From: Candidatus Chloroploca asiatica
GTDB lineage: Bacteria; Chloroflexota; Chloroflexia; Chloroflexales; Chloroflexaceae
Assembly: GCF_002532075.1 (NCBI RefSeq)
Contig: NZ_LYXE01000069.1
Location: forward strand, 1 to 64,000
DNA length: 64,000 nucleotides
Direction: 5' to 3'
In this document: positions 1 through 64,000 of the stretch, one piece after another
Layout: each line of letters opens with the position of its first letter
Numbering within the stretch: the first letter of the stretch is position 1
The notes under the pieces: generated by a model
The model's database searches: none
What the model saw: the letters and a program-made list of their open reading frames with translations, nothing else
What the model was told of the DNA's origin: nothing
Program-made: the position numbers and the translations under genes

Positions 1-108
1 GGATGCGGCCTCGCCCCGGTACGGGCACCCCTTGCGGGTGCCCCGCCCCGGTACGGGCACCCCTTGCGGGTGCCCCGTTGTATCCGATTTCGTATGATGC
101 AATCGCCC
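1..108. mobile_element. Right end of MITE-like element, copy 1 (cut by window start)
   Basis: The segment holds two copies of a GC-rich unit reading GGTACGGGCACCCCTTGCGG, then the conserved end GTTGTATCCGATTTCGTATG and the 13-bp terminal repeat GATGCAATCGCCC at 96-108. The same right end is found in the complete element at 2178-2408 and, inverted, at 47866-48040. The base pair after the terminus is TG rather than the TA that flanks the other two copies, so the target duplication is either decayed or different. The left end lies outside the window. Confidence 0.75.
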
Positions 109-129
109 TGACGCCCTAACGGTAAGGAC

Positions 130-158
130 TTGACAAGAGAAAAGGCTCCGGGTATACT
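130..158 (+). promoter_or_regulatory. Consensus sigma-70 type promoter of trxA
   Basis: TTGACA (130-135) and TATACT (153-158) are separated by exactly 17 bp. The predicted start point, near 165, falls inside the GC-rich operator at 160-174, so a bound repressor should block initiation. Confidence 0.8.
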
Positions 159-159
159 A

Positions 160-174
160 TACCCCAGGGGGGTA
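160..174 (+). promoter_or_regulatory. CsoR/CstR-family operator overlapping the trxA start point
   Basis: TACCCC-AGG-GGGGTA is an inverted repeat of the kind bound by CsoR/RcnR/CstR-family repressors (TACCC..GGGTA half-sites). It sits immediately downstream of the -10 box of a consensus promoter, and a gene for that same repressor family lies two positions downstream at 663-947. Auto-control of the pair is therefore likely. Binding has not been shown. Confidence 0.7.
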
Positions 175-191
175 CCCCCGGAAGGTAATTT

Positions 192-242
192 ATGAAAGCT
201 ATAGTGCGGGTCGGGATGACCCGTCTTTGGGAGGAATTCTAA
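192..242 (+). CDS. Possible 16-aa leader peptide coupled to trxA
   Basis: ATG at 192 opens a 16-codon frame (MKAIVRVGMTRLWEEF) whose TAA stop overlaps the trxA ATG by one base (TAATG). A good Shine-Dalgarno, GGAAGG at 180-185, precedes it by 6 nt. A small hairpin, CGGGTC-GGGAT-GACCCG (207-223), lies inside. This arrangement would allow translational coupling to trxA. It may also be chance, because the frame is very short. Confidence 0.35.
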   Translation: MKAIVRVGMTRLWEEF

Positions 243-568
243 TGGCAAAGCCAATTGTGGTCACCGATGCTAACTTTGCGCAGCAGGTCTTGCAGGCTGA
301 GACGCCGGTTGTCGTTGATTTCTGGGCACCCTGGTGTGGGCCGTGTCGCGTGATCGGGCCAATCCTTGATAAACTGGCCGGTGAGTACGAAGGGCGCCTG
401 ACGATTGCCAAGGTCAATACCGATGAAGAGGTTCAGAATGCCAGCAAGCTGGGTATTCAGGGCATTCCGACCCTTGTCATCTTCAAGGATGGCCTTGAGA
501 TCGGGCGGATGGTTGGTTCACAGCCCGAGGCTCGCTATCGCGAGGCCTTCGATAAAATTCTCGCCTGA
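242..568 (+). CDS. trxA: Thioredoxin
   Basis: This 108-residue cytoplasmic disulfide reductase has the normal length of thioredoxin 1. The active site WCGPC is at residues 31-35, preceded by the usual VVVDFWAPW strand, and the cis-proline loop GIQGIPTLVIF is present. The start at 242 is chosen because GGGAGG (229-234) is 7 nt upstream; an in-frame ATG at 227 has no ribosome site. It is driven by the consensus promoter at 130-158 with a CsoR/CstR-type operator, and the matching repressor follows it. This points to a role in handling persulfide, sulfite or metal thiol stress, which is an inference from context. Confidence 0.95.
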   Translation: MAKPIVVTDANFAQQVLQAETPVVVDFWAPWCGPCRVIGPILDKLAGEYEGRLTIAKVNTDEEVQNASKLGIQGIPTLVIFKDGLEIGRMVGSQPEARYREAFDKILA

Positions 569-662
569 TTGATGTCGATAGTCAAGCTTGCATGCTAATC
601 TGTGCATGTAGACCCAAATAAGCGAGATATTTGGTTTCTATTTCAGATCGAGAGAGACTATT

Positions 663-947
663 ATGACCGATCAGGATCACGTACATACCCTTAGTGACCC
701 TCGGCGTGATGAGGTTCTGTTGCGCCTGCGCAAGATTGAAGGGCAAGTGCGTGGTATCCAGCGCATGGTCGAGGCTGGCCGTGACTGCCGCGAGATTGTC
801 ACCCAGGTAGCGGCAGTCAAGTCGGCTCTCTCGAGCGTGAGCAGTGTGGTACTGCAGTGTTATGCCCAAGGGTGCCTTGGCGATAGCGAGGTACCACAAG
901 AGCAAACGATTGCCGAGTTAATCGCACTCTTTCAGGGCGCAAAGTAA
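663..947 (+). CDS. CsoR/FrmR/CstR-family (DUF156) transcriptional repressor
   Basis: A 94-residue all-helical regulator with the family signature RLRKIEGQVRGIQRM at about 21-35. CsoR copper sensors use a Cys-His-Cys triad spaced +25 and +29. Here the cysteines are kept (C42 and C71, spacing 29), but the histidine position is Y67, with an additional C66 beside it. Loss of the His argues against Cu(I) sensing and resembles two-cysteine CstR persulfide sensors. It lies 94 bp after trxA with no operator of its own, so it is probably co-transcribed from 130-158. A hairpin terminator follows at 958-996. The ligand is inferred only. Confidence 0.88.
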   Translation: MTDQDHVHTLSDPRRDEVLLRLRKIEGQVRGIQRMVEAGRDCREIVTQVAAVKSALSSVSSVVLQCYAQGCLGDSEVPQEQTIAELIALFQGAK

Positions 948-957
948 GGCTAGGGGG

Positions 958-996
958 CTACGAGGAGAGGCCAGCAAAGCTGGCCTCTCCTCGTAG
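958..996. terminator. Perfect 18-bp stem-loop, likely bidirectional terminator
   Basis: Two 18-nt perfect complementary arms (958-975 and 979-996) enclose an AAA loop. The hairpin is followed by a short T-rich stretch and separates the convergent regulator and parB genes. It belongs to the set of long perfect hairpins listed under findings. Confidence 0.8.
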
Positions 997-1020
997 CACG
1001 TTATTTTAGGGGCGAGGAGC

Positions 1021-2082
1021 TTACTCTTCGGTTGGCCAGCCGCGTTGACGGGCCAGGTCACGCAGCCCACGACTGAGGCTCTCGAGTTGCTTCAAGAGCA
1101 ACCGGAGCTTGAAGGGTGCGCCATCGTCGTGCTCGACCCACTTATTGAGATCGCCCTCAACATAGGCCCGTGAAAGGCGATCAGTCTCGTCGACCATCTG
1201 GTCAAGCGAGCGAATGCGAAAGACGCGCGCTTTATTTTTGGGCTGATTCTCAACGGTCTCTTCTTCGACCCGTAGATACTGGTCATCGTCGTCAGTTCCG
1301 TCATCATCCCAGAGATCGGCGTCACGTTCGACCTCCTCCACAACAACCCCACTCGTTTTGGCGAGCGGGCCTCCCGCACTCCCATGATCAGCAGGTGAAG
1401 GTGTCGTGCGCAATTGCTCGCCAGCCTCGAGGGCCTGCAACGCCGTTTCAAGCGTCAGGTTAGGATTAGCTGCAAAATAGGCGGTCAGACGGCTCAACTC
1501 AGATGCCGACATACCTTCATCAGCGGCAAAGCGGGCCAATTCAAGCTGGGTTTTCGGACTCGGTACCCGACGGAGATGCTGGGCTTGCGTGACATTCAAC
1601 TCACCACGGCGTACCATCAACTGGACTTCTTCAGGCAATTCGAGCAAACCGAGATAGCGACGAACCGTGCGCCCCGTCATACCAACGAGTTTGCCCACGG
1701 CCTCATCCAGTTCACCTTCGGGTTGTTTGCCATGCTGCTCGATCAGATGGGCACGCAAACGCACATAGGCACGCGCCTGTTCAAGATCATTCAGATCCTG
1801 GCGCTGCACATTTTCGATCAACTGGCGCAGCAAGAGATCAGGATCATCGGCATCCAGTACGATGCACGGAACCCGTTCTAGCCCGAGCTGCACGGCTGCC
1901 GCACGGCGACGGCCACCATAGACAACCCGATACCGTCCGGTGCCAATTGCGACTACGCCAAGCGGTTGCAGCAGACCACACTCGGCAATCGTTGCGGCGA
2001 GACCAGCAAGATCACCCGGATCTTCGCGGACGCCCTCAGGATCGAGTTCAAGTTGTTGCGGATCAAGATAGAGGAGTTGCAT
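1021..2082 (-). CDS. ParB/Spo0J/Noc-like partition protein, orphan
   Basis: A 353-residue protein with an N-terminal ParB nuclease-like/CTPase domain: GLLQPLGVV, then GGRRRAAAVQLGLE (GERR-type box) and LIENVQRQDLNDLEQA. A helix-turn-helix covers about residues 125-175 (KLVGMTGRTVRRYLGLLELP). The C-terminal half is acidic and low in similarity, ending in a predicted helical segment. GGAGG sits just upstream of the ATG at 2082. No parA neighbour and no parS-like cluster was seen nearby, so it may be a nucleoid-occlusion or regulatory paralogue rather than the chromosomal segregation ParB. Confidence 0.85.
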   Translation of the reverse strand: MQLLYLDPQQLELDPEGVREDPGDLAGLAATIAECGLLQPLGVVAIGTGRYRVVYGGRRRAAAVQLGLERVPCIVLDADDPDLLLRQLIENVQRQDLNDLEQARAYVRLRAHLIEQHGKQPEGELDEAVGKLVGMTGRTVRRYLGLLELPEEVQLMVRRGELNVTQAQHLRRVPSPKTQLELARFAADEGMSASELSRLTAYFAANPNLTLETALQALEAGEQLRTTPSPADHGSAGGPLAKTSGVVVEEVERDADLWDDDGTDDDDQYLRVEEETVENQPKNKARVFRIRSLDQMVDETDRLSRAYVEGDLNKWVEHDDGAPFKLRLLLKQLESLSRGLRDLARQRGWPTEE

Positions 2083-2177
2083 ACCCTCCTGGCCTTCTCA
2101 CTGCAAAGTGTTCCCATAAGACGCACAAGTGTACCATAGATCGTGCCAGGGAGCAATCTGGACATGCATCGAACCTA

Positions 2178-2408
2178 GGGCGATTGCATCTTCTGTGTAT
2201 GCACCCGCGAGGGCACCCGCGAGGGCACCCGCGAGGGCACCCGCGAGGGCACCCGCGAGGGCACCCGCGAGGGGCACCCGCGAGGGGTGCCCCTACAGGG
2301 CCGGGGGGCGGGCCCGGTGTAGGGGCACCCCTCGCGGGTGCCCCGCCCCGGTACGGGTACCCCTTGCGGGTGCCCCGTTGTATCCGATTTCGTATGATGC
2401 AATCGCCC
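2178..2408. mobile_element. MITE-like element, copy 2 (complete, 231 bp)
   Basis: The ends are 13-bp perfect inverted repeats, GGGCGATTGCATC (2178-2190) and GATGCAATCGCCC (2396-2408), and both sides are flanked by TA (2176-2177 and 2409-2410). The interior has no gene: it holds a 12-bp tandem array (2201-2285), an inverted GC-rich middle, and the conserved right end GTTGTATCCGATTTCGTATG. TA duplication and short inverted repeats fit the IS630/Tc1-mariner style of non-autonomous element. No transposase is present in the window. Confidence 0.75.
2201..2285. repeat. 12-bp tandem repeat array (about 7 units)
   Basis: GCACCCGCGAGG is repeated six times without a mismatch (2201-2272), followed by one extra G and a seventh unit (2274-2285). 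A 12-bp unit keeps every frame open, which creates long false reading frames rich in Gly-His-Pro-Arg or Ala-Pro. The array lies inside the MITE and is a likely site of copy-number change. Confidence 0.9.
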
Positions 2409-2495
2409 TACCCACCCACGCACCCATGGCCCTCAGTTGCTGAGGGCCATGTTATACTATCCCCACATACCATGAACCAACGTGAGGTGCTGCCA

Positions 2496-3119
2496 ATGGT
2501 GCCATTGCTTGTTCGTACCTGTGAAGTAGGCCCCTGGCCGATGAATGCATATGCCCTGGTCTGCCCTCAGACTGGTGTGAGCGCCCTGGTTGATCCCGGG
2601 GCTGATCCCGAGCACTTGCTTGCGCTGCTGCAGGGTACGCAACCCGTCGCACTGATCTTGACCCATACCCATCGTGATCATATCGGCGCACTAGAAGAGA
2701 TGCGTGCCCTCCTGCACGTTCCTCTTTATGCCCACCCTGGCCCGCACGCCAACGATCTGCACCTCGAACTCGATGCGCACCTACATCACGATGCGACGCT
2801 GAACATTGGTGAAGGCCAGGTGCGTATCTATGCCACCCCCGGCCACTGCGCCGATCAGGTGAGTCTTGCTGTTGTTGGTGGCGAAGCGATCCTGGTTGGT
2901 GATACCCTCTTTGCCGGTGGCCCGGGACGTACCTGGTCAGCCAGAGATTTTCAGACGTCGCTTGCGACTCTTCGTACCGTTGTGCTGCCCTGGCCTGATA
3001 CGGCGCACTGCTATCCCGGCCACGGCCCCTCGTTTCGGCTCGGCGAAGTTCGCCCGCTGATCGAGCAATTCCTCGCTCGACAACACCCCGCCGATTTTTA
3101 CGGCCATGCTGAATGGTGA
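2496..3119 (+). CDS. MBL-fold metallo-hydrolase (glyoxalase II-like)
   Basis: A 207-residue hydrolase of the metallo-beta-lactamase fold. The binuclear metal motif THTHRDHIG is near residues 58-66, and the further ligands ATPGHCADQ, VGDTLF and YPGHGP follow in order, matching small hydroxyacylglutathione-hydrolase-like proteins. The start at 2496 is chosen because GAGGTG lies 7 nt upstream and similarity begins at VRTCEVGPWPMNAY; an in-frame ATG at 2472 is the alternative. A TATACT box at 2453-2458 follows a GGCCCTCA/TGAGGGCC hairpin. The upstream frame runs through the MITE and is not coding. The true substrate is unknown. Confidence 0.88.
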   Translation: MVPLLVRTCEVGPWPMNAYALVCPQTGVSALVDPGADPEHLLALLQGTQPVALILTHTHRDHIGALEEMRALLHVPLYAHPGPHANDLHLELDAHLHHDATLNIGEGQVRIYATPGHCADQVSLAVVGGEAILVGDTLFAGGPGRTWSARDFQTSLATLRTVVLPWPDTAHCYPGHGPSFRLGEVRPLIEQFLARQHPADFYGHAEW

Positions 3120-3131
3120 CATGGAGTAGTT

Positions 3132-4355
3132 ATGCTGCGCAAAGTTGCCCTTTTTACCAATGAGTATCCGCCCAATGTCTATGGTGGTGCTGGCGTTCAT
3201 GTTGAGTATCTGAGCCGTGCGCTCGCTAAGCTTGTGTCGGTAGAGGTGCGCTGTTTTGGCGATCAGGTCGTTGATGACCCCGCTCTCACGGTGCGTGGCT
3301 ATCCCCAGTGGGAGGAGACCAAACGCAATACCGACCCCCGCTTTTCTGGCGCCGTTGATGCGTTTGTCCGTTCACTCTTGATGTCCAAAGATACCCTTGA
3401 TGCTGATGTGGTGCATTGCCATACCTGGTATACCGATATGGGTGGCTTGCTCGCCGGCAAACTCTGGGGCATTCCCTATGTGTTGACTATCCACTCGCTC
3501 GAGCCGTTACGCCCGTGGAAGGTTGAGCAACTGGGCAATGGCTATCACCTCAGTTCCTGGATGGAACGCACGGCCATCGAGCAAGCGAGCGCGATTATTG
3601 CCGTCTCAAAAGAGACACGTTCCGATGTGCTGCGCTTCTTTAATATTGACCCTGAAAAGGTTCATGTGATCTATAATGGCATCGATCTGGCAGAGTATCG
3701 CCGCACGGCCGCAACTGATGCCTTGGAGCGTTACGGGATCGATCCTGCCCGTCCTTTTGTGCTCTTCGTTGGACGCATTACCCGTCAGAAGGGCATTATT
3801 CACCTGGTCAATGCCATTCCGCACATCGATCCCGCATTGCAAATCGTGCTCTGCGCCGGTGCCCCCGATACGCCCGAAATTGGCAAAGAGATGGAAGAAG
3901 GCGTGGCTATGGCGAGCGCCGGCCGCCCCGGTGTGATCTGGATCCGCGAGATGCTGGCCCGCCCCGATGTCATTCAGCTCTATTCGCATGCCGCTGTCTT
4001 CTGTTGCCCTTCGGTGTACGAGCCCTTTGGTATTATCAACCTTGAGGCGATGGCCTGTGAGACCGCAGTTGTCGCCTCGGCGGTTGGTGGCATCAAAGAG
4101 GTTGTCGTTCCCGAAGAGACCGGTCTGCTCGTTGATCCTGGTCTCAAGCCAGATAGTTTCGAGCCAGACGATCCGGCGGCTTTCTCGGCTGATCTGGCCG
4201 CGGCCATCAATCGTGTCGCAGGTGATGCAGCTCTCCGTGAACGTTTTGGGCTCGCCGGACGGCGTCGCGTTGAAGAGCATTTTAGCTGGGACGCGATTGC
4301 CCAGAAGACGCTTGCTCTGTATGAGTCGCTGGTTGCCGAGGGGACGCAAGGGTAG
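3132..4355 (+). CDS. glgA: Glycogen synthase, actinobacterial type (GT4 family)
   Basis: A 407-residue GT-B glycosyltransferase. The N-terminal donor loop reads EYPPNVYGGAGVHVEYLS and the C-terminal nucleotide-sugar site reads VYEPFGIINLEAMA with the E-x7-E pattern, as in the Corynebacterium/Mycobacterium-type glycogen synthases (GlgA/GlgM). It would elongate alpha-1,4-glucan from a nucleotide-glucose or make maltose-1-phosphate; sequence alone does not separate these. It starts 12 bp after the hydrolase stop, with GGAG upstream, so the two probably share a transcript. Confidence 0.88.
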   Translation: MLRKVALFTNEYPPNVYGGAGVHVEYLSRALAKLVSVEVRCFGDQVVDDPALTVRGYPQWEETKRNTDPRFSGAVDAFVRSLLMSKDTLDADVVHCHTWYTDMGGLLAGKLWGIPYVLTIHSLEPLRPWKVEQLGNGYHLSSWMERTAIEQASAIIAVSKETRSDVLRFFNIDPEKVHVIYNGIDLAEYRRTAATDALERYGIDPARPFVLFVGRITRQKGIIHLVNAIPHIDPALQIVLCAGAPDTPEIGKEMEEGVAMASAGRPGVIWIREMLARPDVIQLYSHAAVFCCPSVYEPFGIINLEAMACETAVVASAVGGIKEVVVPEETGLLVDPGLKPDSFEPDDPAAFSADLAAAINRVAGDAALRERFGLAGRRRVEEHFSWDAIAQKTLALYESLVAEGTQG

Positions 4356-4379
4356 CTGGCAAGCACAATAAAGTATGTT

Positions 4380-4766
4380 ATGATTCCGTTAGGAAGCAAT
4401 ACAAAGAGAGGAGCAAAGGCCATCGAGACTGGAATGATTGCCCGACGCGTGGTTGAACTGGCCGAGGATAAGCAGGCGCACGAAATCGTCTTGCTCGATA
4501 TCCGACCGCAGAGTACCATCGCTGATTATTTTGTGATCTGTTCTGCCGACAACGATCGTCAGATCAAGGCGATTGTTGAACACGTTGATGAAAAAATTCA
4601 GCAGGAATATGGCCTGAATCCTCGGATGGAGGGTACGCCGGACACCGGATGGATTGTGCTTGACTATGGCGATGTCGTCGTGCATGTCTTTAATCAACTT
4701 CAGCGCGACTACTATCGCCTCGAACGCCTCTGGAGTCTCGTTCCGCCAGTGGTGGTGGTGCAGTGA
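4380..4766 (+). CDS. rsfS: Ribosomal silencing factor RsfS (Iojap family)
   Basis: RsfS binds L14 of the large ribosomal subunit and blocks subunit joining in starvation. The family core KQAHEIVLLDIRPQSTIADY, EGTPDTGWIVLDYGDVVVHVF and YYRLERLW is complete. The first ATG (4380, 128 aa) has no ribosome site, and the ATG at 4434 is 20 nt from the only good one, GAGAGGAG (4406-4413). An ATC at 4422 lies at ideal 8-nt spacing and matches the usual N-terminus of the family, so a non-AUG start is possible. The stop overlaps the next gene. Confidence 0.9.
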   Translation: MIPLGSNTKRGAKAIETGMIARRVVELAEDKQAHEIVLLDIRPQSTIADYFVICSADNDRQIKAIVEHVDEKIQQEYGLNPRMEGTPDTGWIVLDYGDVVVHVFNQLQRDYYRLERLWSLVPPVVVVQ

Positions 4767-5485
4767 TGATGAATCTGGAACAAAAAAGAGCGGTCGTCAC
4801 AGGTGGGACAGGGGCGCTTGGCAGTGCCATTGTGCAGATCTTGCTCGCTGCCGGGGCCACGGTTGCGGTTCCCTCCCATCGCGAGCAGGATCTTGACCGT
4901 TTACGTGATCGTCTCGCGCTTCCGCCCCACGCTGCCCTCATCGGTGCACAGGTCGATCTCACGGATGAGCAGGCGGTGAACGCCTACTATAACCAGGTGG
5001 CGCAGGATTGTGGTGGGCTTGATATCCTCGTCAATGTGGCAGGAGGTTTCGACGGGGGTAAACCAGTCCATGAGAGCGGTTGGGCGATCTGGCAAACCCA
5101 ACTTGATCTGAATTTAAAAACAGCCGTGCTTTCGTGTGCTGCGGCTGTGCCCCATATGATGGCCCGAGGTGGCGGTGCGATTGTCAATGTGGGTACCCGC
5201 ACGGCGACGCAACCCGGGGCAAGGCTTGCTGCGTATGCTGCCTCAAAGCGGGCTATCTTGCAGCTTACCGAAGCACTTGCTGCCGAATTGCAACCATACC
5301 GCATTACGGCCAATACTATTTTGCCAAGTGTCATCGATACACCCGCAAACCGGAGTGCGATGCCCAATGCCAATTACGATGCATGGGTGCCCCCCGAGGC
5401 AATTGCCCGCGTCGTCCTCTTCCTAGTTGGCCCCGACGCACGCATCATCAGCGGGGCGCATGTCCCCGTTTATGGTGACGCCTGA
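4766..5485 (+). CDS. Short-chain dehydrogenase/reductase
   Basis: A 239-residue Rossmann-fold oxidoreductase. The cofactor loop is TGGTGALG, followed by the NVAGG motif and the YAASK catalytic pair. The residue 13 before the Tyr, normally the catalytic Ser, is Thr (VGTRT), a rare but tolerated change. The start overlaps the rsfS stop (TGATG), with GTG 4763 and ATG 4769 as alternatives, so translation is coupled. A 23-bp perfect hairpin terminates the unit. The substrate is not predictable. Confidence 0.88.
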   Translation: MMNLEQKRAVVTGGTGALGSAIVQILLAAGATVAVPSHREQDLDRLRDRLALPPHAALIGAQVDLTDEQAVNAYYNQVAQDCGGLDILVNVAGGFDGGKPVHESGWAIWQTQLDLNLKTAVLSCAAAVPHMMARGGGAIVNVGTRTATQPGARLAAYAASKRAILQLTEALAAELQPYRITANTILPSVIDTPANRSAMPNANYDAWVPPEAIARVVLFLVGPDARIISGAHVPVYGDA

Positions 5486-5512
5486 ACGACCCAGGTATTC
5501 TACACTGTGTCC

Positions 5513-5561
5513 GTGGGTCAAGGAACGCGGCTAGCGAAGCTAGCCGCGTTCCTTGACCCAC
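5513..5561. terminator. Perfect 23-bp stem-loop terminator
   Basis: The arms 5513-5535 and 5539-5561 are exact complements around a GAA loop; the loop-proximal part is GCTAGC-GAA-GCTAGC. The hairpin lies between the convergent SDR gene and the minus-strand hypothetical gene. No long T-tract follows, so action on both strands relies on stem stability. Confidence 0.8.
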
Positions 5562-5574
5562 AGACGCAACCCGC

Positions 5575-5862
5575 CTACTCACCCTCAGGGATATTCCCCG
5601 TCTCTTCGTATTCGCGCAAGGCACGTACAGCCTGTTCAAACGAAAAGTAGTAGATTTCGGCGTCCCACCGCCCATGCACTGGGTTCAGGCTGCACCAAAT
5701 GGCAATCTCTGCTGCACCGTCATGATAAACGGTTGCCGTCGCCAACCAGAGGTTCTGACAGCGTACAGCATGGGCACTTAGCAGTTCACCGCGAAAGGTG
5801 TCGGCCCCGGCTTCAGTCAAGATCTGGCCTGGATCCATCGCCGTTGTCGTCCTGCCTGCCAT
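5575..5862 (-). CDS. Conserved-looking hypothetical protein, 95 aa
   Basis: Not recognised. It is a small soluble protein with a compact alpha/beta pattern: CQNLWLATATVYHDGAAEIA looks like two strands, and FSFEQAVRALREYEETG is helical. AAGGAG is correctly spaced before the ATG at 5862, and the gene sits last in the mreB-PBP2 direction, 66 bp after the PBP2 stop. It shows no membrane segment or metal motif. It is treated as real because of the ribosome site, its length and its position between a promoter-sized gap and a terminator. Confidence 0.65.
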   Translation of the reverse strand: MAGRTTTAMDPGQILTEAGADTFRGELLSAHAVRCQNLWLATATVYHDGAAEIAIWCSLNPVHGRWDAEIYYFSFEQAVRALREYEETGNIPEGE

Positions 5863-5928
5863 CTCAAGTTGCTCCTTCCCGGGATGCAGTATGCTGTCTG
5901 GCTATTGGTATTATAACGCAAACTGTCC

Positions 5929-8286
5929 CTAAGGAGTATGCCCAACCGTGCCAAGGGCAGGCTCAGTCGGTTCAACAGGCAAAACGGGGCAACTCATCGG
6001 GGCATCTTCTGGCCGACTCGCGCCAAAATAAGCTTGCATAATCTCGGTTGTAGCAGGTACGGCCATCGTCGAAGATCCGTCACTCAGGTCGCCTACTCCC
6101 TCGATGAGCACCGCAACGACTACTTCCGGGTTGTCATATGGGGCAAAACCGACAAACCAGGCATGACTCTGACGTATGAGACGACCATCGGTACGCTGGA
6201 TCAATGGCCCAAACTCCGCAGTGCCAGTTTTGCCAGCAATTACCAAGCCAGAACATTCAGGACGTGCAGCAATACCCAGACCATTGATGATCGACTCGAG
6301 CATGCCTTCACGCATCACCCTCAGGTAATCTGGTTCGATGGGAACGCGCTGGAGCACCTCAGGGGTGATTTCACGCACCAGATTGCCATTGCTATCCACA
6401 ATCCGTGACACAATATGCGGTCGGTAAATTGTACCGTCAATAGCAACGGCCCCTGCCGCAACCGCAAGTTGCAACGGCGTCACCTGCATATCACCCTGGC
6501 CGATGGCCGTATTATAGGTGTCACCAGTCGTCCAGACTTCCCGTTTGGCCTGAACTTTCCAGGTGCGGGTTGGTACGAGCCCACTCGCCTCACCGACCAG
6601 ATCAATCCCAGTACGACGTCCGAGTTGAAACCACTCGAGGCCCTCGACCAGGCGATCAATTTGCAGGCCATTCACTCGCAGATCGCTTGCTCGCAGATTT
6701 GATGCCTGATCATTCCCGCCAGCAATCGAGGCAAAAAAGACATTTGACGAGAGGCGCATTGCATCAATGACCGTCAATTCGCCATTGTCGCGATTACGTA
6801 CCGAGTTGGGTAACTCAAAGAGCGCACCGCTCCGCTCAATCAATTGCAGCAACCCTGGGTCACGCAATCGGGTTTCGGGGGTAATGACTCCTTCTTGCAG
6901 GGCGATGGCACCGACAAATTGCTTGAGGGTTGAACCCGGTGGATACTGACCGGCAATGGCCCGATTCGTCAGTGGGGCGAGGCGCAACAATTCGGCCAGT
7001 TCTTCTGGATCGCTGCGTGTCAAGAGGGCTTGCAATTCGGCCTGACGCTCTGGAGTGACCCAGACATTATTGTCGTACGTTGGCAATGAGACCATCGCCA
7101 GAATGCGCCCATCACGCGGGTCAATGACGACGGCACTGCCAGCGATAATCGGATCATAGCCCTGTTTATATGGTTCAGGGGCCGTCACCCGCCGGCGTTC
7201 GCCCTCCGCGATCCAGCGGCGCATAATCTGTTCAACCTCAGACTGGAACGCCAGGTCAAGCGTCATGACCAGATTATTGCCATTGAGCACTGGGCGTACC
7301 TGCTGGATCGGGCCAACCGGCCGTTGCAAGGCATCAACAAGCAGCGTATCGATCCCAATGCGCCCGCGGAGATCATGTTCATACGCCCCTTCGAGCCCCT
7401 CTTTGCCAATGCGATCATCAAGTTGATAGGGTAACTGACCGATGCTCGTTGGATCAATCTGTTTGGGGATCAGGCCACACCGTCCAGCACGGCTGACGAC
7501 ATCAACCAGGCTGGTCAACCACGACGTAGACGGATTTTCGAGCATGAGCTCGCATTCGGTGATCCGTCCAACATACCCCAGCGTGTGCGACAAGCTCTGT
7601 ATCGCTTCACTTTGCGGATACGCGCGGCGATAGCCCTCTGTCACCTCGGTACCGGGCAAATAATTGGCATTTTCGCGAATAGCCATGGCAAGATCGGGGC
7701 TAATATCCTCTTTCACGAGGACATATTGATAGCCACGGACATTCTGTTGGACAATCATTGCTTCAATCGGGTTCGTGAGTTCCAACAGGGGGGCGTAGGC
7801 CCGCACGAGATCGAGGATCTCTAGGAGGCCTTCGGGTGCAACGCTGAGCGTGGATGGCTCGGTGGTATGCCATTCCAGCACGGGATCGAGTTGTTGCAGC
7901 CTGGCATAGAGGGCAGGATGGGTTGCAATACTCACCGCTGGATCGAGCCGTAGGGTTGCCGGCAAGCCTGCCACGAGGCTTAGCCGTGTGAGTACATCAG
8001 CACGGCGCTCAGGCTCAGTCGTTGCGTTGGGCAGGCGTCCCGGTACCACCGAGAGATTATAGATAGGCAGACTCTCGGCAACCAGGGTAATGCCATCCGC
8101 CGCATATATTTCACCGCGACGGGGCAGAACCGTCAACGTTCGTCGGGTGATGACATCGGGGTTGCTCCCAAAACGCTGACTCTCCTGATCAACCAACTGA
8201 AGTTGATAGAGTCGTCCCACCAGAATGGTCACAACAATGATGACAAGGAGACGTAACAAAATTAAGCGTGGCATACTATTGCTCAC
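5929..8286 (-). CDS. mrdA: Penicillin-binding protein 2 (elongasome transpeptidase)
   Basis: A 785-residue class B PBP, longer than the usual 630-660. One N-terminal membrane helix (LILLRLLVIIVVTILVGRLY) is followed by the dimerisation domain with LPRRGEIYAADG, then the transpeptidase domain: SxxK in PPGSTLKQF, SxN in RLSSNVFFAS, and KTG in IAGKTGTAEFG. It crosslinks peptidoglycan during side-wall growth with MreBCD and RodA (no rodA in the window). The start is GTG at 8286, with ATG 8274 an alternative. It is 4 bp from mreD, so co-transcribed. Confidence 0.93.
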   Translation of the reverse strand: MSNSMPRLILLRLLVIIVVTILVGRLYQLQLVDQESQRFGSNPDVITRRTLTVLPRRGEIYAADGITLVAESLPIYNLSVVPGRLPNATTEPERRADVLTRLSLVAGLPATLRLDPAVSIATHPALYARLQQLDPVLEWHTTEPSTLSVAPEGLLEILDLVRAYAPLLELTNPIEAMIVQQNVRGYQYVLVKEDISPDLAMAIRENANYLPGTEVTEGYRRAYPQSEAIQSLSHTLGYVGRITECELMLENPSTSWLTSLVDVVSRAGRCGLIPKQIDPTSIGQLPYQLDDRIGKEGLEGAYEHDLRGRIGIDTLLVDALQRPVGPIQQVRPVLNGNNLVMTLDLAFQSEVEQIMRRWIAEGERRRVTAPEPYKQGYDPIIAGSAVVIDPRDGRILAMVSLPTYDNNVWVTPERQAELQALLTRSDPEELAELLRLAPLTNRAIAGQYPPGSTLKQFVGAIALQEGVITPETRLRDPGLLQLIERSGALFELPNSVRNRDNGELTVIDAMRLSSNVFFASIAGGNDQASNLRASDLRVNGLQIDRLVEGLEWFQLGRRTGIDLVGEASGLVPTRTWKVQAKREVWTTGDTYNTAIGQGDMQVTPLQLAVAAGAVAIDGTIYRPHIVSRIVDSNGNLVREITPEVLQRVPIEPDYLRVMREGMLESIINGLGIAARPECSGLVIAGKTGTAEFGPLIQRTDGRLIRQSHAWFVGFAPYDNPEVVVAVLIEGVGDLSDGSSTMAVPATTEIMQAYFGASRPEDAPMSCPVLPVEPTEPALGTVGHTP

Positions 8287-8290
8287 ATGA

Positions 8291-8824
8291 TCACAACTGA
8301 TTGCGGAGCAACCAGCGTACCAGGAAAAAGATCGGCAGGGTTGGGATCAGGGTGATGAGAATACTCGGCAACATAATAAGCAGGGCGTATGTTGACCATT
8401 CTATCATGCCTCGATTGATCAACAACGCTAGCACGAGTTCATAGATCACGCTCGCGATCAGCACGGCCAGCAACGGAATCATGATACCTTCAATGCGTAT
8501 CCGTCGCGCCAGCACGACGACGACTAGAGTTGCTGTGAGCAGGGCCAGGGCGTGAGTCCCCAGATAGGTCGCCGCCAGGATATCGAGCGTCAATCCCCCA
8601 TAGAGTGCCCAGCGCAAAACGCGCTGGACGCCAACATCAGGAAACGCCGCGCCCATGCTCAGCAGCGCACCTGAAATTACCACAATCAAAACGAGTGGGA
8701 CAGAGAACCCGAGCGGTGTACTCAGGAGTGTTACCTGAACGAGCGCCAGCACAAGCATACCCACAAGGCGACTCAGTTCATGAACAACACGTTCTTCTAA
8801 TCGTCTTGGTTGAGAATCACCCAC
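8291..8824 (-). CDS. mreD: Rod-shape-determining protein MreD
   Basis: A 177-residue integral membrane protein with about five hydrophobic helices and little else, as is typical for MreD. It joins the MreBCD-PBP2 complex in the cytoplasmic membrane. GTG start at 8824; the first 28 bases overlap the end of mreC, indicating translational coupling. The assignment rests on topology, length and exact position between mreC and PBP2. Confidence 0.85.
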   Translation of the reverse strand: MGDSQPRRLEERVVHELSRLVGMLVLALVQVTLLSTPLGFSVPLVLIVVISGALLSMGAAFPDVGVQRVLRWALYGGLTLDILAATYLGTHALALLTATLVVVVLARRIRIEGIMIPLLAVLIASVIYELVLALLINRGMIEWSTYALLIMLPSILITLIPTLPIFFLVRWLLRNQL

Positions 8825-9705
8825 ACGTACCGTACCTGGTCTGGATCAACAAAAGGGCGTAGGTCAGCATACTGATAATTCTCGGCTGTGCGTACCTCTT
8901 CGATCACGCCGACAGGAATGTTAGAGGGCACCGAGGCGAGATCAAGGGGCAAATTGAGGGCGGCGGTCATTCCTGCTGTCATCACCGATGCCCCTTGCTT
9001 GAGTGGCAAGCCCCGGTCAACTTGGTTGAGCCGTAAACGTGATCCATTTTGCCATTGGCCCTGCATCATTCCCAGTGCTGAACGCCCTTCGTTCATCACC
9101 CGAGCACTGATCTGACTACTAATATCAGTGATCAAGAGCACTTCGGCCGTCCTTGGGCCGGCAGCCTCAACAATCCCGATCAGTGCCGTTGGACCACCGG
9201 GCAGCTGGCTGATCACCGCCATCCCTGGCGCGAGGCCATCACGTGTCCCGCGGGCAATCACAATCACCCGTCGTCCTGCATCAGGCGAGCGTACGGTGAC
9301 TTCAGCCCCCAGCAAAGTCCAGGGATGCTCACGTTGAATCTGAAGCTGCTGGCGTAAGAAAACGTTCTCGACCTGGGCTTGCTCAAGGCGGAGCAATTGA
9401 TCGGCAAGCCGACTATTTTCCCGTTCAAGCTCTTGCAAACGCGCCTGGATAGCGGCATCACCAAAAGGAGCCATAGCGAACGCGTCAACCTGCCCACGAA
9501 TGCCCGTCAATACCTGTGCCACGGGGGCAAGCCCCTGCTGCACGAATGCGCGAGCCGACCCGAGTTTCCCCTGCCCATCAAGGGCGATCAACAGGACGGC
9601 CAGGCCACAGAGGAACAACCCCACCAGCAGCGACCGTAGCCCGAGTGGAAGCCTGATCTGGCTGCGGCGCAGCTTGATTGGTTTATCGTTCAGCAAATCA
9701 TGCAT
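8797..9705 (-). CDS. mreC: Rod-shape-determining protein MreC
   Basis: A 302-residue bitopic protein: a membrane helix at about 24-45, then a coiled coil (ARLQELERENSRLADQLLRL) at about 85-125, then a beta-rich extracytoplasmic part with GRRVIVIARGTRDGLAPGMAV, as in the MreC family. It links cytoplasmic MreB to PBP2. ATG at 9705; 109 bp separate it from mreB and carry only a weak TATAGT box, so it is probably mainly expressed from the mreB promoter. Confidence 0.92.
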   Translation of the reverse strand: MHDLLNDKPIKLRRSQIRLPLGLRSLLVGLFLCGLAVLLIALDGQGKLGSARAFVQQGLAPVAQVLTGIRGQVDAFAMAPFGDAAIQARLQELERENSRLADQLLRLEQAQVENVFLRQQLQIQREHPWTLLGAEVTVRSPDAGRRVIVIARGTRDGLAPGMAVISQLPGGPTALIGIVEAAGPRTAEVLLITDISSQISARVMNEGRSALGMMQGQWQNGSRLRLNQVDRGLPLKQGASVMTAGMTAALNLPLDLASVPSNIPVGVIEEVRTAENYQYADLRPFVDPDQVRYVWVILNQDD

Positions 9706-9814
9706 AACTGCACTATACTACAGGTCAGCTGCAACGGGCGACCCCGGATAGGCAAGACGCTATCTTTTGTCAAGGTAGTACGTGACTATCGGCTAGTCAG
9801 GGCTAACCTGATTT

Positions 9815-10894
9815 TTAAAACTTGGCGCGGCGCGAATTTTGCGAACGGGTCAAAATATCTTGATAGACTTTGTTCTCAAAATTCTCGACCATTTTGCCCG
9901 CACCGCGTGCGACACATGAAAGCGGATCTTCGGCGATATGTACCGGCATGCGGGTTTCGGCAGCAATGCGCCGGTCGAGCCCATGCAACAACGAGCCACC
10001 ACCAGCCAGGGTGATGCCATGCTCCATGACATCGGCGACAAGTTCTGGGGGTGTCTCTTCGAGTGCGAGGCGTACCTCTTGAATAATCGCATTAACCGGG
10101 CCAGCAATGCCCTCACGGATTTCCACCGAACTAACCTCGACTGCTTTCGGCAAGCCAGTTAGTAAGTCACGCCCGCGCAGCACCACTTTGATTTCTTCAT
10201 CAAGTGGATACGCCGATCCGGCCGCGATCTTGGCCCGTTCGGCCATCCGCTCACCGATCAGCAGGTTGTACTCACGACGGGCAAACTGGACAATCGCATC
10301 ATCGATCTCGTCACCGGCTGTGCGGATCGAGTGGTTGACGACAATCCCACCCAGCGAAATAACGGCTACCTCGGTTGTGCCACCACCCACATCAACAATC
10401 ATGCTGCCAATTGGCTCATCAACGGGCAGGCCTGCCCCGATCGCAGCCGCCATGGGCTCTTCAACGACATAGGCCTCGCGAGCCTTCGCATTCAGGGTCG
10501 CATCACGGGCTGCGCGCCGTTCGACTTCGGTTACGCCCGAAGGAACGCCAACTACTACCCGCGGACGGGGATCCATCAGCCGCATCGCCGAATAAGCGTG
10601 GGCCTTTTTGATAAAATAGGCCAGCATCTTTTCAACGACATCAAAATCAGCAATTACCCCGTCTTTTAGTGGACGTACGGCAATAATATTAGCTGGTGTC
10701 TTGCCTACCATTGCCTTGGCCTCCGCCCCGACGGCATATACTTGCTTGGACTTGGCATCAATCGCAACCACCGAAGGTTCGCTGATGACGATGCCCTTGC
10801 CACGTACATGCACCAGGGTATTGGCTGTGCCAAGATCAACCCCAAGATCACGACTAAATGCTCCAAACAGCGAATTGATCGGGTTAAAGCCCAC
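9815..10894 (-). CDS. mreB: Rod-shape-determining actin homologue MreB
   Basis: A 359-residue actin-fold ATPase. Phosphate 1 is VDLGTANTLVHVRGKGIV, phosphate 2 is IVDVGGGTTEVAVISLGG, and the adenosine motif is ITLAGGGSLLHGLD. It forms membrane-bound filaments that guide side-wall synthesis. The start is GTG at 10894 with GGAG 7 nt upstream, supported by the family N-terminus just before the SRDLGVDLGT motif. The promoter is at 11002-11010. It is the first gene of the minus-strand mreBCD-mrdA unit. Confidence 0.95.
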   Translation of the reverse strand: MGFNPINSLFGAFSRDLGVDLGTANTLVHVRGKGIVISEPSVVAIDAKSKQVYAVGAEAKAMVGKTPANIIAVRPLKDGVIADFDVVEKMLAYFIKKAHAYSAMRLMDPRPRVVVGVPSGVTEVERRAARDATLNAKAREAYVVEEPMAAAIGAGLPVDEPIGSMIVDVGGGTTEVAVISLGGIVVNHSIRTAGDEIDDAIVQFARREYNLLIGERMAERAKIAAGSAYPLDEEIKVVLRGRDLLTGLPKAVEVSSVEIREGIAGPVNAIIQEVRLALEETPPELVADVMEHGITLAGGGSLLHGLDRRIAAETRMPVHIAEDPLSCVARGAGKMVENFENKVYQDILTRSQNSRRAKF

Positions 10895-11250
10895 GTTCTA
10901 CTCCAAAAATCGCCGCAGCCCATGTGCGGAAATAGAAATTAGCACCAAATAAAGATCCCTCGTGTGCAACTCTAATGTGCGATGCCTTAGAGTTCGCCCT
11001 CATTATAGCATAGTCGCTTGTTGCAACGGCACAACGAAGCCTTTGCTTCGAGATTTGACTTTTGCGCCGGGTTGTGAGAGAATGCGTACTGCTGTGGTTG
11101 AAGTCAGTGCAGATCCTTGTGGGGAAGTCTGGCAGCACGCGTACACATCGGGCGGGTGGTCGTCATTGGGTCGTTTTCGCTTCAAACTCTCTACCGGCGC
11201 TGCAGCTTAGGACTTCTGGCTCTTCTGAGGGCTGGAAGATTTTTATTGTT
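10895..11250. other. 356-bp divergent intergenic region mreB / chelatase
   Basis: It holds the mreB promoter, with an extended -10 (TGC-TATAAT, minus strand, -10 at 11002-11007) and a leader inverted repeat AACTCTAA/TTAGAGTT at 10968-10994. A small CGAAGC-CTTT-GCTTCG hairpin follows at 11035-11050. On the plus strand a weaker TTGACT (11055-11060), 17 bp, GAGAAT pair precedes the chelatase gene. The remaining plus-strand leader of about 165 nt has no recognisable riboswitch. Confidence 0.6.
11002..11010 (-). promoter_or_regulatory. Extended -10 promoter of mreB
   Basis: On the minus strand the sequence reads TGCTATAAT; TATAAT corresponds to 11002-11007. No good -35 box is present, as expected for extended -10 promoters. 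The predicted start near 10995 is directly at the inverted repeat 10968-10994. Confidence 0.6.
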
Positions 11251-13320
11251 GTGACAACCTCGGTTTTACGTCCAGTTTATCCTTTCACTGCCATCGTTGG
11301 CCAGGAACGGCTCAAACGCGCCCTGATCCTCAACGCGATCAATTCACGTGTGGGTGGGGTGCTTATTCGTGGTGAGAAGGGAACGGCCAAGTCGACCGCT
11401 GTGCGCGGCCTGGCTCATCTCATGCCGTCAATTACGGTTGTGGAAGGGTGTCCCTATTCCTGTCAGCCGGATCGCGTCGCTGGCCTCTGCCATACCTGTC
11501 AGGCCCTCGGCGAAGGGGAGCCACCCCCAACTCGTACCCGAACTATTCGTTTGGTTGAGTTGCCTGTTTCAGCATCAGAAGATCGGGTTGTCGGTTCCCT
11601 CGATCTCGAACATGCGATTACCGAAGGTCAGCGCCGTTTTGAGCCCGGTCTGCTTGCTCAGGTTAATCGTGGCCTGCTCTATGTTGATGAAGTCAATCTG
11701 CTTGATGACCATCTCGTTGATCTGCTGCTTGATGCCGCTGCCATGGGCATTAATACGGTTGAACGTGAAGGGGTGAGTATTTCGCATCCGTCACGCTTCA
11801 TCCTCGTTGGCACGATGAACCCCGAAGAGGGTGAGTTGCGTCCGCAGTTGCTTGATCGCTTTGGCCTTGCGGTTGAGGTTGTCGGCCTGACCGACGTTGC
11901 TTCCCGGGTGGCTGTGATCGAGCGCCGTCTCGCTTATGAGACGAACCCCCACTTTTTCAGTGAAGAGTGGCGCACCGCTGAAACCGAGTTAGCTGCGCGC
12001 ATTGTCGCTGCACGTGAGTTATTACCCGCAGTGCGTATGGATCGTTCTGATATGGCTGCCGTCGCGAGCCTCTGTATCGAACTTGGTGTCGATGGCCATC
12101 GGGCTGATCTGACGATCCTTGAGACTGCTCGCACGCACGCTGCGTGGAGTGGTCGTACGCAACTGACGGTGGAAGATATTCGTACTGCCGCCGAACTGGC
12201 GTTGCCCCATCGCATGCGACGTCAACCCTTTGCCGAGATCAAGCTTGATGAACAGCGTGTTGCCTCGATCCTCGAGCGCAATGGCAAGGCTGCCGAAGCT
12301 GCGGCCCAGGATGAAGTAAAAAAAAAAGCTGATTTAGGTGAGCCAGGTGATGATGGTGAGAGTGGCGATGACCAGGGCAATACGGATGGCTCAGTGACAC
12401 CAACTGGCAGTGCGGGGACTGCTGACGTGAGCGGACAGACGAGTGACAACCAGACGGGGGGGAAGCAGTTTGACGCCGATGAGATGTTTCGGACGCGTCG
12501 ACTCGAGGCGACTTCTGATCGGAAGCAGCGACATTCGCCGGGTAAGCGTACACGTACCCGGACAACCCGCAAGCAGGGTCGTTACATTACGAGTCGTCAG
12601 CAACACCGGGTGACTGATCTGGCGCTTGATGCAACTTTGCGCGAAGCCGCGATTTATCAGCGCGAGCGCCGCGCCTTGGGTTCAGCCCACGGGCGTCGCC
12701 GCCCACGGGTGCTGCTCACCCGCCGCGATCTCCGCCAGAAGGTGCGCGTCCGGCGTACCCGTAATGCGGTCTGCTTTGTGGTCGATGCAAGTTGGAGTAT
12801 GGCTGCGGAAGAACGCATGCAGGCGACCAAAGCAGCAGTGCTGTCACTCTTGCGCGACGCCTATCAGCGCCGCGATCGCGTTGGTTTGGTGAGTTTTCAG
12901 CGTGACTATGCTCGGGTGCTCTTGCCCCTGACGAATAGTGTCGAACTTGCCCAGAAACGTCTCCAGACTATGCCGACCGGTGGCAAAACCCCACTCGCGC
13001 GAGGTATGTTGACCGCCTTTGAGTTACTCGAACGCGCACGTCGTCAGGATAGCGAAATCTTGCCGTTGATGGTTCTTTTGACCGACGGCCAGGCCAATGT
13101 TGCGATTAGTCGGTTGCCTCCTCAACAAGAGGCCTATCAGATTGCTGATCTGATTGCGGCCCGTGATATTCGGGCGATCGTGATCGATACCGAGCATCCA
13201 ACCTTTGAGCGAGGGCTTTCACGTCGCCTCGCTGAACACCTTAAAGGTTCGTATTATCGGCTTGAAGACCTGAGCGATGATGGCCTGGTACAGGCTGTCC
13301 GTCGCCAGATGCAAATATAG
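11251..13320 (+). CDS. Magnesium/cobalt chelatase, fused I and D subunits
   Basis: A 689-residue protein with an N-terminal AAA+ domain and a C-terminal von Willebrand A domain, as in the ChlI-ChlD/CobS-T-like fusions. Walker A GEKGTAKST is at residues 41-49; the cysteine cluster GCPYSC...LCHTCQ follows; Walker B is GLLYVDEVNLLD. A Gly/Asp/Thr-rich linker of about 60 residues and a basic stretch lead to the VWA MIDAS (DASWSM, TPLARG, LTDGQANV), all intact. It would act as the ATP motor for metal insertion into a porphyrin or corrin with a large H/N subunit not in this window. GTG 11251 is chosen because similarity begins at RPVYPFTAIVGQ; the frame is open to 11062. Confidence 0.88.
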   Translation: MTTSVLRPVYPFTAIVGQERLKRALILNAINSRVGGVLIRGEKGTAKSTAVRGLAHLMPSITVVEGCPYSCQPDRVAGLCHTCQALGEGEPPPTRTRTIRLVELPVSASEDRVVGSLDLEHAITEGQRRFEPGLLAQVNRGLLYVDEVNLLDDHLVDLLLDAAAMGINTVEREGVSISHPSRFILVGTMNPEEGELRPQLLDRFGLAVEVVGLTDVASRVAVIERRLAYETNPHFFSEEWRTAETELAARIVAARELLPAVRMDRSDMAAVASLCIELGVDGHRADLTILETARTHAAWSGRTQLTVEDIRTAAELALPHRMRRQPFAEIKLDEQRVASILERNGKAAEAAAQDEVKKKADLGEPGDDGESGDDQGNTDGSVTPTGSAGTADVSGQTSDNQTGGKQFDADEMFRTRRLEATSDRKQRHSPGKRTRTRTTRKQGRYITSRQQHRVTDLALDATLREAAIYQRERRALGSAHGRRRPRVLLTRRDLRQKVRVRRTRNAVCFVVDASWSMAAEERMQATKAAVLSLLRDAYQRRDRVGLVSFQRDYARVLLPLTNSVELAQKRLQTMPTGGKTPLARGMLTAFELLERARRQDSEILPLMVLLTDGQANVAISRLPPQQEAYQIADLIAARDIRAIVIDTEHPTFERGLSRRLAEHLKGSYYRLEDLSDDGLVQAVRRQMQI

Positions 13321-13372
13321 ATAGATGGATAAGTAGAGCAGTGGACGCCACACGTCAGGAGGAGCGCAGGAG

Positions 13373-15214
13373 ATGACCGATCAGGTACGTAACGATGAGA
13401 CCACCGAGAATGAGGGGCTGACGACGCCGCTCGCCGTAGTGGAAACTCCAGCAGTTGAGGCCATAGTTGCCCCATCAGAGCAAGCAGAAGCGGTTGTGTC
13501 TGAGGGTCAGCCTGCGTCTGAACTGACTGAGTCTGTTGCCTCAGCAGACACCGAACAGGTTGTGACAACTGAAGATGCCGTTGCTACGGCGGAAGCGGTC
13601 GCCACGCCCGAGGTCGAAGCGGTCGCCACGCCCGAGGCCGAAGCGGTCGCCACGCCCGAGGTCGAAGCGGTCGCCACGCCCGAGGTCGAAGCGGTCGCCA
13701 CGCCCGAGGCGGAAGCAGTCGCCACGCCCGAGGCGGAAGCAGTTGCCACGCCCGAGGTCGAAGCGGTCGCCACGCCCGAGGCCGAAGCAGTCGCCACGCC
13801 CGAGGCGGAAGCAGTCGCCACGTCCGAGGCTGAGTCGGTAGTTGCAGCCGTGACTGAAGAGACCGCGACAGTTGCAACAGCGGTGACAGGTGAAACTTCT
13901 GCCGAGTCAGGGGCTAGCTTTACCCCGGTGGCCGAGGATGGTTCGCGCCCACGTAAACTCAAAGATCTGCGTGCGGGGATGGAACTCGAAGGCCGTGTCA
14001 CGTCGATTGCGCTCTATGGCATTTTTGTTGACATCGGAGTTGGGCGCGATGGTCTGGTGCATATCTCGGAAATGAGTGATACGCGCATTGATACGCCGTC
14101 TGATCTGGTGCAAATTGGCGATACCGTCAACGTGCGGATCAAAAGTGTCGATCCCGAAGCGCGTCGGATTAGTCTGACGATGCGAACGGGTAGCGGTGAA
14201 CGCGAACGGAGCCCTGAGGTTGTTCGTGGGGCGCCACGCAATGCGAATCGTCCCCGTCGTGCCGAGGTTGACAAAGAACGTCTTGCTTCGTTGAAAATCG
14301 GTGATGTGGTCGAAGGGGTCATTACGGGCTATGCACCGTTTGGGGCCTTTGCGGATATCGGTGTGGGCAAGGATGGCCTGGTTCACGTGAGTGAACTGGC
14401 TGAGGGTCGGGTTGAAAAGCCTGAAGATGCGGTCAAAGTTGGGGATCGTTTCGCCTTCAAGATCCTGGAAGTTGACCCCGATGGAACGCGCATCAGCTTG
14501 AGCCTGCGCCGCGCTCAACGCTCGCAGAAGATGCAGCAACTTGAGCCCAATCAGATCCTTGAAGGTGTTGTCAGTGGGATTGCCCCGTTTGGTGCTTTTG
14601 TTGATATCGGGGTTGGGCGCGATGGCCTGGTTCATATTTCAGCTCTGTCGTCGAATCGGGTCAATCGGGTTGAGGATGTCGTATCCGTTGGCGATAAGGT
14701 CAGTGTCCGGGTGCTTGAAGTCGACCAGCAGAGCAAGCGGATAAGCCTGACTATGCGGCTTGACGAGTCCGATGACGAAGTAATGGCCGAGGGTGACGAA
14801 GAGGGCTACACTTCGGCGACGAGCAGTGCCGGGGCTCCGTCACGTGGGGCGGCTAGTTCGGCGAATGCACCAGCGGCAGCACGGTTTGCCTCATCCGCAG
14901 CCGAGGCCAAGGCCGGGCGTGAGCGTGAGCGTGAGCGCCGCGAACGCCGTGAGCGTGAACGCGAGCGTCGCAATGCCGTTCAGCCCGAAACCTATAGCAC
15001 CGAGGATGTTGAAGAAGAGTTCGTCGGTGATGCCACCCTCGAAGATCTGCTCAGCAAGTTTGGTGGGTCGGTTCCGCCGCGTCGTGAGCGCAAAACAAAT
15101 AAGCGTGAAGAACAGGACTTTGAAGACGATCCAGAGGAGCGCCAGGATCGGCAGGATCGCCGCCAGCGTGATGCTATCAAACGAACGTTACAGCAGGTTG
15201 GCCGCGACGACTAG
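13373..15214 (+). CDS. S1 RNA-binding domain protein (RpsA-like, three S1 repeats)
   Basis: 613 residues. The N-terminal about 185 residues are acidic, with ten 8-residue repeats of EAVATPE(V/A). Then come three S1 OB-folds, each with the signature FVDIGVGRDGLVHIS: about 200-270, 305-375 and 390-462. The C-terminus is rich in alternating Arg/Glu (RERERRERRERERERR) and then acidic. It probably binds mRNA or ribosomes; three S1 domains is fewer than classical S1, so this may be the ribosomal S1 of the lineage or a PNPase/RNase E-like scaffold. GGAGGAG lies before the ATG. Confidence 0.85.
   Translation: MTDQVRNDETTENEGLTTPLAVVETPAVEAIVAPSEQAEAVVSEGQPASELTESVASADTEQVVTTEDAVATAEAVATPEVEAVATPEAEAVATPEVEAVATPEVEAVATPEAEAVATPEAEAVATPEVEAVATPEAEAVATPEAEAVATSEAESVVAAVTEETATVATAVTGETSAESGASFTPVAEDGSRPRKLKDLRAGMELEGRVTSIALYGIFVDIGVGRDGLVHISEMSDTRIDTPSDLVQIGDTVNVRIKSVDPEARRISLTMRTGSGERERSPEVVRGAPRNANRPRRAEVDKERLASLKIGDVVEGVITGYAPFGAFADIGVGKDGLVHVSELAEGRVEKPEDAVKVGDRFAFKILEVDPDGTRISLSLRRAQRSQKMQQLEPNQILEGVVSGIAPFGAFVDIGVGRDGLVHISALSSNRVNRVEDVVSVGDKVSVRVLEVDQQSKRISLTMRLDESDDEVMAEGDEEGYTSATSSAGAPSRGAASSANAPAAARFASSAAEAKAGRERERERRERRERERERRNAVQPETYSTEDVEEEFVGDATLEDLLSKFGGSVPPRRERKTNKREEQDFEDDPEERQDRQDRRQRDAIKRTLQQVGRDD
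13592..13831 (+). repeat. In-frame 24-bp minisatellite, ten copies
   Basis: Ten tandem 24-nt units encode EAVATPEV or EAVATPEA, the last being EAVATSEA. Units differ only by a few silent or V/A changes, so recent unequal exchange is likely. The repeat makes a disordered, negatively charged arm before the S1 domains. Confidence 0.9.
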
Positions 15215-15263
15215 GATTCCGTTGCCAGGGCTTGCGCAACGGTCTGGGATGTAACCCCCCAGT

Positions 15264-15324
15264 CCCCATGTTATCAGGTGGGTGTGAGCAGCGAAGTTGC
15301 TCACACCCACCTGATAACGTGGGG
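15264..15324. terminator. Long hairpin terminator between S1 gene and rpmH
   Basis: About 29 pairs fold around a GAA loop, with only a T.G pair near the base and a G.T pair near the loop. The element ends 28 bp before the rpmH -35 box. It should stop read-through from the S1 gene. Confidence 0.75.
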
Positions 15325-15352
15325 AATAAGTATTCGCCTGGGGGAAACGGAT

Positions 15353-15382
15353 TTGACACTGCCCGAACGTGGCACGTATAAT
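15353..15382 (+). promoter_or_regulatory. Consensus promoter of rpmH
   Basis: TTGACA (15353-15358) and TATAAT (15377-15382) are both perfect, with an 18-bp spacer. This is the strongest promoter in the window, as expected for a ribosomal protein operon. Confidence 0.85.
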
Positions 15383-15414
15383 ACTCTGAGTTTGTCATAG
15401 AGAGGAGCGTAGAG

Positions 15415-15588
15415 ATGCCAAAACGTACATGGCAGCCCAAGCGCATTCCGCGCCGGCGTAAACATGGGTTTCTTTCACGGATGGAGACAAAAGACGGACG
15501 TGCCATTCTGCGCCGTCGTCGCATCAAGGGTCGCTATAAACTGTCGGTAAGCGATGAGCGTCGTCAGGTGCGACGTGGGCATCGCTAA
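15415..15588 (+). CDS. rpmH: Ribosomal protein L34
   Basis: A 57-residue, highly basic protein reading [19 protein letters not shown] then [20 protein letters not shown], the L34 signature, with a longer C-terminal tail than the usual 44-47 residues. GAGAGGAG lies just upstream of the ATG. It heads the conserved order rpmH-rnpA-yidC-jag. Confidence 0.95.
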
Positions 15589-15659
15589 ATGGTACTGCAC
15601 GTCGCACAGCGTACGATCACAACACGCCTGAAGCCGTGGCTATGGTGTCATGATCTGAT

Positions 15660-16004
15660 ATGAAACGTGCTCTCCGCTTGCGGCATCCTGAACAGTTTCG
15701 GCGTGTGCGAAACCAGGGTCAACGTTTCGTGTCACCGCTGCTGACCTTGTATATGCGGATTGGCAGACCCCACCGTCTTCGTTGTGGGTTCGTCGTTGGC
15801 AAGTACCTGGGAGGCGCTGTGATACGCAATCGAGCCAAGCGACGCGTGCGTGAAGCTGTTCGTCTGGCTTTACCCTACGTTGAAACAGGCTATGATCTCG
15901 TTTTTGTTGTGCGTAAGCCTGAAGTGGGTGAGTTACCCTTCCCACAGTTGCAACAGTTGGTTGAAGGATTGCTGCGCCAGGCAAAACTCTGGCGCAGCGT
16001 TTAA
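15660..16004 (+). CDS. rnpA: Ribonuclease P protein component
   Basis: A 114-residue basic protein with the RNR motif at VIRNRAKRRVREAVR and the N-terminal FRRVRNQGQR helix-strand seen in RnpA. It assists the RNase P RNA in tRNA 5' maturation; the RNA gene is not in this window. It lies 71 bp after rpmH and 104 bp before yidC, without a yidD gene in between. Confidence 0.93.
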   Translation: MKRALRLRHPEQFRRVRNQGQRFVSPLLTLYMRIGRPHRLRCGFVVGKYLGGAVIRNRAKRRVREAVRLALPYVETGYDLVFVVRKPEVGELPFPQLQQLVEGLLRQAKLWRSV

Positions 16005-16108
16005 CCTGTTGAGTGTTTATTTTGCCCCTGCGGTATCTATCCGCCCCTGGTGTGAAGCCGAAGAACATGGCTAGGTCGTCAAGGGTGCGCATACGTTGAG
16101 GAGACCAT

Positions 16109-17128
16109 ATGTGGTCATGGTTTGTTGGCCTGCTTGAGCAGGCGCTGATCTGGTTTTCATCAGCTACAGGCAATGTGGCCCTTGGCATTATTCTCTTTAC
16201 CATTGCCGCACGCCTGCTTATTTTGCCCCTCACCCTGAGTTCGATTCGTTCGAGTCGGGGAATGCAGCAGCTTCAGCCGTTGATGAAAGAATTGCAGCGG
16301 AAGTATGGCAAAGATCCGCAAAAGCTGCAAGAAGAGACGATGAAGCTCTATAAAGAGCATAAGGTTAATCCGGTTGGTGGTTGTCTGCCGTTGCTGCTCC
16401 AACTGCCGATCTTTTTTGGTGTGTATCAGGCTGTCTATCACCTGTTTGGTGGTGAGCAGGGACGTCAGTATCTGAGTCCTGCGGCTGAAGCTGCGTTACA
16501 AGATCCTGCCGTTGCCGCAGTCTTTTCACAACAGTTGTTTGGTCTGATTGATCCCGGCGGTGTCGCGTTTGGGGCCAATGGTTTTGCAGGCTTGGCCTAT
16601 GTTGTGCTGCCGATTCTCTCGATCGTCTTCCAGTTCTTGCAGACGGTGATGGCAACCCCGCGGGTTCAGGATCCCCAGCAGAAGATGATGACCCAGATGA
16701 TGATGTTTATGCCGCTGGTGTTTGGCTATATCGCCTTCACCTTCCCTCAGGGTGCGGTGCTCTACTGGGTTGTCAGCAGCATGGTTGGGGTGGTTCAACA
16801 GTATTTCATTACTGGGTGGGGTTCGCTGGCCAATTATCTCAAGTTTTTGCCCCCGGATGGCAAGTCGACGACACTGCCTGCACCGGCCGTGGCCGCCGTT
16901 GCCACCGACACGGGTGCTTCGGCTGAAGCATCTGTCGCAACCACACGTGCTGATTTCTGGGGTGTGATGCGTCCGTTGACCGAGTTACAGCCTGCGGTTG
17001 CATCAGCGAGTAGCGCCGAAGGTGGCGCTGACCTGATCGTGGATCAACCAGGAGAACAGGTCAACAAGTCATCTCAGTCACAGATGCGAGGACAGGTAAG
17101 TCCACGCCGCAATCGTAGACGCAAATAG
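16109..17128 (+). CDS. yidC: Membrane protein insertase YidC/Oxa1
   Basis: A 339-residue insertase of the short (Gram-positive/Oxa1) type, without the large periplasmic domain of proteobacteria. Hydrophobic segments lie at about 10-30, 90-112, 160-180 and 200-240; the cytosolic loop MQQLQPLMKELQRKYGKDPQ precedes the GGCLPLLLQLPIFFGVYQAV helix. The C-terminus ends in basic residues (SPRRNRRRK), which can bind ribosomes. It is followed after 16 bp by jag, the normal partner. Confidence 0.94.
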   Translation: MWSWFVGLLEQALIWFSSATGNVALGIILFTIAARLLILPLTLSSIRSSRGMQQLQPLMKELQRKYGKDPQKLQEETMKLYKEHKVNPVGGCLPLLLQLPIFFGVYQAVYHLFGGEQGRQYLSPAAEAALQDPAVAAVFSQQLFGLIDPGGVAFGANGFAGLAYVVLPILSIVFQFLQTVMATPRVQDPQQKMMTQMMMFMPLVFGYIAFTFPQGAVLYWVVSSMVGVVQQYFITGWGSLANYLKFLPPDGKSTTLPAPAVAAVATDTGASAEASVATTRADFWGVMRPLTELQPAVASASSAEGGADLIVDQPGEQVNKSSQSQMRGQVSPRRNRRRK

Positions 17129-17144
17129 GAGTAAAAGGAAGACT

Positions 17145-17840
17145 ATGAAAAGCATCGAGATCAGCGCACGCACCGTCACTGAAGCCGTTGAGCTCGCCTT
17201 GGCGCAGCTCGGCAAAGACCGTGACGAGGTGATGATCGCGGTGCTCGAGCCTGGCGAGGCTGGTGATGAGGCCCTGGTACGTGTCACGGTGGTAGATGAT
17301 GATGATGACGAACCAGTGTCTGCGCTTCCGATCACTCGAGCCTCTTCGACCGATGATGTGCAGACGATAGCCCAGACGGTGCTTGATGAGTTGCTCGCAC
17401 GTATGGATATCCATGCCTATGTGACGCCAGTTGTCTCGCGGGTGCCTGGGCAAAAAGGTGATGTCGAAGAGACGATCACGCTGCACGTCGAGGGGGCCGA
17501 TGAAGAGGCAATGGGTCTGTTGATTGGTCGCCGTGGCGAGACACTGCGTTCGCTTCAGTTTATGCTTAATCTGCTCGTGAGTCGTCAGGTGCAGAAGTGG
17601 CCGCAAATTGTCGTTGATGTTGGCAATTATCGCCAGCGTCGCCAGGAGTCGCTCGAAGGTCTGGCCCGCCGGATGGCTGAACGGGTACGCCAGACCGGTC
17701 GCCCGATGATGCTGGAACCAATGGCCGCCTACGAGCGTCGGATTGTCCACCTTGCACTCCGTGATGATAAGACGATCTATACCGAGAGTTCTGGTGAGGG
17801 TGAGAACCGTAAGATTGTGATCTTTCCGGCACGCTCATAA
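17145..17840 (+). CDS. jag: Jag/KhpB RNA-binding protein (Jag-N, KH, R3H)
   Basis: 231 residues: Jag N-terminal domain (MKSIEISARTVTEAVELAL), a KH domain with the GxxG loop GRRG at about residue 126, and a C-terminal R3H domain (AYERRIVHLAL, with the R-x3-H pair). It is a cytoplasmic RNA-binding protein linked to YidC and cell envelope control. It is last in the rpmH operon. Confidence 0.93.
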   Translation: MKSIEISARTVTEAVELALAQLGKDRDEVMIAVLEPGEAGDEALVRVTVVDDDDDEPVSALPITRASSTDDVQTIAQTVLDELLARMDIHAYVTPVVSRVPGQKGDVEETITLHVEGADEEAMGLLIGRRGETLRSLQFMLNLLVSRQVQKWPQIVVDVGNYRQRRQESLEGLARRMAERVRQTGRPMMLEPMAAYERRIVHLALRDDKTIYTESSGEGENRKIVIFPARS

Positions 17841-17864
17841 GTTGTTGCTAGGCTGTTGAAGACG

Positions 17865-18689
17865 ATGGTGCCGCAGTTTCTTGCCCTCGGGCATGCTACG
17901 TATGATCGGTTGGCTGATGGCCGGTTTGCGCCTGGGGGCACCGTGCGTTATGCGACGGGGGCTGCGGTACGTCTGGGTTTGACCGCCGCAATGGTGACGG
18001 CCGGCACTCCAGCGGCGCCCCTTGCCAACCATGAAGGTGTTCAGACGGTTCTGGTGCCTTCACCAGCGGTGACGACATTTGAAAATCGCTATGATGCTCA
18101 TCGGCGAAGTCAGTGGCTGCACGCGCTGGCTTCGCCGCTTGTGCTTGACCATCTGCCTGCCGCATGGTACGCCACCCGGCTCGTGCATCTGGCTCCTGTT
18201 GCGCATGAATTTGATCTTGCGCTGATCACGGCCTTTCCCGAGGCCTTGATCGTGGTGACTCCCCAGGGCTGGATGCGAACTTGGGCGCAGCCTCTGCCGG
18301 CACTGGTGCAACCCTGCCGCTGGCTGCCGCCGCCAGCATTGTTGCGTCGGATCAATCTGCTGGTGGTTAGTATTGAGGATGTGGCAGGTGATGAAGCGCT
18401 CGTCGCGAGTTATGCGCGCCATTGCCCGCTCGTTGTGGTGACGCGCGGTGCTTTGGGGGCGACGCTCTACCAGTATGGTGTGAGCCATCCAATCGCTGCG
18501 TGTCCTGCGCAGGAGTATGATCCGACGGGTGCGGGCGATGTGTTCGCTGCGGCGATGCTCGTGCGCCTGGCTGAGACCGGTGATGCGCTGGCTGCCGCAC
18601 AGTTTGCCAGTGCTGCGGCTGCCTTGGCGGTTGAAGGACGAGGTCTAGGCAATTTGACCAACCGTGACGCGGTGTTGGCTCGTCTCTAG
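17865..18689 (+). CDS. PfkB-family carbohydrate kinase
   Basis: A 274-residue ribokinase-like enzyme. The C-terminal signature DPTGAGDVFAAAML contains the catalytic Asp and anion hole; the N-terminal half keeps GGTVRYATGAAVRLGL, the sugar-binding glycines. It is short for the family, about 30 residues less than ribokinase. ATG 17865 is taken as start; a TTG at 17856 is in frame. The substrate is unknown. Confidence 0.85.
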   Translation: MVPQFLALGHATYDRLADGRFAPGGTVRYATGAAVRLGLTAAMVTAGTPAAPLANHEGVQTVLVPSPAVTTFENRYDAHRRSQWLHALASPLVLDHLPAAWYATRLVHLAPVAHEFDLALITAFPEALIVVTPQGWMRTWAQPLPALVQPCRWLPPPALLRRINLLVVSIEDVAGDEALVASYARHCPLVVVTRGALGATLYQYGVSHPIAACPAQEYDPTGAGDVFAAAMLVRLAETGDALAAAQFASAAAALAVEGRGLGNLTNRDAVLARL

Positions 18690-18760
18690 ATGTGATACCA
18701 TGTCCATGTACGGATGCGGATACCTCACCGGTTAATTGGTATGAGAGGCTGTTGTTGACG

Positions 18761-19906
18761 ATGATCGCATCTTGTTGGCGTAGATCAATTGGCCTGATGG
18801 TGCTGGTAATCCTTCTGGTTGTGCTAGGCGCAACACATTCAGATGTGGCTGAGGCCCGGCGGAGCACGGCGCGTGCACAAGGTGGGCCGAGTTTGCCTGC
18901 CGTGACAGTGGCCGGTGATCAGTTGCTCGTTGATGGACACCCCTTTGAGGTGCGTGGCGTCAACTATATTGACTATACTGGTGCCCCACCTGGCTGCCCT
19001 GAATTGCATTTCGGAGCGGATGGACGCTGCCCCTGGGATCAGGCGTTGATTGATGCTGATATGGTGCGCCTGCAGACACTTGGCGTCAATACGATCCGGA
19101 TCTTTCTTAATTATTATGTCTTTGGTGGCGCACGGACAACGAGTGAAGCCTATAATCAAGCCCCTGCCTTGGCTCACCTTGATGCCCTGATTGCCAGTGC
19201 CAATCGCCACGGCATCTATGTCTTGCCGGTCTTGCTGGCGAAATTTCCGCAAGATCAGCTGCACGGTGGTCAGTACGAGGCTGCCGCTGCCTTGCATATT
19301 CGCCCGGTCGTCAGCCATCTCGCAGGACGTTCCGGTCTGCTCGGCTGGGATCTCTTCAATGAGCCTGATATCGGGAGCCCGATGGACCAGCGGTGCTGGG
19401 ACTGGGATAATGGTGATTTTTCGTTATGCCGTGAACTGGCCTGGCATCGCGTGGTCTTTCTCGCACGCATGAGCGCCGATGTGCGTGCCTTTGACCCCGG
19501 ACGCCCGATAACGATTGGTATGGGTTTTGGTAAAAGCTATTTCCGTCCTGCTGGACTCTATGCCTCACCGGCAGATCTGGTGGATTTCTACTCGTTTCAC
19601 TACTATGACAATGATCCGTATGATTCGGGGCGCTATGCTCAGCACTGGTATTATGGAGCTGGTTTTCCCACAGATCTCCGCCGTGCGCTTGTTGAATTGA
19701 GGAATTTGCCTCAGCAAAAACCAATCGTCGTTACGGAACTCGGTTTTCCAACTGGCCCCGGAACCCTGCGCAACGAAGAGGAATTGCGCCGTGATCTGCG
19801 GATTGGGCTTGCCACGAGCCGTGCTGCAGGTGCAGCGGGGGTTATGCTCTGGCCTTTTCAGCCGACACTTGATGGGTTAGTTGGCGATCTCTTCATCGCC
19901 AACTGA
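18761..19906 (+). CDS. Secreted or membrane-anchored GH5-like glycoside hydrolase
   Basis: 381 residues. A basic N-terminus and hydrophobic helix (about 12-28) act as signal or anchor. The (beta/alpha)8 barrel shows PFEVRGVNYIDYTGAPPG, then DLFNEPD with the acid/base Glu at E201 and VVTELGFP with the nucleophile at E326, the pattern of clan GH-A cellulase/mannanase families. Cysteines at about 88, 98, 214 and 223 could form disulfides outside the cell. GAGAGG (18743-18748) precedes ATG 18761. The substrate glycan is not predictable. Confidence 0.82.
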   Translation: MIASCWRRSIGLMVLVILLVVLGATHSDVAEARRSTARAQGGPSLPAVTVAGDQLLVDGHPFEVRGVNYIDYTGAPPGCPELHFGADGRCPWDQALIDADMVRLQTLGVNTIRIFLNYYVFGGARTTSEAYNQAPALAHLDALIASANRHGIYVLPVLLAKFPQDQLHGGQYEAAAALHIRPVVSHLAGRSGLLGWDLFNEPDIGSPMDQRCWDWDNGDFSLCRELAWHRVVFLARMSADVRAFDPGRPITIGMGFGKSYFRPAGLYASPADLVDFYSFHYYDNDPYDSGRYAQHWYYGAGFPTDLRRALVELRNLPQQKPIVVTELGFPTGPGTLRNEEELRRDLRIGLATSRAAGAAGVMLWPFQPTLDGLVGDLFIAN

Positions 19907-20341
19907 GTTGACGGTGCCGAGCATCCCCATCCTCGACGTGGATGTGTTGCCAGCTTCGCTGGCAGCCAGGGCTGTTGCAACATCGTTGGGGTTGCGCCGC
20001 ACACCCCAGTTTTTGGTTCGTTTTGGCGGCGAAGCCGCCAAAACGAACCAAAAAATCTCGTGGGGCGGTGCAGCCGCCCCACACCCCACCGCCGGAGGCA
20101 GACGTTGCAGTAGCCCTGCGCTGGTAGCATCCCAAGTTGACACGCATCCAGGCATCGAGTATACTCCCCCATAGTTGTTAACCTGAACTTAATATATGAA
20201 CGCCAGCGATGACGCGGCAAAGGGCATGAGCCCGTTGTAAGACCATTGTCTTCGTGCGAATGCATCAATGCTGACAGCAACTCCACGTTGTTGTCAGCAT
20301 TTGTTATTGCCGGCTTGTCCAGATACCAGAGGAGCGCAACC
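19907..20341. other. 435-bp intergenic region with three hairpins and a long leader
   Basis: No gene is supported here. The region holds a small GCCAGC-TTC-GCTGGC hairpin (19949-19963), the strong 21-bp hairpin at 20010-20054, and a 9-bp GC hairpin GTGGGGCGG/CCGCCCCAC (20060-20082). The final about 180 nt read as the 5' leader of the BMP lipoprotein gene and include the stem TGCTGACA/TGTCAGCA (about 20269-20299). I could not fit the leader to a purine, c-di-GMP, TPP or cobalamin riboswitch. Confidence 0.6.
20010..20054. terminator. Perfect 21-bp bidirectional terminator
   Basis: The arms 20010-20030 and 20034-20054 are exact complements around a GAA loop. The outer ends are five T on the left and A on the right, so both strands carry a U-tract after the stem. 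It ends the GH5 gene. Confidence 0.85.
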
Positions 20342-21658
20342 ATGCGTCAGCCACCCGTCCGGTTCATTGCCCTGCTTGTTCTGTTCGCCTTGCTGCTGGG
20401 CGCGTGTGGGACAACCCCCGCCGCGCAACCGACCGCTGCGCCTGCCCCCGAGGCTACCGGTGCGCCACCGGTTGAGCCAACAGATGCCCCCGCTGAGCCT
20501 ACAGCTGAAGCGACTCAGCCCACCGAGCCACCCGCAGCGACCGAAGCCCCGGCTGAAGAAGAGTTTGTCTTTGGGATGATTCTAGTTGGCCCGACGAATG
20601 ATGGCGGCTGGAACCAGGCCCACTTCGAGGCGGCTGAGTATGCCCAGGCGCGTTTGCCAGGGTCACGCTTTATCTACATTGATAAAGTCAATCCTGCTGA
20701 TCGCCCCAATGTCCAGGTTGAGCAGGCGATTGAGGAGTTGATCAACCAGGGCGCCAAGTTTGTGATTACCAATAGCGCCGAGTTTGCTGATGGAACGAAG
20801 CTTGCCGCCGAAGCCCATCCGGAGGTCTATTTCTTGCATGCCTCAGGTGATGCTGTTTTGACGGGGAGTGCGCCGTCCAATCTGACCAATCTGATGGGGC
20901 GCATGGAGTATGGCAAAATGATGGCAGGTTGTGCCGCTGCGCTGCAGAGCGACGCGGGCAAACTGGCCTACCTGGGCCCGTTGATTGACCCTGAGACGCG
21001 CCGTCTGGTCAACTCGACCTATCTGGGCGCGAAGTATTGCTGGGAAAATTACCGTGAGCAGCCGGCTGATAGCCTTGACTTCAAGGTGACCTGGATTGGC
21101 TTCTGGTTCAATATTCCTGGGGTTACGCTTGATCCGACCCGTGTGGCGACTGATTTCATCAATGAAGGCAACGATGTCATTATCTCGGGCATTGATACGA
21201 CCGAGGCGTTGGTTGAGGCGAATAAGGCCTCGGCAGCCGGGCGAACCGTTTGGGCGGTGCCGTATGACTACGAAGATGCCTGTGCGCAAGGTGAGGATGT
21301 GTGTCTTGGGGTGCCCTATTTTAACTGGGGACCACGCTATACCGAAATCCTGACTGAAGCTCAGGCAGGTCGGTTTGAGTCACAGTGGGAATGGATCGGG
21401 CCAGATTGGAGCGATATCAATAATCCCGATACCAGTATGATTGGGTTCATCAAGGGGGCGGGGTTGACGCCTGAGAATGGGGCATTCCTTGATGATTTCA
21501 TCAGCAAACTGGCCGATGGCAGTCTGGATCTCTTTACCGGGCCGCTGAATTTCCAGGATGGGACAGTCTTTGTGGCTGAAGGTGCGGTTGCTGACGATCT
21601 GGCCATCTGGAATACACCGCAGTTGCTTGAGGGTATCGAAGGTCAGAGTGCGCCGTAG
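20342..21658 (+). CDS. BMP-family substrate-binding lipoprotein of an ABC importer
   Basis: 438 residues. The lipobox LLLGAC places the lipidated Cys at residue 22; a Pro/Ala/Thr-rich linker follows to about residue 75. The binding fold starts at FVFGMILVGPTNDGGWNQAH, with FVITNSAEFADG and VIISGIDTTEALVEA, typical for Bmp/PnrA (TmpC-like) nucleoside binders. It delivers the ligand to the two permeases at 23381-25440. GAGGAG is positioned before ATG 20342; the open frame to 20246 is not coding. A purine nucleoside ligand is likely by family. Confidence 0.9.
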   Translation: MRQPPVRFIALLVLFALLLGACGTTPAAQPTAAPAPEATGAPPVEPTDAPAEPTAEATQPTEPPAATEAPAEEEFVFGMILVGPTNDGGWNQAHFEAAEYAQARLPGSRFIYIDKVNPADRPNVQVEQAIEELINQGAKFVITNSAEFADGTKLAAEAHPEVYFLHASGDAVLTGSAPSNLTNLMGRMEYGKMMAGCAAALQSDAGKLAYLGPLIDPETRRLVNSTYLGAKYCWENYREQPADSLDFKVTWIGFWFNIPGVTLDPTRVATDFINEGNDVIISGIDTTEALVEANKASAAGRTVWAVPYDYEDACAQGEDVCLGVPYFNWGPRYTEILTEAQAGRFESQWEWIGPDWSDINNPDTSMIGFIKGAGLTPENGAFLDDFISKLADGSLDLFTGPLNFQDGTVFVAEGAVADDLAIWNTPQLLEGIEGQSAP

Positions 21659-21682
21659 CGTATAGGGCCTGCGGACGCCAAA

Positions 21683-21733
21683 TACTTTGCGGTCGAGCAA
21701 GCCGGCATTGCTGGCTTGTTTGACCGCAAAGTA
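21683..21733. terminator. Imperfect long hairpin after the BMP lipoprotein gene
   Basis: TACTTTGCGGTC (21683-21694) and GACCGCAAAGTA (21722-21733) pair perfectly and enclose a second stem around AGCAAGCC. It lies between the lipoprotein and the ATPase genes, so it may lower expression of the transporter core relative to the binding protein rather than stop transcription fully. Confidence 0.65.
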
Positions 21734-21785
21734 TCGAGTTTTTGGGACGTAGGCAATGGAACCAGCGGAAGAAGCCGGGTGAGGG

Positions 21786-23348
21786 ATGGAAATTGCCGTC
21801 ACGAACTTAACCAAAACCTTCGGCAGCCTTCGTGCCAACGATGGGCTGTCGTTGCGCTTTGCGTCGGGCAAGATTCACGGTGTGCTGGGTGAGAACGGGG
21901 CTGGCAAAAGTACCCTGATGAAACTCGTGTCGGGTTTTCTGCAGCCCGATGCGGGTCAGCTTGCGTTTGACGGTCAACCCGTCAGGCTGCGTGGGCCGGG
22001 CGATGCGCTTCAGGCCGGGGTGGGTATGGTGCATCAAGATCCGCTTGATGTACCTGGTTTTACGGCCCTGGAGAATCTGCTCTGTGCGGCCCCGCGGCGT
22101 GCTTTTCCTTCACGGGCGATGGCCCGGACAACATTGACTACGATGGCGCAACGCCTCGGTTTTACCCTTGCGCCTGATACGCCGGTCGGGGCCATGACGG
22201 TTGGGCAACGGCAGCAACTCGAAATTGTTCGTCTGCTCGCCTGTGGTGCCCGTACGCTCATTCTTGATGAACCAACGACCGGGATCACCGCGGCCCAGGC
22301 CCATGCTCTTTTTGACGCGCTGCGCCAGTTGGCCGCCGATGGCAATACCGTGCTTTTTGTTTCCCACAAACTTGATGAAGTTGCGGCGCTCTGCGATACA
22401 GTCAGTGTGCTGCGCACCGGGCAACTGGTCGGTGAACAGTTACCGATGCCGCAACCACAGCAACGCTTGCTTGAGTTGATGTTTGGTGAACGGATTGTGC
22501 AGGCAAGTGGACAGGCGTTGTTGCTGGCAGGGGTGTCCGTGTCTGAGCCGCAGGGTCTCCCTGTGGTTCAACCAATCCAGGATGAGCGATCCTCTGAGGC
22601 TAGCCCAACGAGACCACTGGTCTGGCAGCTTGAGCAGGTCACGGCTCGCGAGGGGATGGTCAGGCTACGCAACGTTGATCTGCGGATCCCGCAGGGGCGG
22701 GTCATTGGTCTGGCGGGACTGGATGGGAGTGGACAGCAGATTTTGCTCCGCCTGCTGGCCGGTCGTCTGCACCCGGATAGTGGCCGGATCCTGATCAATG
22801 GTGTGGATATGACGCGCGCACGCACGCGCACCTACCGCGAGGCCGGGATCGAATACTTGCCGGCTGATCGTATGCGTGATGGGATTGTCGGTGCCCTCTC
22901 GTTGACTGATCATTTTGCGCTGTTGCAACCGGCGGGGATTACAGTTGATCGGCAGGTTGCCGCGCAGGCAGCCCGCGAGGCGATTGCAGCGTACGAAATT
23001 AAGGCAACCCCGATCACCCCACTCATTGCGTTGTCTGGCGGGAATCAGCAGCGGGCGATGCTTGCGCTGGTGCCCGATGCTTGTCGCGGGCTGGCATGTG
23101 AACAGCCGACCCGCGGGCTTGATGTGGCCTCGGCGCAGGGGATCTGGCAACGCCTGCAGGCACGCTGTGCCACTGGTTGCTCGGTGGTCTTTGCTTCGGC
23201 GGATCTTGATGAGCTCATGGCTTATAGTGATGAGATCCTGGTCTTTTTTGCGGGCGAAATGTCGGCCCCATTGCCGCGGGCTACGCTGACTGGGGCACGA
23301 CTGGCCGAGTTGATTGGTGGCGTCGGTTTTGAACGCAGTGCGTCTTGA
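21786..23348 (+). CDS. ABC transporter ATP-binding protein, tandem NBD (BMP system)
   Basis: A 520-residue protein with two nucleotide-binding domains, like RbsA/NupA-type ATPases. The first has Walker A GENGAGKST, a degenerate signature (MTVGQRQQLE) and Walker B LILDEPT. The second has an altered Walker A, GLDGSGQQ in place of GxxGxGKS/T, but keeps the signature LSGGNQQRA; its Walker B reads GLACEQPTRGLD. One functional ATP site is usual in this group. It energises uptake with the two permeases that follow directly. Confidence 0.92.
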   Translation: MEIAVTNLTKTFGSLRANDGLSLRFASGKIHGVLGENGAGKSTLMKLVSGFLQPDAGQLAFDGQPVRLRGPGDALQAGVGMVHQDPLDVPGFTALENLLCAAPRRAFPSRAMARTTLTTMAQRLGFTLAPDTPVGAMTVGQRQQLEIVRLLACGARTLILDEPTTGITAAQAHALFDALRQLAADGNTVLFVSHKLDEVAALCDTVSVLRTGQLVGEQLPMPQPQQRLLELMFGERIVQASGQALLLAGVSVSEPQGLPVVQPIQDERSSEASPTRPLVWQLEQVTAREGMVRLRNVDLRIPQGRVIGLAGLDGSGQQILLRLLAGRLHPDSGRILINGVDMTRARTRTYREAGIEYLPADRMRDGIVGALSLTDHFALLQPAGITVDRQVAAQAAREAIAAYEIKATPITPLIALSGGNQQRAMLALVPDACRGLACEQPTRGLDVASAQGIWQRLQARCATGCSVVFASADLDELMAYSDEILVFFAGEMSAPLPRATLTGARLAELIGGVGFERSAS

Positions 23349-23380
23349 CGCACCTTGAAGGGCGTGAGCCTGAAGTTGTT

Positions 23381-24457
23381 ATGCAGATCCAAGACGCGGG
23401 AGGACAACTCACCAGTCGCGCGACATATCAGCTAGCTGATCTCGCTGATTATCTGGCTCGTCTGGTCTTGCCTTTTCTCGGTGCCCTGGTGCTGACAACC
23501 GTTGTGTTGCTGACGGTTGATGTGGCTCCACTTGATGCATACCGAATCCTTCTTTTTGGTGCTTTCAGTACCCCGATCCGATTTGGTGATATGGTGATGC
23601 TTGCGTCGCCGTTGATCCTCTGTGCCGGTGGGTTGACGCTGACCTTTGCCGCAGGTCTCTATAATCTGGGGATCGAAGGACAGGTCGTGCTCGGGGCGAT
23701 TGCCGCGATGATCCCGCTCCGGCTCTTTCCGGATCTGCCGCCCCCGTTGCTCTGGATGCTCAGTTTTGCGTTTGGCGCTGCCGGTGGAATGCTCTGGGCG
23801 CTGCTGGCGGCGAGTTTGCGCCTCGGGGCGGGGGTGAACGAGATCTTTGCGGGCCTGGGCTTGAATTTTCTCGCCAGTGGGATTGCGCTCTATCTCATTC
23901 TTGGGCCGTGGCGGCGCGAAGGCAGCGCTTCTTCTTCGGGGACGGCGCTGTTGCCGCGCGAACTCTGGTTGCCTACGGTCGGTTCGTTGCGCCTGGCCCC
24001 GCTTGCGCCAATTATTGCCCTTGTGGCCCTGGTGGTCGTCTGGTGGGTATTGTCACGGATGCGATGGGGCCTGGAGGTGCGGGCGGTCGGGCTAAATGGG
24101 GCGGCAGCCGATCGCTTGGGTGTGCCAGCGGTCAAACGCATGGCGCAAGCTATGGCGGGTTGTGGCCTGCTGGCTGGTCTGGCCGGCACACTTCAGGTGC
24201 TTGGCGTCTTTCACCAGCTGATTCCCAATATCTCGAGTGGGGTTGGTCTCATTGGTTTGCTGGTGGTCTTGCTGGTGCTGGCCCGCCCGATCTGGGTGTT
24301 GCCAGTGGCGGTCGTTTTTGCGACGTTCACCGTTGGGAGTGTACAGTTGCCTCTGACGTTGGGGATTGATAGCAGCATTGCTGGTGTTTTGCAGGGGGCA
24401 CTTGTGCTGGCCGCCCTGGTATCACGCGGTTTGATGCAGCGCAGGAGAAGGGCATGA
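23381..24457 (+). CDS. ABC transporter permease 1 (BMP/nucleoside type)
   Basis: A 358-residue permease with about 8-10 hydrophobic helices and the conserved ASPLILCAGGLTLTFAAGLYNLGIEGQVVLG-like stretch (from about residue 75) shared by NupP/YufP permeases. The cytoplasmic loop GLEVRAVGLNGAAADRLGVP is the ATPase contact. ATG 23381 is the first good start; TTG 23345, overlapping the ATPase stop, is in frame and cannot be excluded. The end overlaps the next gene by ATGA. Confidence 0.9.
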   Translation: MQIQDAGGQLTSRATYQLADLADYLARLVLPFLGALVLTTVVLLTVDVAPLDAYRILLFGAFSTPIRFGDMVMLASPLILCAGGLTLTFAAGLYNLGIEGQVVLGAIAAMIPLRLFPDLPPPLLWMLSFAFGAAGGMLWALLAASLRLGAGVNEIFAGLGLNFLASGIALYLILGPWRREGSASSSGTALLPRELWLPTVGSLRLAPLAPIIALVALVVVWWVLSRMRWGLEVRAVGLNGAAADRLGVPAVKRMAQAMAGCGLLAGLAGTLQVLGVFHQLIPNISSGVGLIGLLVVLLVLARPIWVLPVAVVFATFTVGSVQLPLTLGIDSSIAGVLQGALVLAALVSRGLMQRRRRA

Positions 24458-25440
24458 ACCAGCTAGCAATTGATCTGGGGGCTGTGCTTGCGGCGGCGGC
24501 ACCGCTGATCTTTGCCACGATGGGCGCGTTGCTCAGCGAGCGCTCGGGGGTGATCAATCTCTCGCTTGATGGCACAATTATGCTCGGGGCGATGGGCGGT
24601 TTCACGGTGGCCCTTGTGACCAACAGCGTTCCGCTGGGCTTTGGCGGGGCGGCGCTGATCGGGGCGGCGATCGCCCTGATCCTGTGCATCCTCAGCCTCA
24701 CGCTGGGCCAGTCACAGACAGCGGTGGGTTTTGTGCTTGCGCTGCTTGGGATTGAACTCTCCTCGTTTCTTGGTGCACCAGTGGTGCGCGTGCCTGGCCC
24801 GTCAGTGCCGTTTCTGCCGATTCCGTTGCTGGCTGATCTGCCAATCGTTGGGGTGGTCTTTTTTCGGCATAATTTGCTGATCTATCTTAGCTTTCTGCTG
24901 GTGCCCTTTATCTGGTGGATGCTCTTTCATACGCGCATGGGTTTGACGGTGCGGGCGCTTGGCGAGCGACCTGCGGCAGCATTTGCGCGTGGGGTTCCCG
25001 TGACGCGGATGCGCTACCTGATGTGCATTCTTGGGGGGGCACTGGTGGGCATTGCTGGGGCGGCCTATTCGCTCGATCTCCGGCAGGGTTGGTCGTACCG
25101 ACACACCTTTGGCATGGGATGGATCGCACTGGCGATTGTGATCTTTGGGGGATGGCGTCCGTGGCGCGTCGCCTTTGGTTGCTATCTCTTTGCGGCGCTT
25201 GAGATTGTCGCGCTTCGCTCGCAGCGTACGATGGCAGGTGTACCAACACAGGTCTTCCAGGTGGCACCATTTGTGCTGATGATCCTGGTGTTGGCGCTGG
25301 TGAACCTGGTCTCTAGCCCGCAAGCGCTCCGGCGGATTGCGAGCCTCCCACCGACCTTGCGCGGCCCTGTCGCGATGCTTGTTTCACGGTTGGCCGTTGC
25401 GGCCCCTGCGGCCCTTGGGCAACGCTTCGAGCGCCCTTGA
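24454..25440 (+). CDS. ABC transporter permease 2 (BMP/nucleoside type)
   Basis: A 328-residue polytopic protein with ERSGVINLSLDGTIMLGAMG near the N-terminus, the hallmark of NupQ/YufQ-type permeases, and a cytoplasmic coupling loop LTVRALGERPAAAFARGV. It starts within the ATGA overlap with permease 1. It completes a lipoprotein-ATPase-permease-permease importer. Confidence 0.91.
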   Translation: MNQLAIDLGAVLAAAAPLIFATMGALLSERSGVINLSLDGTIMLGAMGGFTVALVTNSVPLGFGGAALIGAAIALILCILSLTLGQSQTAVGFVLALLGIELSSFLGAPVVRVPGPSVPFLPIPLLADLPIVGVVFFRHNLLIYLSFLLVPFIWWMLFHTRMGLTVRALGERPAAAFARGVPVTRMRYLMCILGGALVGIAGAAYSLDLRQGWSYRHTFGMGWIALAIVIFGGWRPWRVAFGCYLFAALEIVALRSQRTMAGVPTQVFQVAPFVLMILVLALVNLVSSPQALRRIASLPPTLRGPVAMLVSRLAVAAPAALGQRFERP

Positions 25441-25463
25441 GGGCGTGACCCAGCAAGCGTTCC

Positions 25464-25510
25464 TTTGCTCGCACACAAGGCCAGCGAAACTGGCCTTGTG
25501 TGCGAGCAAA
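25464..25510. terminator. Perfect 21-bp stem-loop terminator of the importer operon
   Basis: The arms 25464-25484 and 25490-25510 are exact complements around CGAAA. The outer pairs are TTT/AAA. It separates the importer from the convergent yvcK gene. Confidence 0.82.
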
Positions 25511-25520
25511 AGAGCAAGTA

Positions 25521-26552
25521 TCAGAGGCGTTGATCGAGGATGAGTTTCCAGAGCGCCATGCCGATCAAGGCAGGGTCGTGGCGGATGGTGTCCTGTTTGT
25601 TCCAGAGCTCGCGTTTGCCTGAGGGGGTTTCGGTGAGGTTGCGCACCAGTGGCGTGACGCCATGTGCGGCGATGCGGGCCAGTTCTTGATCGTCAGGCTC
25701 GAGGAGATGCACCCCTTCGGCGGCGTAGGCCGCCAGGATCGCAGGATCAAGATCTTCACTGCGGTTGATCAAAGCGGACGTCAAGGTGCCCGGCCCAAGC
25801 AGAGCGACTAGATGATCGATATGCGCGTAGACATTCATGCCGTCGGTCTGACCTGGCTGGGTGGTGGTATTGCAGACAAAAACGATGCGGGCCTTGCTTG
25901 TGCGGAGGGCGTCGATCATACCGTCAAAGAGCAACGAGGCTAGCACCGACGTAAAGAAACTGCCCGGGCCAAGCACAATCAAATCGGCTTCGCTGATTGC
26001 CGCGAGCACCGCAGGATTGGCGGGGGCTGAAGCGGGTTTGAGGAAGAGGCGGGCAAGCGGGGGTTTGTTGAGGCCGCGTACGGCCAGTTCGGTCTCGACC
26101 AGGCTGCCATCCGCGAGTTCGGCGCAGAGATGGGCATCAACGGTTGCAACGGGCAGAATGGTCGCACGACAAGCAAGCATCGTGCTGATGATCGTGATCG
26201 CCTGCCCAAAATCACCGGTCATCTGGGCGAGAGCAGCGATCAAGAGATTACCAAAGGCCATCCCGTCAAGGGCTGGCAGCGTTGGGGCAACAAAGCGGTA
26301 CTGCATCAACCGTGCGAGCAGGTCGTCGGGGTCGCGGGCGAGTTTGGCGAGCGTATTGCGCAGATCGCCCGGGGCCGGGATGCCCCCAAGTTCACGAGCG
26401 ACCCCGGTGCTGCGCCCAGTATCGGTGACCGCAATCACCCCGGTGAGGTTGCCATGATAGGGCTGCATCCCTTGCAATACCTGGCTGACCCCACCACCGC
26501 CACCGATCGCTACGAGCTTGAAACCCGCTCCCTCATCTATCCCGTTGGTCAT
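25521..26552 (-). CDS. yvcK: YvcK/GlmR-type gluconeogenesis factor (CofD-like fold)
   Basis: A 343-residue protein of the CofD/YvcK family, which binds UDP-sugars and controls peptidoglycan precursor flux on gluconeogenic growth. Motifs are LVAIGGGGGVSQVLQGM, TDTGRSTGVAREL, PGDLRNTLAKLA, GPGSFFTSVLASLL and VCNTTTQPGQTDGM. The start at 26552 is set by AGGAG 9 nt upstream; the frame is open to 26582. The usual neighbours rapZ and whiA are absent here. Confidence 0.9.
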   Translation of the reverse strand: MTNGIDEGAGFKLVAIGGGGGVSQVLQGMQPYHGNLTGVIAVTDTGRSTGVARELGGIPAPGDLRNTLAKLARDPDDLLARLMQYRFVAPTLPALDGMAFGNLLIAALAQMTGDFGQAITIISTMLACRATILPVATVDAHLCAELADGSLVETELAVRGLNKPPLARLFLKPASAPANPAVLAAISEADLIVLGPGSFFTSVLASLLFDGMIDALRTSKARIVFVCNTTTQPGQTDGMNVYAHIDHLVALLGPGTLTSALINRSEDLDPAILAAYAAEGVHLLEPDDQELARIAAHGVTPLVRNLTETPSGKRELWNKQDTIRHDPALIGMALWKLILDQRL

Positions 26553-26846
26553 GGTGTCTCTCCTGGCGTCGTACTCTACCATCGCCTAATTGTACGGTAG
26601 ATCCTGCTCTTTTCGGCCAGGACTTCCGACTTGCCGTGCCCTGAAAACTATGTTATGTTGGCAGAGAGTTTAGGGGCCGCAGGCCCCCCGAAATCAGGCT
26701 TGTGGTGGCGAAAAAGCCAGCATACGCGTCGGTTTCTGCGTTCATGCGTATGGGGCAGTGCCCCCCAGGAAGCTTACTTGCGTTGGCAAGAAGTCGGGTT
26801 TGGGGGGGCAAGCCCTGCGAGTTTCAGCCGGAGGCGTTACATTCGT
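26553..26846 (+). other. aroC promoter and structured leader
   Basis: TTGCCG (26631-26636), a 17-bp spacer and TATGTT (26654-26659) make a plausible promoter. The leader of about 180 nt then has four consecutive inverted repeats: GGGGCC-GCA-GGCCCC (26673-26687), CATACGC/GCGTATG (26721-26752), GGGGC-AGT-GCCCC (26752-26764) and CTTGC-GTTG-GCAAG (26777-26790). No known riboswitch class was recognised. It reads open in the aroC frame but shows no coding similarity. Confidence 0.5.
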
Positions 26847-27917
26847 ATGGCAGGCAATAGTTTTGGGCAGATCTTTCGGTTGACCACATGGGGCGAGTCG
26901 CACGGGCCAGCCGTGGGTTGCACGGTTGATGGCTGCCCGTCTGGATTGCCACTCGAACCTGAGGCGATCCAGCGCGAGCTTGACCGTCGCCGTGTTGGAC
27001 AGAGCAAGGTGAGTTCACAACGGCAGGAACCCGATCAGGTACAGATCCTGTCGGGGGTTTTCGAGGGGCGCACCACTGGCTCGCCGATTACGATGCTTGT
27101 CTTCAACACCGACGCCAAGTCGGGGCATTACGAAAATATCAAAGATCTCTATCGCCCCGGCCACGCCGATTATAGCTGGGACGCCAAATATGGCTTTCGC
27201 GATTGGCGGGGCGGTGGGCGTTCGAGTGCGCGTGAGACGATCGGGCGGGTCGCTGGTGGGGCGATTGCCCGCTTGCTCCTCGCTCGCGAAGGCATCTCGA
27301 TTATTGCCTATACGCTGCAGATGGGTGATCTGTGTGCCGAGGTGTTTGACGAGGATGAGATTGAGCGCAATATTATGCGGTGCCCAGATGCCCGGGTGGC
27401 TGCGTTGATGGTTGAGCGGGTTGATCAGGCGCGTCGGTCGCTCGACTCGCTTGGTGGCATTGTCGAGGTTCGCGCCCGTGGTGTGCCACCTGGTCTGGGT
27501 GAACCAGTCTTTGATAAACTGCAGGCGGAGATCGGCAAGGCGATGTTTTCGATTCCCGCGATCAAAGGGGTCGAGATCGGCGAAGGCTTTGGAGTCGCCG
27601 GGTTGCGTGGCTCTGAGCATAATGATCCCTTTGTGCGCCGCGAGGATGGGCGTATTGGCACGGTCAGCAACCGTCACGGAGGGATCCTCGGTGGCATTTC
27701 GACGGGCGAAGAGATTGTGATCCGCCTGGCTGCCAAGCCGCCGGCGAGCATTGCGCAGGCCCAACAAACGGTGGATCGCGAGGGCAATGCGGCGACCATC
27801 GAGGTGCGAGGGCGTCACGATCCGACGGTGCTGCCGCGCCTGGTGCCGGTGGCTGAAGCCATGCTCGCGCTTGTGCTGGCTGACCATCTTCTGCGCCAGC
27901 GTACGGCGCGGGCATAA
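26847..27917 (+). CDS. aroC: Chorismate synthase
   Basis: A 356-residue FMN-dependent enzyme converting EPSP to chorismate, the last shared step to aromatic amino acids. Signatures are [39 protein letters not shown] and [18 protein letters not shown], with [11 protein letters not shown] later; catalytic histidines are in GESHG and RHGG. ATG 26847 is preceded by GGAGG (12 nt). It forms a unit with the membrane protein and tyrA downstream. Confidence 0.96.
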
Positions 27918-27931
27918 CGCTGAGTGACCTT

Positions 27932-28525
27932 ATGAATCTTGCGCGACCGCAAATCTCGTTGTTGCTCGCAGCGATCGCTGGCCTCTGCTGGGCGGCGGCG
28001 CTGGCGCTGCTGCTTTTTGGCGGGCTTTCACCGGCTGATCCCGTCTTTGCACTGCAGCGGTTGCTCTTTTATGGGTTGGCCCTGACCGCTCCGCTGTTGA
28101 CCTTTATCCCGGTTGAGCGGGCGATGGGTCTGACGGGGTTGACGATTGAGGGTACCGTCGGTTCGTTTTTGTTGCTCTACATTCTTGCCTTTGTGCCTGC
28201 ACCACAAGACTGGCTGCTTGATTTGCCTGATCTGCCAATCTACGCCCTCTTTATCGGGGCTCTCTTTCTGGTTGGGGCGGCGGTCAGTCGTCCTTTTCTT
28301 CATGCTGCCAGCCTGCGCCTCTTTCACACACGGGCGCGGGCGCTTGATAGTCGGCGGGTACGTCGTCAGTCGTATGAAATTGGCCTACTGGTGGCAATGA
28401 TTGCCATGCTCGCTGGGCTACGGGTTCTCACCTGGGTCAGTTTGCTGTTGCTGACAGTGGTGGTCGTGATTGCTGAATTGCTCTTTCTCGCTCAGGTGCG
28501 TGCCGAAGTAAGCGGCGAAGTCTAA
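27932..28525 (+). CDS. Uncharacterised polytopic membrane protein, 197 aa
   Basis: Not recognised. Hydrophobic segments lie at about 8-30, 42-60, 72-90, 105-125, 150-168 and 170-190, with one basic cytoplasmic loop (LFHTRARALDSRRVRRQSYE). It has no catalytic motif. It lies 14 bp after aroC and 9 bp before tyrA, so it is co-transcribed with aromatic biosynthesis genes; a transport or membrane-anchor role would be speculation. Confidence 0.75.
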   Translation: MNLARPQISLLLAAIAGLCWAAALALLLFGGLSPADPVFALQRLLFYGLALTAPLLTFIPVERAMGLTGLTIEGTVGSFLLLYILAFVPAPQDWLLDLPDLPIYALFIGALFLVGAAVSRPFLHAASLRLFHTRARALDSRRVRRQSYEIGLLVAMIAMLAGLRVLTWVSLLLLTVVVVIAELLFLAQVRAEVSGEV

Positions 28526-28534
28526 GGAGCATGC

Positions 28535-29500
28535 ATGGTTCGGATAAGCATTATCGGGTTGGGATTGATTGGTACGTCGCTTGGCATGGCGTTGCGTTCG
28601 GCTGAGGCGAGTGAGTCGCCGCTGGGTGCCCTGGAAGTTGTTGGGTGGGATCGTGATCAGCGGGCGGTCAAGGAGGCGCGCGGGCGGCTGGCGATTGATC
28701 GCGAGGCGCGGACGCTGGTCGAGGCGGTGCGTGACGCTCAGATTATTGTGGTGGCAACCCCGGTGCTTGCGATCCGTGAGGTGTTTGCTCAGCTTGGGCC
28801 GCTGCTGGCGTCAGGCACCGTTGTGACTGATGTTGCGAGTACCAAGGCCGAAGTCGCGCAGTGGGCTGCAACCTTGCCGTCGGGGGTGGCCTATGTGGGT
28901 GGGCACCCGATGGCAGGCAAAGAGAAGGCCGGGGCCAAAGCCGCTGATCCTGAGCTCTTCAATGGGGCGATCTACTGTTTAACCACCGGGCGGAGTACCC
29001 CTCAGGCGGCGCTTGAAGCGGTTGAGGCGATGGTGCGGACGGTCGGGGCCAAGCCGTACTATATCGACCCTGAAGAGCATGATGTGTATGTGGCTGGTAT
29101 CTCGCACCTGCCTATGTTGCTTTCGGTCGGATTGGTCGAGATCACTGGGCGCAGCGCGGCCTGGAAAGAGATGGCGGCCCTGGCGGCGACGGGCTTTCGC
29201 GATGTTTCGCGGCTTGCCTCGGGTGACCCTGAAATGCACCGCGATATCCTGTTGACCAATCGCGTGGGCCTCCAGCGCTGGATCGACGAGATGATCAGCT
29301 TTCTGTTGGAAGTCCGCGATCAGGTTGACGAGGGCGACGCCGAAGATATCGAGGCGTTGCTGCAACGGGTACGCGAGCAACGCGAAGGCTGGCTTGAGAC
29401 GCGGCCTGGTCTGCGCCCCGGTGAAGATGCCTTCTTGCATCAACCCGAACCTGAACGCCGCAACTTGCTCACCTTCCGCCTCCCCCGGCGTCGCTCGTAA
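28535..29500 (+). CDS. tyrA: Prephenate dehydrogenase
   Basis: A 321-residue NAD(P)-dependent enzyme of tyrosine synthesis. Rossmann loop GLGLIGTSLGMALR is at the N-terminus; the substrate motifs GGHPMAGKEKAGAKAADPEL and ISHLPMLLSVGL carry the catalytic His. The helical dimerisation domain follows. It lacks an ACT domain, so feedback control by tyrosine through that domain is not expected. Confidence 0.92.
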   Translation: MVRISIIGLGLIGTSLGMALRSAEASESPLGALEVVGWDRDQRAVKEARGRLAIDREARTLVEAVRDAQIIVVATPVLAIREVFAQLGPLLASGTVVTDVASTKAEVAQWAATLPSGVAYVGGHPMAGKEKAGAKAADPELFNGAIYCLTTGRSTPQAALEAVEAMVRTVGAKPYYIDPEEHDVYVAGISHLPMLLSVGLVEITGRSAAWKEMAALAATGFRDVSRLASGDPEMHRDILLTNRVGLQRWIDEMISFLLEVRDQVDEGDAEDIEALLQRVREQREGWLETRPGLRPGEDAFLHQPEPERRNLLTFRLPRRRS

Positions 29501-29604
29501 GATCGCTCTTCTCTCGGGCTAGACCCAATAGCTTGCCAAGAAGGCGGTTGTTTTGACGCAAAGGCGCAAAGGTTTTCGCGTAGGTGCGCGCACCCAGGAA
29601 AGTC

Positions 29605-29627
29605 GGAAAACTTCGTTGACAGACTAC
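29605..29627. repeat. Single end of a dispersed repeat
   Basis: GGAAAACTTCGTTGACAGAC shares an exact 17-nt core (AAACTTCGTTGACAGAC) with the reverse complement of the segment around 54631-54648, and a looser match to 54714-54735. It abuts the stop codon of the minus-strand gene at 29628. The rest of 29501-29604 has no feature besides GCAAAGGCGCAAAGG. Confidence 0.5.
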
Positions 29628-30602
29628 TTACCGCGCTGAGGCCCGCACCACCCATGTCGCCAAATCAGCATCCCACCCCCAGGTAGCTTGACGAGCCTGT
29701 GGGTTGCCGGTGGCGCTCGATTGCAATGAGAAGTTGAAGGGCACCAGATCAACGATGAGTTCGTCACCGACGAGGCGCATTTTGCGGGCGCGTTCGCCGG
29801 CAGTGGCCCCAGCGGTGGTGAGATCGAGCAGCGGACGAAGTGGGCCGCTGGGGGTTCCGCTGGCATCGAGCGGAAGGGCAACAAGATCAGGGCTGCGGGC
29901 CAGGCCCGCATAGAGATCATAGCCATCGGGGGTTGCCACAACGAGCACCCCCATCACATCAAGGTCCGTCACCAGGCTGGTCTGTTGCCCGCCGCGATCG
30001 ATCGCAACGATGCCGCCCCGTTCTTCGCCAGGGGTTGAGCCGATGACTGTCCCGGCAAAGAGGCGGTCAAGCCCACAGGCATAGGTCAGGCCCAGGATGC
30101 CAAAGGGATTGCGTTCGCCAGCCTCGCCTGCGAGGGTGGCAAAGGGACTCATGATTCCGGTGGCACTGTCAACGCGCCAGAGGGTGGTCACGCCTGCCAG
30201 GGGGTTATCTTGCAGTGAAATCCGCGGGGTGGGGGCCACATAGACATTGCCCATATGATCATAGGCCATGGCCCCGAGGTATCCGGCAGCATCCCAGGTT
30301 GGATGCTGATAGACGGTTGAGTCAGTGAGCAGAACGAGGCCTTGCTCGGTGCGATCGGTTGCCAGCGCAAGTGTACTTCCGGCTTCGGCAGCGAAGGTAG
30401 TGGCAAAGGCGGGCAATCCGCGGCATCCGTCGGTTGCTAACGGTACGGTGGAGGTCGGTTGGTTTGCCGGCGACCTCGTGACCAACATAACGATCAAAAG
30501 AAGCGTTCCGAGGGCCAAAAGCATCCCCATGGCAAGCATGGCATGTCGGGAGTTATGCCGTGGTCTGGGTTGCTGTCTGGATGGTGAGTGGGACCGTCTC
30601 AT
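29628..30602 (-). CDS. Membrane-anchored beta-propeller-like protein of unknown function
   Basis: 324 residues: a basic N-terminus, one membrane helix (about 22-42), then an extracytoplasmic domain of repeated beta motifs such as GYLGAMAYDHMGNVYVAPT, PFGILGLTYACGLDRLFAGT and GVLVVATPDGYDLYAGLA, suggesting a six- or seven-bladed propeller. Two cysteines (about 60 and 179) may form a disulfide. No catalytic site was recognised. A perfect palindrome lies just upstream at 30621-30644. Confidence 0.72.
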   Translation of the reverse strand: MRRSHSPSRQQPRPRHNSRHAMLAMGMLLALGTLLLIVMLVTRSPANQPTSTVPLATDGCRGLPAFATTFAAEAGSTLALATDRTEQGLVLLTDSTVYQHPTWDAAGYLGAMAYDHMGNVYVAPTPRISLQDNPLAGVTTLWRVDSATGIMSPFATLAGEAGERNPFGILGLTYACGLDRLFAGTVIGSTPGEERGGIVAIDRGGQQTSLVTDLDVMGVLVVATPDGYDLYAGLARSPDLVALPLDASGTPSGPLRPLLDLTTAGATAGERARKMRLVGDELIVDLVPFNFSLQSSATGNPQARQATWGWDADLATWVVRASAR

Positions 30603-30620
30603 ATGCCTCCTTCATGTGGA

Positions 30621-30644
30621 AACGGCTGCCATATGGCAGCCGTT
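30621..30644. promoter_or_regulatory. 24-bp perfect palindrome
   Basis: AACGGCTGCCAT is followed directly by its reverse complement. It lies 19 bp upstream of the start of the minus-strand propeller gene, where a terminator for that gene would not be expected, so it may be an operator or a 5' leader hairpin. Confidence 0.5.
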
Positions 30645-30741
30645 GGGGGTATAAGGGGACGACAGTGGGGTTATTAGAGGTATCTGTCAGGGACACGTCT
30701 GTCGCTCCGGACGCCTGACCTGTGATGAGTATAACAAACCC

Positions 30742-30834
30742 GGTTACAAACAAGATCAGCCTTTAGCCGGATTATCCTTGACTCGCGAGTACTGGTTACA
30801 AACGCGATCAGCCTCAGGGCCGATTATCTTTGAC
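30742..30834 (+). promoter_or_regulatory. Two 41-bp direct repeats, candidate operator
   Basis: The repeats start GGTTACAAAC at 30742 and 30794 and end TTGAC; 33 of 41 positions agree, with the changes mostly in the middle. The 52-bp period equals five helical turns, so both face the same side of DNA. They precede the corrinoid/GGDEF operon by about 120 bp. This looks like a tandem binding site for an unidentified regulator. Confidence 0.65.
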
Positions 30835-30955
30835 GCCCCGGTGAAGAGATCTTTCCTGGGGATAACTGTCTCTCTTCCAATGTGAGGGCACTGGGCTTGT
30901 ACCATGAGATGGTACAAGGCATTCTGTCCAGCGAAGGACAATGAGAGAGGTTCTT

Positions 30956-31606
30956 ATGACGGCAGAACGAGACATTGACGCACAACGTAACGTATTTCTC
31001 GAAGCCTTGCTTGCCATTGATCGCCTCGAAGTGCGGCGCCTCCTCGAAGAACTTGTGTCCGAGATCAGTCCGGTCATAATGGTTGAGCAACTCATCGTGC
31101 CGGCGCTTGAAGTGATTGGTGAACGCTGGGAGCAAGGTGACGTACCGCTGGCACAGGTCTATATGAGCGGGCGTATCTGTGAAGAGATTGTTGATACGCT
31201 CTTGCCAGCGGCGAATGTCCAGCAGCAAAGACAACCTGTCATCGCGATTGCGGTGCTCGAAGACTACCATATGCTGGGCAAGCGGATGGTCTATGCGACG
31301 TTACGCTCGGGTGGCTTTGTCGTCAGCGATTATGGTCGGATTGATACCGATAATCTTGTTGCCAGGGTTGTGCGTGAACGGGTTGCTATCTTGCTTATTT
31401 CAGTGTTGATGCTGCCCTCGGCGTTGCAGGTCAAAGCGGTGCGTGAGCGACTCGATGCGGCAGGATGGCGACCAAAAATCATTGTTGGTGGTGCCCCGTT
31501 CCGGTTTGACCGACAGCTCTGGCAAGAGGTCGGGGCCGATGCGGTGGGCTACACGGCGTCGGATAGTGTTGGGCTGGTGACGAGTTTGTTGGAGGCATCC
31601 GCATGA
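30956..31606 (+). CDS. Corrinoid (B12-binding) protein, MtaC/MetH-cap type
   Basis: 216 residues. The N-terminal helical cap (about 1-90, with VIGERWEQGDVPLAQVYMSG) is that of methyltransferase corrinoid proteins. The C-terminal Rossmann-like domain has the lower-ligand motif DYHMLG (D103, H105, G108), followed by VGGAPF. It would carry methylcobamide between partner proteins. ATG 30956 is chosen because GAGAGG is 5-6 nt upstream; ATG 30941 is in frame. The stop overlaps the next gene (ATGA). No classical MtaB- or MttB-type substrate methyltransferase is nearby, which is unusual. Confidence 0.88.
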   Translation: MTAERDIDAQRNVFLEALLAIDRLEVRRLLEELVSEISPVIMVEQLIVPALEVIGERWEQGDVPLAQVYMSGRICEEIVDTLLPAANVQQQRQPVIAIAVLEDYHMLGKRMVYATLRSGGFVVSDYGRIDTDNLVARVVRERVAILLISVLMLPSALQVKAVRERLDAAGWRPKIIVGGAPFRFDRQLWQEVGADAVGYTASDSVGLVTSLLEASA

Positions 31607-32655
31607 CAGCTATGACTTCACTAGAGCGGGTCTTGACGACGCTTGGGCATCAGGAGCCTGATCGGGTGCCGCTCTTTCTGCTCGTCACAATGCATGGCGC
31701 ACGTGAATTGGGCTTGTCGCTGCGAGACTATTTCGCGCATGCCGAGTATGTGGCTGAAGGTCAGTTGCGGATGGCGCACAAGTATCAAAACGACTGCCTC
31801 TACGCACTTTTTTATGCGGCATTGGAGGTCGAGGCGTGGGGGGGCGAGGTCATCTTCAGCGATGATGGTCCGGCCAATGCTGGCGAGCCCATGATCCGCA
31901 AGCCGGAAGCGATTCGCACCCTCAAAGCCCCAGTGGTCGAAACCTCGCCTGTCCTTGGGCGTGTTCTGGATGCGATCAGGCAGATGCGCTCACGCAGTGA
32001 GGAGGCGATGCCGATTATTGGGGTTGTGATTGCCCCCTTCTCATTGCCCGTGATGCAACTGGGCTTCGAGCAGTACCTGACGTGGATGTACGAACAGCCT
32101 GAGGTTGTCAAGCATCTCTTGCAGATCAACGCAGAATTTGCGGTGGCCTGGGCCAATGCGCAGCTTGAAGCCGGGGCGACGGCCATCTGCTATTTTGATC
32201 CGGTCGCCTCAACCACGGTGGTCTCGCGGGAACAATATCTGGACTTTGATCATCGCCTGAGTAAAGACGTGATTGCACGGATCAAAGGGCCGGTTGCAAC
32301 CCATGTAGCGTCGGGGCGCTGCATGCCGCTGCTTGATGATTTTGCGCAGACGGGGGCGCTCGCGGTTGCGGTCAGTATCGAGGAAGATCTGGCCCTGATG
32401 AAGCAGAAGGTCGCGGGGCGGGTGAGTCTGCTTGGCAATCTGAATGGGATTGAGATGCGTCGTTGGACGGAAGCCGAGGCTGAGGCGGCCGTCAAGGCGG
32501 CAATTGCGGCGGCTGGGCGTGGGGGCGGCTTTATTCTCGCCGATAATCATGGCGAAATCCCCTTCCAGGTGCCCGAAACGACGTTGATGGTGATCAGCGA
32601 AGCGGTACAACGCTGGGGTCGGTATCCGCTCGACTGGGTAGGTAATGAACGTTAA
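31603..32655 (+). CDS. UroD/MtaA-CmuA-family protein (methyltransferase-like) with altered metal site
   Basis: A 350-residue (beta/alpha)8 protein of the uroporphyrinogen decarboxylase superfamily, closest in layout to methylcobamide:thiol methyltransferases (GHQEPDRVPLF start; PVMQLGFEQYLTWMYEQPE). MtaA-type enzymes bind Zn through H-x-C and a later Cys. Here H234 is kept, but the Cys two residues later is A236, and the later Cys position reads NH (H316). A normal thiol-activating zinc site is therefore absent. It overlaps both neighbours, indicating obligate co-expression with the corrinoid protein and the cyclase. It may be a non-thiol methyl acceptor enzyme or a sensor. Confidence 0.82.
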   Translation: MTAMTSLERVLTTLGHQEPDRVPLFLLVTMHGARELGLSLRDYFAHAEYVAEGQLRMAHKYQNDCLYALFYAALEVEAWGGEVIFSDDGPANAGEPMIRKPEAIRTLKAPVVETSPVLGRVLDAIRQMRSRSEEAMPIIGVVIAPFSLPVMQLGFEQYLTWMYEQPEVVKHLLQINAEFAVAWANAQLEAGATAICYFDPVASTTVVSREQYLDFDHRLSKDVIARIKGPVATHVASGRCMPLLDDFAQTGALAVAVSIEEDLALMKQKVAGRVSLLGNLNGIEMRRWTEAEAEAAVKAAIAAAGRGGGFILADNHGEIPFQVPETTLMVISEAVQRWGRYPLDWVGNER

Positions 32656-34720
32656 GCTTTGTCTGCGAGTGTGCCGACACTATTATGAGGATGTCGTACA
32701 AGCTGTCGGTGAACTTGGGTATCCTTTTGTAACCGTTGAAGCGTATGCCCTGACCTGCGGGCGTCCTCAATTGTTGTCGTATACCGATCAGATCTTTGAG
32801 CGACCAGTTGCTGCGTCACGGGCGGATCTGATTGTACTTGGTGCGTGTGCGGCAACACCCGATGCACTCCCGGCGAAGCTAGACGCTCAGACACAGTTGA
32901 TCCATCTCAACCACTGTCTGGTCATGCTCGCCGGGCCAGAGTTGATCGACACCGAAACGAAGCGCGGGGCTTACCTGCTTTCACCGGGGTGGTTGCGGGC
33001 TTGGCGTGCGCATCTGTATGCATGGGGGTTTGATCAAGCGCTGGCCCGTGACTACTTTCACGAGTCAGTCGAAGACTTGTTGTTGCTTGATACTGGAACT
33101 GATCCCGAGGCGCTGTCCAGGTTAGAAGAGTTTGCCGCCTATCTTGACATGCCGTATCGGGTGCGGACAATTGGGCTTGATTATCTCAAGCTCTACCTGG
33201 CGAAAGTCATTTTAGAATGGTATCTCAAGACATCGCAAAGCGAGACGAAACGCGTCTTGCAAGACGCGAATCGCAAAATTGCCGAATATGCGATGGCCTT
33301 TGATCTGCTGGTTGATCTCTCGCAGATCCGTTCAGAAGAAACAACCATTACCGCGATTCGCCATATGTTTGCGATGCTCTTTGGCTGTAACAATTTAGAA
33401 TACGCCCAGATCCAGGGTCATCAGATTGTCGCTGTTTTTGCCAAAGATGGTCATGATCAGCCTGAACGCCACGCTGAACTTGCGCAGGTACTGGCCTCGA
33501 TGGAGCGTGATCACGCCCTTATTCCTCAGGAAGAAGGCTTTTATCTGCGGATTCGCTATCACGATGAGACTTTTGGCCTGGTGGTTGTACGGCATATCAC
33601 CTTTCCCGAATATCGCAATCAATACCTCAACCTGGGGTTGGCGATTGCCAATCAGTGTGGGCTTGCCCTGGCTAATGCGCGCACCTATTCGATGTTGCGC
33701 GAAGCGGAAGCTTCGTTACGGAATGAACGTGATTTGACCGAAGAGTTGCGTCAGATGATGGCCCATCTCAACTCGAATGTTGAGATGGATGCGATGTTGC
33801 ATCAAGTATTAGTGCAGCTTGATAAGATCGTGCCGCATCACCAGTCGCATCTTTTCTTATTGGAAGAGAGCACCCTGCGCCTTGTTTCTGCCCATCCTGT
33901 TGAAGGGCAGGTCAGACTGATCGGGGGAGAGTTTAGTCCTGAACAGCCCCCATTTGCCGAGATTATGCAGCGTCGGATGCCGCTCACGCTTGATGAAGCG
34001 GCCCTGGCGTCACTCGGGCTTCCGATGGTGACAGGTTTCAAGAGCTGGATGGGTCTCCCGTTACTCCATCAAGAGCATCTCCTCGGGCTTTTGACGCTTG
34101 GAAGTCAGCAGGAAGAGACGTATACGCCGAGTCAGGTAACGATGATGCAGGTGCTCGCCAATGAAGTTGCCATAGCCCTCGAGAATGGGCGGCTCTTCCG
34201 CGAAGTCTATATGCTGGCTGGAACTGATCCGCTGACGAGGCTTTACAATCGGCGGCGGTTCAGTGAACTGGCCGAGACCGAGTTCAGGCGCGTGCAGCGT
34301 TATGGGGGCAAACTCTCGGCGATCTTTATGGATATTGACCATTTCAAGCGGGTGAATGATGTCTTTAGCCATGCTGTGGGCGATCAGGTACTGGAGTACG
34401 TAGCAAAGGCGCTTAAGCAGGTACGCCCACTCGATATTGTTGCCCGCTATGGCGGCGAAGAGTTTATCATTGTCTGTCTAGAGACCGGTTTGAGTGAGGC
34501 GGTGCAGGTTGCCGAGCGATTGCGACAGACCATCGAACGCACACCCGTTGAGACGTTGAGTGGGCCAGTGCAGATCACCATGAGCTTTGGGGTCGCAACA
34601 CTTGAACCCGACCTCAGAACCCTGGGTGAATTGATCTGGCGGGCTGACCAGGCGCTCTACCATGCGAAGTGCATTGGACGCAATCGCGTTTGTACCTGGA
34701 AAGAGGCAGAAACGCATTAG
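32645..34720 (+). CDS. DUF1638-GAF-GAF-GGDEF diguanylate cyclase
   Basis: 691 residues. Residues 1 to about 200 match the DUF1638 type found with corrinoid methyltransferase genes (LGYPFVTVEAYALTCGRPQL, LIVLGACA, TIGLDYLKLYLAKVILEWY). Two GAF-like sensor domains follow (about 215-345 and 375-520) with a short coiled coil between them. The GGDEF domain has the active site GGEEF at 603-607 and an intact inhibitory I-site RPLD at 594-597, so it should make c-di-GMP with product inhibition. No EAL domain is present. No membrane segment is seen, so it is cytoplasmic. It is last in the operon, overlapping the UroD-like gene by 11 bp. Confidence 0.88.
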   Translation: MNVKLCLRVCRHYYEDVVQAVGELGYPFVTVEAYALTCGRPQLLSYTDQIFERPVAASRADLIVLGACAATPDALPAKLDAQTQLIHLNHCLVMLAGPELIDTETKRGAYLLSPGWLRAWRAHLYAWGFDQALARDYFHESVEDLLLLDTGTDPEALSRLEEFAAYLDMPYRVRTIGLDYLKLYLAKVILEWYLKTSQSETKRVLQDANRKIAEYAMAFDLLVDLSQIRSEETTITAIRHMFAMLFGCNNLEYAQIQGHQIVAVFAKDGHDQPERHAELAQVLASMERDHALIPQEEGFYLRIRYHDETFGLVVVRHITFPEYRNQYLNLGLAIANQCGLALANARTYSMLREAEASLRNERDLTEELRQMMAHLNSNVEMDAMLHQVLVQLDKIVPHHQSHLFLLEESTLRLVSAHPVEGQVRLIGGEFSPEQPPFAEIMQRRMPLTLDEAALASLGLPMVTGFKSWMGLPLLHQEHLLGLLTLGSQQEETYTPSQVTMMQVLANEVAIALENGRLFREVYMLAGTDPLTRLYNRRRFSELAETEFRRVQRYGGKLSAIFMDIDHFKRVNDVFSHAVGDQVLEYVAKALKQVRPLDIVARYGGEEFIIVCLETGLSEAVQVAERLRQTIERTPVETLSGPVQITMSFGVATLEPDLRTLGELIWRADQALYHAKCIGRNRVCTWKEAETH

Positions 34721-34734
34721 CAGAGGCATTGTGG

Positions 34735-34740
34735 TACAAT
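34735..34740 (+). promoter_or_regulatory. Extended -10 box before recN
   Basis: TGGTACAAT (TACAAT at 34735-34740) lies 15 bp after the cyclase stop and about 50 bp before recN. The same TGGTACAAT occurs before aguB. No -35 match and no SOS-type box was seen. Confidence 0.5.
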
Positions 34741-34789
34741 GCTTTTTAGTGGTGATCCATAGCTCTTTTGTGCGTGCCATTATTTTCCT

Positions 34790-36547
34790 ATGCTACTTGA
34801 GCTGCAGATCCGTGATTTTGCCATTATTGATCGTCTGCACCTTCGCCTTGGTGAAGGTTTTACAGTGTTGACCGGCGAGACCGGAGCTGGCAAGTCAATT
34901 ATTATTGATGCGCTGGGCATGTTACGGGGCGAAAAGGTTGATCTTACGTTTGTGCGGGCAGGTTGTACGCGTGCGCGGATCGAGGGTATCTTTAGCCTGG
35001 ATGACTGCCCCCAACTAGCCCCACTGCTGCGTGAGCATGATCTGCTTGATGAGGATGACGGGCAAGTCATCGTGGTGCGTGAGATCAGTGCTGAGTCAGG
35101 GCGGAGTGTAGCGCGGATCAATGGACGTGCGGTCAATACGGCGGTGCTGCGTGAGATTGGTGGGCGGTTGATTGACATCCACGGGCAGCACGAGGGGCTT
35201 TCGCTCTTTAATCCGCGAACGCATCTCGAGATGCTTGACCGTTTTGGGGAACTGCTGCCCATGCGCGAGCAGGTTGCCACCCAGGTGCAGATCCTCCGCG
35301 GTCTTCGCAATGAGTTGGCCGATCTGCGGCGTAACGAGGCCCAGCGCCAGGCGCGGATCGAAGAGTTGCGTTTTCTGATCGAGGATGTGACTGCCGCCAG
35401 GATGCGACCGGGCGAAGAAGAAGATCTGCTGCGCGAGCGGCAAGTGGTGCAGAATATGGCGCGGGTGACCGGGTTGGCGACGGAAGCGTATGCCGACCTG
35501 TATGCCGGGCGCGAAGGTGGACGTACGCCTGGGCGTCCAATCATTGAGTTGATCGCCACAGTTGCCGGAAACCTGGCCGAACTGGCGCGCCTTGATCCTT
35601 CGGTAGAGAGCATGGCGACGACGGCGAGCGAGTTGCATTACCAACTTGAAGATCTGGCGGCTGCCCTGCGTACGTACCGCCTCGGGCTTGATGCTGATCC
35701 AGGCCGTCTTGATGCCCTCGAAGATCGGTTGACGGTGCTGCGTGATTTGCAGCGCAAATATGGCGGCGATCTTGCCAGTCTGGTTGAACGGGCGGCCAGT
35801 GCCGAAACCGAGATTGAGCGCTTGCAAAATAGCGCGGTGCATATTGCCGAACTTGAACGACAAGAGGCAGCAACGCTGGCGGAATTGGGCACCCTTGCGA
35901 CTACCTTGTCGCAGCGACGACGCGAGGTTGGTGATGAACTGGCGCGACGGATCGAAGGCGCGATGGGCGATCTCGCGATGCCGCAGGTACGCTTCTTTGT
36001 GAGCATCAAACAGACGCCTGATCCACAGGGTGTACCTTCGGCGGGTCGCCGGGTGGCGGTTGATCGCACTGGCATTGATCAGGTTGAATTTCAAATTGCG
36101 CCGAATCCTGGCGAACCACTCAAGCCCCTGGCGAAGATTGCCTCGGGTGGCGAGAGTGCCCGCTTGCTGCTTGCGCTGAAATCAATTCTCTCACGGGTGG
36201 ATGAAGTCGCAACCCTTATTTTTGATGAGATTGATGTTGGCGTCGGCGGGCGTGCCGGCCAGGTAGTCGGTCAGAAACTCTGGGCGATCACCGAGAATCA
36301 TCAGGTCATCTGTATCTCGCACCTTCCACAGGTCGCGGCGTTTGCCGATACGCATTACCATATTCGCAAAGAGTTTGACCCTGAACGTACGCGGACACAG
36401 GTTCAACGTCTTGATGACCACCAACGGATTGATGAACTCGCGGCGATGCTTGATGGCAGCCCCAGCGAGCATAGTCGCGCGAACGCCCGCGAAATTATCG
36501 AGCGGGCCATTGCCTGGAAAGCGAACCGACAGGTACCTACGCTATGA
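34790..36547 (+). CDS. recN: DNA repair protein RecN
   Basis: A 585-residue SMC-like ATPase in double-strand break repair. Walker A GETGAGKSIIIDAL is at about 30-43; two coiled-coil arms run over about 150-230 and 310-400; the C-terminal signature KIASGGESARLLLALK and Walker B TLIFDEIDVGVGGRAG close the head, with the D-loop after it. Length and order match the family. The stop overlaps the next start (ATGA). Confidence 0.94.
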   Translation: MLLELQIRDFAIIDRLHLRLGEGFTVLTGETGAGKSIIIDALGMLRGEKVDLTFVRAGCTRARIEGIFSLDDCPQLAPLLREHDLLDEDDGQVIVVREISAESGRSVARINGRAVNTAVLREIGGRLIDIHGQHEGLSLFNPRTHLEMLDRFGELLPMREQVATQVQILRGLRNELADLRRNEAQRQARIEELRFLIEDVTAARMRPGEEEDLLRERQVVQNMARVTGLATEAYADLYAGREGGRTPGRPIIELIATVAGNLAELARLDPSVESMATTASELHYQLEDLAAALRTYRLGLDADPGRLDALEDRLTVLRDLQRKYGGDLASLVERAASAETEIERLQNSAVHIAELERQEAATLAELGTLATTLSQRRREVGDELARRIEGAMGDLAMPQVRFFVSIKQTPDPQGVPSAGRRVAVDRTGIDQVEFQIAPNPGEPLKPLAKIASGGESARLLLALKSILSRVDEVATLIFDEIDVGVGGRAGQVVGQKLWAITENHQVICISHLPQVAAFADTHYHIRKEFDPERTRTQVQRLDDHQRIDELAAMLDGSPSEHSRANAREIIERAIAWKANRQVPTL

Positions 36548-39500
36548 CTGCGAATACTTCTGTCAGCCGCTGGGCGGCACGTATTGCCGAGGCCAGTTGG
36601 TTGCTTGCCCTGACACTTATTCCACTCTATTTTAATCTCTATTCGGCCCGCCATTTCGAGCCCGATAAGATCGCAGTGGTGCGCTCGCTGGCGTTGATTG
36701 GGGCCGCCGCCGTCCTGATTGGGCTTCTTGATGGCTGGTTGTCGCGAGAGAAACGCAAGCCTGCCACAGCCGATCCCCCGCCTGAAGAGGCCACGTCGGT
36801 GCCGCCACTTTGGCGGAGGTTTGCGGCCATTCCTTTGGCGGTGCCAACCGCAGTGTATGCTGTGGTCTTTTTGCTGACGACGATCACGTCGGTGACGCCC
36901 TGGATGAGTTTTTGGGGGTCGTACCAGCGCCTTCAGGGAACGTACACGAATCTTTCGTACATCATGCTGTTTGTGGTCATTCTGGTGACGTTGCGTCACT
37001 GGGAACAGCTTGAACGCATGGTTACCATCATGCTTGCGACGGGGATCGCCGTAGCGGGCTACGGGCTTTTGCAGCACTTCGGCCTCGATCCCCTGCCCTG
37101 GCGCGGCGATGTGCTCACCCGCATTGCCTCGACGATGGGCAACTCGATCTTTGTGGCCGCTTATATGATCATGGTCGTGCCCTTCGCGCTCTACCGGACG
37201 ATTGTTGCCTTCAGTGACGCCCCAACGGCGCCTCAGGCGGGGCCGTTGCTCGGGCGTGAGTGGTTGTGGTTCCTGGTGCGAGCGCTGCTGGTGCTGGCCG
37301 GTTTGATGCTCTTGCTGGCGACGATTAAGTTTGGGGCCGTGATCCGGGTTATTGACGCACGCTACTGGTGGGTCTGGCCGGGTTCGATTGTGGCGACGAC
37401 GACGATCTGGTGGCTGCTGACGACCAATTTTGATCGGGGCGACCGACGGATGCCGCTCTGGCCCGGTCTCTTTACGATGGGTTTTCTGCTAGTCTTTGCA
37501 ATGCAGTTTGCGATCGCCGCGGGCAGTGGGGCGCAGACGCTGTTGACTGGTGAGCAGGCGGCGAATGCGAGTGACTGGAGCATCTGGTTTTTTGCGTCGC
37601 TTGTTGCCTTGATCGGGGCGTATGCCCTGGGAATGACGTTGCCGCGTCGTCCGCTTGAGCCGACCCGGGCGGGGCGGTTGCTTGACGGGGCCGCGTCCGG
37701 CCTGGCGACCTTGATCCTGCTGGTTGCGATTGTCTTTTCGCAGAGTCGTGGCCCGTGGATTGGTCTCGGTGCAGGGCTCTTTGTCTTCTTCTCGCTTGTG
37801 CTGTGGCAAGCGTTGCGTCACGCTAGGGCGACCGAGCAGATGGCGCGGGCGCGCCTCTTCCGGGGGCTCTTGATCGGTTGGGTCACGTTGACGTTGGCGG
37901 TCGGCGGTTTTTTGATCACGTTCAACCTGTCGAACGCACCTGTGTTTGAGCAACTGCGCCAAGTGCCCTACATCGGGCGCATGGGGCGTTTACTCGAAGT
38001 CGGTGAAGGAACCGGCCTGGTACGGCGGTTGATCTGGATTGGCGATGAGCATGCGGGCGGTGCGGTCGCGTTAATCATGAGTGATCCCGTGCGTGCGGTG
38101 ATTGGCTGGGGCCCCGAGAGCATGTTTGTCGCTTTTAACCCGTTTTATCCACCTTCGCTTGCCAATATCGAGGCGCGTGGGGCTTCACCAGACCGATCCC
38201 ACCAGGCGCTGCTTGATGAACTGGTGACCCGAGGGTTGCTGGGCCTGGTCAGTTATCTATTCTTGCTGGTGAGCTTTGTTGTCTTGAGTTGGAAACTGAT
38301 CCGGAATAGCGCGAGTTGGCGCTGGCAAGTCTTCTTCATTGCCTGTTTGAGCACCATTACCGCGACGTTTGTCGAGGGCCTGACGGGGATTCCCATTGTC
38401 TCGACCCTGACCCACTTCTGGATGGTGCTGGCAATGACCGTGACGGGCGGAGCTCTGGCGGGACACTATCGCCTCTCACTTGCGCCACCGGAACCGACGG
38501 TGGCTGCGGTTGCTGTCCCTGAAGGCGGAGCCTCTGCTGACCAGGCGCACCGTAGTGGACAGGTGAGCGGCAAACGACGGAAGGGGCCGGTGCGTGGTCA
38601 GCAGGTTGCACGGGGAGGCAACGCGGCGCGTTCACGCAATACAATGCCGGGAGCGGGACCGATCTTTGCTTATAGCATGGTTGCCGTCCTCACCCTCATC
38701 GCCATTTTCAGCTTTAACTTCAATCCGATCAGGGCCGATATGCATTTCCAGCAAGCTCAGGGCTTGAGTGAACGAGCTGATTCATCGGCTGACAGCTTGA
38801 TCGTGGCGCTCAATGAGTACCTGCAAACGATCCGGCTCAATGCACGCGAAGATTTCTACTACTTGAACCTTGGGCGGGTTCTGATGTCGCTTGCTGATAC
38901 AGTGCGTGCGCAAAGCCCTGAACTGGGAACCCCCAACGACGATCCTCAACTCACGGTGCTCTTGGGGCTTGAATCGAGCAATGCGATTGCCGCTTTTGTG
39001 CAGCAGAGCAGCCCGAATGAATTGATGAGTTATGCCGAAGCGGTGCTCTTGCATGCGCATAACCGGAGCCCACTGAACAAAGACCATTTTGCCAATCTTG
39101 GGCGGCTCAACAGTGTCTGGTACCGCTGGTCGAATGACCCGGTACACCTCGAAAACGCGCTCAACTGGTACGATCAGGTCGAAGAGTTGGCCCCGCAGGA
39201 TGTCACGCTGCTCAACGAGTTTGCGGGGGTCTTGATCCTCAAGGGTGATCAGTTGGTGGCCGAGGGGCAGACGGAAGAGGCTCAGGCCGCTTTTGCACGG
39301 GCCGAGGAGTTGCTTCAGCGTTCGGCGGCGCTTGACCAGCGTTATGTTGACACGTATATCAGGCTTGCCGATCTGACCCTCTCACGCAATCAAGATCTGG
39401 TTGCGGCGACCAATGCGTACAGTCAGGCCATCGGTATCTCGGCCCGCCAGACGGTCAATTCCATTGAGAATGTCGCCAATGCGCTGGCCGGGCAGCCCGA

Positions 39501-39891
39501 ACTGATCCTGCAGTTGCGTGATGCCTACATGCGCGTGATCGCAACCCAGGAGGAGCGCTACCAGAAGCTTGACCCGCAGAGCAGTGCGGCGCAAAGCTTG
39601 CGCACCGATCTTGCCTTGTTTTCCACTGTGGCCGGGTTGTTGTCGGTGCGGGGCGGCGAGACCGAGGTGGCGTTGGAGGTGTATGCGCGGGCCGCTGAAC
39701 TCGAACCAAATAACCTCAACTACATTCGCAACTATGCGATTGTGTTGAGCGAACTGTCGCGGCATGCCGATGCAGTCGTCGAGTTGCGGGCGTTGATCGG
39801 ACGGCTCGAGACGGGAACAGGGAACGAAGCCACGATTGCTGAGGCGCAACAACTGATTGCCTACTTCGAGCAATTGCAGGGAGCACCGTAG
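36544..39891 (+). CDS. O-antigen ligase/polymerase-like membrane protein with C-terminal TPR domain
   Basis: 1115 residues. The first about 630 contain some 12 hydrophobic helices and a Wzy/WaaL-type region (SQSRGPWIGLGAGLFVFF, and a long periplasmic loop around residue 530 with RGASPDRSHQALLDELVTRGLLGL). After a basic linker and another helix (about 705-725), the C-terminal 390 residues are helical repeats (ALNWYDQVEELAPQDVTLLN, AAELEPNNLNYIRNYAIVL) of TPR type. It probably polymerises or transfers an exported glycan made from lipid carriers primed by the next gene. The TPR part may bind partners outside the membrane. Confidence 0.82.
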   Translation: MTANTSVSRWAARIAEASWLLALTLIPLYFNLYSARHFEPDKIAVVRSLALIGAAAVLIGLLDGWLSREKRKPATADPPPEEATSVPPLWRRFAAIPLAVPTAVYAVVFLLTTITSVTPWMSFWGSYQRLQGTYTNLSYIMLFVVILVTLRHWEQLERMVTIMLATGIAVAGYGLLQHFGLDPLPWRGDVLTRIASTMGNSIFVAAYMIMVVPFALYRTIVAFSDAPTAPQAGPLLGREWLWFLVRALLVLAGLMLLLATIKFGAVIRVIDARYWWVWPGSIVATTTIWWLLTTNFDRGDRRMPLWPGLFTMGFLLVFAMQFAIAAGSGAQTLLTGEQAANASDWSIWFFASLVALIGAYALGMTLPRRPLEPTRAGRLLDGAASGLATLILLVAIVFSQSRGPWIGLGAGLFVFFSLVLWQALRHARATEQMARARLFRGLLIGWVTLTLAVGGFLITFNLSNAPVFEQLRQVPYIGRMGRLLEVGEGTGLVRRLIWIGDEHAGGAVALIMSDPVRAVIGWGPESMFVAFNPFYPPSLANIEARGASPDRSHQALLDELVTRGLLGLVSYLFLLVSFVVLSWKLIRNSASWRWQVFFIACLSTITATFVEGLTGIPIVSTLTHFWMVLAMTVTGGALAGHYRLSLAPPEPTVAAVAVPEGGASADQAHRSGQVSGKRRKGPVRGQQVARGGNAARSRNTMPGAGPIFAYSMVAVLTLIAIFSFNFNPIRADMHFQQAQGLSERADSSADSLIVALNEYLQTIRLNAREDFYYLNLGRVLMSLADTVRAQSPELGTPNDDPQLTVLLGLESSNAIAAFVQQSSPNELMSYAEAVLLHAHNRSPLNKDHFANLGRLNSVWYRWSNDPVHLENALNWYDQVEELAPQDVTLLNEFAGVLILKGDQLVAEGQTEEAQAAFARAEELLQRSAALDQRYVDTYIRLADLTLSRNQDLVAATNAYSQAIGISARQTVNSIENVANALAGQPELILQLRDAYMRVIATQEERYQKLDPQSSAAQSLRTDLALFSTVAGLLSVRGGETEVALEVYARAAELEPNNLNYIRNYAIVLSELSRHADAVVELRALIGRLETGTGNEATIAEAQQLIAYFEQLQGAP

Positions 39892-39892
39892 C

Positions 39893-40927
39893 ATGATCCA
39901 GACGGCCCTGATCGCCATTGTCGCGCTGACCTTTTCGATGCTAGCAACCCCGCTGGCTCGGCGTCTGGCATTGCGGGCGGGGGTCGTTGCGGTGCCACGC
40001 GTGCGTGATCTGCATATCACCCCGGTGCCGCTGTTGGGTGGGTTGGCGATCTATGGCAGTTTTGTGGCGGCGCTGATTTTGTTTGGCGATCGGGCGCATA
40101 TTGTCGAGTTGATCGCGATCCTGGTCGGGGCAACCCTGGTTTCGCTCTTTGGTTTGGCCGATGACCGGTGGGGCCTCAGTGCGCGGGCGAAACTGGCGGG
40201 TCAACTCATGGCCGGGGTCGTCTTGTTACTTGGTGGGACACAGGTACAACTCTTTCCGCTGATCTGGCTCAATTGGTTGGTGACCTTGCTCTGGGTGGTC
40301 ATCATTACAAATGCGATCAACTTTCTCGATAATATGGATGGTCTATCGGGGGGGATCACCACGATTGCGGCCACCTTTTTTCTCTTGTTGGCCGCGATGA
40401 ACGAACCACGGCAGGTGCTGGTTGGCGCGATGGCGGCGGCCTTAATCGGGGCGTGCATCGGCTTTTTACGCTACAACCTCAACCCGGCAACCGTCTTTAT
40501 GGGTGATACCGGGAGTCTCTTTCTCGGCTTTATGCTGGCGGCACTGGCGATCAAGCTTCGTTTCCCAAGTAATACCCCGGTTGTTACATGGATGGTGCCG
40601 CTCTGCGTTCTCGCGGTGCCACTTTTTGATACGAGCCTCGTGGTGGTCTCACGCATACGGCGTGGGGTCAACCCATTCACAACTGCGGGCAAAGATCACC
40701 TATCGCACCGCCTGCATGCGCTCGGGTTGACCCGACGCGAGGCGGTCTTGACCTGTTATCTGCTTGGTGGTGCGGCGGGCATGGTGGGGGTCTATCTGAC
40801 GCGGGCCACGATGGTTGAGGCCTATTTTGTCGCGGGGATGATGGCTGCGGTGGGGGTTGCGGCGCTGATCTGGCTGGAACGGGTGTGTCCGGGTGGGGTG
40901 GCTGCGCCCCACGGGCGAGAGCGTTAG
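39893..40927 (+). CDS. Undecaprenyl-phosphate sugar-1-phosphate transferase (MraY/WecA family)
   Basis: A 344-residue polytopic enzyme with about ten helices. Motifs are PRVRDLHITPVPLLGGLAIY near the N-terminus, FGLADDRWGLSARAKLAGQ, NAINFLDNMDGLSGG, VFMGDTGSLFLGFMLA with the catalytic Asp residues, and HRLHALGLTRREAV at the end. It loads a sugar phosphate on undecaprenyl phosphate, probably GlcNAc-1-P as in WecA/TagO. The DHLSHRL histidine motif is present. It starts 1 bp after the ligase/TPR stop and shares its transcript. Confidence 0.9.
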   Translation: MIQTALIAIVALTFSMLATPLARRLALRAGVVAVPRVRDLHITPVPLLGGLAIYGSFVAALILFGDRAHIVELIAILVGATLVSLFGLADDRWGLSARAKLAGQLMAGVVLLLGGTQVQLFPLIWLNWLVTLLWVVIITNAINFLDNMDGLSGGITTIAATFFLLLAAMNEPRQVLVGAMAAALIGACIGFLRYNLNPATVFMGDTGSLFLGFMLAALAIKLRFPSNTPVVTWMVPLCVLAVPLFDTSLVVVSRIRRGVNPFTTAGKDHLSHRLHALGLTRREAVLTCYLLGGAAGMVGVYLTRATMVEAYFVAGMMAAVGVAALIWLERVCPGGVAAPHGRER

Positions 40928-40952
40928 GGCTGCCGCCTTCAAAACCCTGTGC

Positions 40953-41001
40953 TTCTTTTCGTGACAGATGCCAGCAACGCTAGCATCTGTCACGAAAAGA
41001 A
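40953..41001. terminator. Strong stem-loop terminator with T-tract
   Basis: 19-bp perfect outer arms (40953-40971, 40983-41001) enclose AGC-AAC-GCT with one mismatch. The sequence continues with a run of T at 41004-41010. This is the clearest classical terminator in the window. Confidence 0.85.
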
Positions 41002-41081
41002 ATATTTTTTGGTGGCCGCAGGCGTGGGATCTGCTCTATGGTACAATGCTGAGGGAGGATCGACCAGGGATGAGGAGAGAT

Positions 41082-41966
41082 ATGGCCGCTCAGCAGGTTC
41101 ACCTCGGGGTGGTACAGTTGCAACTGACGGCTGAGGCCGCCGAGAATGATCGTCGGGCCGAGGCGGGGATTCGTGAAGCGGCTGCCCGTGGGGCGCAGAT
41201 CATCTGTTTACCCGAACTCTTCCGGTCGCTCTATTTTTGTCAGCGTGAAGATCATGATCATTTCCAACTAGCCGAGCGGGTACCGGGTCCTTCCACCGAG
41301 CGCTTTGGTCAACTGGCCCGTGAGCTCGGGGTGGTTTTGATTGTCAGCCTATTTGAAAAGCGAGCCGAAGGTCTTTACCATAATACCGCTGCGGTGCTGG
41401 ATGCCGATGGGAGCTATCTCGGCAAGTATCGCAAGATGCATATCCCCGATGATCCGCTCTTCTATGAGAAGTTCTACTTTACCCCTGGGGATCTTGGTTT
41501 CAAGGTCTTTCCGTCGCGTTTTGGGCGGCTTGGGGTGCTGATCTGCTGGGATCAGTGGTATCCCGAGGGTGCTCGCTTGACGGCCCTGCGTGGCGCAGAT
41601 ATCCTCTTTTATCCGACGGCGATTGGCTGGCATCCCTCGGAAAAGGCTGAACATGGCAAGGCTCAGCACCAGAGTTGGGAGCTGATCCAGCGCTCGCACG
41701 GGGTTGCCAATGGATGTTACGTGGTGAGTGTGAATCGCACGGGTCACGAAGGCGATCCCGAGGGTGGCATCGAGTTTTGGGGGCAGAGTTTTGTGAGTGA
41801 TCCTCAGGGTACGATCCTGGCGCTTGCGCCAGTGGATGCACCTGCGGTACTGGTTGTGCCGATTGATCTGGGCAAGCTTGATGTGCAGCGTACCCACTGG
41901 CCGTTCCTGCGTGACCGCCGGATCGATGCCTATGGCGACATCACGCGCCGTTTTATTGATGAGTGA
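41082..41966 (+). CDS. aguB: N-carbamoylputrescine amidase
   Basis: A 294-residue nitrilase-superfamily amidase that hydrolyses N-carbamoylputrescine to putrescine, CO2 and ammonia. The Glu-Lys-Cys triad is in CLPELFRS, GKYRKMHIPDDP and LICWDQWYPE; IPDDPLFYEKFYFTPGD is characteristic of the family. GAGGAGAG lies right before ATG 41082; the frame is open to 40968 but is intergenic. The promoter is an extended -10, TGGTACAAT (41039-41047). aguA follows 5 bp later. Confidence 0.93.
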   Translation: MAAQQVHLGVVQLQLTAEAAENDRRAEAGIREAAARGAQIICLPELFRSLYFCQREDHDHFQLAERVPGPSTERFGQLARELGVVLIVSLFEKRAEGLYHNTAAVLDADGSYLGKYRKMHIPDDPLFYEKFYFTPGDLGFKVFPSRFGRLGVLICWDQWYPEGARLTALRGADILFYPTAIGWHPSEKAEHGKAQHQSWELIQRSHGVANGCYVVSVNRTGHEGDPEGGIEFWGQSFVSDPQGTILALAPVDAPAVLVVPIDLGKLDVQRTHWPFLRDRRIDAYGDITRRFIDE

Positions 41967-41971
41967 GAGCT

Positions 41972-43015
41972 ATGCGCGCAACTCCAGTTGAACTTGGGTA
42001 CCGGATGCCGCCGGAATGGGCCCTCCATCAGGCGACATGGCTGTCGTGGCCGCACAATGAGGCCAGTTGGCCGGGCAAGCTTGAGGCAATTCTGCCGATC
42101 TACGCGCAGGCCGTGGCAATTTTGCTGCGCTCTGAGCCGGTGCATATCAATGTGAATGATGCGGCGATGGAAGCCCATGCGCGGGCGTTGCTCGCTGATG
42201 CCGGGGCAACGGGTGAGCTCTTTTTTCATCGGTTTCCGACCAATGATGCCTGGTGCCGTGACCACGGGGCGATCTTTGTGGTGCGTGATGAAGAGCCGCA
42301 GGTGGCCGCGATTGACTGGAACTATAATGCGTGGGGGGGCAAATATCCGCCGTTTGAGCTCGACAACGAGATTCCCCGTCAGATGGCGGCCTATCTCGAT
42401 ACGCCCTGCTTTGCGAATCCGATGGTGCTCGAAGGTGGCTCGATTGAGGTGGATGGCACCGGGTTGCTGCTGACAAGTGAGCAGTGTTTACTCAATCCGA
42501 ACCGCAATCCGACGCTGAGTCAGGCCGAGATCGAGACGCAACTGTGTGCGTACCTTGGGGTGCAACGCATCCTCTGGCTCGGTGAGGGCATTGTGGGCGA
42601 TGATACTGATGGGCACGTTGATGATATCGCCCGCTTTGTTGCCCCCGGCGTGGTGCTCGCAGCCGTGGAAGAAGATCCGTCTGATGAGAATTACCACGTG
42701 TTGCAAGAGAATCTCGCCCGCTTGCAGCATATGACTGACCTGGCCGGTCATCATTTGACCGTGTTGAAGCTGCCGATGCCCCCACCGGTGGTGTACGAAG
42801 GTCAACGCTTGCCCGCCAGTTATGCCAATTTTTATGTCGCGAACCAGGTGGTGCTGGTGCCATTCTTCAACCATGCCAATGATCAGCGAGCCCAGGCCAT
42901 CCTGCAACAGTGTTTCCCTGAGCGTGAGGTGGTAGGACTCGATTGTACCGAGTTGGTATGGGGCCTCGGGGCCTGGCATTGTCTGACCCAGCAGGTTCCT
43001 TCACCACCTCAGTGA
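41972..43015 (+). CDS. aguA: Agmatine deiminase
   Basis: A 347-residue member of the guanidino-group modifying superfamily that converts agmatine to N-carbamoylputrescine, the substrate of AguB just upstream. Motifs are MPPEWALHQATWLSWPHN, TNDAWCRDHGAIFV, NYNAWGGKYPPFELDN, EGGSIEVDG, GDDTDGHVDDIARF and the catalytic Cys in CTELVWGLGAWHCLTQQ. GTG 41963 is an alternative start. The pair gives a complete arginine decarboxylase-dependent putrescine branch except for the decarboxylase. Confidence 0.95.
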   Translation: MRATPVELGYRMPPEWALHQATWLSWPHNEASWPGKLEAILPIYAQAVAILLRSEPVHINVNDAAMEAHARALLADAGATGELFFHRFPTNDAWCRDHGAIFVVRDEEPQVAAIDWNYNAWGGKYPPFELDNEIPRQMAAYLDTPCFANPMVLEGGSIEVDGTGLLLTSEQCLLNPNRNPTLSQAEIETQLCAYLGVQRILWLGEGIVGDDTDGHVDDIARFVAPGVVLAAVEEDPSDENYHVLQENLARLQHMTDLAGHHLTVLKLPMPPPVVYEGQRLPASYANFYVANQVVLVPFFNHANDQRAQAILQQCFPEREVVGLDCTELVWGLGAWHCLTQQVPSPPQ

Positions 43016-43058
43016 CGCGTTTGGCGGTGTAAGACACCGCTGCTATTGAGACAGGCTC

Positions 43059-45182
43059 ATGCTGGCTTATTTACGGACGATGCCGGTGTTGTTGAGCCAG
43101 CCGGTGCGTCTCTTGCGTGGCTATCCTCTTGTCGCCCTGCGGTCTGATCTGCTTGCCGGGTTGACGGTTGGCCTCGTGTTGCTTCCTCAAGCGCTCGCGT
43201 TTGCGCTGCTTGCCGGTCTTCCTCCAACGATGGGGCTCTATACGGCCTTTGTTGCCTCGATGGTCGGGGCGCTCTGGGGTTCGTCGAGCCATCTCAATAG
43301 TGGCCCAACCAATACGGCTTCGATTCTGACCCTGTCGATTCTCGCCCCGCTCTTTCTGCCGGGTTCGCCCGAGTTTCTGCTGGCAGCCGGGTTGCTTGCC
43401 GTGCTTGCCGGGCTGATCAGGTTGCTGATGGGGCTTGCGCGCCTCGGGATTCTGGTTAACTTTGTTTCTGACTCGGTGGCAGTGGGTTTTACGGCGGGCG
43501 CTGGGCTGTTGATCATGGCCAATCAGATCGGCCCGATGTTACGTCTGTCGATCCCTGTAACAGAAGGCCCGCTTGGTGTGGTGATCGGGGCGCTGTCGCA
43601 GCTGGAGGCTGTTCATGTGCCGTCGCTTGTCCTTGGTGTGGCGACGATTGGCTTGATTATTTTCTGGCCGCGGGTCACACGTGTGGTGCCGGCGGTGCTG
43701 GTTGGCGTGACGGCGATCAGTTTGAGTGCCTGGGTGTTGCAACTTGAAGGGCAGGGCGTGCGTCTGCTCGGTACGCTGCCACAGGGTTTGCCGCCCTTTA
43801 CGTCGCTGCCTCTGTTCGATCTCAGTCTGATTGGCCAACTGGCGAATGGCGCTCTTGCCATTGCGCTGATTGGTCTGGTCGAGGCCGTTGCGATTGCGCG
43901 AGCGGTGGCGAGCCATTCGCGCCAGCGTCTTGATAGCAATCAGGAATTTGTTGGGCAGGGCATTGCCAATATTGCCGCTGGTTTTTTTGGTGGGCATCCC
44001 TGTTCGAGTTCGTTTAACCGTTCCGCGCTCAGCTATCAGTCTGGCGGGATGACGGCGCTTGGCAATGCGTTCAGTGGTGTGTTTGTGCTGGTCGCGGCGC
44101 TGGTCTTGAGCGATGTCATTGGCCAGATTCCGCTGGCTGTGCTCGCCGGAGCACTGGCAGTGACGGCCTGGAGCATGATCGATCTCCGTTCGATGAAACG
44201 GATCTGGCGTGGAGCGCCTGGCGATGCGGTGATTATGGTGATCACGTTTCTGGCGACGCTGGTACTCCCGCTGCAGTTTGCCATTTTGATCGGGGTATTG
44301 ATGTCGTTGGGCTACTATCTGTTGCGCACCAGTATGCCGCGGGTGGTCGCAGTGTTGCCTGACCTGACCTTCAGTCACTGGTCAGCTTTTCCCGAGCGTC
44401 CGCAGTGTCCACAACTGGCGGTGGTTGATGTGCTGGGCGATCTCTATTTTGGGGCTGTCAATCATATCGAAGAGGAACTCCTTCGCATCCTTGATGCGCC
44501 ACCGGGTCAACGGTTTTTGTTGTTGCGCATGCATAGCGTGCAACACTGTGATATCAGTGGTATTCGTATGCTCGAAAATGTGCGGCGAGTGGTGCGGGAT
44601 CGCGGGGGCGAGATCTATTTTGTGCGGGTGCGCGATCCGGTGCTTGAACGCATGCGTTTGACCGGGTTTTATGATCAGGTTGGAGCGGCGCGCTTTCTTG
44701 ATGAAGATCTGGCGATTGAGACGATCTTCTATCGAATTCTTGATCCGGCTGTTTGTATCTATGAGTGCGAGTGGCGCGCTTTTCGTGAGTGTCACACGCT
44801 CCCCAAACGTACCCTGCCGGGTGGTGCCCCTCCCATTCCGTTGTTGCCGCTTGGCAGTACGACGGCTCCAAAGGTTGCAGCCCATGAACTCTGGAAGATG
44901 ATGCACAATGAGGTGCCCCCTCTGGTGGTTGATGTCCGTGAACCACGTGAGTTTCGGTTGGGCCATATCCCGGGGGCAATTTCGATTCCGCTGAGTGACC
45001 TGCTCATCAAGCCATCGGATCTACCGCGCGAAGCCCCGCTTATCCTGGTTTGTCGCAGTGGCCGTCGGAGTGAACGGGCGTCTCTGGCTTTGACTGAGCA
45101 AGGGTATGCGAATGTACGCATTCTTGGGGGGGGGCTCTTGACCTGGGAAGGCCAGAATCTGTTGATGGCAGTTGAGACGTAG
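43059..45182 (+). CDS. SulP-family anion transporter with STAS and C-terminal rhodanese domain
   Basis: 707 residues. About 11-14 helices of the SLC26/SulP fold (LLPQALAFALLAGLPPTMGLYTAF; HLNSGPTNTASILTL) reach to about 435; a STAS domain (FLLLRMHSVQHCDISGIRMLE) spans about 445-555; a rhodanese domain is at about 605-705, with the active-site Cys in LILVCRSGRRSERA. Some SulP proteins carry a rhodanese-like end. It probably imports sulfate or another anion, or bicarbonate; the sulfurtransferase end favours a sulfur oxyanion. It starts 43 bp after aguA. Confidence 0.87.
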   Translation: MLAYLRTMPVLLSQPVRLLRGYPLVALRSDLLAGLTVGLVLLPQALAFALLAGLPPTMGLYTAFVASMVGALWGSSSHLNSGPTNTASILTLSILAPLFLPGSPEFLLAAGLLAVLAGLIRLLMGLARLGILVNFVSDSVAVGFTAGAGLLIMANQIGPMLRLSIPVTEGPLGVVIGALSQLEAVHVPSLVLGVATIGLIIFWPRVTRVVPAVLVGVTAISLSAWVLQLEGQGVRLLGTLPQGLPPFTSLPLFDLSLIGQLANGALAIALIGLVEAVAIARAVASHSRQRLDSNQEFVGQGIANIAAGFFGGHPCSSSFNRSALSYQSGGMTALGNAFSGVFVLVAALVLSDVIGQIPLAVLAGALAVTAWSMIDLRSMKRIWRGAPGDAVIMVITFLATLVLPLQFAILIGVLMSLGYYLLRTSMPRVVAVLPDLTFSHWSAFPERPQCPQLAVVDVLGDLYFGAVNHIEEELLRILDAPPGQRFLLLRMHSVQHCDISGIRMLENVRRVVRDRGGEIYFVRVRDPVLERMRLTGFYDQVGAARFLDEDLAIETIFYRILDPAVCIYECEWRAFRECHTLPKRTLPGGAPPIPLLPLGSTTAPKVAAHELWKMMHNEVPPLVVDVREPREFRLGHIPGAISIPLSDLLIKPSDLPREAPLILVCRSGRRSERASLALTEQGYANVRILGGGLLTWEGQNLLMAVET

Positions 45183-45204
45183 GGTTAGAGGGAGAGGAGC
45201 ATCG

Positions 45205-46185
45205 ATGAGCGAGCCACAACTTCATCGCAATACGGGGCTCGATCTCGTGCGAGCCACCGAGGCGGCGGCGATGGCCGCAGCACGCTGGATGGGCCTTGGA
45301 TACCGCCAGGAAGCTGAACTCGCGGCGAGTCAGGCGATGAGTGATGCGCTGGCGGCGATTGATCTCGATGGGCGGATTGTGATCTGTGAAGGTGGACGGC
45401 TGCGGCTGCGGAGTGCCTTGCCGGGCGGTGAACGGGTTGGCAGTGGGCGCGGCGCGCCTGTTGATGTCGTGGTTGATGCGATTGATGGACGCCGTCTGCT
45501 GGCGCGAGGGCGACCGGGCGCGGTTGCCGTCGCGGCCGTCGCACCGCAAGGCACGATGTGGGCCGCCAGTGCTGCAGTCTATATGGAAAAGATTGTCGTC
45601 AATCGGGTCGTTGCCCCGGCCTTGGTGCCCGAGTGCATCACGGCTCCGGCGGCCTGGACGATTGGCTTGATTGCCCGGGCCAAAGGCAAAGCGATCCGTG
45701 ATCTGGTGATCTTTGTGCTGGAGCGGCCTCGTCATGCTGACCTGATTACCGAGATTCGGGCGGCTGGGGCGCGGGTGATGCTTGCCGATGATGGTGATAT
45801 TTCGGGGGCTGTGCTTGCGAGTTTGCCTGATGGTCCGGTTGATGCCTTGATGGGGTCGGGGGGCGCGGCCGAAGGCGTGATGGCCGCATGTGCGGTCAAG
45901 GCCCTTGGCGGCGGGATGCTGGCGCGCCTCGCCCCGCAGAGCGTCGACGAGCGCATGGCCGTCGTTGAGGCTGGTCTCGATCTACGTCGTACAATGATGT
46001 GTGACGATCTGGTGCGTAGCAATCAGATCTTTTTTGTGGCGACGGGCATTACTGATGGCCTTTTGTTGGACGGGGTACATTTTGATGGCCCACGGGCGAC
46101 GACCAATTCGCTGATCTTGCGGAGTGAAACCCGCACGCGACGCATGATTGTGGCCGAGCATCTGGTCGAACCAGAACGGCCTTGA
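45205..46185 (+). CDS. GlpX-like (class II fructose-1,6-bisphosphatase family), divergent
   Basis: 326 residues. The start NTGLDLVRATEAAAMAAARWMG, the AVAAVAPQGTMW region and MGSGGAAEGVMA are clear GlpX features. Key sites differ: the GEGEMDEAPML metal/phosphate loop is CEGGRLRLRSAL (E62 kept, acidic cluster lost); DPIDGT is DAIDGRR (Asp91 and Asp94 kept, Thr replaced by R96); the Asp equivalent to E. coli D33 is Glu. Catalysis may be changed or lost. GGAGAGGAG precedes ATG 45205. It may be a regulatory paralogue of the true FBPase. Confidence 0.82.
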   Translation: MSEPQLHRNTGLDLVRATEAAAMAAARWMGLGYRQEAELAASQAMSDALAAIDLDGRIVICEGGRLRLRSALPGGERVGSGRGAPVDVVVDAIDGRRLLARGRPGAVAVAAVAPQGTMWAASAAVYMEKIVVNRVVAPALVPECITAPAAWTIGLIARAKGKAIRDLVIFVLERPRHADLITEIRAAGARVMLADDGDISGAVLASLPDGPVDALMGSGGAAEGVMAACAVKALGGGMLARLAPQSVDERMAVVEAGLDLRRTMMCDDLVRSNQIFFVATGITDGLLLDGVHFDGPRATTNSLILRSETRTRRMIVAEHLVEPERP

Positions 46186-46211
46186 CAGGTAGCGCAGTTT
46201 CAGCCTAGACT
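46182..46211 (+). promoter_or_regulatory. Promoter of the MetF-like gene
   Basis: TTGACA (46182-46187) overlaps the end of the GlpX-like gene; TAGACT (46206-46211) follows after 18 bp. The transcript would start just before the 46-bp palindrome at 46222-46267. Confidence 0.6.
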
Positions 46212-46221
46212 AGATTCATAC

Positions 46222-46267
46222 CTGACCGAGCCAACCGCCCGTCATGACGGGCGGTTGGCTCGGTCAG
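46222..46267. terminator. 46-bp perfect palindrome
   Basis: Each half is 23 bp with no mismatch, centred between 46244 and 46245; the centre is GTCATGAC. It lies between a promoter (46182-46211) and the MetF-like gene, so besides ending the glpX-like transcript it may form a hairpin in the leader of the next mRNA and act as an attenuator. Confidence 0.7.
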
Positions 46268-46324
46268 CAAATGTGGTTGGGGCCGCAGGCTCCGTTGCGC
46301 CTTGCCGTAGGGATGGATGTGTTT

Positions 46325-47272
46325 ATGTCACTTGAAACAACGATGGCTGATCCGCAGCGTTTTGCGCTGCTCTATGGGACGACCCCGCCGCGTGCGGATG
46401 CCCCGGCTGATCGGGTCCTCGGGGCGGCGGCGCGGCTCGCCGAGCGCGTTGCGGATCTGCCGCTCGACGGCCTGGTTGTCTATGATGTCCAGGACGAATC
46501 AGCGCGGACGAGTGAGCCGCGCCCGTTCCCTTTTCTCCCAACGATTGACTCACCGCCGTATGCCACCCTGTTGCGCCAGTTGACGCACAAGCCGGTCGTA
46601 ACCTACAAATGCATTGCCACCGAAAACGAGCAGAGTTGGCCCGAATGGCTTGACCGGGCGGCTGAGCAGCATAAGGTTCGCTATCTGTCGCTGGTTGGCC
46701 TGTCGAGTGCCAAAGCTGCGCAGAGTAGCATTGCGCTGTCGCGGGCGACCGAGCTTGCCGCGGCCCATCCTGCTGGCTTTGTGCTTGGTGGGGTGGCGAT
46801 TGCCGAGCGTCACGGGGCTGAACGGAGCGAGAGTCTCCGCCTGATTCAAAAGGCGCAGCGAGGGATCCGCTACTTTATCTCGCAGGCCGTCTATGATGCC
46901 GAGCCGACGATCCGGCTGCTTGGCGATTATGTTCGTGACTGTGCTGCACGCAATGCGCAGCCACAACGCATGCTGCTCGACTTTGTCCCGGTCGGTCGTC
47001 CACAGACCATGAATTTTATGCGTTGGCTGGGTATTGCTATTCCCGATACCACGGCAGCGGCAATTTTAGATGATCCAGCCCCGCTGAGTCGCTCGATTGC
47101 GGTGTGTCGGGATCTGCTGCGGCGCATCCTTGACCAGCCCTACCTTAACCAGATCCCGCTGGGTATTGTGGTCGAGAGTGTCTCGATTAACAAAGCTGAA
47201 ATTGGGGCGACGATTGAGTTGATACACACGTTGCGTGATGTTGCGCACGAATATGGCTTACCTGTCTCATAA
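46325..47272 (+). CDS. Methylenetetrahydrofolate reductase-like protein
   Basis: A 315-residue protein that looks like the FAD-linked (beta/alpha)8 MetF superfamily: LPLDGLVVYDVQDESARTSE near the N-terminus, FVLGGVAIAERHG and RYFISQAVYDAEPTIRLLGDYV, which match the VTQ-F-D.. region of MTHFR. It is divergent from classical MetF. ATG 46325 is chosen because of GGATGG 8 nt upstream; ATG 46313 and 46343 are possible. It lies 4 bp before an F420-type gene. The cofactor and donor are uncertain. Confidence 0.7.
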   Translation: MSLETTMADPQRFALLYGTTPPRADAPADRVLGAAARLAERVADLPLDGLVVYDVQDESARTSEPRPFPFLPTIDSPPYATLLRQLTHKPVVTYKCIATENEQSWPEWLDRAAEQHKVRYLSLVGLSSAKAAQSSIALSRATELAAAHPAGFVLGGVAIAERHGAERSESLRLIQKAQRGIRYFISQAVYDAEPTIRLLGDYVRDCAARNAQPQRMLLDFVPVGRPQTMNFMRWLGIAIPDTTAAAILDDPAPLSRSIAVCRDLLRRILDQPYLNQIPLGIVVESVSINKAEIGATIELIHTLRDVAHEYGLPVS

Positions 47273-47276
47273 AAAT

Positions 47277-47756
47277 ATGCAAAATTATCCACTAACACGC
47301 ATGCGCGAATGCGCAGTCAACTTTTTCGGCTCACCCATCGGGGTTGAGGTTATTCGCAATGTGATCCAGCCGCTTGACCATTTTTTTTATCAAGCCAGTG
47401 GCGGCCAGATCCTCTTTCTTAATTTTTTCGTGCCGACGCTCATGTTAACGAGCACGGGAGCACGCAGTGGTGAGTCGCGCACTGTGCCGCTGGTCTATCT
47501 GCGTGACGGCGAACGGATTGTGCTGATCGCTTCGAACTACGGCTCAACGAAACATCCGGCCTGGTACCATAATCTCAAGGCGAACCCCGCGTGTCAGGTC
47601 CATATTGCCGGACGCACCACAACCTATCGGGCGCGTCAGGCCGAAGGCGAAGAGCGCGACCACCTCTGGAAGCGCGCAGTGGCCCTCTATGCTGGCTATG
47701 CGTCGTATCAGAACAATACTGATGGACGTATTATTCCAATTATGGTGCTTGAATAA
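47277..47756 (+). CDS. Deazaflavin (F420)-dependent nitroreductase family protein
   Basis: A 159-residue split beta-barrel protein of the DDN/FGD-like family: LMLTSTGARSGESRTVPLVYLRDGERIVLIASNYGSTKHPAWYHNLKANP-type signature (from about 56), where the S-T-K-H-P-W run binds the F420 phosphates and the tail GYASYQNNTDGRIIPIMVLE is typical. It would use F420H2, or in some relatives heme or fatty acids, for reduction. It has no clear ribosome site; ATG 47277 is 5 bp after the MetF-like stop, suggesting coupled translation. Confidence 0.85.
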   Translation: MQNYPLTRMRECAVNFFGSPIGVEVIRNVIQPLDHFFYQASGGQILFLNFFVPTLMLTSTGARSGESRTVPLVYLRDGERIVLIASNYGSTKHPAWYHNLKANPACQVHIAGRTTTYRARQAEGEERDHLWKRAVALYAGYASYQNNTDGRIIPIMVLE

Positions 47757-47791
47757 GGATCGGCTGAGCGCCACGCCTCCAAACTTTAGTG

Positions 47792-47836
47792 GTTACACTG
47801 AGAAGCGCCCGCTATACGGGCGTTTCTCAGTGTAAC
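47792..47836. terminator. 20-bp stem-loop terminator
   Basis: The arms 47792-47811 and 47817-47836 pair with one G.T change around a CTATA loop. It ends the MetF-like/F420 unit and lies 29 bp before MITE copy 3. Confidence 0.75.
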
Positions 47837-47865
47837 TAGGGCAAGCTGACTCAGCCTCCATAGTA

Positions 47866-48040
47866 GGGCGATTGCATCATACGAAATCGGATACAACGGG
47901 ACACCCGCAAGGGGTGCCCGTACCGGGGCGGGGCCCGAATCCGGTGTAGGGGCACCCCTTGCGGGTGCCCTTGCGGGCACCCCTTGCGGGTGCCCTTGCG
48001 GGTGCCCTTGCGGGTGCCCTTGCGGAAGATGCAATCGCCC
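47866..48040. mobile_element. MITE-like element, copy 3 (complete, 175 bp, inverted relative to copies 1-2)
   Basis: The terminal repeats GGGCGATTGCATC (47866-47878) and GATGCAATCGCCC (48028-48040) are perfect, and TA flanks both sides (47864-47865, 48041-48042). The left end carries the CATACGAAATCGGATACAAC sequence, which is the reverse complement of the right end of copies 1 and 2. The interior has four TGCCCTTGCGGG-type units. The element abuts the 3' end of the minus-strand ABC gene and supplies the G of its TAG stop. Confidence 0.78.
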
Positions 48041-50295
48041 TAGCCCCCATAGAGCATCAGCACCACCCGTGGCGTGATCAGCCCTTCGACGAGCGCTCCA
48101 AGTGCAATCAGCGGCACGAGCACGAGCATCCAGACTTTGGCGAAATTCGCCAGGGCCCAGAGCAGATTGTCGGCGGGGCTAAACCCGGGCGGTGGCGAAA
48201 GCAAAGCCGCGCCGATCCGCAGGCCCAGCGCTGCGCTCAGGATAAACGTCGGCAATTCGATGATTCCGTGGGGCACCACATACGCTAGCAGAAACTGCAA
48301 CGGGCTATCATTGCCGAGTGCCAGCCAGTTGCCGCCCTCGCGGGCCAGTTGACCGGCAAAAAAGCCGATCTGACCAAAGGCCACGCCTGGCACCATCAGG
48401 GCAAAGATACCGAAACTGATCACCGAAAAGATATTCGAGAGCACCGAGACGCGCAGGTTGTTGGCAAAGACAAACGCCGCCAATGCGAACGAGGGAGGCG
48501 GAGGATTGCCAAGTTGGTTTTGGATATTAACATTGAGGATGGAGGGAGCAAAGTTAAGCCCCAGCCAGGTTCCGCCGATGGAGACAAGGAGCACGGCCAG
48601 GATGGGCAAGCGCAGCTCGCGCAAGAGGGCCGGAAATTCGTACCGATAAAACCGGCGTGGTGAAAAGGCCAACCCGTGATACGCTGTTACGGGAACCCCA
48701 GCAGGCTGGTGCTCGCGGAAGAAGCTGCGCAAGGTCGCCGCAATGTGGCTTGGATTGAGGTCATCATGTTCACGCGAGAGAATCTCCTCGCGGTTAAAAC
48801 CGGCCATGCCACTGCGAATAAAGGCGAGTGCAACCACAAAGAGACCGGCGAGCACATACCAGAGCACATCGTAGCGTTGGGCAATGAAGAGCAGGACTTG
48901 AAGCTGGATCACCACGGCGGTGGGCACCAGGACAGCCGAAGCGAGGAGCGTGGCGGCCCGAATGCTGCTCGTATTGGTCGAAATCACCACGGCCCCGGCA
49001 ACCATCAGCAGGTTCACCACACTGATCATCAGGATCAGCAGGGGCAGTGTCTCGGGCTGCATCCCCACCAGATAGAGCCGTGGAAAGACAAGGCGGATGG
49101 CCGCGAGAAAGGTGAACATGGCGGTCAGACTGCCAACGAGGGGCACGATCAGGGCGGCGATCAACTTGCCCAGGTAGAGTTCGCGATCCGAGACGGGCAT
49201 TGCCAGGAGCGACTCGAGACTGTTGCGTTCGCGTTCGCCGACAAAGGACTCGATGGCCGTAATGAGGGCAAAACTGGCGGGAACAAACCCGACGAGCAGG
49301 CCAACAAAAGGAACCAGGCGAGCGATATTTCCTTCGCCCTCAACAAAATCGAGCGCCAGATTCACCCCGGCGAGCAACCCCAGGGGCAACCCAAAGATCA
49401 AGGTGAAGAGCGGAATAAGCACGCGCCAGTCGGTGATAACTTCGTTCAGTTCACGGCGGGCAATGAGCCAGACTGCCGATTGGGACCACCTGGCTTGATG
49501 CACCTTGCGAGGTGATCGGCGTTCTTTCCACCAGGCTGGCAGCGGTAAACTCCAGTTGATCTGGCCCTGGAGATGCTCACGTGAGAGGAGTTCTTCGCGG
49601 CTGAAGGTACGCATACCGATGCGGATCAACAGTGCGCTAAGGACAACCAGGGCGGCAGCAACCAGCCACAACTCAGTCCACCGACCGTTGATGATCAGAA
49701 AGGCAGCAATCTGCATAATCCCCACCATTGGGATGAGGATAAAACTCGACATCAAGTTGGCCGCTCGCACGGTCGTGATGTGTGACGAAATCACGACGGC
49801 ACCGGTCACCATCACCACGGCCATACACGTAACCAGGAGCAACAGCAAGACCAAGCGCGACAGATCCATCGACCCAAAATAGAGATCGGGGCGAAAGCCA
49901 AGCAAGAGGCCAACAAAGATCAGCATCGCGATCAAACTCGAAAGCAGCGGCGTCAAGAGTGACGAACCGAGCTTGCCCAGATAGAGTTCATTATCTGAGA
50001 GGGGCATCGCAAGCAGCGACTCGAGCGTATTGCGTTCACGTTCGCCGACAAAGGACTCGAGGGCCGTAATCAACGAAAAGCTCGCAGGGACAAATCCGAC
50101 CAGTAGGGCCGCAAACGGCACGAGGCGTTCAGCGAGATCGGGATCATCAACAAAACGGATCACCTGCGATGAGGCTGCGACGAGCAATTGGGGCAAAATC
50201 AGGGTCAAGAGCAGCATCGGTAAAACGACGCGCCAATCGCCCAGGGTTTCGCGCACTTCACGTCGCGTAATAGCGAGCATATGGTTGGTCTTCAT
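48040..50295 (-). CDS. ABC-2 exporter permease, duplicated, fused to a SpoIIM domain
   Basis: 751 residues in three parts. Two homologous NatB/ABC-2 permease units (about 1-255 and 275-525) each carry PFAALLVGFVPASFSLITA then ESFVGERERNTLESLLAMP (second copy ESFVGERERNSLESLLAMP). The C-terminal part from about 560 is a SpoIIM-type (DUF95) helical domain: NLRVSVLSNIFSVISFGIFA, YVVPHGIIELPTFILSAALGLRIG. ATG 50295 overlaps the ATPase stop by ATGA. The TAG stop is formed at the junction with the MITE; the substrate of the exporter is unknown, though NatAB relatives export Na+ or peptides. Confidence 0.85.
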   Translation of the reverse strand: MKTNHMLAITRREVRETLGDWRVVLPMLLLTLILPQLLVAASSQVIRFVDDPDLAERLVPFAALLVGFVPASFSLITALESFVGERERNTLESLLAMPLSDNELYLGKLGSSLLTPLLSSLIAMLIFVGLLLGFRPDLYFGSMDLSRLVLLLLLVTCMAVVMVTGAVVISSHITTVRAANLMSSFILIPMVGIMQIAAFLIINGRWTELWLVAAALVVLSALLIRIGMRTFSREELLSREHLQGQINWSLPLPAWWKERRSPRKVHQARWSQSAVWLIARRELNEVITDWRVLIPLFTLIFGLPLGLLAGVNLALDFVEGEGNIARLVPFVGLLVGFVPASFALITAIESFVGERERNSLESLLAMPVSDRELYLGKLIAALIVPLVGSLTAMFTFLAAIRLVFPRLYLVGMQPETLPLLILMISVVNLLMVAGAVVISTNTSSIRAATLLASAVLVPTAVVIQLQVLLFIAQRYDVLWYVLAGLFVVALAFIRSGMAGFNREEILSREHDDLNPSHIAATLRSFFREHQPAGVPVTAYHGLAFSPRRFYRYEFPALLRELRLPILAVLLVSIGGTWLGLNFAPSILNVNIQNQLGNPPPPSFALAAFVFANNLRVSVLSNIFSVISFGIFALMVPGVAFGQIGFFAGQLAREGGNWLALGNDSPLQFLLAYVVPHGIIELPTFILSAALGLRIGAALLSPPPGFSPADNLLWALANFAKVWMLVLVPLIALGALVEGLITPRVVLMLYGG

Positions 50296-51293
50296 AGTTT
50301 TGCCGAGTCAAGCTCTGGATTCAAGTTGGTCATGATCGTTTCAGTCGCTTCGGGGATGGTGCGGCCAAACGAAGAATCATCCGCGACGATGCGCAAATAG
50401 ACATCCTCAAGGCTACGGGTCACTTCAGCGAGGGCCACGACGGGCATCCCGCGTGCGGTCAGGCGGCTCAGGATGACCGGATTGACCTGGTTGGGTTGGG
50501 CGCTACGGAAGCGCAGACGTGTTGCGTTGGTGGCTTCGACGGTGACGAGATCGGTAAGCAGTGGTTCAGCCTCGGCACCTGTGTAAGGCGCAGCAAGCAC
50601 CAGTTCGAAGAGCGGCTCGCCGAGCAACTGGCGGCTCAGTTCGGCAAAGGTGCCGAGCGCAATGATTTGCCCGCCGCGAATGATCGCAACGCGGTCAGCC
50701 AGCGTTTCGGCCTCGGCCAGATTGTGCGTCGTCAACAGGATCGAGCGGTCAGCCTGGCGCAACTCACCGATGGCATCGCGCACGGTGCGGGCGCTCTGCG
50801 GATCCATGGCGGTCGTTGGTTCATCGAGAAAGAGCACCGGCGGATCGTGGATCAAGGCACGGACGAGGGCAATCTTCTGCTTCATGCCTTTGGAATAGCC
50901 GTCGAGACGCCGGTGGCGGGCTTCCCATAGGCCAAACTGCTGCAACAAGAGATTGGCGCGCGCACTGCGTTGACGTGGATCGAGCCCGAGTAGGCCGCCA
51001 AAAAAATCGAGATACTCGAGGGCGGCCATACGCCCATAGAGACCCGGATATTCGGTGAGGAGGCCGACTTTGCCGCGTACGGTTTGGGCTTGTGTGACGA
51101 CATCAAGGCCGCAGATCCGGGCATACCCGCTCGACGGGCGCAAGATAGCCCCGAGCATGCGCACGGTCGTCGTCTTGCCTGCCCCATTTGGTCCGAGCAG
51201 GGCAAGCAGTTCACCAGGATGCACCTCAAGATCAATACTACGTACCGCGTGGAAGCCGCCAAACTGCTTACTTAGTTGATAGGCCTCAATCAT
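50292..51293 (-). CDS. ABC transporter ATP-binding protein (NatA type)
   Basis: A 333-residue ATPase: Walker A GPNGAGKTTTVRML, Q-loop LLTEYPGLYGRM, signature LDGYSKGMKQKIALVRAL, Walker B VLFLDEPTTAMDP and H-loop LLTTHN. The C-terminal about 90 residues are the extra domain of the DrrA/NatA group. The start at 51293 is supported by GGGAG; the frame is open to 51410. It is coupled to the triple-domain permease. A divergent promoter region with thrC lies at 51294-51404. Confidence 0.92.
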   Translation of the reverse strand: MIEAYQLSKQFGGFHAVRSIDLEVHPGELLALLGPNGAGKTTTVRMLGAILRPSSGYARICGLDVVTQAQTVRGKVGLLTEYPGLYGRMAALEYLDFFGGLLGLDPRQRSARANLLLQQFGLWEARHRRLDGYSKGMKQKIALVRALIHDPPVLFLDEPTTAMDPQSARTVRDAIGELRQADRSILLTTHNLAEAETLADRVAIIRGGQIIALGTFAELSRQLLGEPLFELVLAAPYTGAEAEPLLTDLVTVEATNATRLRFRSAQPNQVNPVILSRLTARGMPVVALAEVTRSLEDVYLRIVADDSSFGRTIPEATETIMTNLNPELDSAKL

Positions 51294-51383
51294 GATCAAC
51301 TCCCGAGTTGTTGAGGTGGACGCTTGACATGTTTTCCCTTGAATCATTGTACCCTGTTTCGTCACAGGTGAAAGGATAAGGAA

Positions 51384-51392
51384 TGGTATAAT
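51384..51392 (+). promoter_or_regulatory. Extended -10 promoter of thrC
   Basis: TGG-TATAAT (TATAAT at 51387-51392) is a perfect extended -10. No convincing -35 is found 17 bp upstream. Confidence 0.6.
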
Positions 51393-51419
51393 ACCTTTCC
51401 AGGTGTGCAACAGGATGGC

Positions 51420-52814
51420 ATGGTTGCACAGAAGCTTGCCGCGTATGCGAATGCCCTCAGGTGGACGATTATGACCCCGTATAGTGCCTGGTTTGCTGCC
51501 CAGGATGACCCGGATGAGCGTTATCCCCTGACCGAGGTTGTCTACTATTCACGTTCGGGTGGGTTGCTTGAAGTACGCCATGATCTCGATGCCCTGCGCC
51601 AGCGGAGTGCCGATGAGTGGCGGCGCCTCTTTGAGGGGCGTTGGATGCGGACGACGTGGCCGTTTGGTTCTGGGGTGTGGGGAAAAAAGGAGTGGGTTTG
51701 TCCAACGGTTGACGATGAAAATATCGTGAGCATGTTTGAGGGTGGCACAAACCTCTTCTGGGCCGAGCGTTTCGGGCGCGAGATCGGGGTCGAAAACCTC
51801 TGGATCAAAATGTGTGGCAATAGTCATACTGGCAGTTTCAAAGATCTCGGCATGACCGTGCTTGTCAGCGTGGTGCGTCAGATGATCAGCGAGGGCAAAC
51901 CGATCCGTGCGATTGCCTGCGCTTCGACCGGCGACACCTCGGCGGCGCTTGCGGCCTACGGGGCGGCGGCGGGTATTCCGACGATCGTCTTCCTGCCCAA
52001 GGGCAAAGTCAGTGTGGCGCAACTAGTGCAGCCGATTGCCCACGGTGCGACGGTGCTTTCGTTGGATACTGATTTTGATGGCTGTATGCGCCTGGTGCGC
52101 GACGTGACGGCCGATCCAAATAGTGGTATTTATCTGGCTAACTCACTCAACTCATTGCGCGTGGAAGGTCAGAAGACGGTTGGGATCGAAATTGTGCAGC
52201 AGTTTGACTGGCAGGTGCCGGATTGGATTGTCATTCCTGGGGGCAATCTTGGCAATACCTTTGCCCTTGGCAAGGGCCTGTTGCTGATGTATGAGTTGGG
52301 TTTGATCACCAGATTGCCGCGCATTGTCTGTGCCCAGGCCGAGCATGCCAATCCGCTTTATCGGGCCTTTTGCAATGATTGGCGCTATGAGCCGATCACG
52401 GCGCGCCCTACGGCCGCTTCGGCGATCCAGATCGGCGACCCGATCAGCATTAACCGGGCGATTACGATGCTCCAACGCTTCAACGGCATTGTTGAGCAGG
52501 CGAGTGAGCAAGAGTTGGCTGATGCAGCGGCCCGAGCTGACCGCACCGGGGCGTATGCGTGTCCGCATACAGGGGTTGCGCTTGCGGCAACGATCAAGCT
52601 CATTGATCGGGGCATTATCCACCCCGCCGATCAGGTCGTGGTCGTCTCAACGGCGCACGGTCTGAAGTTTAGCCGTTTCAAGGTAGATTATCACGAACAC
52701 ACCCTGCGTGATGTTGTCGGTCAGTATGCGAATCCGCCCATTGAGTTGCCGGCTGAGCTTGATGCCGTGCGTCGTGCGCTCGATGAGCGCATGAATGCAC
52801 GGCCGCTCAATTGA
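51420..52814 (+). CDS. thrC: Threonine synthase
   Basis: A PLP-dependent fold-type II enzyme (464 aa) making threonine from O-phosphohomoserine. The PLP lysine is in [32 protein letters not shown] and [16 protein letters not shown] bind the phosphate. The N-terminal zinc-finger-like Cys pair present in many relatives (CxxC before GGLLEV) is replaced by [10 protein letters not shown]. The start is uncertain: GTG 51405, ATG 51420 (weak site) or ATG 51471 (AGGTGG upstream). The next gene follows after 6 bp. Confidence 0.9.
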
Positions 52815-52820
52815 GGCGCT

Positions 52821-53324
52821 ATGGTGCTCACCGGCTATACCCGTTGTGTCCAGGGGGATCTGTGGCCGCACCAGATTATTGATCAGGCGATTGCGGCCAG
52901 TGGCGATCCGGCCTTACTTGCTGCACATTGCCTGGCTGCGGTTGATCCTGCGCTGACGGAACGAGTGGTTGAGGGTGATGTGCTGGTGGTTGCGGGCACG
53001 ATGAACGCCGGGCCAGGCCACGAGATGGCCGTCATTGCCCTGCAATCCGTCGGGTTTGCCGCAGTGATCTGTGCCGCAGTTGCCCCTGAGGTTGCCACAA
53101 TCGCGAGCATCTATGGGCTCCCGATCCTTGCCCTTCCCGAGGCAAGCACGCTGCTGACTGAAGCACGTCTTGTCCGGCTTGATCTGGAACGCGGGTCGCT
53201 GACGTGCGCTGACACAACCTGGTTCTATACACCGCTTGAGCGGGCGACGCTTGATGCCGTGCGCCGGACACAGCTACTGACTCGTATGCGCCGTGTTGTT
53301 GAAGACGAAGGATATGCCGAATAG
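52821..53324 (+). CDS. LeuD/aconitase swivel-domain-like protein, orphan
   Basis: A 167-residue protein shaped like the small subunit of isopropylmalate isomerase: GDVLVVAGTMNAGPGHEMAV stands where LeuD has GENFGCGSSREHA, then VIALQSVGFAAVICAAVAPEVATIASIYGLPILAL. The catalytic Ser-Arg of the SSREH loop is replaced by GPGHE. No LeuC or aconitase is in the window. It is placed between thrC and an RNA methyltransferase with 6-bp gaps. The function is not known; a non-hydratase role is likely. Confidence 0.65.
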   Translation: MVLTGYTRCVQGDLWPHQIIDQAIAASGDPALLAAHCLAAVDPALTERVVEGDVLVVAGTMNAGPGHEMAVIALQSVGFAAVICAAVAPEVATIASIYGLPILALPEASTLLTEARLVRLDLERGSLTCADTTWFYTPLERATLDAVRRTQLLTRMRRVVEDEGYAE

Positions 53325-53330
53325 GAGATA

Positions 53331-54554
53331 ATGCGCATGCGTTCCAAAGAGTTTCGGTCACTGGTGACGAGCCTTGCACGAGCAGGTGAGGAACAAGAGC
53401 CGCGCTGCCCTCATACAACGATGTGTGGTGGCTGTGCCTTCCAGGATCGTCGGTATAGCGACCAGGTGGCGGCCAAAGCTGAGGCGTTGAACAGGCTTTT
53501 TGCATCGGCGGAACAACTCGCACCTTGCTTGCCTGCGCAACCACTTGAGGTTGTGGCATCACCCGACCCATATGCGTACCGTACACGCATGGATTATGTT
53601 GCCACCAAAGGCCGTTTTGGGCTGCGTGCGCGTGGCAAATTTAACTATATTGTTGAGCTTGAGACTTGTCACCTGATTCCTCCGGCTGCCTTTGCTGCGG
53701 CTAAAACGATCTGGATCAGTGCGACTGAACTCGGCTTGCCCGACTACAACCTGCGTACGCACGAAGGTTTTTTGCGCTATGTCGTGGTACGACGGAGCCC
53801 ATCTGATACCCTGTTGCTCGCTGTCGTGACGGCTGAAGGGGCGCAGTACGAACCGGCAATGCACGCGCTAGCTCAGATTGCGCTGGCGCAGCCAGGGGTG
53901 GTTGGCTTTCACTGGTTGCTCAATGCGAGTCGAACCGATCTTTCGTTTGGAACACCGGTACGTAGCTGGGGCAGCGAGACCCTCTTGATGCGTGCCGGGG
54001 CGACGGAACTGGCGATTGGACCGAATACCTTTTTTCAAAACAATGTCCATTTGCTCGAACGGTTGCTTGATGATGTGCGTGATGCCGTTATCGCTGCGGC
54101 TGTCCCTGGGCAAGCACTGCCCACGGTTGGCGATCTCTATGGTGGCGTTGGGACACTTGCCTTGCACCTGGCGTCGCACGCGGCCAACGTGATGTGTGTC
54201 GAGGCGGTCGCAGAGAGTGCGGTGCTGGCGGCGCGGAATGCCGAAGCCCACGGCGTTACGAATGTACAGGCTTTTGCCCAGGAGGTTTTACCCTTTTTGC
54301 AATCGTCCGAGGCGTCACAGCTCGACCTTGTGGTCGCCGACCCGCCGCGTACGGGCCTGGGCCCCGAGGTGTGTGCTGAACTCTTGCGCCTGGCTCCGGC
54401 ACGGATAGTGTATGTCTCTTGTAATCCGCTGACCCAGATCGAGGATTTGCAGGTGCTCACGCGCCGCTATCGGGTAGAACGCATGCAGGGCTACGATATG
54501 TTTCCCCATACCCCGCATGTTGAAACCATGGCTATCCTCGATTTATCTGCTTGA
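53331..54554 (+). CDS. TrmA/RlmCD-type RNA (uracil-C5)-methyltransferase
   Basis: A 407-residue SAM-dependent enzyme. An N-terminal iron-sulfur motif, CPHTTMCGGCAFQ, is present, with a further Cys near 108. The SAM site is VGDLYGGVGTLALHLA; catalysis uses DPPRTGLGPEV and the nucleophile Cys in IVYVSCNPLTQIEDL. It lacks the N-terminal TRAM domain common in RlmD. The exact tRNA or 23S uridine cannot be set. Confidence 0.88.
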   Translation: MRMRSKEFRSLVTSLARAGEEQEPRCPHTTMCGGCAFQDRRYSDQVAAKAEALNRLFASAEQLAPCLPAQPLEVVASPDPYAYRTRMDYVATKGRFGLRARGKFNYIVELETCHLIPPAAFAAAKTIWISATELGLPDYNLRTHEGFLRYVVVRRSPSDTLLLAVVTAEGAQYEPAMHALAQIALAQPGVVGFHWLLNASRTDLSFGTPVRSWGSETLLMRAGATELAIGPNTFFQNNVHLLERLLDDVRDAVIAAAVPGQALPTVGDLYGGVGTLALHLASHAANVMCVEAVAESAVLAARNAEAHGVTNVQAFAQEVLPFLQSSEASQLDLVVADPPRTGLGPEVCAELLRLAPARIVYVSCNPLTQIEDLQVLTRRYRVERMQGYDMFPHTPHVETMAILDLSA

Positions 54555-54579
54555 CACCGAACGTACGTTCTGATATCAT
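54551..54579 (+). promoter_or_regulatory. Promoter with SOS-box-like palindrome in its spacer
   Basis: TTGACA (54551-54556), 17-bp spacer, TATCAT (54574-54579). The spacer holds the perfect 12-bp palindrome GAACGTACGTTC (54559-54570), which fits the GAAC-N4-GTTC LexA box known from Firmicutes, Actinobacteria and relatives. A repressor here would block RNA polymerase. Confidence 0.65.
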
Positions 54580-54627
54580 ATGCCCATCATCTTTAAAGAA
54601 CCTTTGTTCTTATTCGGGCACCACGAA

Positions 54628-54737
54628 GTTGTCTGTCAACGAAGTTTCCTGATGCGCTTCTGGAGTGCCGGCTGAAGCCGGCTTCAGCCGGCACTCCCTT
54701 CGGCAGCAAAGCAGAAAACGTACGTTACAGACTACTA
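54628..54737. mobile_element. Small inverted-repeat element with central 36-bp palindrome
   Basis: The left end GTCTGTCAACGAAGTTTC (54631-54648) and the right end GAAAACGTACGTTACAGAC (54714-54732) are imperfect inverted repeats. Between them is a perfect 36-bp palindrome (54662-54697) of GCCGGCTGAAGCC type. A related single end is at 29605-29627. It may be a second MITE family or a REP-like element, lying in the leader of the envelope operon. Confidence 0.45.
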
Positions 54738-54766
54738 CGTGTGATATGAGGAAAGCGGGGGCATCT

Positions 54767-55291
54767 ATGGCAGCAGCACGCGAACAGGTCGGTCGCAGTA
54801 ATTCTACCGCCGTCAGCCGTTTGCCAGGCAGCATCAGCCTTGTTGCCTACATTGTCACCCTCCTGCTGGTCGCGATGGCAAGTTACGTCGTCATTGATGC
54901 GGCCGTTGGGTGGACAAAAGAGCGTCTTGATGATGTGCGTTATGGTCGTCCTCGTACCACCCATATTGAAGGCTTTGTTGGGCATCCAGCGGAAGATGCT
55001 GGTCGGCCAACCCGGTTCATCGGGTTGAATCTCGACCGTCAGGTTGTTATTCTCGCTTTACCGGGAGGAGATGCGACTCACGTGCAGAGTTTGCCTGGCC
55101 CGTACCTTTTTGGGGCACGCGAAGATTTGACGCCTGTGATATTATCGCTATATGACCTTGATCGTGATGGTCGCCTTGACCTCCTTGCCACGGTAAGGAA
55201 TGAGCACGTGATCTACTTGAATCGTGCCGAGGGTTTCCGTCTCCCAACACTAGAAGAGCAGCAACAAATGATGCAGGAGCAGGGGCTGTGA
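54767..55291 (+). CDS. Membrane protein with calcium-like DxDxDG loop, 174 aa
   Basis: Function not recognised. One membrane helix at about 27-50 (LVAYIVTLLLVAMASYVVI), then a soluble outer domain ending in LYDLDRDGRLDLLATVRNEH, an EF-hand-like or FG-GAP-type DxDxDG loop that could bind Ca2+. ATG 54767 is favoured over 54746 because of the purine-rich GAGGAAAG upstream. Its stop overlaps the GTG of the next gene, so the three genes to 56951 are one unit. Confidence 0.75.
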   Translation: MAAAREQVGRSNSTAVSRLPGSISLVAYIVTLLLVAMASYVVIDAAVGWTKERLDDVRYGRPRTTHIEGFVGHPAEDAGRPTRFIGLNLDRQVVILALPGGDATHVQSLPGPYLFGAREDLTPVILSLYDLDRDGRLDLLATVRNEHVIYLNRAEGFRLPTLEEQQQMMQEQGL

Positions 55292-56277
55292 ACAGATTTG
55301 ACGAAGATCCAGTCAGACGTCGCAGTACGTCTAGGGTGGCCCCTCTTGCTTCACAGCCGGTGCAACGGATGCGTCGTTCTTCGATTGACTGGCTTAACGG
55401 CGATGATCTGCCGTTACCCATACGTCCCCGTCCCACCCCGCTTGATGAATTGCCTGGCGATCATGACATGTATGCTGTAGCAAGCGAACCACTACAGTGC
55501 TCGCAGCAGCGTCTTGATGAGCTTACCGAAGAGGCGATCCGCTTTGAACATCAGACGGCTCGCTCACATTTTCGGACGGGGATGCATCTTGCGTCACTGC
55601 CTTCTGCTCCATCAATCAGTGGTTTCAAGCAGTGGCTCATCCTTGGGGGCGTGGCTCTGCTCAGCCTATTGGTACTAGTGCTGATGCGTCCTGACGGTAA
55701 CGGCGGTTTGATCAGTAATTGGAGCACACAAGTATTTTCTGAGGGGCAGCCACAGGTTACTAATAGCCTCAGTGCAGTCTTTTTGAGTGATGTTCGTCCT
55801 CCGGGTGATTATGCCTTGCGTGCCGCGCCGAGCCTGACACCACAGCAAATTGACGCCATCCTGGCTTTGTACGGTTCACCCGCCACTGGCACAGGTGCCG
55901 TATGGTTTGATCTGGGGCAGCAGCGTGGCATTGATCCGGCTTTTGCGGTTGCCTTTTTCATTCACGAGAGTGGTGCTGGGACTGCTCAGGGTTGGGCCGG
56001 GCTCAAGCCTGATGGCTCGACGACGCATAATGTTGGCAACATTATCTGTGCCGGGTATCCAACCTGTTATGGTCGGTTTCGTGATTATCCTTCGTGGAAC
56101 GATGGCATTGCCGATTGGTACCGTCTGATTGATGTTGAGTATCTACAGGGGCGAGGGCATCAAACGGTCGCCGATATTATTCCTGTCTATGCACCTTCCT
56201 TTGAAAATGATGTCAACGGCTATGTCAACGTCGTCCAAAAGCTCGTTGATCGCTGGCGTACCCAGGGGGTACAGTAG
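55288..56277 (+). CDS. Membrane-anchored N-acetylglucosaminidase/lysozyme-like protein
   Basis: 329 residues: a basic cytoplasmic N-terminus of about 110, a membrane helix at about 113-133, then an extracytoplasmic lysozyme-fold domain. LTPQQIDAILALYGSPATGTG and GIDPAFAVAFFIHESGAGT resemble GH73-type endo-glucosaminidases, with the catalytic Glu in HESG. SYNTHASE-like motifs are absent. GTG start in overlap with the previous gene. It would cut peptidoglycan glycan strands. Confidence 0.78.
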   Translation: MNRFDEDPVRRRSTSRVAPLASQPVQRMRRSSIDWLNGDDLPLPIRPRPTPLDELPGDHDMYAVASEPLQCSQQRLDELTEEAIRFEHQTARSHFRTGMHLASLPSAPSISGFKQWLILGGVALLSLLVLVLMRPDGNGGLISNWSTQVFSEGQPQVTNSLSAVFLSDVRPPGDYALRAAPSLTPQQIDAILALYGSPATGTGAVWFDLGQQRGIDPAFAVAFFIHESGAGTAQGWAGLKPDGSTTHNVGNIICAGYPTCYGRFRDYPSWNDGIADWYRLIDVEYLQGRGHQTVADIIPVYAPSFENDVNGYVNVVQKLVDRWRTQGVQ

Positions 56278-56279
56278 CT

Positions 56280-56951
56280 ATGAGTGCCCACTATGCTCAG
56301 AGCCGGCGACGCCCGTTGATCTTCTTGTTGGTGATCTCGCTTGGTATCCTGGCCTTGTGGTTGCGCACTGACGACGAGCCAGTGCAGTATACGCGCTGGC
56401 AGGGCCTTGCCCCGGCGGTCATGACGAATGCACTCGCCTCGGTCAACGACAATAGCTTGCGCGCAGTCGCTGAACCTCAGCAGGGGCGTGGTCAACCAGA
56501 TGCGCAGCGTCCCTATGGCAACCCGCTGCGAGCAACCAGTACTGTGATGACGCAGGGGTATGGCGTTGGCACACATGCCCCGGCGCACGTCTGGGGGGCG
56601 ATTGATCTGGCGATCGACAGCACTGGCAATGGCATGGCTGATCCCCAGGGGAGTTGGAACCATCCAATTTATGCAACCCACGATGGGGTTGTCACCGTCA
56701 CGCCAAATAGTTATCCCGCTGGCAATCATGTCTGGATCGTCAATGATGCGTATCGCACAGGGTATGCTCATCTGGCTACTTTTACGGTGAGTAACGGGCA
56801 GGTTGTTGCCCGAGGCGATCTTATTGGCACGATGGGATCAACTGGGATGTCGTCGGGTCCGCACCTTGATTATCAGGTTTGGGAAAAGGTCAATGGTGCG
56901 TGGATCAATCGCAACCCCCTCGATTTTAGCCCGTTCGAACTAGCACCCTGA
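56280..56951 (+). CDS. M23 (LytM-type) peptidase-like protein
   Basis: 223 residues; an N-terminal helix at about 12-28 anchors it outside the membrane. The LytM fold is clear from GYGVGTHAPAHVWGAIDLAI, IYATHDGVVTV, GYAHLATF, GDLIGTMGSTGMSSGPHLDY. In active enzymes the first motif is HxxxD and the last is HxH. Here the first is HVWGAID, two residues longer, and the last is HLD, so a zinc ligand His is replaced by Asp. It may be inactive and serve as an amidase activator. It lies 2 bp after the glucosaminidase gene. Confidence 0.83.
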   Translation: MSAHYAQSRRRPLIFLLVISLGILALWLRTDDEPVQYTRWQGLAPAVMTNALASVNDNSLRAVAEPQQGRGQPDAQRPYGNPLRATSTVMTQGYGVGTHAPAHVWGAIDLAIDSTGNGMADPQGSWNHPIYATHDGVVTVTPNSYPAGNHVWIVNDAYRTGYAHLATFTVSNGQVVARGDLIGTMGSTGMSSGPHLDYQVWEKVNGAWINRNPLDFSPFELAP

Positions 56952-57006
56952 GCAGATCACAAGCGCACTGCATTGTCATCGTTATCATACCGCAGTGCGC
57001 TTGAGC

Positions 57007-57873
57007 TTACTGTCTGCCAGCGCGCCAGGCATCGGCAGCGTGACGACCACGCGGGTCGATCTGCGTACTCTGCTCGAAATGGAGGCGGGCCTGCTCGGGC
57101 GCGTCAATGGCGTTGAGCAGCGTCCCCAGATAGAAATGGATGTCGGCACGTTGCGGGGCAGGACAAGCTGGCAACAAGGGCTCAATCAAGGTGAGCATCT
57201 GTCTGGCCTCTTGGCTGCGCTGCTGATTGAGTAAGAGACCTATCAGCGCACAGCGCAAAGCGGCTTCATCGGGAGGCAATGGATGCACGGCTAGCCCTGA
57301 GCGCAAGAGCATTTCGATGGTTGCGATGGGTTTGCCCAGTTGTTCCTCGATGCCGGCGAGTTGCAGATAGGCACTTGCCGAACGTGGATTAAGCTCAAGG
57401 GCCTGGGTTGCGGCCTGGCGTGCTTCGTGGAAGAGACCTGTATCGAGGAGCGCGGCGCTCAGCGTTGCGTGCAATTCGGGATGTGCAGGAAAGAGAGCGA
57501 TCGCCCGCTGAAAGGCCATGATCGCGGCTTCGCTCTGGCCTCGTGCCAGCAAGGTCGCCCCTTGCAAGGCATATGCATCGGCCGAGTATGGATAGAGGCG
57601 TAGCAGCCATGCGAGCACCTGTTCGGCGCGTGCATAGCTGGCTGTCGTGACGGCCTGGCGTGCCATCCCCAGGAGACTTAGGCGTAACACGAGATAGAGT
57701 ACAAGGGCAAGGCCAATCAAGGCAGTGAGTAGGCTACCGCCAAGCAAGACGTGGAAGAGGAGCACCACGAGCAAGAGCACCGCTTCGGGCACAAGCAAGA
57801 GTTGCTTGCCAAGCCAGTTGAAGGGTTGCCCGGTGGGGAGCGTGGGCCACGATTTGCGAGCCTGTGATGACAT
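57007..57873 (-). CDS. TPR-repeat membrane protein
   Basis: 288 residues: two hydrophobic helices (about 25-65) near the N-terminus and then TPR motifs (ADAYALQGATLLARGQSEAAIMAF; FPAHPELHATLSAALLDTGLFHEA; SASAYLQLAGIEEQLG) to the C-terminus. It is probably a scaffold or assembly protein. The start at 57873 is set by AGGAG; the frame is open to 58029. Confidence 0.82.
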   Translation of the reverse strand: MSSQARKSWPTLPTGQPFNWLGKQLLLVPEAVLLLVVLLFHVLLGGSLLTALIGLALVLYLVLRLSLLGMARQAVTTASYARAEQVLAWLLRLYPYSADAYALQGATLLARGQSEAAIMAFQRAIALFPAHPELHATLSAALLDTGLFHEARQAATQALELNPRSASAYLQLAGIEEQLGKPIATIEMLLRSGLAVHPLPPDEAALRCALIGLLLNQQRSQEARQMLTLIEPLLPACPAPQRADIHFYLGTLLNAIDAPEQARLHFEQSTQIDPRGRHAADAWRAGRQ

Positions 57874-58129
57874 TGATACTCCTTTGGGTGGGGCTTTGGA
57901 TGTAGTATAGAAGACACCTGTGACATGTACGGTCACTCTTACCATTTCAGATGGTAGCTTTTGGATGGTAGATGGCCGGGCAAGACCTTCCAAGGTGCGT
58001 TGGCCGCACGACCGATGCAGAGTGCTCAATTCTTATTGGTATCAGGTGCAACAAGCCTGAGTGTTGCAGCGTCAAAGGGGTAGAAGCGGCAGATTGACCG
58101 CCTTGTGATCTGAGAAGGAGCAACTTATT
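57874..58129. promoter_or_regulatory. Divergent promoter region with several inverted repeats
   Basis: On the minus strand a TATACT box (57904-57909) serves the TPR gene. Upstream are GTGAC-ATGTACG-GTCAC (57920-57936), TACCAT-TTCAG-ATGGTA (57940-57956) and TGCAACA-8-TGTTGCA (58047-58068), each a possible operator. AAGGAG precedes the PspC gene. The regulator is unknown. Confidence 0.45.
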
Positions 58130-58744
58130 ATGCAAGCGCGCCTTACCCGTAGCACCAGCGAGTCGATGGTGGCGGGGGTCTGCGGTGGTCTCGCTGAATA
58201 CTTTGCCATTGACCCGGTGATTGTCCGGTTACTGTTTGTTGTCGTGACGCTAACGAGCGGCTTTGGCCTCCCGATCTATCTTGTCCTCTGGGTGATTATG
58301 CCCAAGGGTGCAGCGGCAACGGTTGCACAGAAGCAGCACCAGGCTTCAACAACCTATGGCTACCTTGATGAGCAGCAACAGGTTCGAGGCACCATAGCGC
58401 GAGAGGTTCTGGTTGGGCAGCGCCAAGAGGGAGTGCGGACGCGGCTCGGGGGTGAGGCCGGTTTTGCGGCTGCACCTGATGCACCAGTCTACCGTTTTGA
58501 CCCATACACAGGCCAGATGCTTGATCCTGATGCTCCGGTCGGTGCCGATCCTGCCCAGCCCTATGGTACCGATCTGGTGCCCGAGGGGGGGGCACGGCGC
58601 AAACGGAGTTGGCGTTTACTCGGAACCATTTTGCTGGGCATTGGGAGCTTGATCTTCCTTGAGCAACTGGGGATCAATATGTCCTTGATCTTCCCAGTGT
58701 TGTTGATCGTCGCAGGGGGGATGCTCCTCTTGCGCAAACGCTAG
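58130..58744 (+). CDS. PspC-domain membrane protein
   Basis: 204 residues. The N-terminal PspC domain (LTRSTSESMVAGVCGGLAEY, then one long helix GFGLPIYLVLWVIMP) is followed by a soluble linker and two C-terminal helices (LLGTILLGIGSLIFLEQLG; LIFPVLLIVAGGMLLL) like those of LiaF/DUF5668 proteins. It probably senses or answers envelope stress. No pspA or two-component system is close by. Confidence 0.87.
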   Translation: MQARLTRSTSESMVAGVCGGLAEYFAIDPVIVRLLFVVVTLTSGFGLPIYLVLWVIMPKGAAATVAQKQHQASTTYGYLDEQQQVRGTIAREVLVGQRQEGVRTRLGGEAGFAAAPDAPVYRFDPYTGQMLDPDAPVGADPAQPYGTDLVPEGGARRKRSWRLLGTILLGIGSLIFLEQLGINMSLIFPVLLIVAGGMLLLRKR

Positions 58745-58758
58745 TTAAAAGGTGGCCT

Positions 58759-58813
58759 GAAGACACGACAAAGAACCGGCTAGCGCAACTAGCCGGTTCT
58801 TTGTCGCGTCTTC
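58759..58813. terminator. 25-bp stem-loop terminator
   Basis: The arms 58759-58783 and 58789-58813 pair with a single A/C mismatch around CGCAA. It separates the convergent PspC and patatin genes. Confidence 0.8.
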
Positions 58814-58826
58814 GGGTCGAGCGGCA

Positions 58827-60068
58827 TTACCTCACCTGATGGGCAGGCCGAGCAGGTTGTTGCTCGAGGCGCGTAATGAGGCGGTCGAGTTCAGCGAGGG
58901 TATGGGCCAGCCCGGCCGGAGCGCTATGGAGTGACCCATCGGCAGCGAGTGCCGCGTGGACATTGCGCACATCATTGCCCACTGAGGCAAGATTGCGCAA
59001 ATCGTGGGTAATGCGTTTATTGCTGATCTGCACCCCGTGGCGTCCCATCATTGCCTTGTAGTAGGTATAGTGCTCGTTGAGGTGGCGCGCGACCGTTTCA
59101 TAGCCGTGTTGCGCGATCTTCAGGCGGGTATGATAGCGCATCGTGCTATCGCCAAACATCACCTGGTCATCACGGGTCGGCTCGATCAGCACAATATCGA
59201 CCTCAGGATGGCGACGGCGCACCTGCTTCATATGGTAATGAAGACCAGCGTGGATGAAGGTACGGAAGACCTGGCTCCCCACGCGGTGAATACCCTCATC
59301 ATTGAGCCCGGCACCGGGTTTATGGTTGTGGTTATCAAACGGCACCATTGGGTTGATACACACGATCAACTCGGCACCTGACTCGATGGCGACATCAAGG
59401 CTTGCGGTACCACGAATGCCCCCGTCAATATAGTAGTGATTATTGATCAAGACAGGGCGATAGAAGAGGGGGATGGCCGCAGAAGCACAGACCGCCTGCG
59501 AGATTGGGACATTGTGCAGGGGTGGTTTGCCAAAGACCGCACGTTCACCGGTATCGAGATCGGTCGCCACAATCGCGAGTTGATGGGGGAGATCGGCAAA
59601 GCGATTGCTTCGACCTGGCTGCGCGAGCGCGGAGCGCAGATACTTTTCGAGCATATGCGTATCATAGAGCCCGGTTGGCAAGCCAGAGGCGAGATACTCA
59701 ACCGTATCGAGCAGCGTAAAGGTCTCACCTTCAGCCAGCATACGACGGAGCATCGTACCGATAGCCCCAGGCAACCGTTGGATCCGCTTGAACATCCCCG
59801 GCACATCGAGTGAAAAGAGATGCTGTGGTGCGAGTTGGTCAATGCCAAGCAGCGAACTATTGAGGACAGAGAGAAGCGTGCGAGGAGAGATATTATTCGC
59901 GAGACAAGACGCGATCAGCCCACCTGCACTGGTACCAACATAGATATCGAACTCATTCACCGACACTTGATCAAGGAGTTGATCAATTGCGCACATCGCA
60001 CCGATTTCGTACGCTGCCCCGGCGACTCCACCACCCGCCAGCACAAGGGCGGTCTTGCTGCGTTGCAT
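58827..60068 (-). CDS. Patatin-like phospholipase
   Basis: A 413-residue acyl hydrolase with the Ser-Asp dyad: oxyanion loop GGGVAGAAYEIG, nucleophile motif GTSAGG, and DGG (YYIDGGIRG). It cleaves acyl esters of lipids; in PHA-making bacteria some such proteins bind granules. The start at 60068 matches the family N-terminus TALVLAGGG; the frame is open to 60125. No signal peptide is seen. It is 62 bp downstream of the PHA regulator on the same strand. Confidence 0.88.
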   Translation of the reverse strand: MQRSKTALVLAGGGVAGAAYEIGAMCAIDQLLDQVSVNEFDIYVGTSAGGLIASCLANNISPRTLLSVLNSSLLGIDQLAPQHLFSLDVPGMFKRIQRLPGAIGTMLRRMLAEGETFTLLDTVEYLASGLPTGLYDTHMLEKYLRSALAQPGRSNRFADLPHQLAIVATDLDTGERAVFGKPPLHNVPISQAVCASAAIPLFYRPVLINNHYYIDGGIRGTASLDVAIESGAELIVCINPMVPFDNHNHKPGAGLNDEGIHRVGSQVFRTFIHAGLHYHMKQVRRRHPEVDIVLIEPTRDDQVMFGDSTMRYHTRLKIAQHGYETVARHLNEHYTYYKAMMGRHGVQISNKRITHDLRNLASVGNDVRNVHAALAADGSLHSAPAGLAHTLAELDRLITRLEQQPARPAHQVR

Positions 60069-60130
60069 AGATGCCCCATCTAGGAATGTAGGTACGGCTC
60101 TGGGCCGCACCAGACGATGACCCAAACGAC

Positions 60131-60661
60131 TTAGACCTCGTGCTCGCGTTGATTTGCTAACTGCTCAATAATCAGAGAGAGCGCATCAACCTGTTCGTGT
60201 AAGCGAGCCACGTCATTGCGGCTCGGCATGGCATCAATAGAATTTTCGGCAGGTTGATTGAAATGATTTCCGGTCAACAAATGTCGCCAGCGCTGACTCT
60301 CTTCGGCGGTCAACGCCCCTGTAACCACCAGATAATCAATCCGACGTTCAATTTCGCCATCAAGAACCTCGGCCCCGCCGAGCGACGTTGCGAGTGAACG
60401 TCGCAAACTAGAGATCGTATCGCCGCCAACCTGGATCAACCCGGTTAAGAGTTGGGTGGGCAGTTGGGTGCCATTGCGCCCACGCGACTGAAGTACCACT
60501 TGGGCCAGAATGACCGAAGTAATATCCTCGCCCGTCTCATTATCAAGTACTCGGACAGGCTCGCCCTCTTGTACCAACTTGGCAATGCCATCAAGCGTAA
60601 TGTACTGCTTGCGGTTGGTATGGTAAAGTTTGCGATTCGCGTATTTTTTTATCACATTCAT
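60131..60661 (-). CDS. phaR: PHA synthesis regulator with PhaR-type DNA-binding domain
   Basis: A 176-residue repressor of polyhydroxyalkanoate genes. The N-terminal domain KKYANRKLYHTNRKQYITLDGI is the diagnostic PHB/PHA accumulation regulator domain (NRKLY-(D/H)T). The middle is helical and the C-terminus (about 145-175) is a coiled coil. Such proteins bind both PHA granules and DNA. An operator-like palindrome (60699-60711) lies at its own promoter and two more at the phasin promoter, suggesting autoregulation. Confidence 0.88.
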   Translation of the reverse strand: MNVIKKYANRKLYHTNRKQYITLDGIAKLVQEGEPVRVLDNETGEDITSVILAQVVLQSRGRNGTQLPTQLLTGLIQVGGDTISSLRRSLATSLGGAEVLDGEIERRIDYLVVTGALTAEESQRWRHLLTGNHFNQPAENSIDAMPSRNDVARLHEQVDALSLIIEQLANQREHEV

Positions 60662-60698
60662 AGCACTCGGATCTCTTTCAGCGCGGTACGTCTATTAT

Positions 60699-60711
60699 AA
60701 CACGCTGTGTC
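60699..60711 (-). promoter_or_regulatory. Candidate PhaR operator at the phaR promoter
   Basis: AACACGCTGTGTC is adjacent to a minus-strand TATAAT box (60694-60699). It agrees with the phasin-promoter sites at 61381 and 61407 in the pattern AAC-R-C-R-CTG-Y-GT-Y. Confidence 0.6.
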
Positions 60712-60740
60712 AATTCGTGTGCTTCAGCGTTGACGATACA

Positions 60741-60784
60741 GATGAGCGCAGCAAGTCGAACTGTATCGACCTGCTGCGCTCATC
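60741..60784. terminator. Stem-loop terminator of the phasin gene
   Basis: GATGAGCGCAGCA (60741-60753) pairs with 60772-60784; the stem continues through GTCGA/TCGAC after one mismatch. It lies 20 bp downstream of the phasin stop on the minus strand. Confidence 0.7.
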
Positions 60785-60804
60785 AGCGCAGGGGGATGAC
60801 AGGA

Positions 60805-61290
60805 CTATTCGTCGGCTTTGCCATCAGCAGCCTTGACCCCACGGGGCTTGTTGGCTGCCGGGGCCGGATCTGCACGTCGAAGTTCCTCGACGCGAGCGGC
60901 GAGTTGGGCGATCTTGGCGCTCAGTTCGTCAATATCGCGCTTGGAAGGGATATTCATCCGGTTCAGCATCTGCTCGAGGCCCGTCTCCACCTGGGTGGAC
61001 AGGTTCTGCACGCTGTTTTCGACCTGCACGGTTGGTGGTTGCGCGACCTGACGGAATTTACCGACCGTCTCTTCGATCAGATGCTGCGCATCTTTCTGCG
61101 CGATCTCACCCCGCTCAACCAGGCGGTTCAGGAATTGCTCGGCTTCGTCACGTGTCAGGGCAAAAGCCCCAAAGCCCGCCAGGATCATGCGGCGAACAAC
61201 GTCAAAGATGGGCACCATCTGCTTTTCAGCTTCGGGCTGCTCTTCGATTTCGCGAACGTTAACCTCGACTTCATCAGGTGTTACGGCCAT
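60805..61290 (-). CDS. Phasin-like PHA granule-associated protein
   Basis: 161 residues, helical, with no membrane segment. MVPIFDVVRRMILAGFGAFAL is the amphipathic/hydrophobic part, EAEQFLNRLVERGEIAQKDAQ the phasin-like core, and a long C-terminal coiled coil (IDELSAKIAQLAARVEELRR) and Ala-Lys tail follow. This resembles the COG3937 phasin-type family that coats polymer granules. GGGAGG precedes ATG 61290. It is first in the PHA locus and has the strongest operator arrangement. Confidence 0.82.
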   Translation of the reverse strand: MAVTPDEVEVNVREIEEQPEAEKQMVPIFDVVRRMILAGFGAFALTRDEAEQFLNRLVERGEIAQKDAQHLIEETVGKFRQVAQPPTVQVENSVQNLSTQVETGLEQMLNRMNIPSKRDIDELSAKIAQLAARVEELRRADPAPAANKPRGVKAADGKADE

Positions 61291-61380
61291 GATTTTCCTC
61301 CCAATCTTCTGTGTCTATAAACAAGCCCTGCAACCTGTTGTATGGTATCATACCACACTCATTTTTCGTTTGCAGACTTT

Positions 61381-61393
61381 AACGCACTGCGTT
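61381..61393 (-). promoter_or_regulatory. Candidate PhaR operator 1 at the phasin promoter
   Basis: AACGCACTGCGTT is a perfect palindrome about the central C and lies downstream of the -10 box (61402-61407) on the minus strand, near the start of the transcript. Confidence 0.65.
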
Positions 61394-61401
61394 ATAAACA
61401 G

Positions 61402-61430
61402 AGTATAACACACTGCGTCATGAGAGTCAA
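61402..61430 (-). promoter_or_regulatory. Promoter of the phasin gene
   Basis: On the minus strand TTGACT (61425-61430), 17 bp, TATACT (61402-61407). Operator 2 fills most of the spacer and operator 1 follows the -10, an arrangement suited to tight repression. The -35 box lies within the end of the PurD-like gene. Confidence 0.75.
61407..61419 (-). promoter_or_regulatory. Candidate PhaR operator 2 at the phasin promoter
   Basis: AACACACTGCGTC occupies the spacer next to the -10. Its centre is 26 bp from operator 1, about 2.5 helical turns. Confidence 0.6.
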
Positions 61431-62761
61431 GCCTGAAAAAGATGGAGGCCGATATCTTCACGGTAGGTACGTCCCGGAAAGGTGATGCGTTCGGCGTTGA
61501 GCAAGGCGCGTCCACGGGCGCCAGCGAGGGTCGCCCCCATCGCGACGACGGTAAGCACATGCCCCCCGGTGATCGTTGGCCGTCCGCTGGAACCAGAATG
61601 AGGGCCTGTAAATAAAGTTCCGAGGCCGCGGTGGGGCTGAGCGGGCGCATACTGTAGACCGGCGGGGTGGTGGGTCTGGTCATGAAAGACGAGGATGCCT
61701 TCATCAAGCTCGCTCAACCCGTCGATCGGTGCGCCGGGTGGGTAGTGATGAGGGTAGCCCATGGTCACAAGGGCCAGAGCGACACTTGCTTCGTCTTTCC
61801 AGTGGAGCGGGGCGATCTGGTCGAGGCGACGGGCAATGGTGGCCTCGATCAGTGGTTCGAGATCGTCTTCGAGGCGTGGCAAAACGGTCTGGGCTTCCAT
61901 ATCACGCAGGCTGCAGCGAAGACCGATGATGATCGGCCCCTTCTGGGTAATAATCCCATCAATGCCGAGAAAGCCCCAGTAGGGGATCTGGTCGCGGGTG
62001 AGAGCGGCAACCAATGGTTGCATGATGCGGGTATGGAGGTAGTCGCCGAGTTTCTGGGCATAGGTAGAATTGCCAGTTGCGGCCCCCATCCCCGGTGCAT
62101 GCGGGCTTGCTGGTTCTGGCCCGAGGTGATCATACGTGTGGACGGGCAAGAGGGGCACGGCGGTGCTGCCGTCGGTGAGTACCGTAAAGCTAAAGGTTGG
62201 CCCAGGCAGATAGCTTTCAATCACGACCCCGGCCTCTGGCCCGACGACCGGGCGATTGGCATAGCTTGCCCGGAGGCCTTCGAGCGCCGCGTAGCGGTCG
62301 GTATAGACGCCATCGCCATCTTCGGGGCGATCGGCTCTGATCACAACTGGCAGGGCGTGGGCGGCCAGATATTTTTCAGCCGTTGCCAGATCCTCACAGA
62401 CGCGCCCAGCGGCGAGCGGCAACCCGTGGCGTTCGAGCAACGCACGGGCAAAGCAACGGCTTGTTTCGAGACGCGTTGCCCGTAGAGCCGGCCCACACAC
62501 CCCGATATGCATCGCAACAACCTCATCAACCAACCCGGCTGCGAGGGCCGTCGTATCGGCTGGCACAATGAGGTCGATCGGTACGCCAAAAGCCCAGCGG
62601 GCGATCGCAACGGCATCGGTCGGCTCGAGCTCGACCACAGGCGCGAGCAACGAGGCACCACCATTCCCTGGTGCAACCATCACCTCGGCGCTGGTATGGT
62701 GAAAGAGTTTCCAGACCAGGGCATGGGCGCGCCCATCGGATCCGAGTACCAGGATCTTCAC
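61427..62761 (-). CDS. PurD-like (GAR synthetase family) protein with degenerate active site
   Basis: A 444-residue ATP-grasp protein aligned along its length with phosphoribosylamine-glycine ligase, but many site residues differ. GGREHAL is DGRAHAL; the ATP loop KADGLAAGKGV is RADRPEDGDGV; the R-DHKR..D..TGGMGA region is HTYDHLGPEPASPHAPGMGA; EFNARFGDPETQ is GLRCSLRDMEAQ. It is likely a paralogue with a new substrate or a non-catalytic role, and the pathway enzyme should be elsewhere. GTG start shares one base with the folD stop. Confidence 0.78.
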   Translation of the reverse strand: MKILVLGSDGRAHALVWKLFHHTSAEVMVAPGNGGASLLAPVVELEPTDAVAIARWAFGVPIDLIVPADTTALAAGLVDEVVAMHIGVCGPALRATRLETSRCFARALLERHGLPLAAGRVCEDLATAEKYLAAHALPVVIRADRPEDGDGVYTDRYAALEGLRASYANRPVVGPEAGVVIESYLPGPTFSFTVLTDGSTAVPLLPVHTYDHLGPEPASPHAPGMGAATGNSTYAQKLGDYLHTRIMQPLVAALTRDQIPYWGFLGIDGIITQKGPIIIGLRCSLRDMEAQTVLPRLEDDLEPLIEATIARRLDQIAPLHWKDEASVALALVTMGYPHHYPPGAPIDGLSELDEGILVFHDQTHHPAGLQYAPAQPHRGLGTLFTGPHSGSSGRPTITGGHVLTVVAMGATLAGARGRALLNAERITFPGRTYREDIGLHLFQA

Positions 62762-63618
62762 TATTGCACCAGCCGTGTACGCGCTGCCGTGATGATGTTT
62801 TTGATCAACATACTATTGGTCACAGGGCCGGTTCCACCGGGTACGGGTGTGATTGCACGTGCGCGTTCAGCGACACCGGCAAAGTCAACATCGCCAATCA
62901 ACTGACCCTCTGCATCAACATTCGTGCCAAAGTCAACGACGACGGTACCGGGGCTGATCATTTCGGCGGTAATCAAGCGGGGCCGTCCTGCGGCAACACA
63001 AACGATCTCGCAGGTACGCAAGACGTCCCCAAGGTTGGTGGTACGAGAATGGCAGATGGTAACGGTAGCATCAGCGGTAGTCAACAACTGGGCCATCGGG
63101 CGCCCAACCACCGGGCTACGCCCAACCACGGCAGCGCGTTTCCCGCGGAGTTCAATGCCATTGCGTCGCAGCAGTTCGATGCCTCCGGCGGGGGTATTGG
63201 GCACAATGCCGGGGCGACCCTGAGCGAGGAGACCGGCATTGATCGGATGGACGCCGTCCACATCTTTGCGGTAATCAAGAGCCAGGATTGCGCTGGTGGT
63301 ATCAAGATGAGGCGGGAGCGGCATCTGGATCATAATGCCATCCACTTCATCGGCACTATTCAGGGTCGCAATAACCCGGAGAAGATCGTCCTGCGCGGCG
63401 TCGGCGGCGAGTTGTTCGAGGCGGAACGAAGCGCCCAGGGTATGACAGAGTTTGCTAATCGTACGGACATACCGTGATGAGGCAGGATCATTGCCGACCT
63501 GAATGACGGCCATCCCAGCGGGGCGACCGAGGCGGTGTTGCAGTTCGACAAGTTCCAGTTCTGCCTCCTGGCGCAATTCTTGCGCCAGGCTGCGTCCGTC
63601 CAGAATGATGGGGGTCAT
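62761..63618 (-). CDS. folD: FolD-like methylene-THF dehydrogenase/cyclohydrolase
   Basis: A 285-residue two-domain folate enzyme. Kept features: Y50, [15 protein letters not shown], the [12 protein letters not shown] loop, [10 protein letters not shown], the NADP site [13 protein letters not shown] and [11 protein letters not shown]. The catalytic lysine (Y-x3-K, K54 in E. coli) is I54 here: the segment reads [10 protein letters not shown]. Mutants of that Lys lose cyclohydrolase, so the enzyme may be limited or use K56 instead. It lies 9 bp downstream of a cyclodeaminase gene, which would supply methenyl-THF directly. Confidence 0.85.
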
Positions 63619-63627
63619 GCCGTATCC

Positions 63628-64000
63628 TTATCCATTGATGCGATCGCGCACAATTGCGACAATCTCCTCGGTCTTTTCATTGAGGTTTGCCACAAGGTCT
63701 TCAATGCTTGCCCGTGTTTCACGCACATACTGCTGGTCGTCGAGCCCCGCAAGGTTAATCTCGACATTGAGGATCGCGCTCTGAATCGTCGCTTTGGTAA
63801 TCAGGATGGCGACGCCGATATCGCTGACTATTAGGCGCCCAACCTGTGGGGCTAGGGCGGTACAGAGCGGGATGAGCGCTGCTGCGGCCTGGGCTGTGCG
63901 CAAGGGGATGTCGGCGGCCTGACGGGTGACTTGCTGGATGGCGGCTCGGCGCACTGCGGCGTCGGCTTCGGTGGTACGGGGCAAACGATAGGCCGCCGAG
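63628..64000 (-). CDS. Formimidoyl-THF cyclodeaminase (C-terminal part, cut by window end)
   Basis: The visible 120-odd residues match the FTCD_C/cyclodeaminase family: AAYRLPRTTEADAAVRRAAIQ, then helical PLRTAQAAAALIPLCTALAP and IVSDIGVAILITKATIQSAILNVEINLAGL. The reading frame continues past the window edge, so the real start is missing; TTG 63984 is only an internal codon. It converts 5-formimino-THF to methenyl-THF plus ammonia and is coupled to folD. Confidence 0.85.
   Translation of the reverse strand, partial: SAAYRLPRTTEADAAVRRAAIQQVTRQAADIPLRTAQAAAALIPLCTALAPQVGRLIVSDIGVAILITKATIQSAILNVEINLAGLDDQQYVRETRASIEDLVANLNEKTEEIVAIVRDRING

Follow-up and report, generated by a model that had tools for sequence, protein, structure and literature searches.

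A candidate B12-based sensory module composed of a corrinoid protein, a UroD-fold partner and a DUF1638 signalling protein

Organization of the locus

The window, which is the whole 64,000-nucleotide stretch of Candidatus Chloroploca asiatica DNA that was analyzed, contains three adjoining genes for a corrinoid protein, a UroD-like protein and a multidomain signalling protein (Table 1). According to the ORF calls, the corrinoid and UroD genes overlap by 4 bp and the UroD and cyclase genes by 11 bp, in agreement with an earlier note on this DNA, while an alternative in-frame ATG of the corrinoid gene is located upstream at position 30941. The composition given in that note (a B12-binding, a UroD-like and a DUF1638-GGDEF protein) was confirmed by Pfam scores far above chance. 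The corrinoid protein matched B12-binding with 55.8 bits and B12-binding_2 with 55.3 bits, the UroD-like protein matched URO-D with 187.4 bits, and the DUF1638 N-terminus of the cyclase is real as well (PF07796, 49.8 bits at a cut-off of 27). The nearest named relatives are Ca. Chloroploca mongolica (94% identity) and Ca. Chloroploca sp. Khr17 (92%). When the full-length cyclase was used as query against genome contigs, 80 loci were returned, 78 of which were discarded as unrelated GGDEF proteins, so that only two Chloroploca relatives were useful.

Table 1. Genes and domains of the locus in the window
Feature	Position	Strand	Evidence and remarks
Corrinoid protein gene	30956..31606	+	Pfam PF02607 and PF02310; helical cap and B12-binding Rossmann domain, stand-alone
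UroD-fold partner gene (MtaA/UroD superfamily)	31603..32655	+	Pfam PF01208, 187 bits
Signalling protein gene, 691 aa, DUF1638-GAF-GAF-GGDEF	32645..34720	+	Pfam, structure models, motifs
DUF1638 input domain, residues 1-178	32645..33178	+	PF07796; Cys10, Cys68, Cys91
Long helix joining DUF1638 to GAF1, residues 179-227	33179..33325	+	Model secondary structure
GAF1, residues about 208-352	33266..33700	+	Structural match to GAF domains
GAF2, residues 380-514	33782..34186	+	PF13185 and PF01590
GGDEF diguanylate cyclase domain, residues 526-681	34220..34687	+	PF00990, 143 bits; RPLDIVARYGGEEF

The corrinoid protein

The lower-ligand motif DxHxxG, already recognized in the earlier note, contains His105 (counted from position 30956; codon 31268-31270) and is present in all 21 aligned corrinoid proteins of the module. 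The score for the curated methyl-carrier subfamily TIGR02370 was below the cut-off (80.9 vs. 215.3 bits). In the alignment of the helical cap, all 21 proteins revealed a GxxW motif with its Trp, whereas the cap residue facing the upper ligand was Phe (25 proteins) or Tyr (5 proteins) in the methyl-carrier type, for which corrinoid proteins from DUF1638 and related loci served as the comparison set. The cap Trp thus speaks against a simple methyl carrier. For CarH, the cap Trp and E141/H142 have been described as key residues for AdoCbl (PMC11796333), and the equivalent Trp61 of the photocobilin SasPcob stacks on the ribose (PMC10979010). The three CarH-like control proteins, which stem from relatives (L134-L136), all contain the cap Trp followed by EH. 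By contrast, the EH motif, to be expected ten residues past the Trp, was detected in none of the 21 module proteins, and GxxH preceding the lower-ligand His is also absent from their alignment. Since the Trp is present and EH is absent, the module holds half of the photoreceptor signature. A cap with W and without EH appears to be a new combination, which is compatible with alkyl- or adenosyl-cobalamin and not diagnostic of light.

It is conceivable that the corrinoid protein is a B12 photoreceptor acting in trans, light photolysing its adenosylcobalamin and the event being relayed to the cyclase, similar to CarH or a photocobilin diguanylate cyclase but split over several proteins. The host of the window, a phototroph, would suit this role, as would the Trp shared with the CarH-like proteins. 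With AbDPcob, there is also a precedent for a B12-regulated diguanylate cyclase (PMC10979010). On the other hand, a photoreceptor without EH and GxxH would be unusual with regard to the known signature, and the obligate UroD-fold partner would be left unexplained. Moreover, the hosts include Desulfobacterota and Spirochaetota, two phyla for which we know of no phototrophy. All in all, this explanation is rather unlikely. The earlier note had named both methyl and light; neither could be established. The cap residue is unlike that of the neighbouring methyl carriers, and the photoreceptor signature is incomplete.

The UroD-fold partner

The nearest solved relatives of the UroD-like protein are MtaA (4ay7) and UroD, but the protein reached neither the curated MtaA/CmuA score (TIGR01463, 122.6 bits vs. 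a cut-off of 235.4) nor that of hemE (TIGR01464, 74.8 bits vs. 302.95). The MtaA zinc motif HxC...C was found in none of the 21 aligned UroD-like proteins of the module. His234 aligns with the His of MtaA, while Ala or Gly replaces the Cys of HxC and His or Ala the second Cys, at the positions of the zinc ligands of MtaA. His234 itself is lost in the proteins of G017 and G019 (for the latter, the reading frames on both sides of a frameshift were joined, for comparison only), so that a chemistry common to all of these proteins cannot be taken for granted. Many residues are invariant across the TIM barrel, which suggests a bound ligand. A tetrapyrrole was considered in this context and rejected; the Asp of FSD and the arginines of RQAGR, which are functional residues of UroD, are missing from the alignments.

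The signalling protein

The cyclase of the window retains an intact active site (GGEEF) and an intact I-site (RxxD, here RPLD), as claimed before. Although GAF1 was missed by Pfam, AlphaFold modelled it with the fold of a GAF domain, PDE6 being the best structural match (VIA Z 14.7, rmsd 2.9 over 139 residues). The DUF1638 domain was modelled with a pLDDT of 90.9 and a pTM of 0.88. Its Cys10 closes strand 1, Cys68 and Cys91 are located in the loops after strands 3 and 4, and from these positions in the model it is probable that the three cysteines line one cleft. Cys10 and Cys91 are invariant in all 31 DUF1638 sequences compared, signalling and stand-alone forms alike. The best Foldseek match of the domain was the PrpR sensor domain 2pju (E 1.5e-3, TM about 0.39), and the best VIA match had a Z of 6.8 (rmsd 3.1 over 102 residues), with no row at Z 8; due to these weak scores, DUF1638 only loosely resembles bilobed alpha/beta folds. 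A PDB sequence search with DUF1638 and GAF1 yielded no match. According to Price et al., Phaeobacter inhibens requires methionine when DUF1638 is mutated, the domain being necessary for the B12-dependent synthesis of this amino acid, and DUF1638 co-occurs with a RamA-like activase, with no specific function being proposed (PMC5764234).

Distribution and co-inheritance

A PF07796 profile search of 82 genomes of the order detected ten fused DUF1638 genes, all of them in the gene order corrinoid, UroD, sensor. At these ten loci, the corrinoid and UroD proteins are 51-71% identical to those of the window across genera. The flanking genes vary between genera while the trio itself stays together. 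The metabolic neighbours of the module are inconsistent, and none of them points to a ligand.

The earlier note had regarded a cyclase lacking corrinoid genes in other genomes as an argument against the link. Profile searches for the corrinoid protein and for the DUF1638-GAF sensor in 41 genomes of the family, however, gave an identical set of 12 genomes, so that every genome with the sensor carries the corrinoid protein and vice versa. If the two were independent, the chance of this co-occurrence would be 1 in C(41,12), about 1 in 8 billion, a figure which the kinship of the genomes makes less extreme. The distribution is patchy, the module occurring in two of six genomes of one genus (g16). 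In G017, the corrinoid gene is separated from the others by a contig boundary and the DUF1638 gene carries a frameshift. A frameshift also affects the UroD gene of G019, where the corrinoid gene is convergent. Co-inheritance is also apparent from the three gene trees, which agree with each other (patristic r 0.956 for corrinoid-UroD, 0.911 for corrinoid-DUF1638 and 0.873 for UroD-DUF1638; FastTree distances, 19 loci); none of 2000 permutations reached the observed r. Two subfamilies, L192/L232/L233/L234 and the rest, recur in all three trees. The occurrence in the same 12 genomes thus supports the view that the trio is conserved as a unit.

Other phyla and swapped outputs

Altogether, 22 modules were found in the Chloroflexota family, Desulfobacterota and Spirochaetota, each phylum being sampled by a few hundred genomes; the latter two phyla were named from the labelled loci at the centre of the searches (L052, a Desulfobacteraceae MAG, and L057, a Spirochaetes MAG). 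The output is a diguanylate cyclase in 12 modules, a histidine kinase in nine and an HD-GYP phosphodiesterase in one. At L019 (G038), the third protein has the architecture DUF1638-GAF-HisKA-HATPase-REC. Behind it come two response regulators that contain phosphatase domains, which in the first was confirmed as SpoIIE. Hybrid kinases with receiver domains take the third place at L137 (G019) and L158 (G017). In the phylum of the Desulfobacteraceae MAG, complete trios with a DUF1638-GAF-GGDEF protein are found at L208 and L210, L207 is of the cyclase type and cut by the contig end, L209 encodes a hybrid kinase, and the overlapping genes of L192 encode corrinoid protein, UroD and DUF1638-GAF-PAS-PAS-HD-GYP. 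In that of the Spirochaetes MAG, DUF1638-GAF-kinase proteins are encoded at L230, L231 and L232, while L233 and L234 possess a separate DUF1638 gene directly before a PAS-HK-REC gene, the N-terminus of whose product is GAF-like. Such a split form would be predicted if DUF1638 touches the output protein, and L233 and L234 are as expected in this respect.

The output motifs are largely intact. GGEEF is present in all 12 module cyclases and RxxD in ten, with RxxE in L018 and L023. The kinase motifs are intact except for L233, whose H-box pattern was unmatched, yet Pfam HisKA scored 28.5 bits. The idea of a c-di-GMP output in the earlier note is correct insofar as cyclases are among the outputs, but too narrow, as kinases and an HD-GYP phosphodiesterase serve in this place, too. 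Judged by frame length and position, DUF1638 in Planctomycetota is stand-alone or part of frames of about 950 aa that are like the Hydantoinase_A fusions. A long frame in G736 was dismissed as spurious.

Methyl-transfer machinery in genomes with the module

The canonical DUF1638 directly follows RACo in corrinoid/pterin/MTTB clusters and is fused to a Hydantoinase_A protein elsewhere. At L145, for instance, the order is corrinoid, pterin-binding, RACo and DUF1638, with MTTB near, and in G031, a genome lacking the module, MTTB, RACo and a stand-alone DUF1638 lie on one contig. This gene order and the study on Phaeobacter (PMC5764234) link the canonical form to corrinoid reactivation and thereby bear out the tie to corrinoid systems that the earlier note had drawn. 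Genomes with the module present a different picture. MTTB was found in none of the 12, that of the window included, in a search restricted to the MTTB family, and the lack of a substrate-specific methyltransferase noted before thus holds for the MttB type. The C-terminal domain of RACo (RACo_C) was detected in four of these genomes; the remaining eight, among them G032, G033 and G040 (99-100% complete), gave no match for a RACo/RamA-type activase. Hence, the module is no accessory to methyl transfer of the RACo/MttB type.

These data bear on two further explanations. The corrinoid and UroD-like proteins both come from methyltransferase superfamilies, and the locus might be an ordinary corrinoid methyltransferase operon whose cyclase or kinase shares no more than the transcript and reacts to another signal. 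This is highly improbable, considering the absence of MTTB and the scarcity of RACo, the loss of the zinc motif in all 21 UroD-like proteins, the occurrence of corrinoid protein and sensor in the same 12 genomes and the three different output types to which DUF1638 is fused in the three phyla. Alternatively, DUF1638 might sense cobalamin availability by reading the apo or holo state of the corrinoid protein, the UroD-fold partner being structural. The invariant DxHxxG agrees with this proposal, as do the eight genomes without a RACo match, in which redox cycling by the RACo route is not needed. However, the ligand suggested by the conserved TIM barrel does not fit a structural partner, and no cobalamin riboswitch, other riboswitch or other Rfam match was detected in the window and ten module loci. 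An availability sensor is thus improbable.

Proposed mechanism

Judging from the missing MTTB, the eight of 12 genomes without a RACo match and the zinc motif lost throughout the UroD-like proteins, the locus is probably a dedicated corrinoid-linked sensory module and not an ordinary methyltransferase operon. Since the trio occurs in three phyla with different outputs, it has the appearance of a B12-based sensor not described before. The sequences themselves show the composition, linkage, co-occurrence and co-inheritance of the genes, the swapping of the output and the intact output motifs, while the contacts between the proteins, the route taken by the information and the kind of signal belong to a mechanism that we infer. 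The receptor would consist of the corrinoid protein together with its UroD-fold partner, and DUF1638 on the third protein would read the state of the bound corrinoid. Helix 179-227 and the GAF domains would relay this state to an interchangeable output, here the diguanylate cyclase and elsewhere a histidine kinase or HD-GYP phosphodiesterase. In the most likely, albeit tentative version, which ranks before light and B12 status as the signal, the UroD fold might bind a small compound, presumably of the one-carbon or alkyl type, and alter the cobalt with regard to its redox state or upper ligand. The cleft of DUF1638 with its conserved cysteines would detect this change. The modules may well constitute an undescribed signalling class in at least three phyla, in which a receptor made of a corrinoid protein and a repurposed UroD-fold protein acts through a DUF1638 adaptor on c-di-GMP synthesis, c-di-GMP breakdown or a phosphorelay.

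If this is true, cobalamin is the sensory cofactor of a three-part receptor built from relatives of methyltransferases, and DUF1638, hitherto known only by its genetic link to B12 reactivation, obtains a testable role. Signalling by c-di-GMP and by two-component systems would gain a further input in lineages of phototrophs, of spirochaetes and of relatives of sulfate reducers. The natural variants, in which DUF1638 is fused or split off or the output is exchanged, are ready-made test constructs.

Comparison with known systems

The earlier note knew of no described pathway of this composition, and none was found in the open-access literature, where an account in a subscription journal could be missed. 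Among the closest known systems is the photocobilin AbDPcob, with which the module shares a cobalamin-binding cap and Rossmann domain, the DxH motif, the cap Trp and the control of a diguanylate cyclase. In AbDPcob, however, the B12, bilin-binding globin and DGC domains reside in one polypeptide and the EH motif is present, whereas the module has a separate corrinoid protein without EH and, in addition, the UroD-fold partner and DUF1638. Like the photoreceptors CarH/LitR and AerR, the module employs a corrinoid protein in regulation, with a GxxW cap as in CarH. CarH itself binds DNA and has W plus EH, and AerR acts on CrtJ; we know of no UroD or DUF1638 partners for CarH/LitR or AerR. The pairing of a UroD-fold protein with a corrinoid protein is reminiscent of the methylcobamide:CoM methyltransferases MtaA, MtbA and CmuA, from which the module differs by the lack of HxC...C and of a cognate MttB-type enzyme in the genome and by a signalling protein that is always present. 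The canonical DUF1638 found with RACo/RamA in split methionine synthase and betaine-type clusters is the same domain with the same Cys10 and Cys91. While it is a stand-alone protein of corrinoid reactivation there, the DUF1638 of the module is the input domain of a signalling protein or is encoded beside one.

In the L019 module, the hybrid kinase carrying DUF1638 is immediately followed by two response regulators with phosphatase output. Since both directly succeed the kinase, this arrangement suggests that it feeds a phosphatase-based downstream pathway; for the first regulator, a SpoIIE domain was confirmed. His234 and Cys240 of the UroD-like protein, invariant in the alignment of all 10 other family members, are lost in both kinase-type Chloroflexaceae modules (L137, L158). 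The cyclases of genus g18 (L018, L023) have retained GGEEF while RDTE replaces the RxxD inhibitory site, and product inhibition may therefore be lost.

DUF1638 features and associated genes
Locus	Position	Feature	Taxon
L019	6615-9272	two response regulators	
L142	6548-7138	divergent DUF1638 gene near Crp-type regulator	Chloroflexota genus g67
L146	5562-6173	divergent DUF1638 gene near Crp-type regulator	Chloroflexota genus g67
L190	5740-8676	DUF1638-Hydantoinase_A/oxoprolinase fusion	Desulfobacterota
L191	4671-7526	DUF1638-Hydantoinase_A/oxoprolinase fusion	Desulfobacterota

The Hydantoinase_A fusions are possibly one-protein corrinoid activases. The Planctomycetota search again yielded DUF1638 frames of approximately 950 amino acids, resembling these fusions in frame length. 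At L146, two genes for reductive dehalogenases, which are corrinoid enzymes, also lie in the vicinity. In Chloroflexota relatives devoid of the module, the CarH-like corrinoid proteins L134, L135 and L136 possess both the cap Trp of GxxW and the EH motif, the signature of AdoCbl photoreceptors, and are probable B12 photoreceptors.
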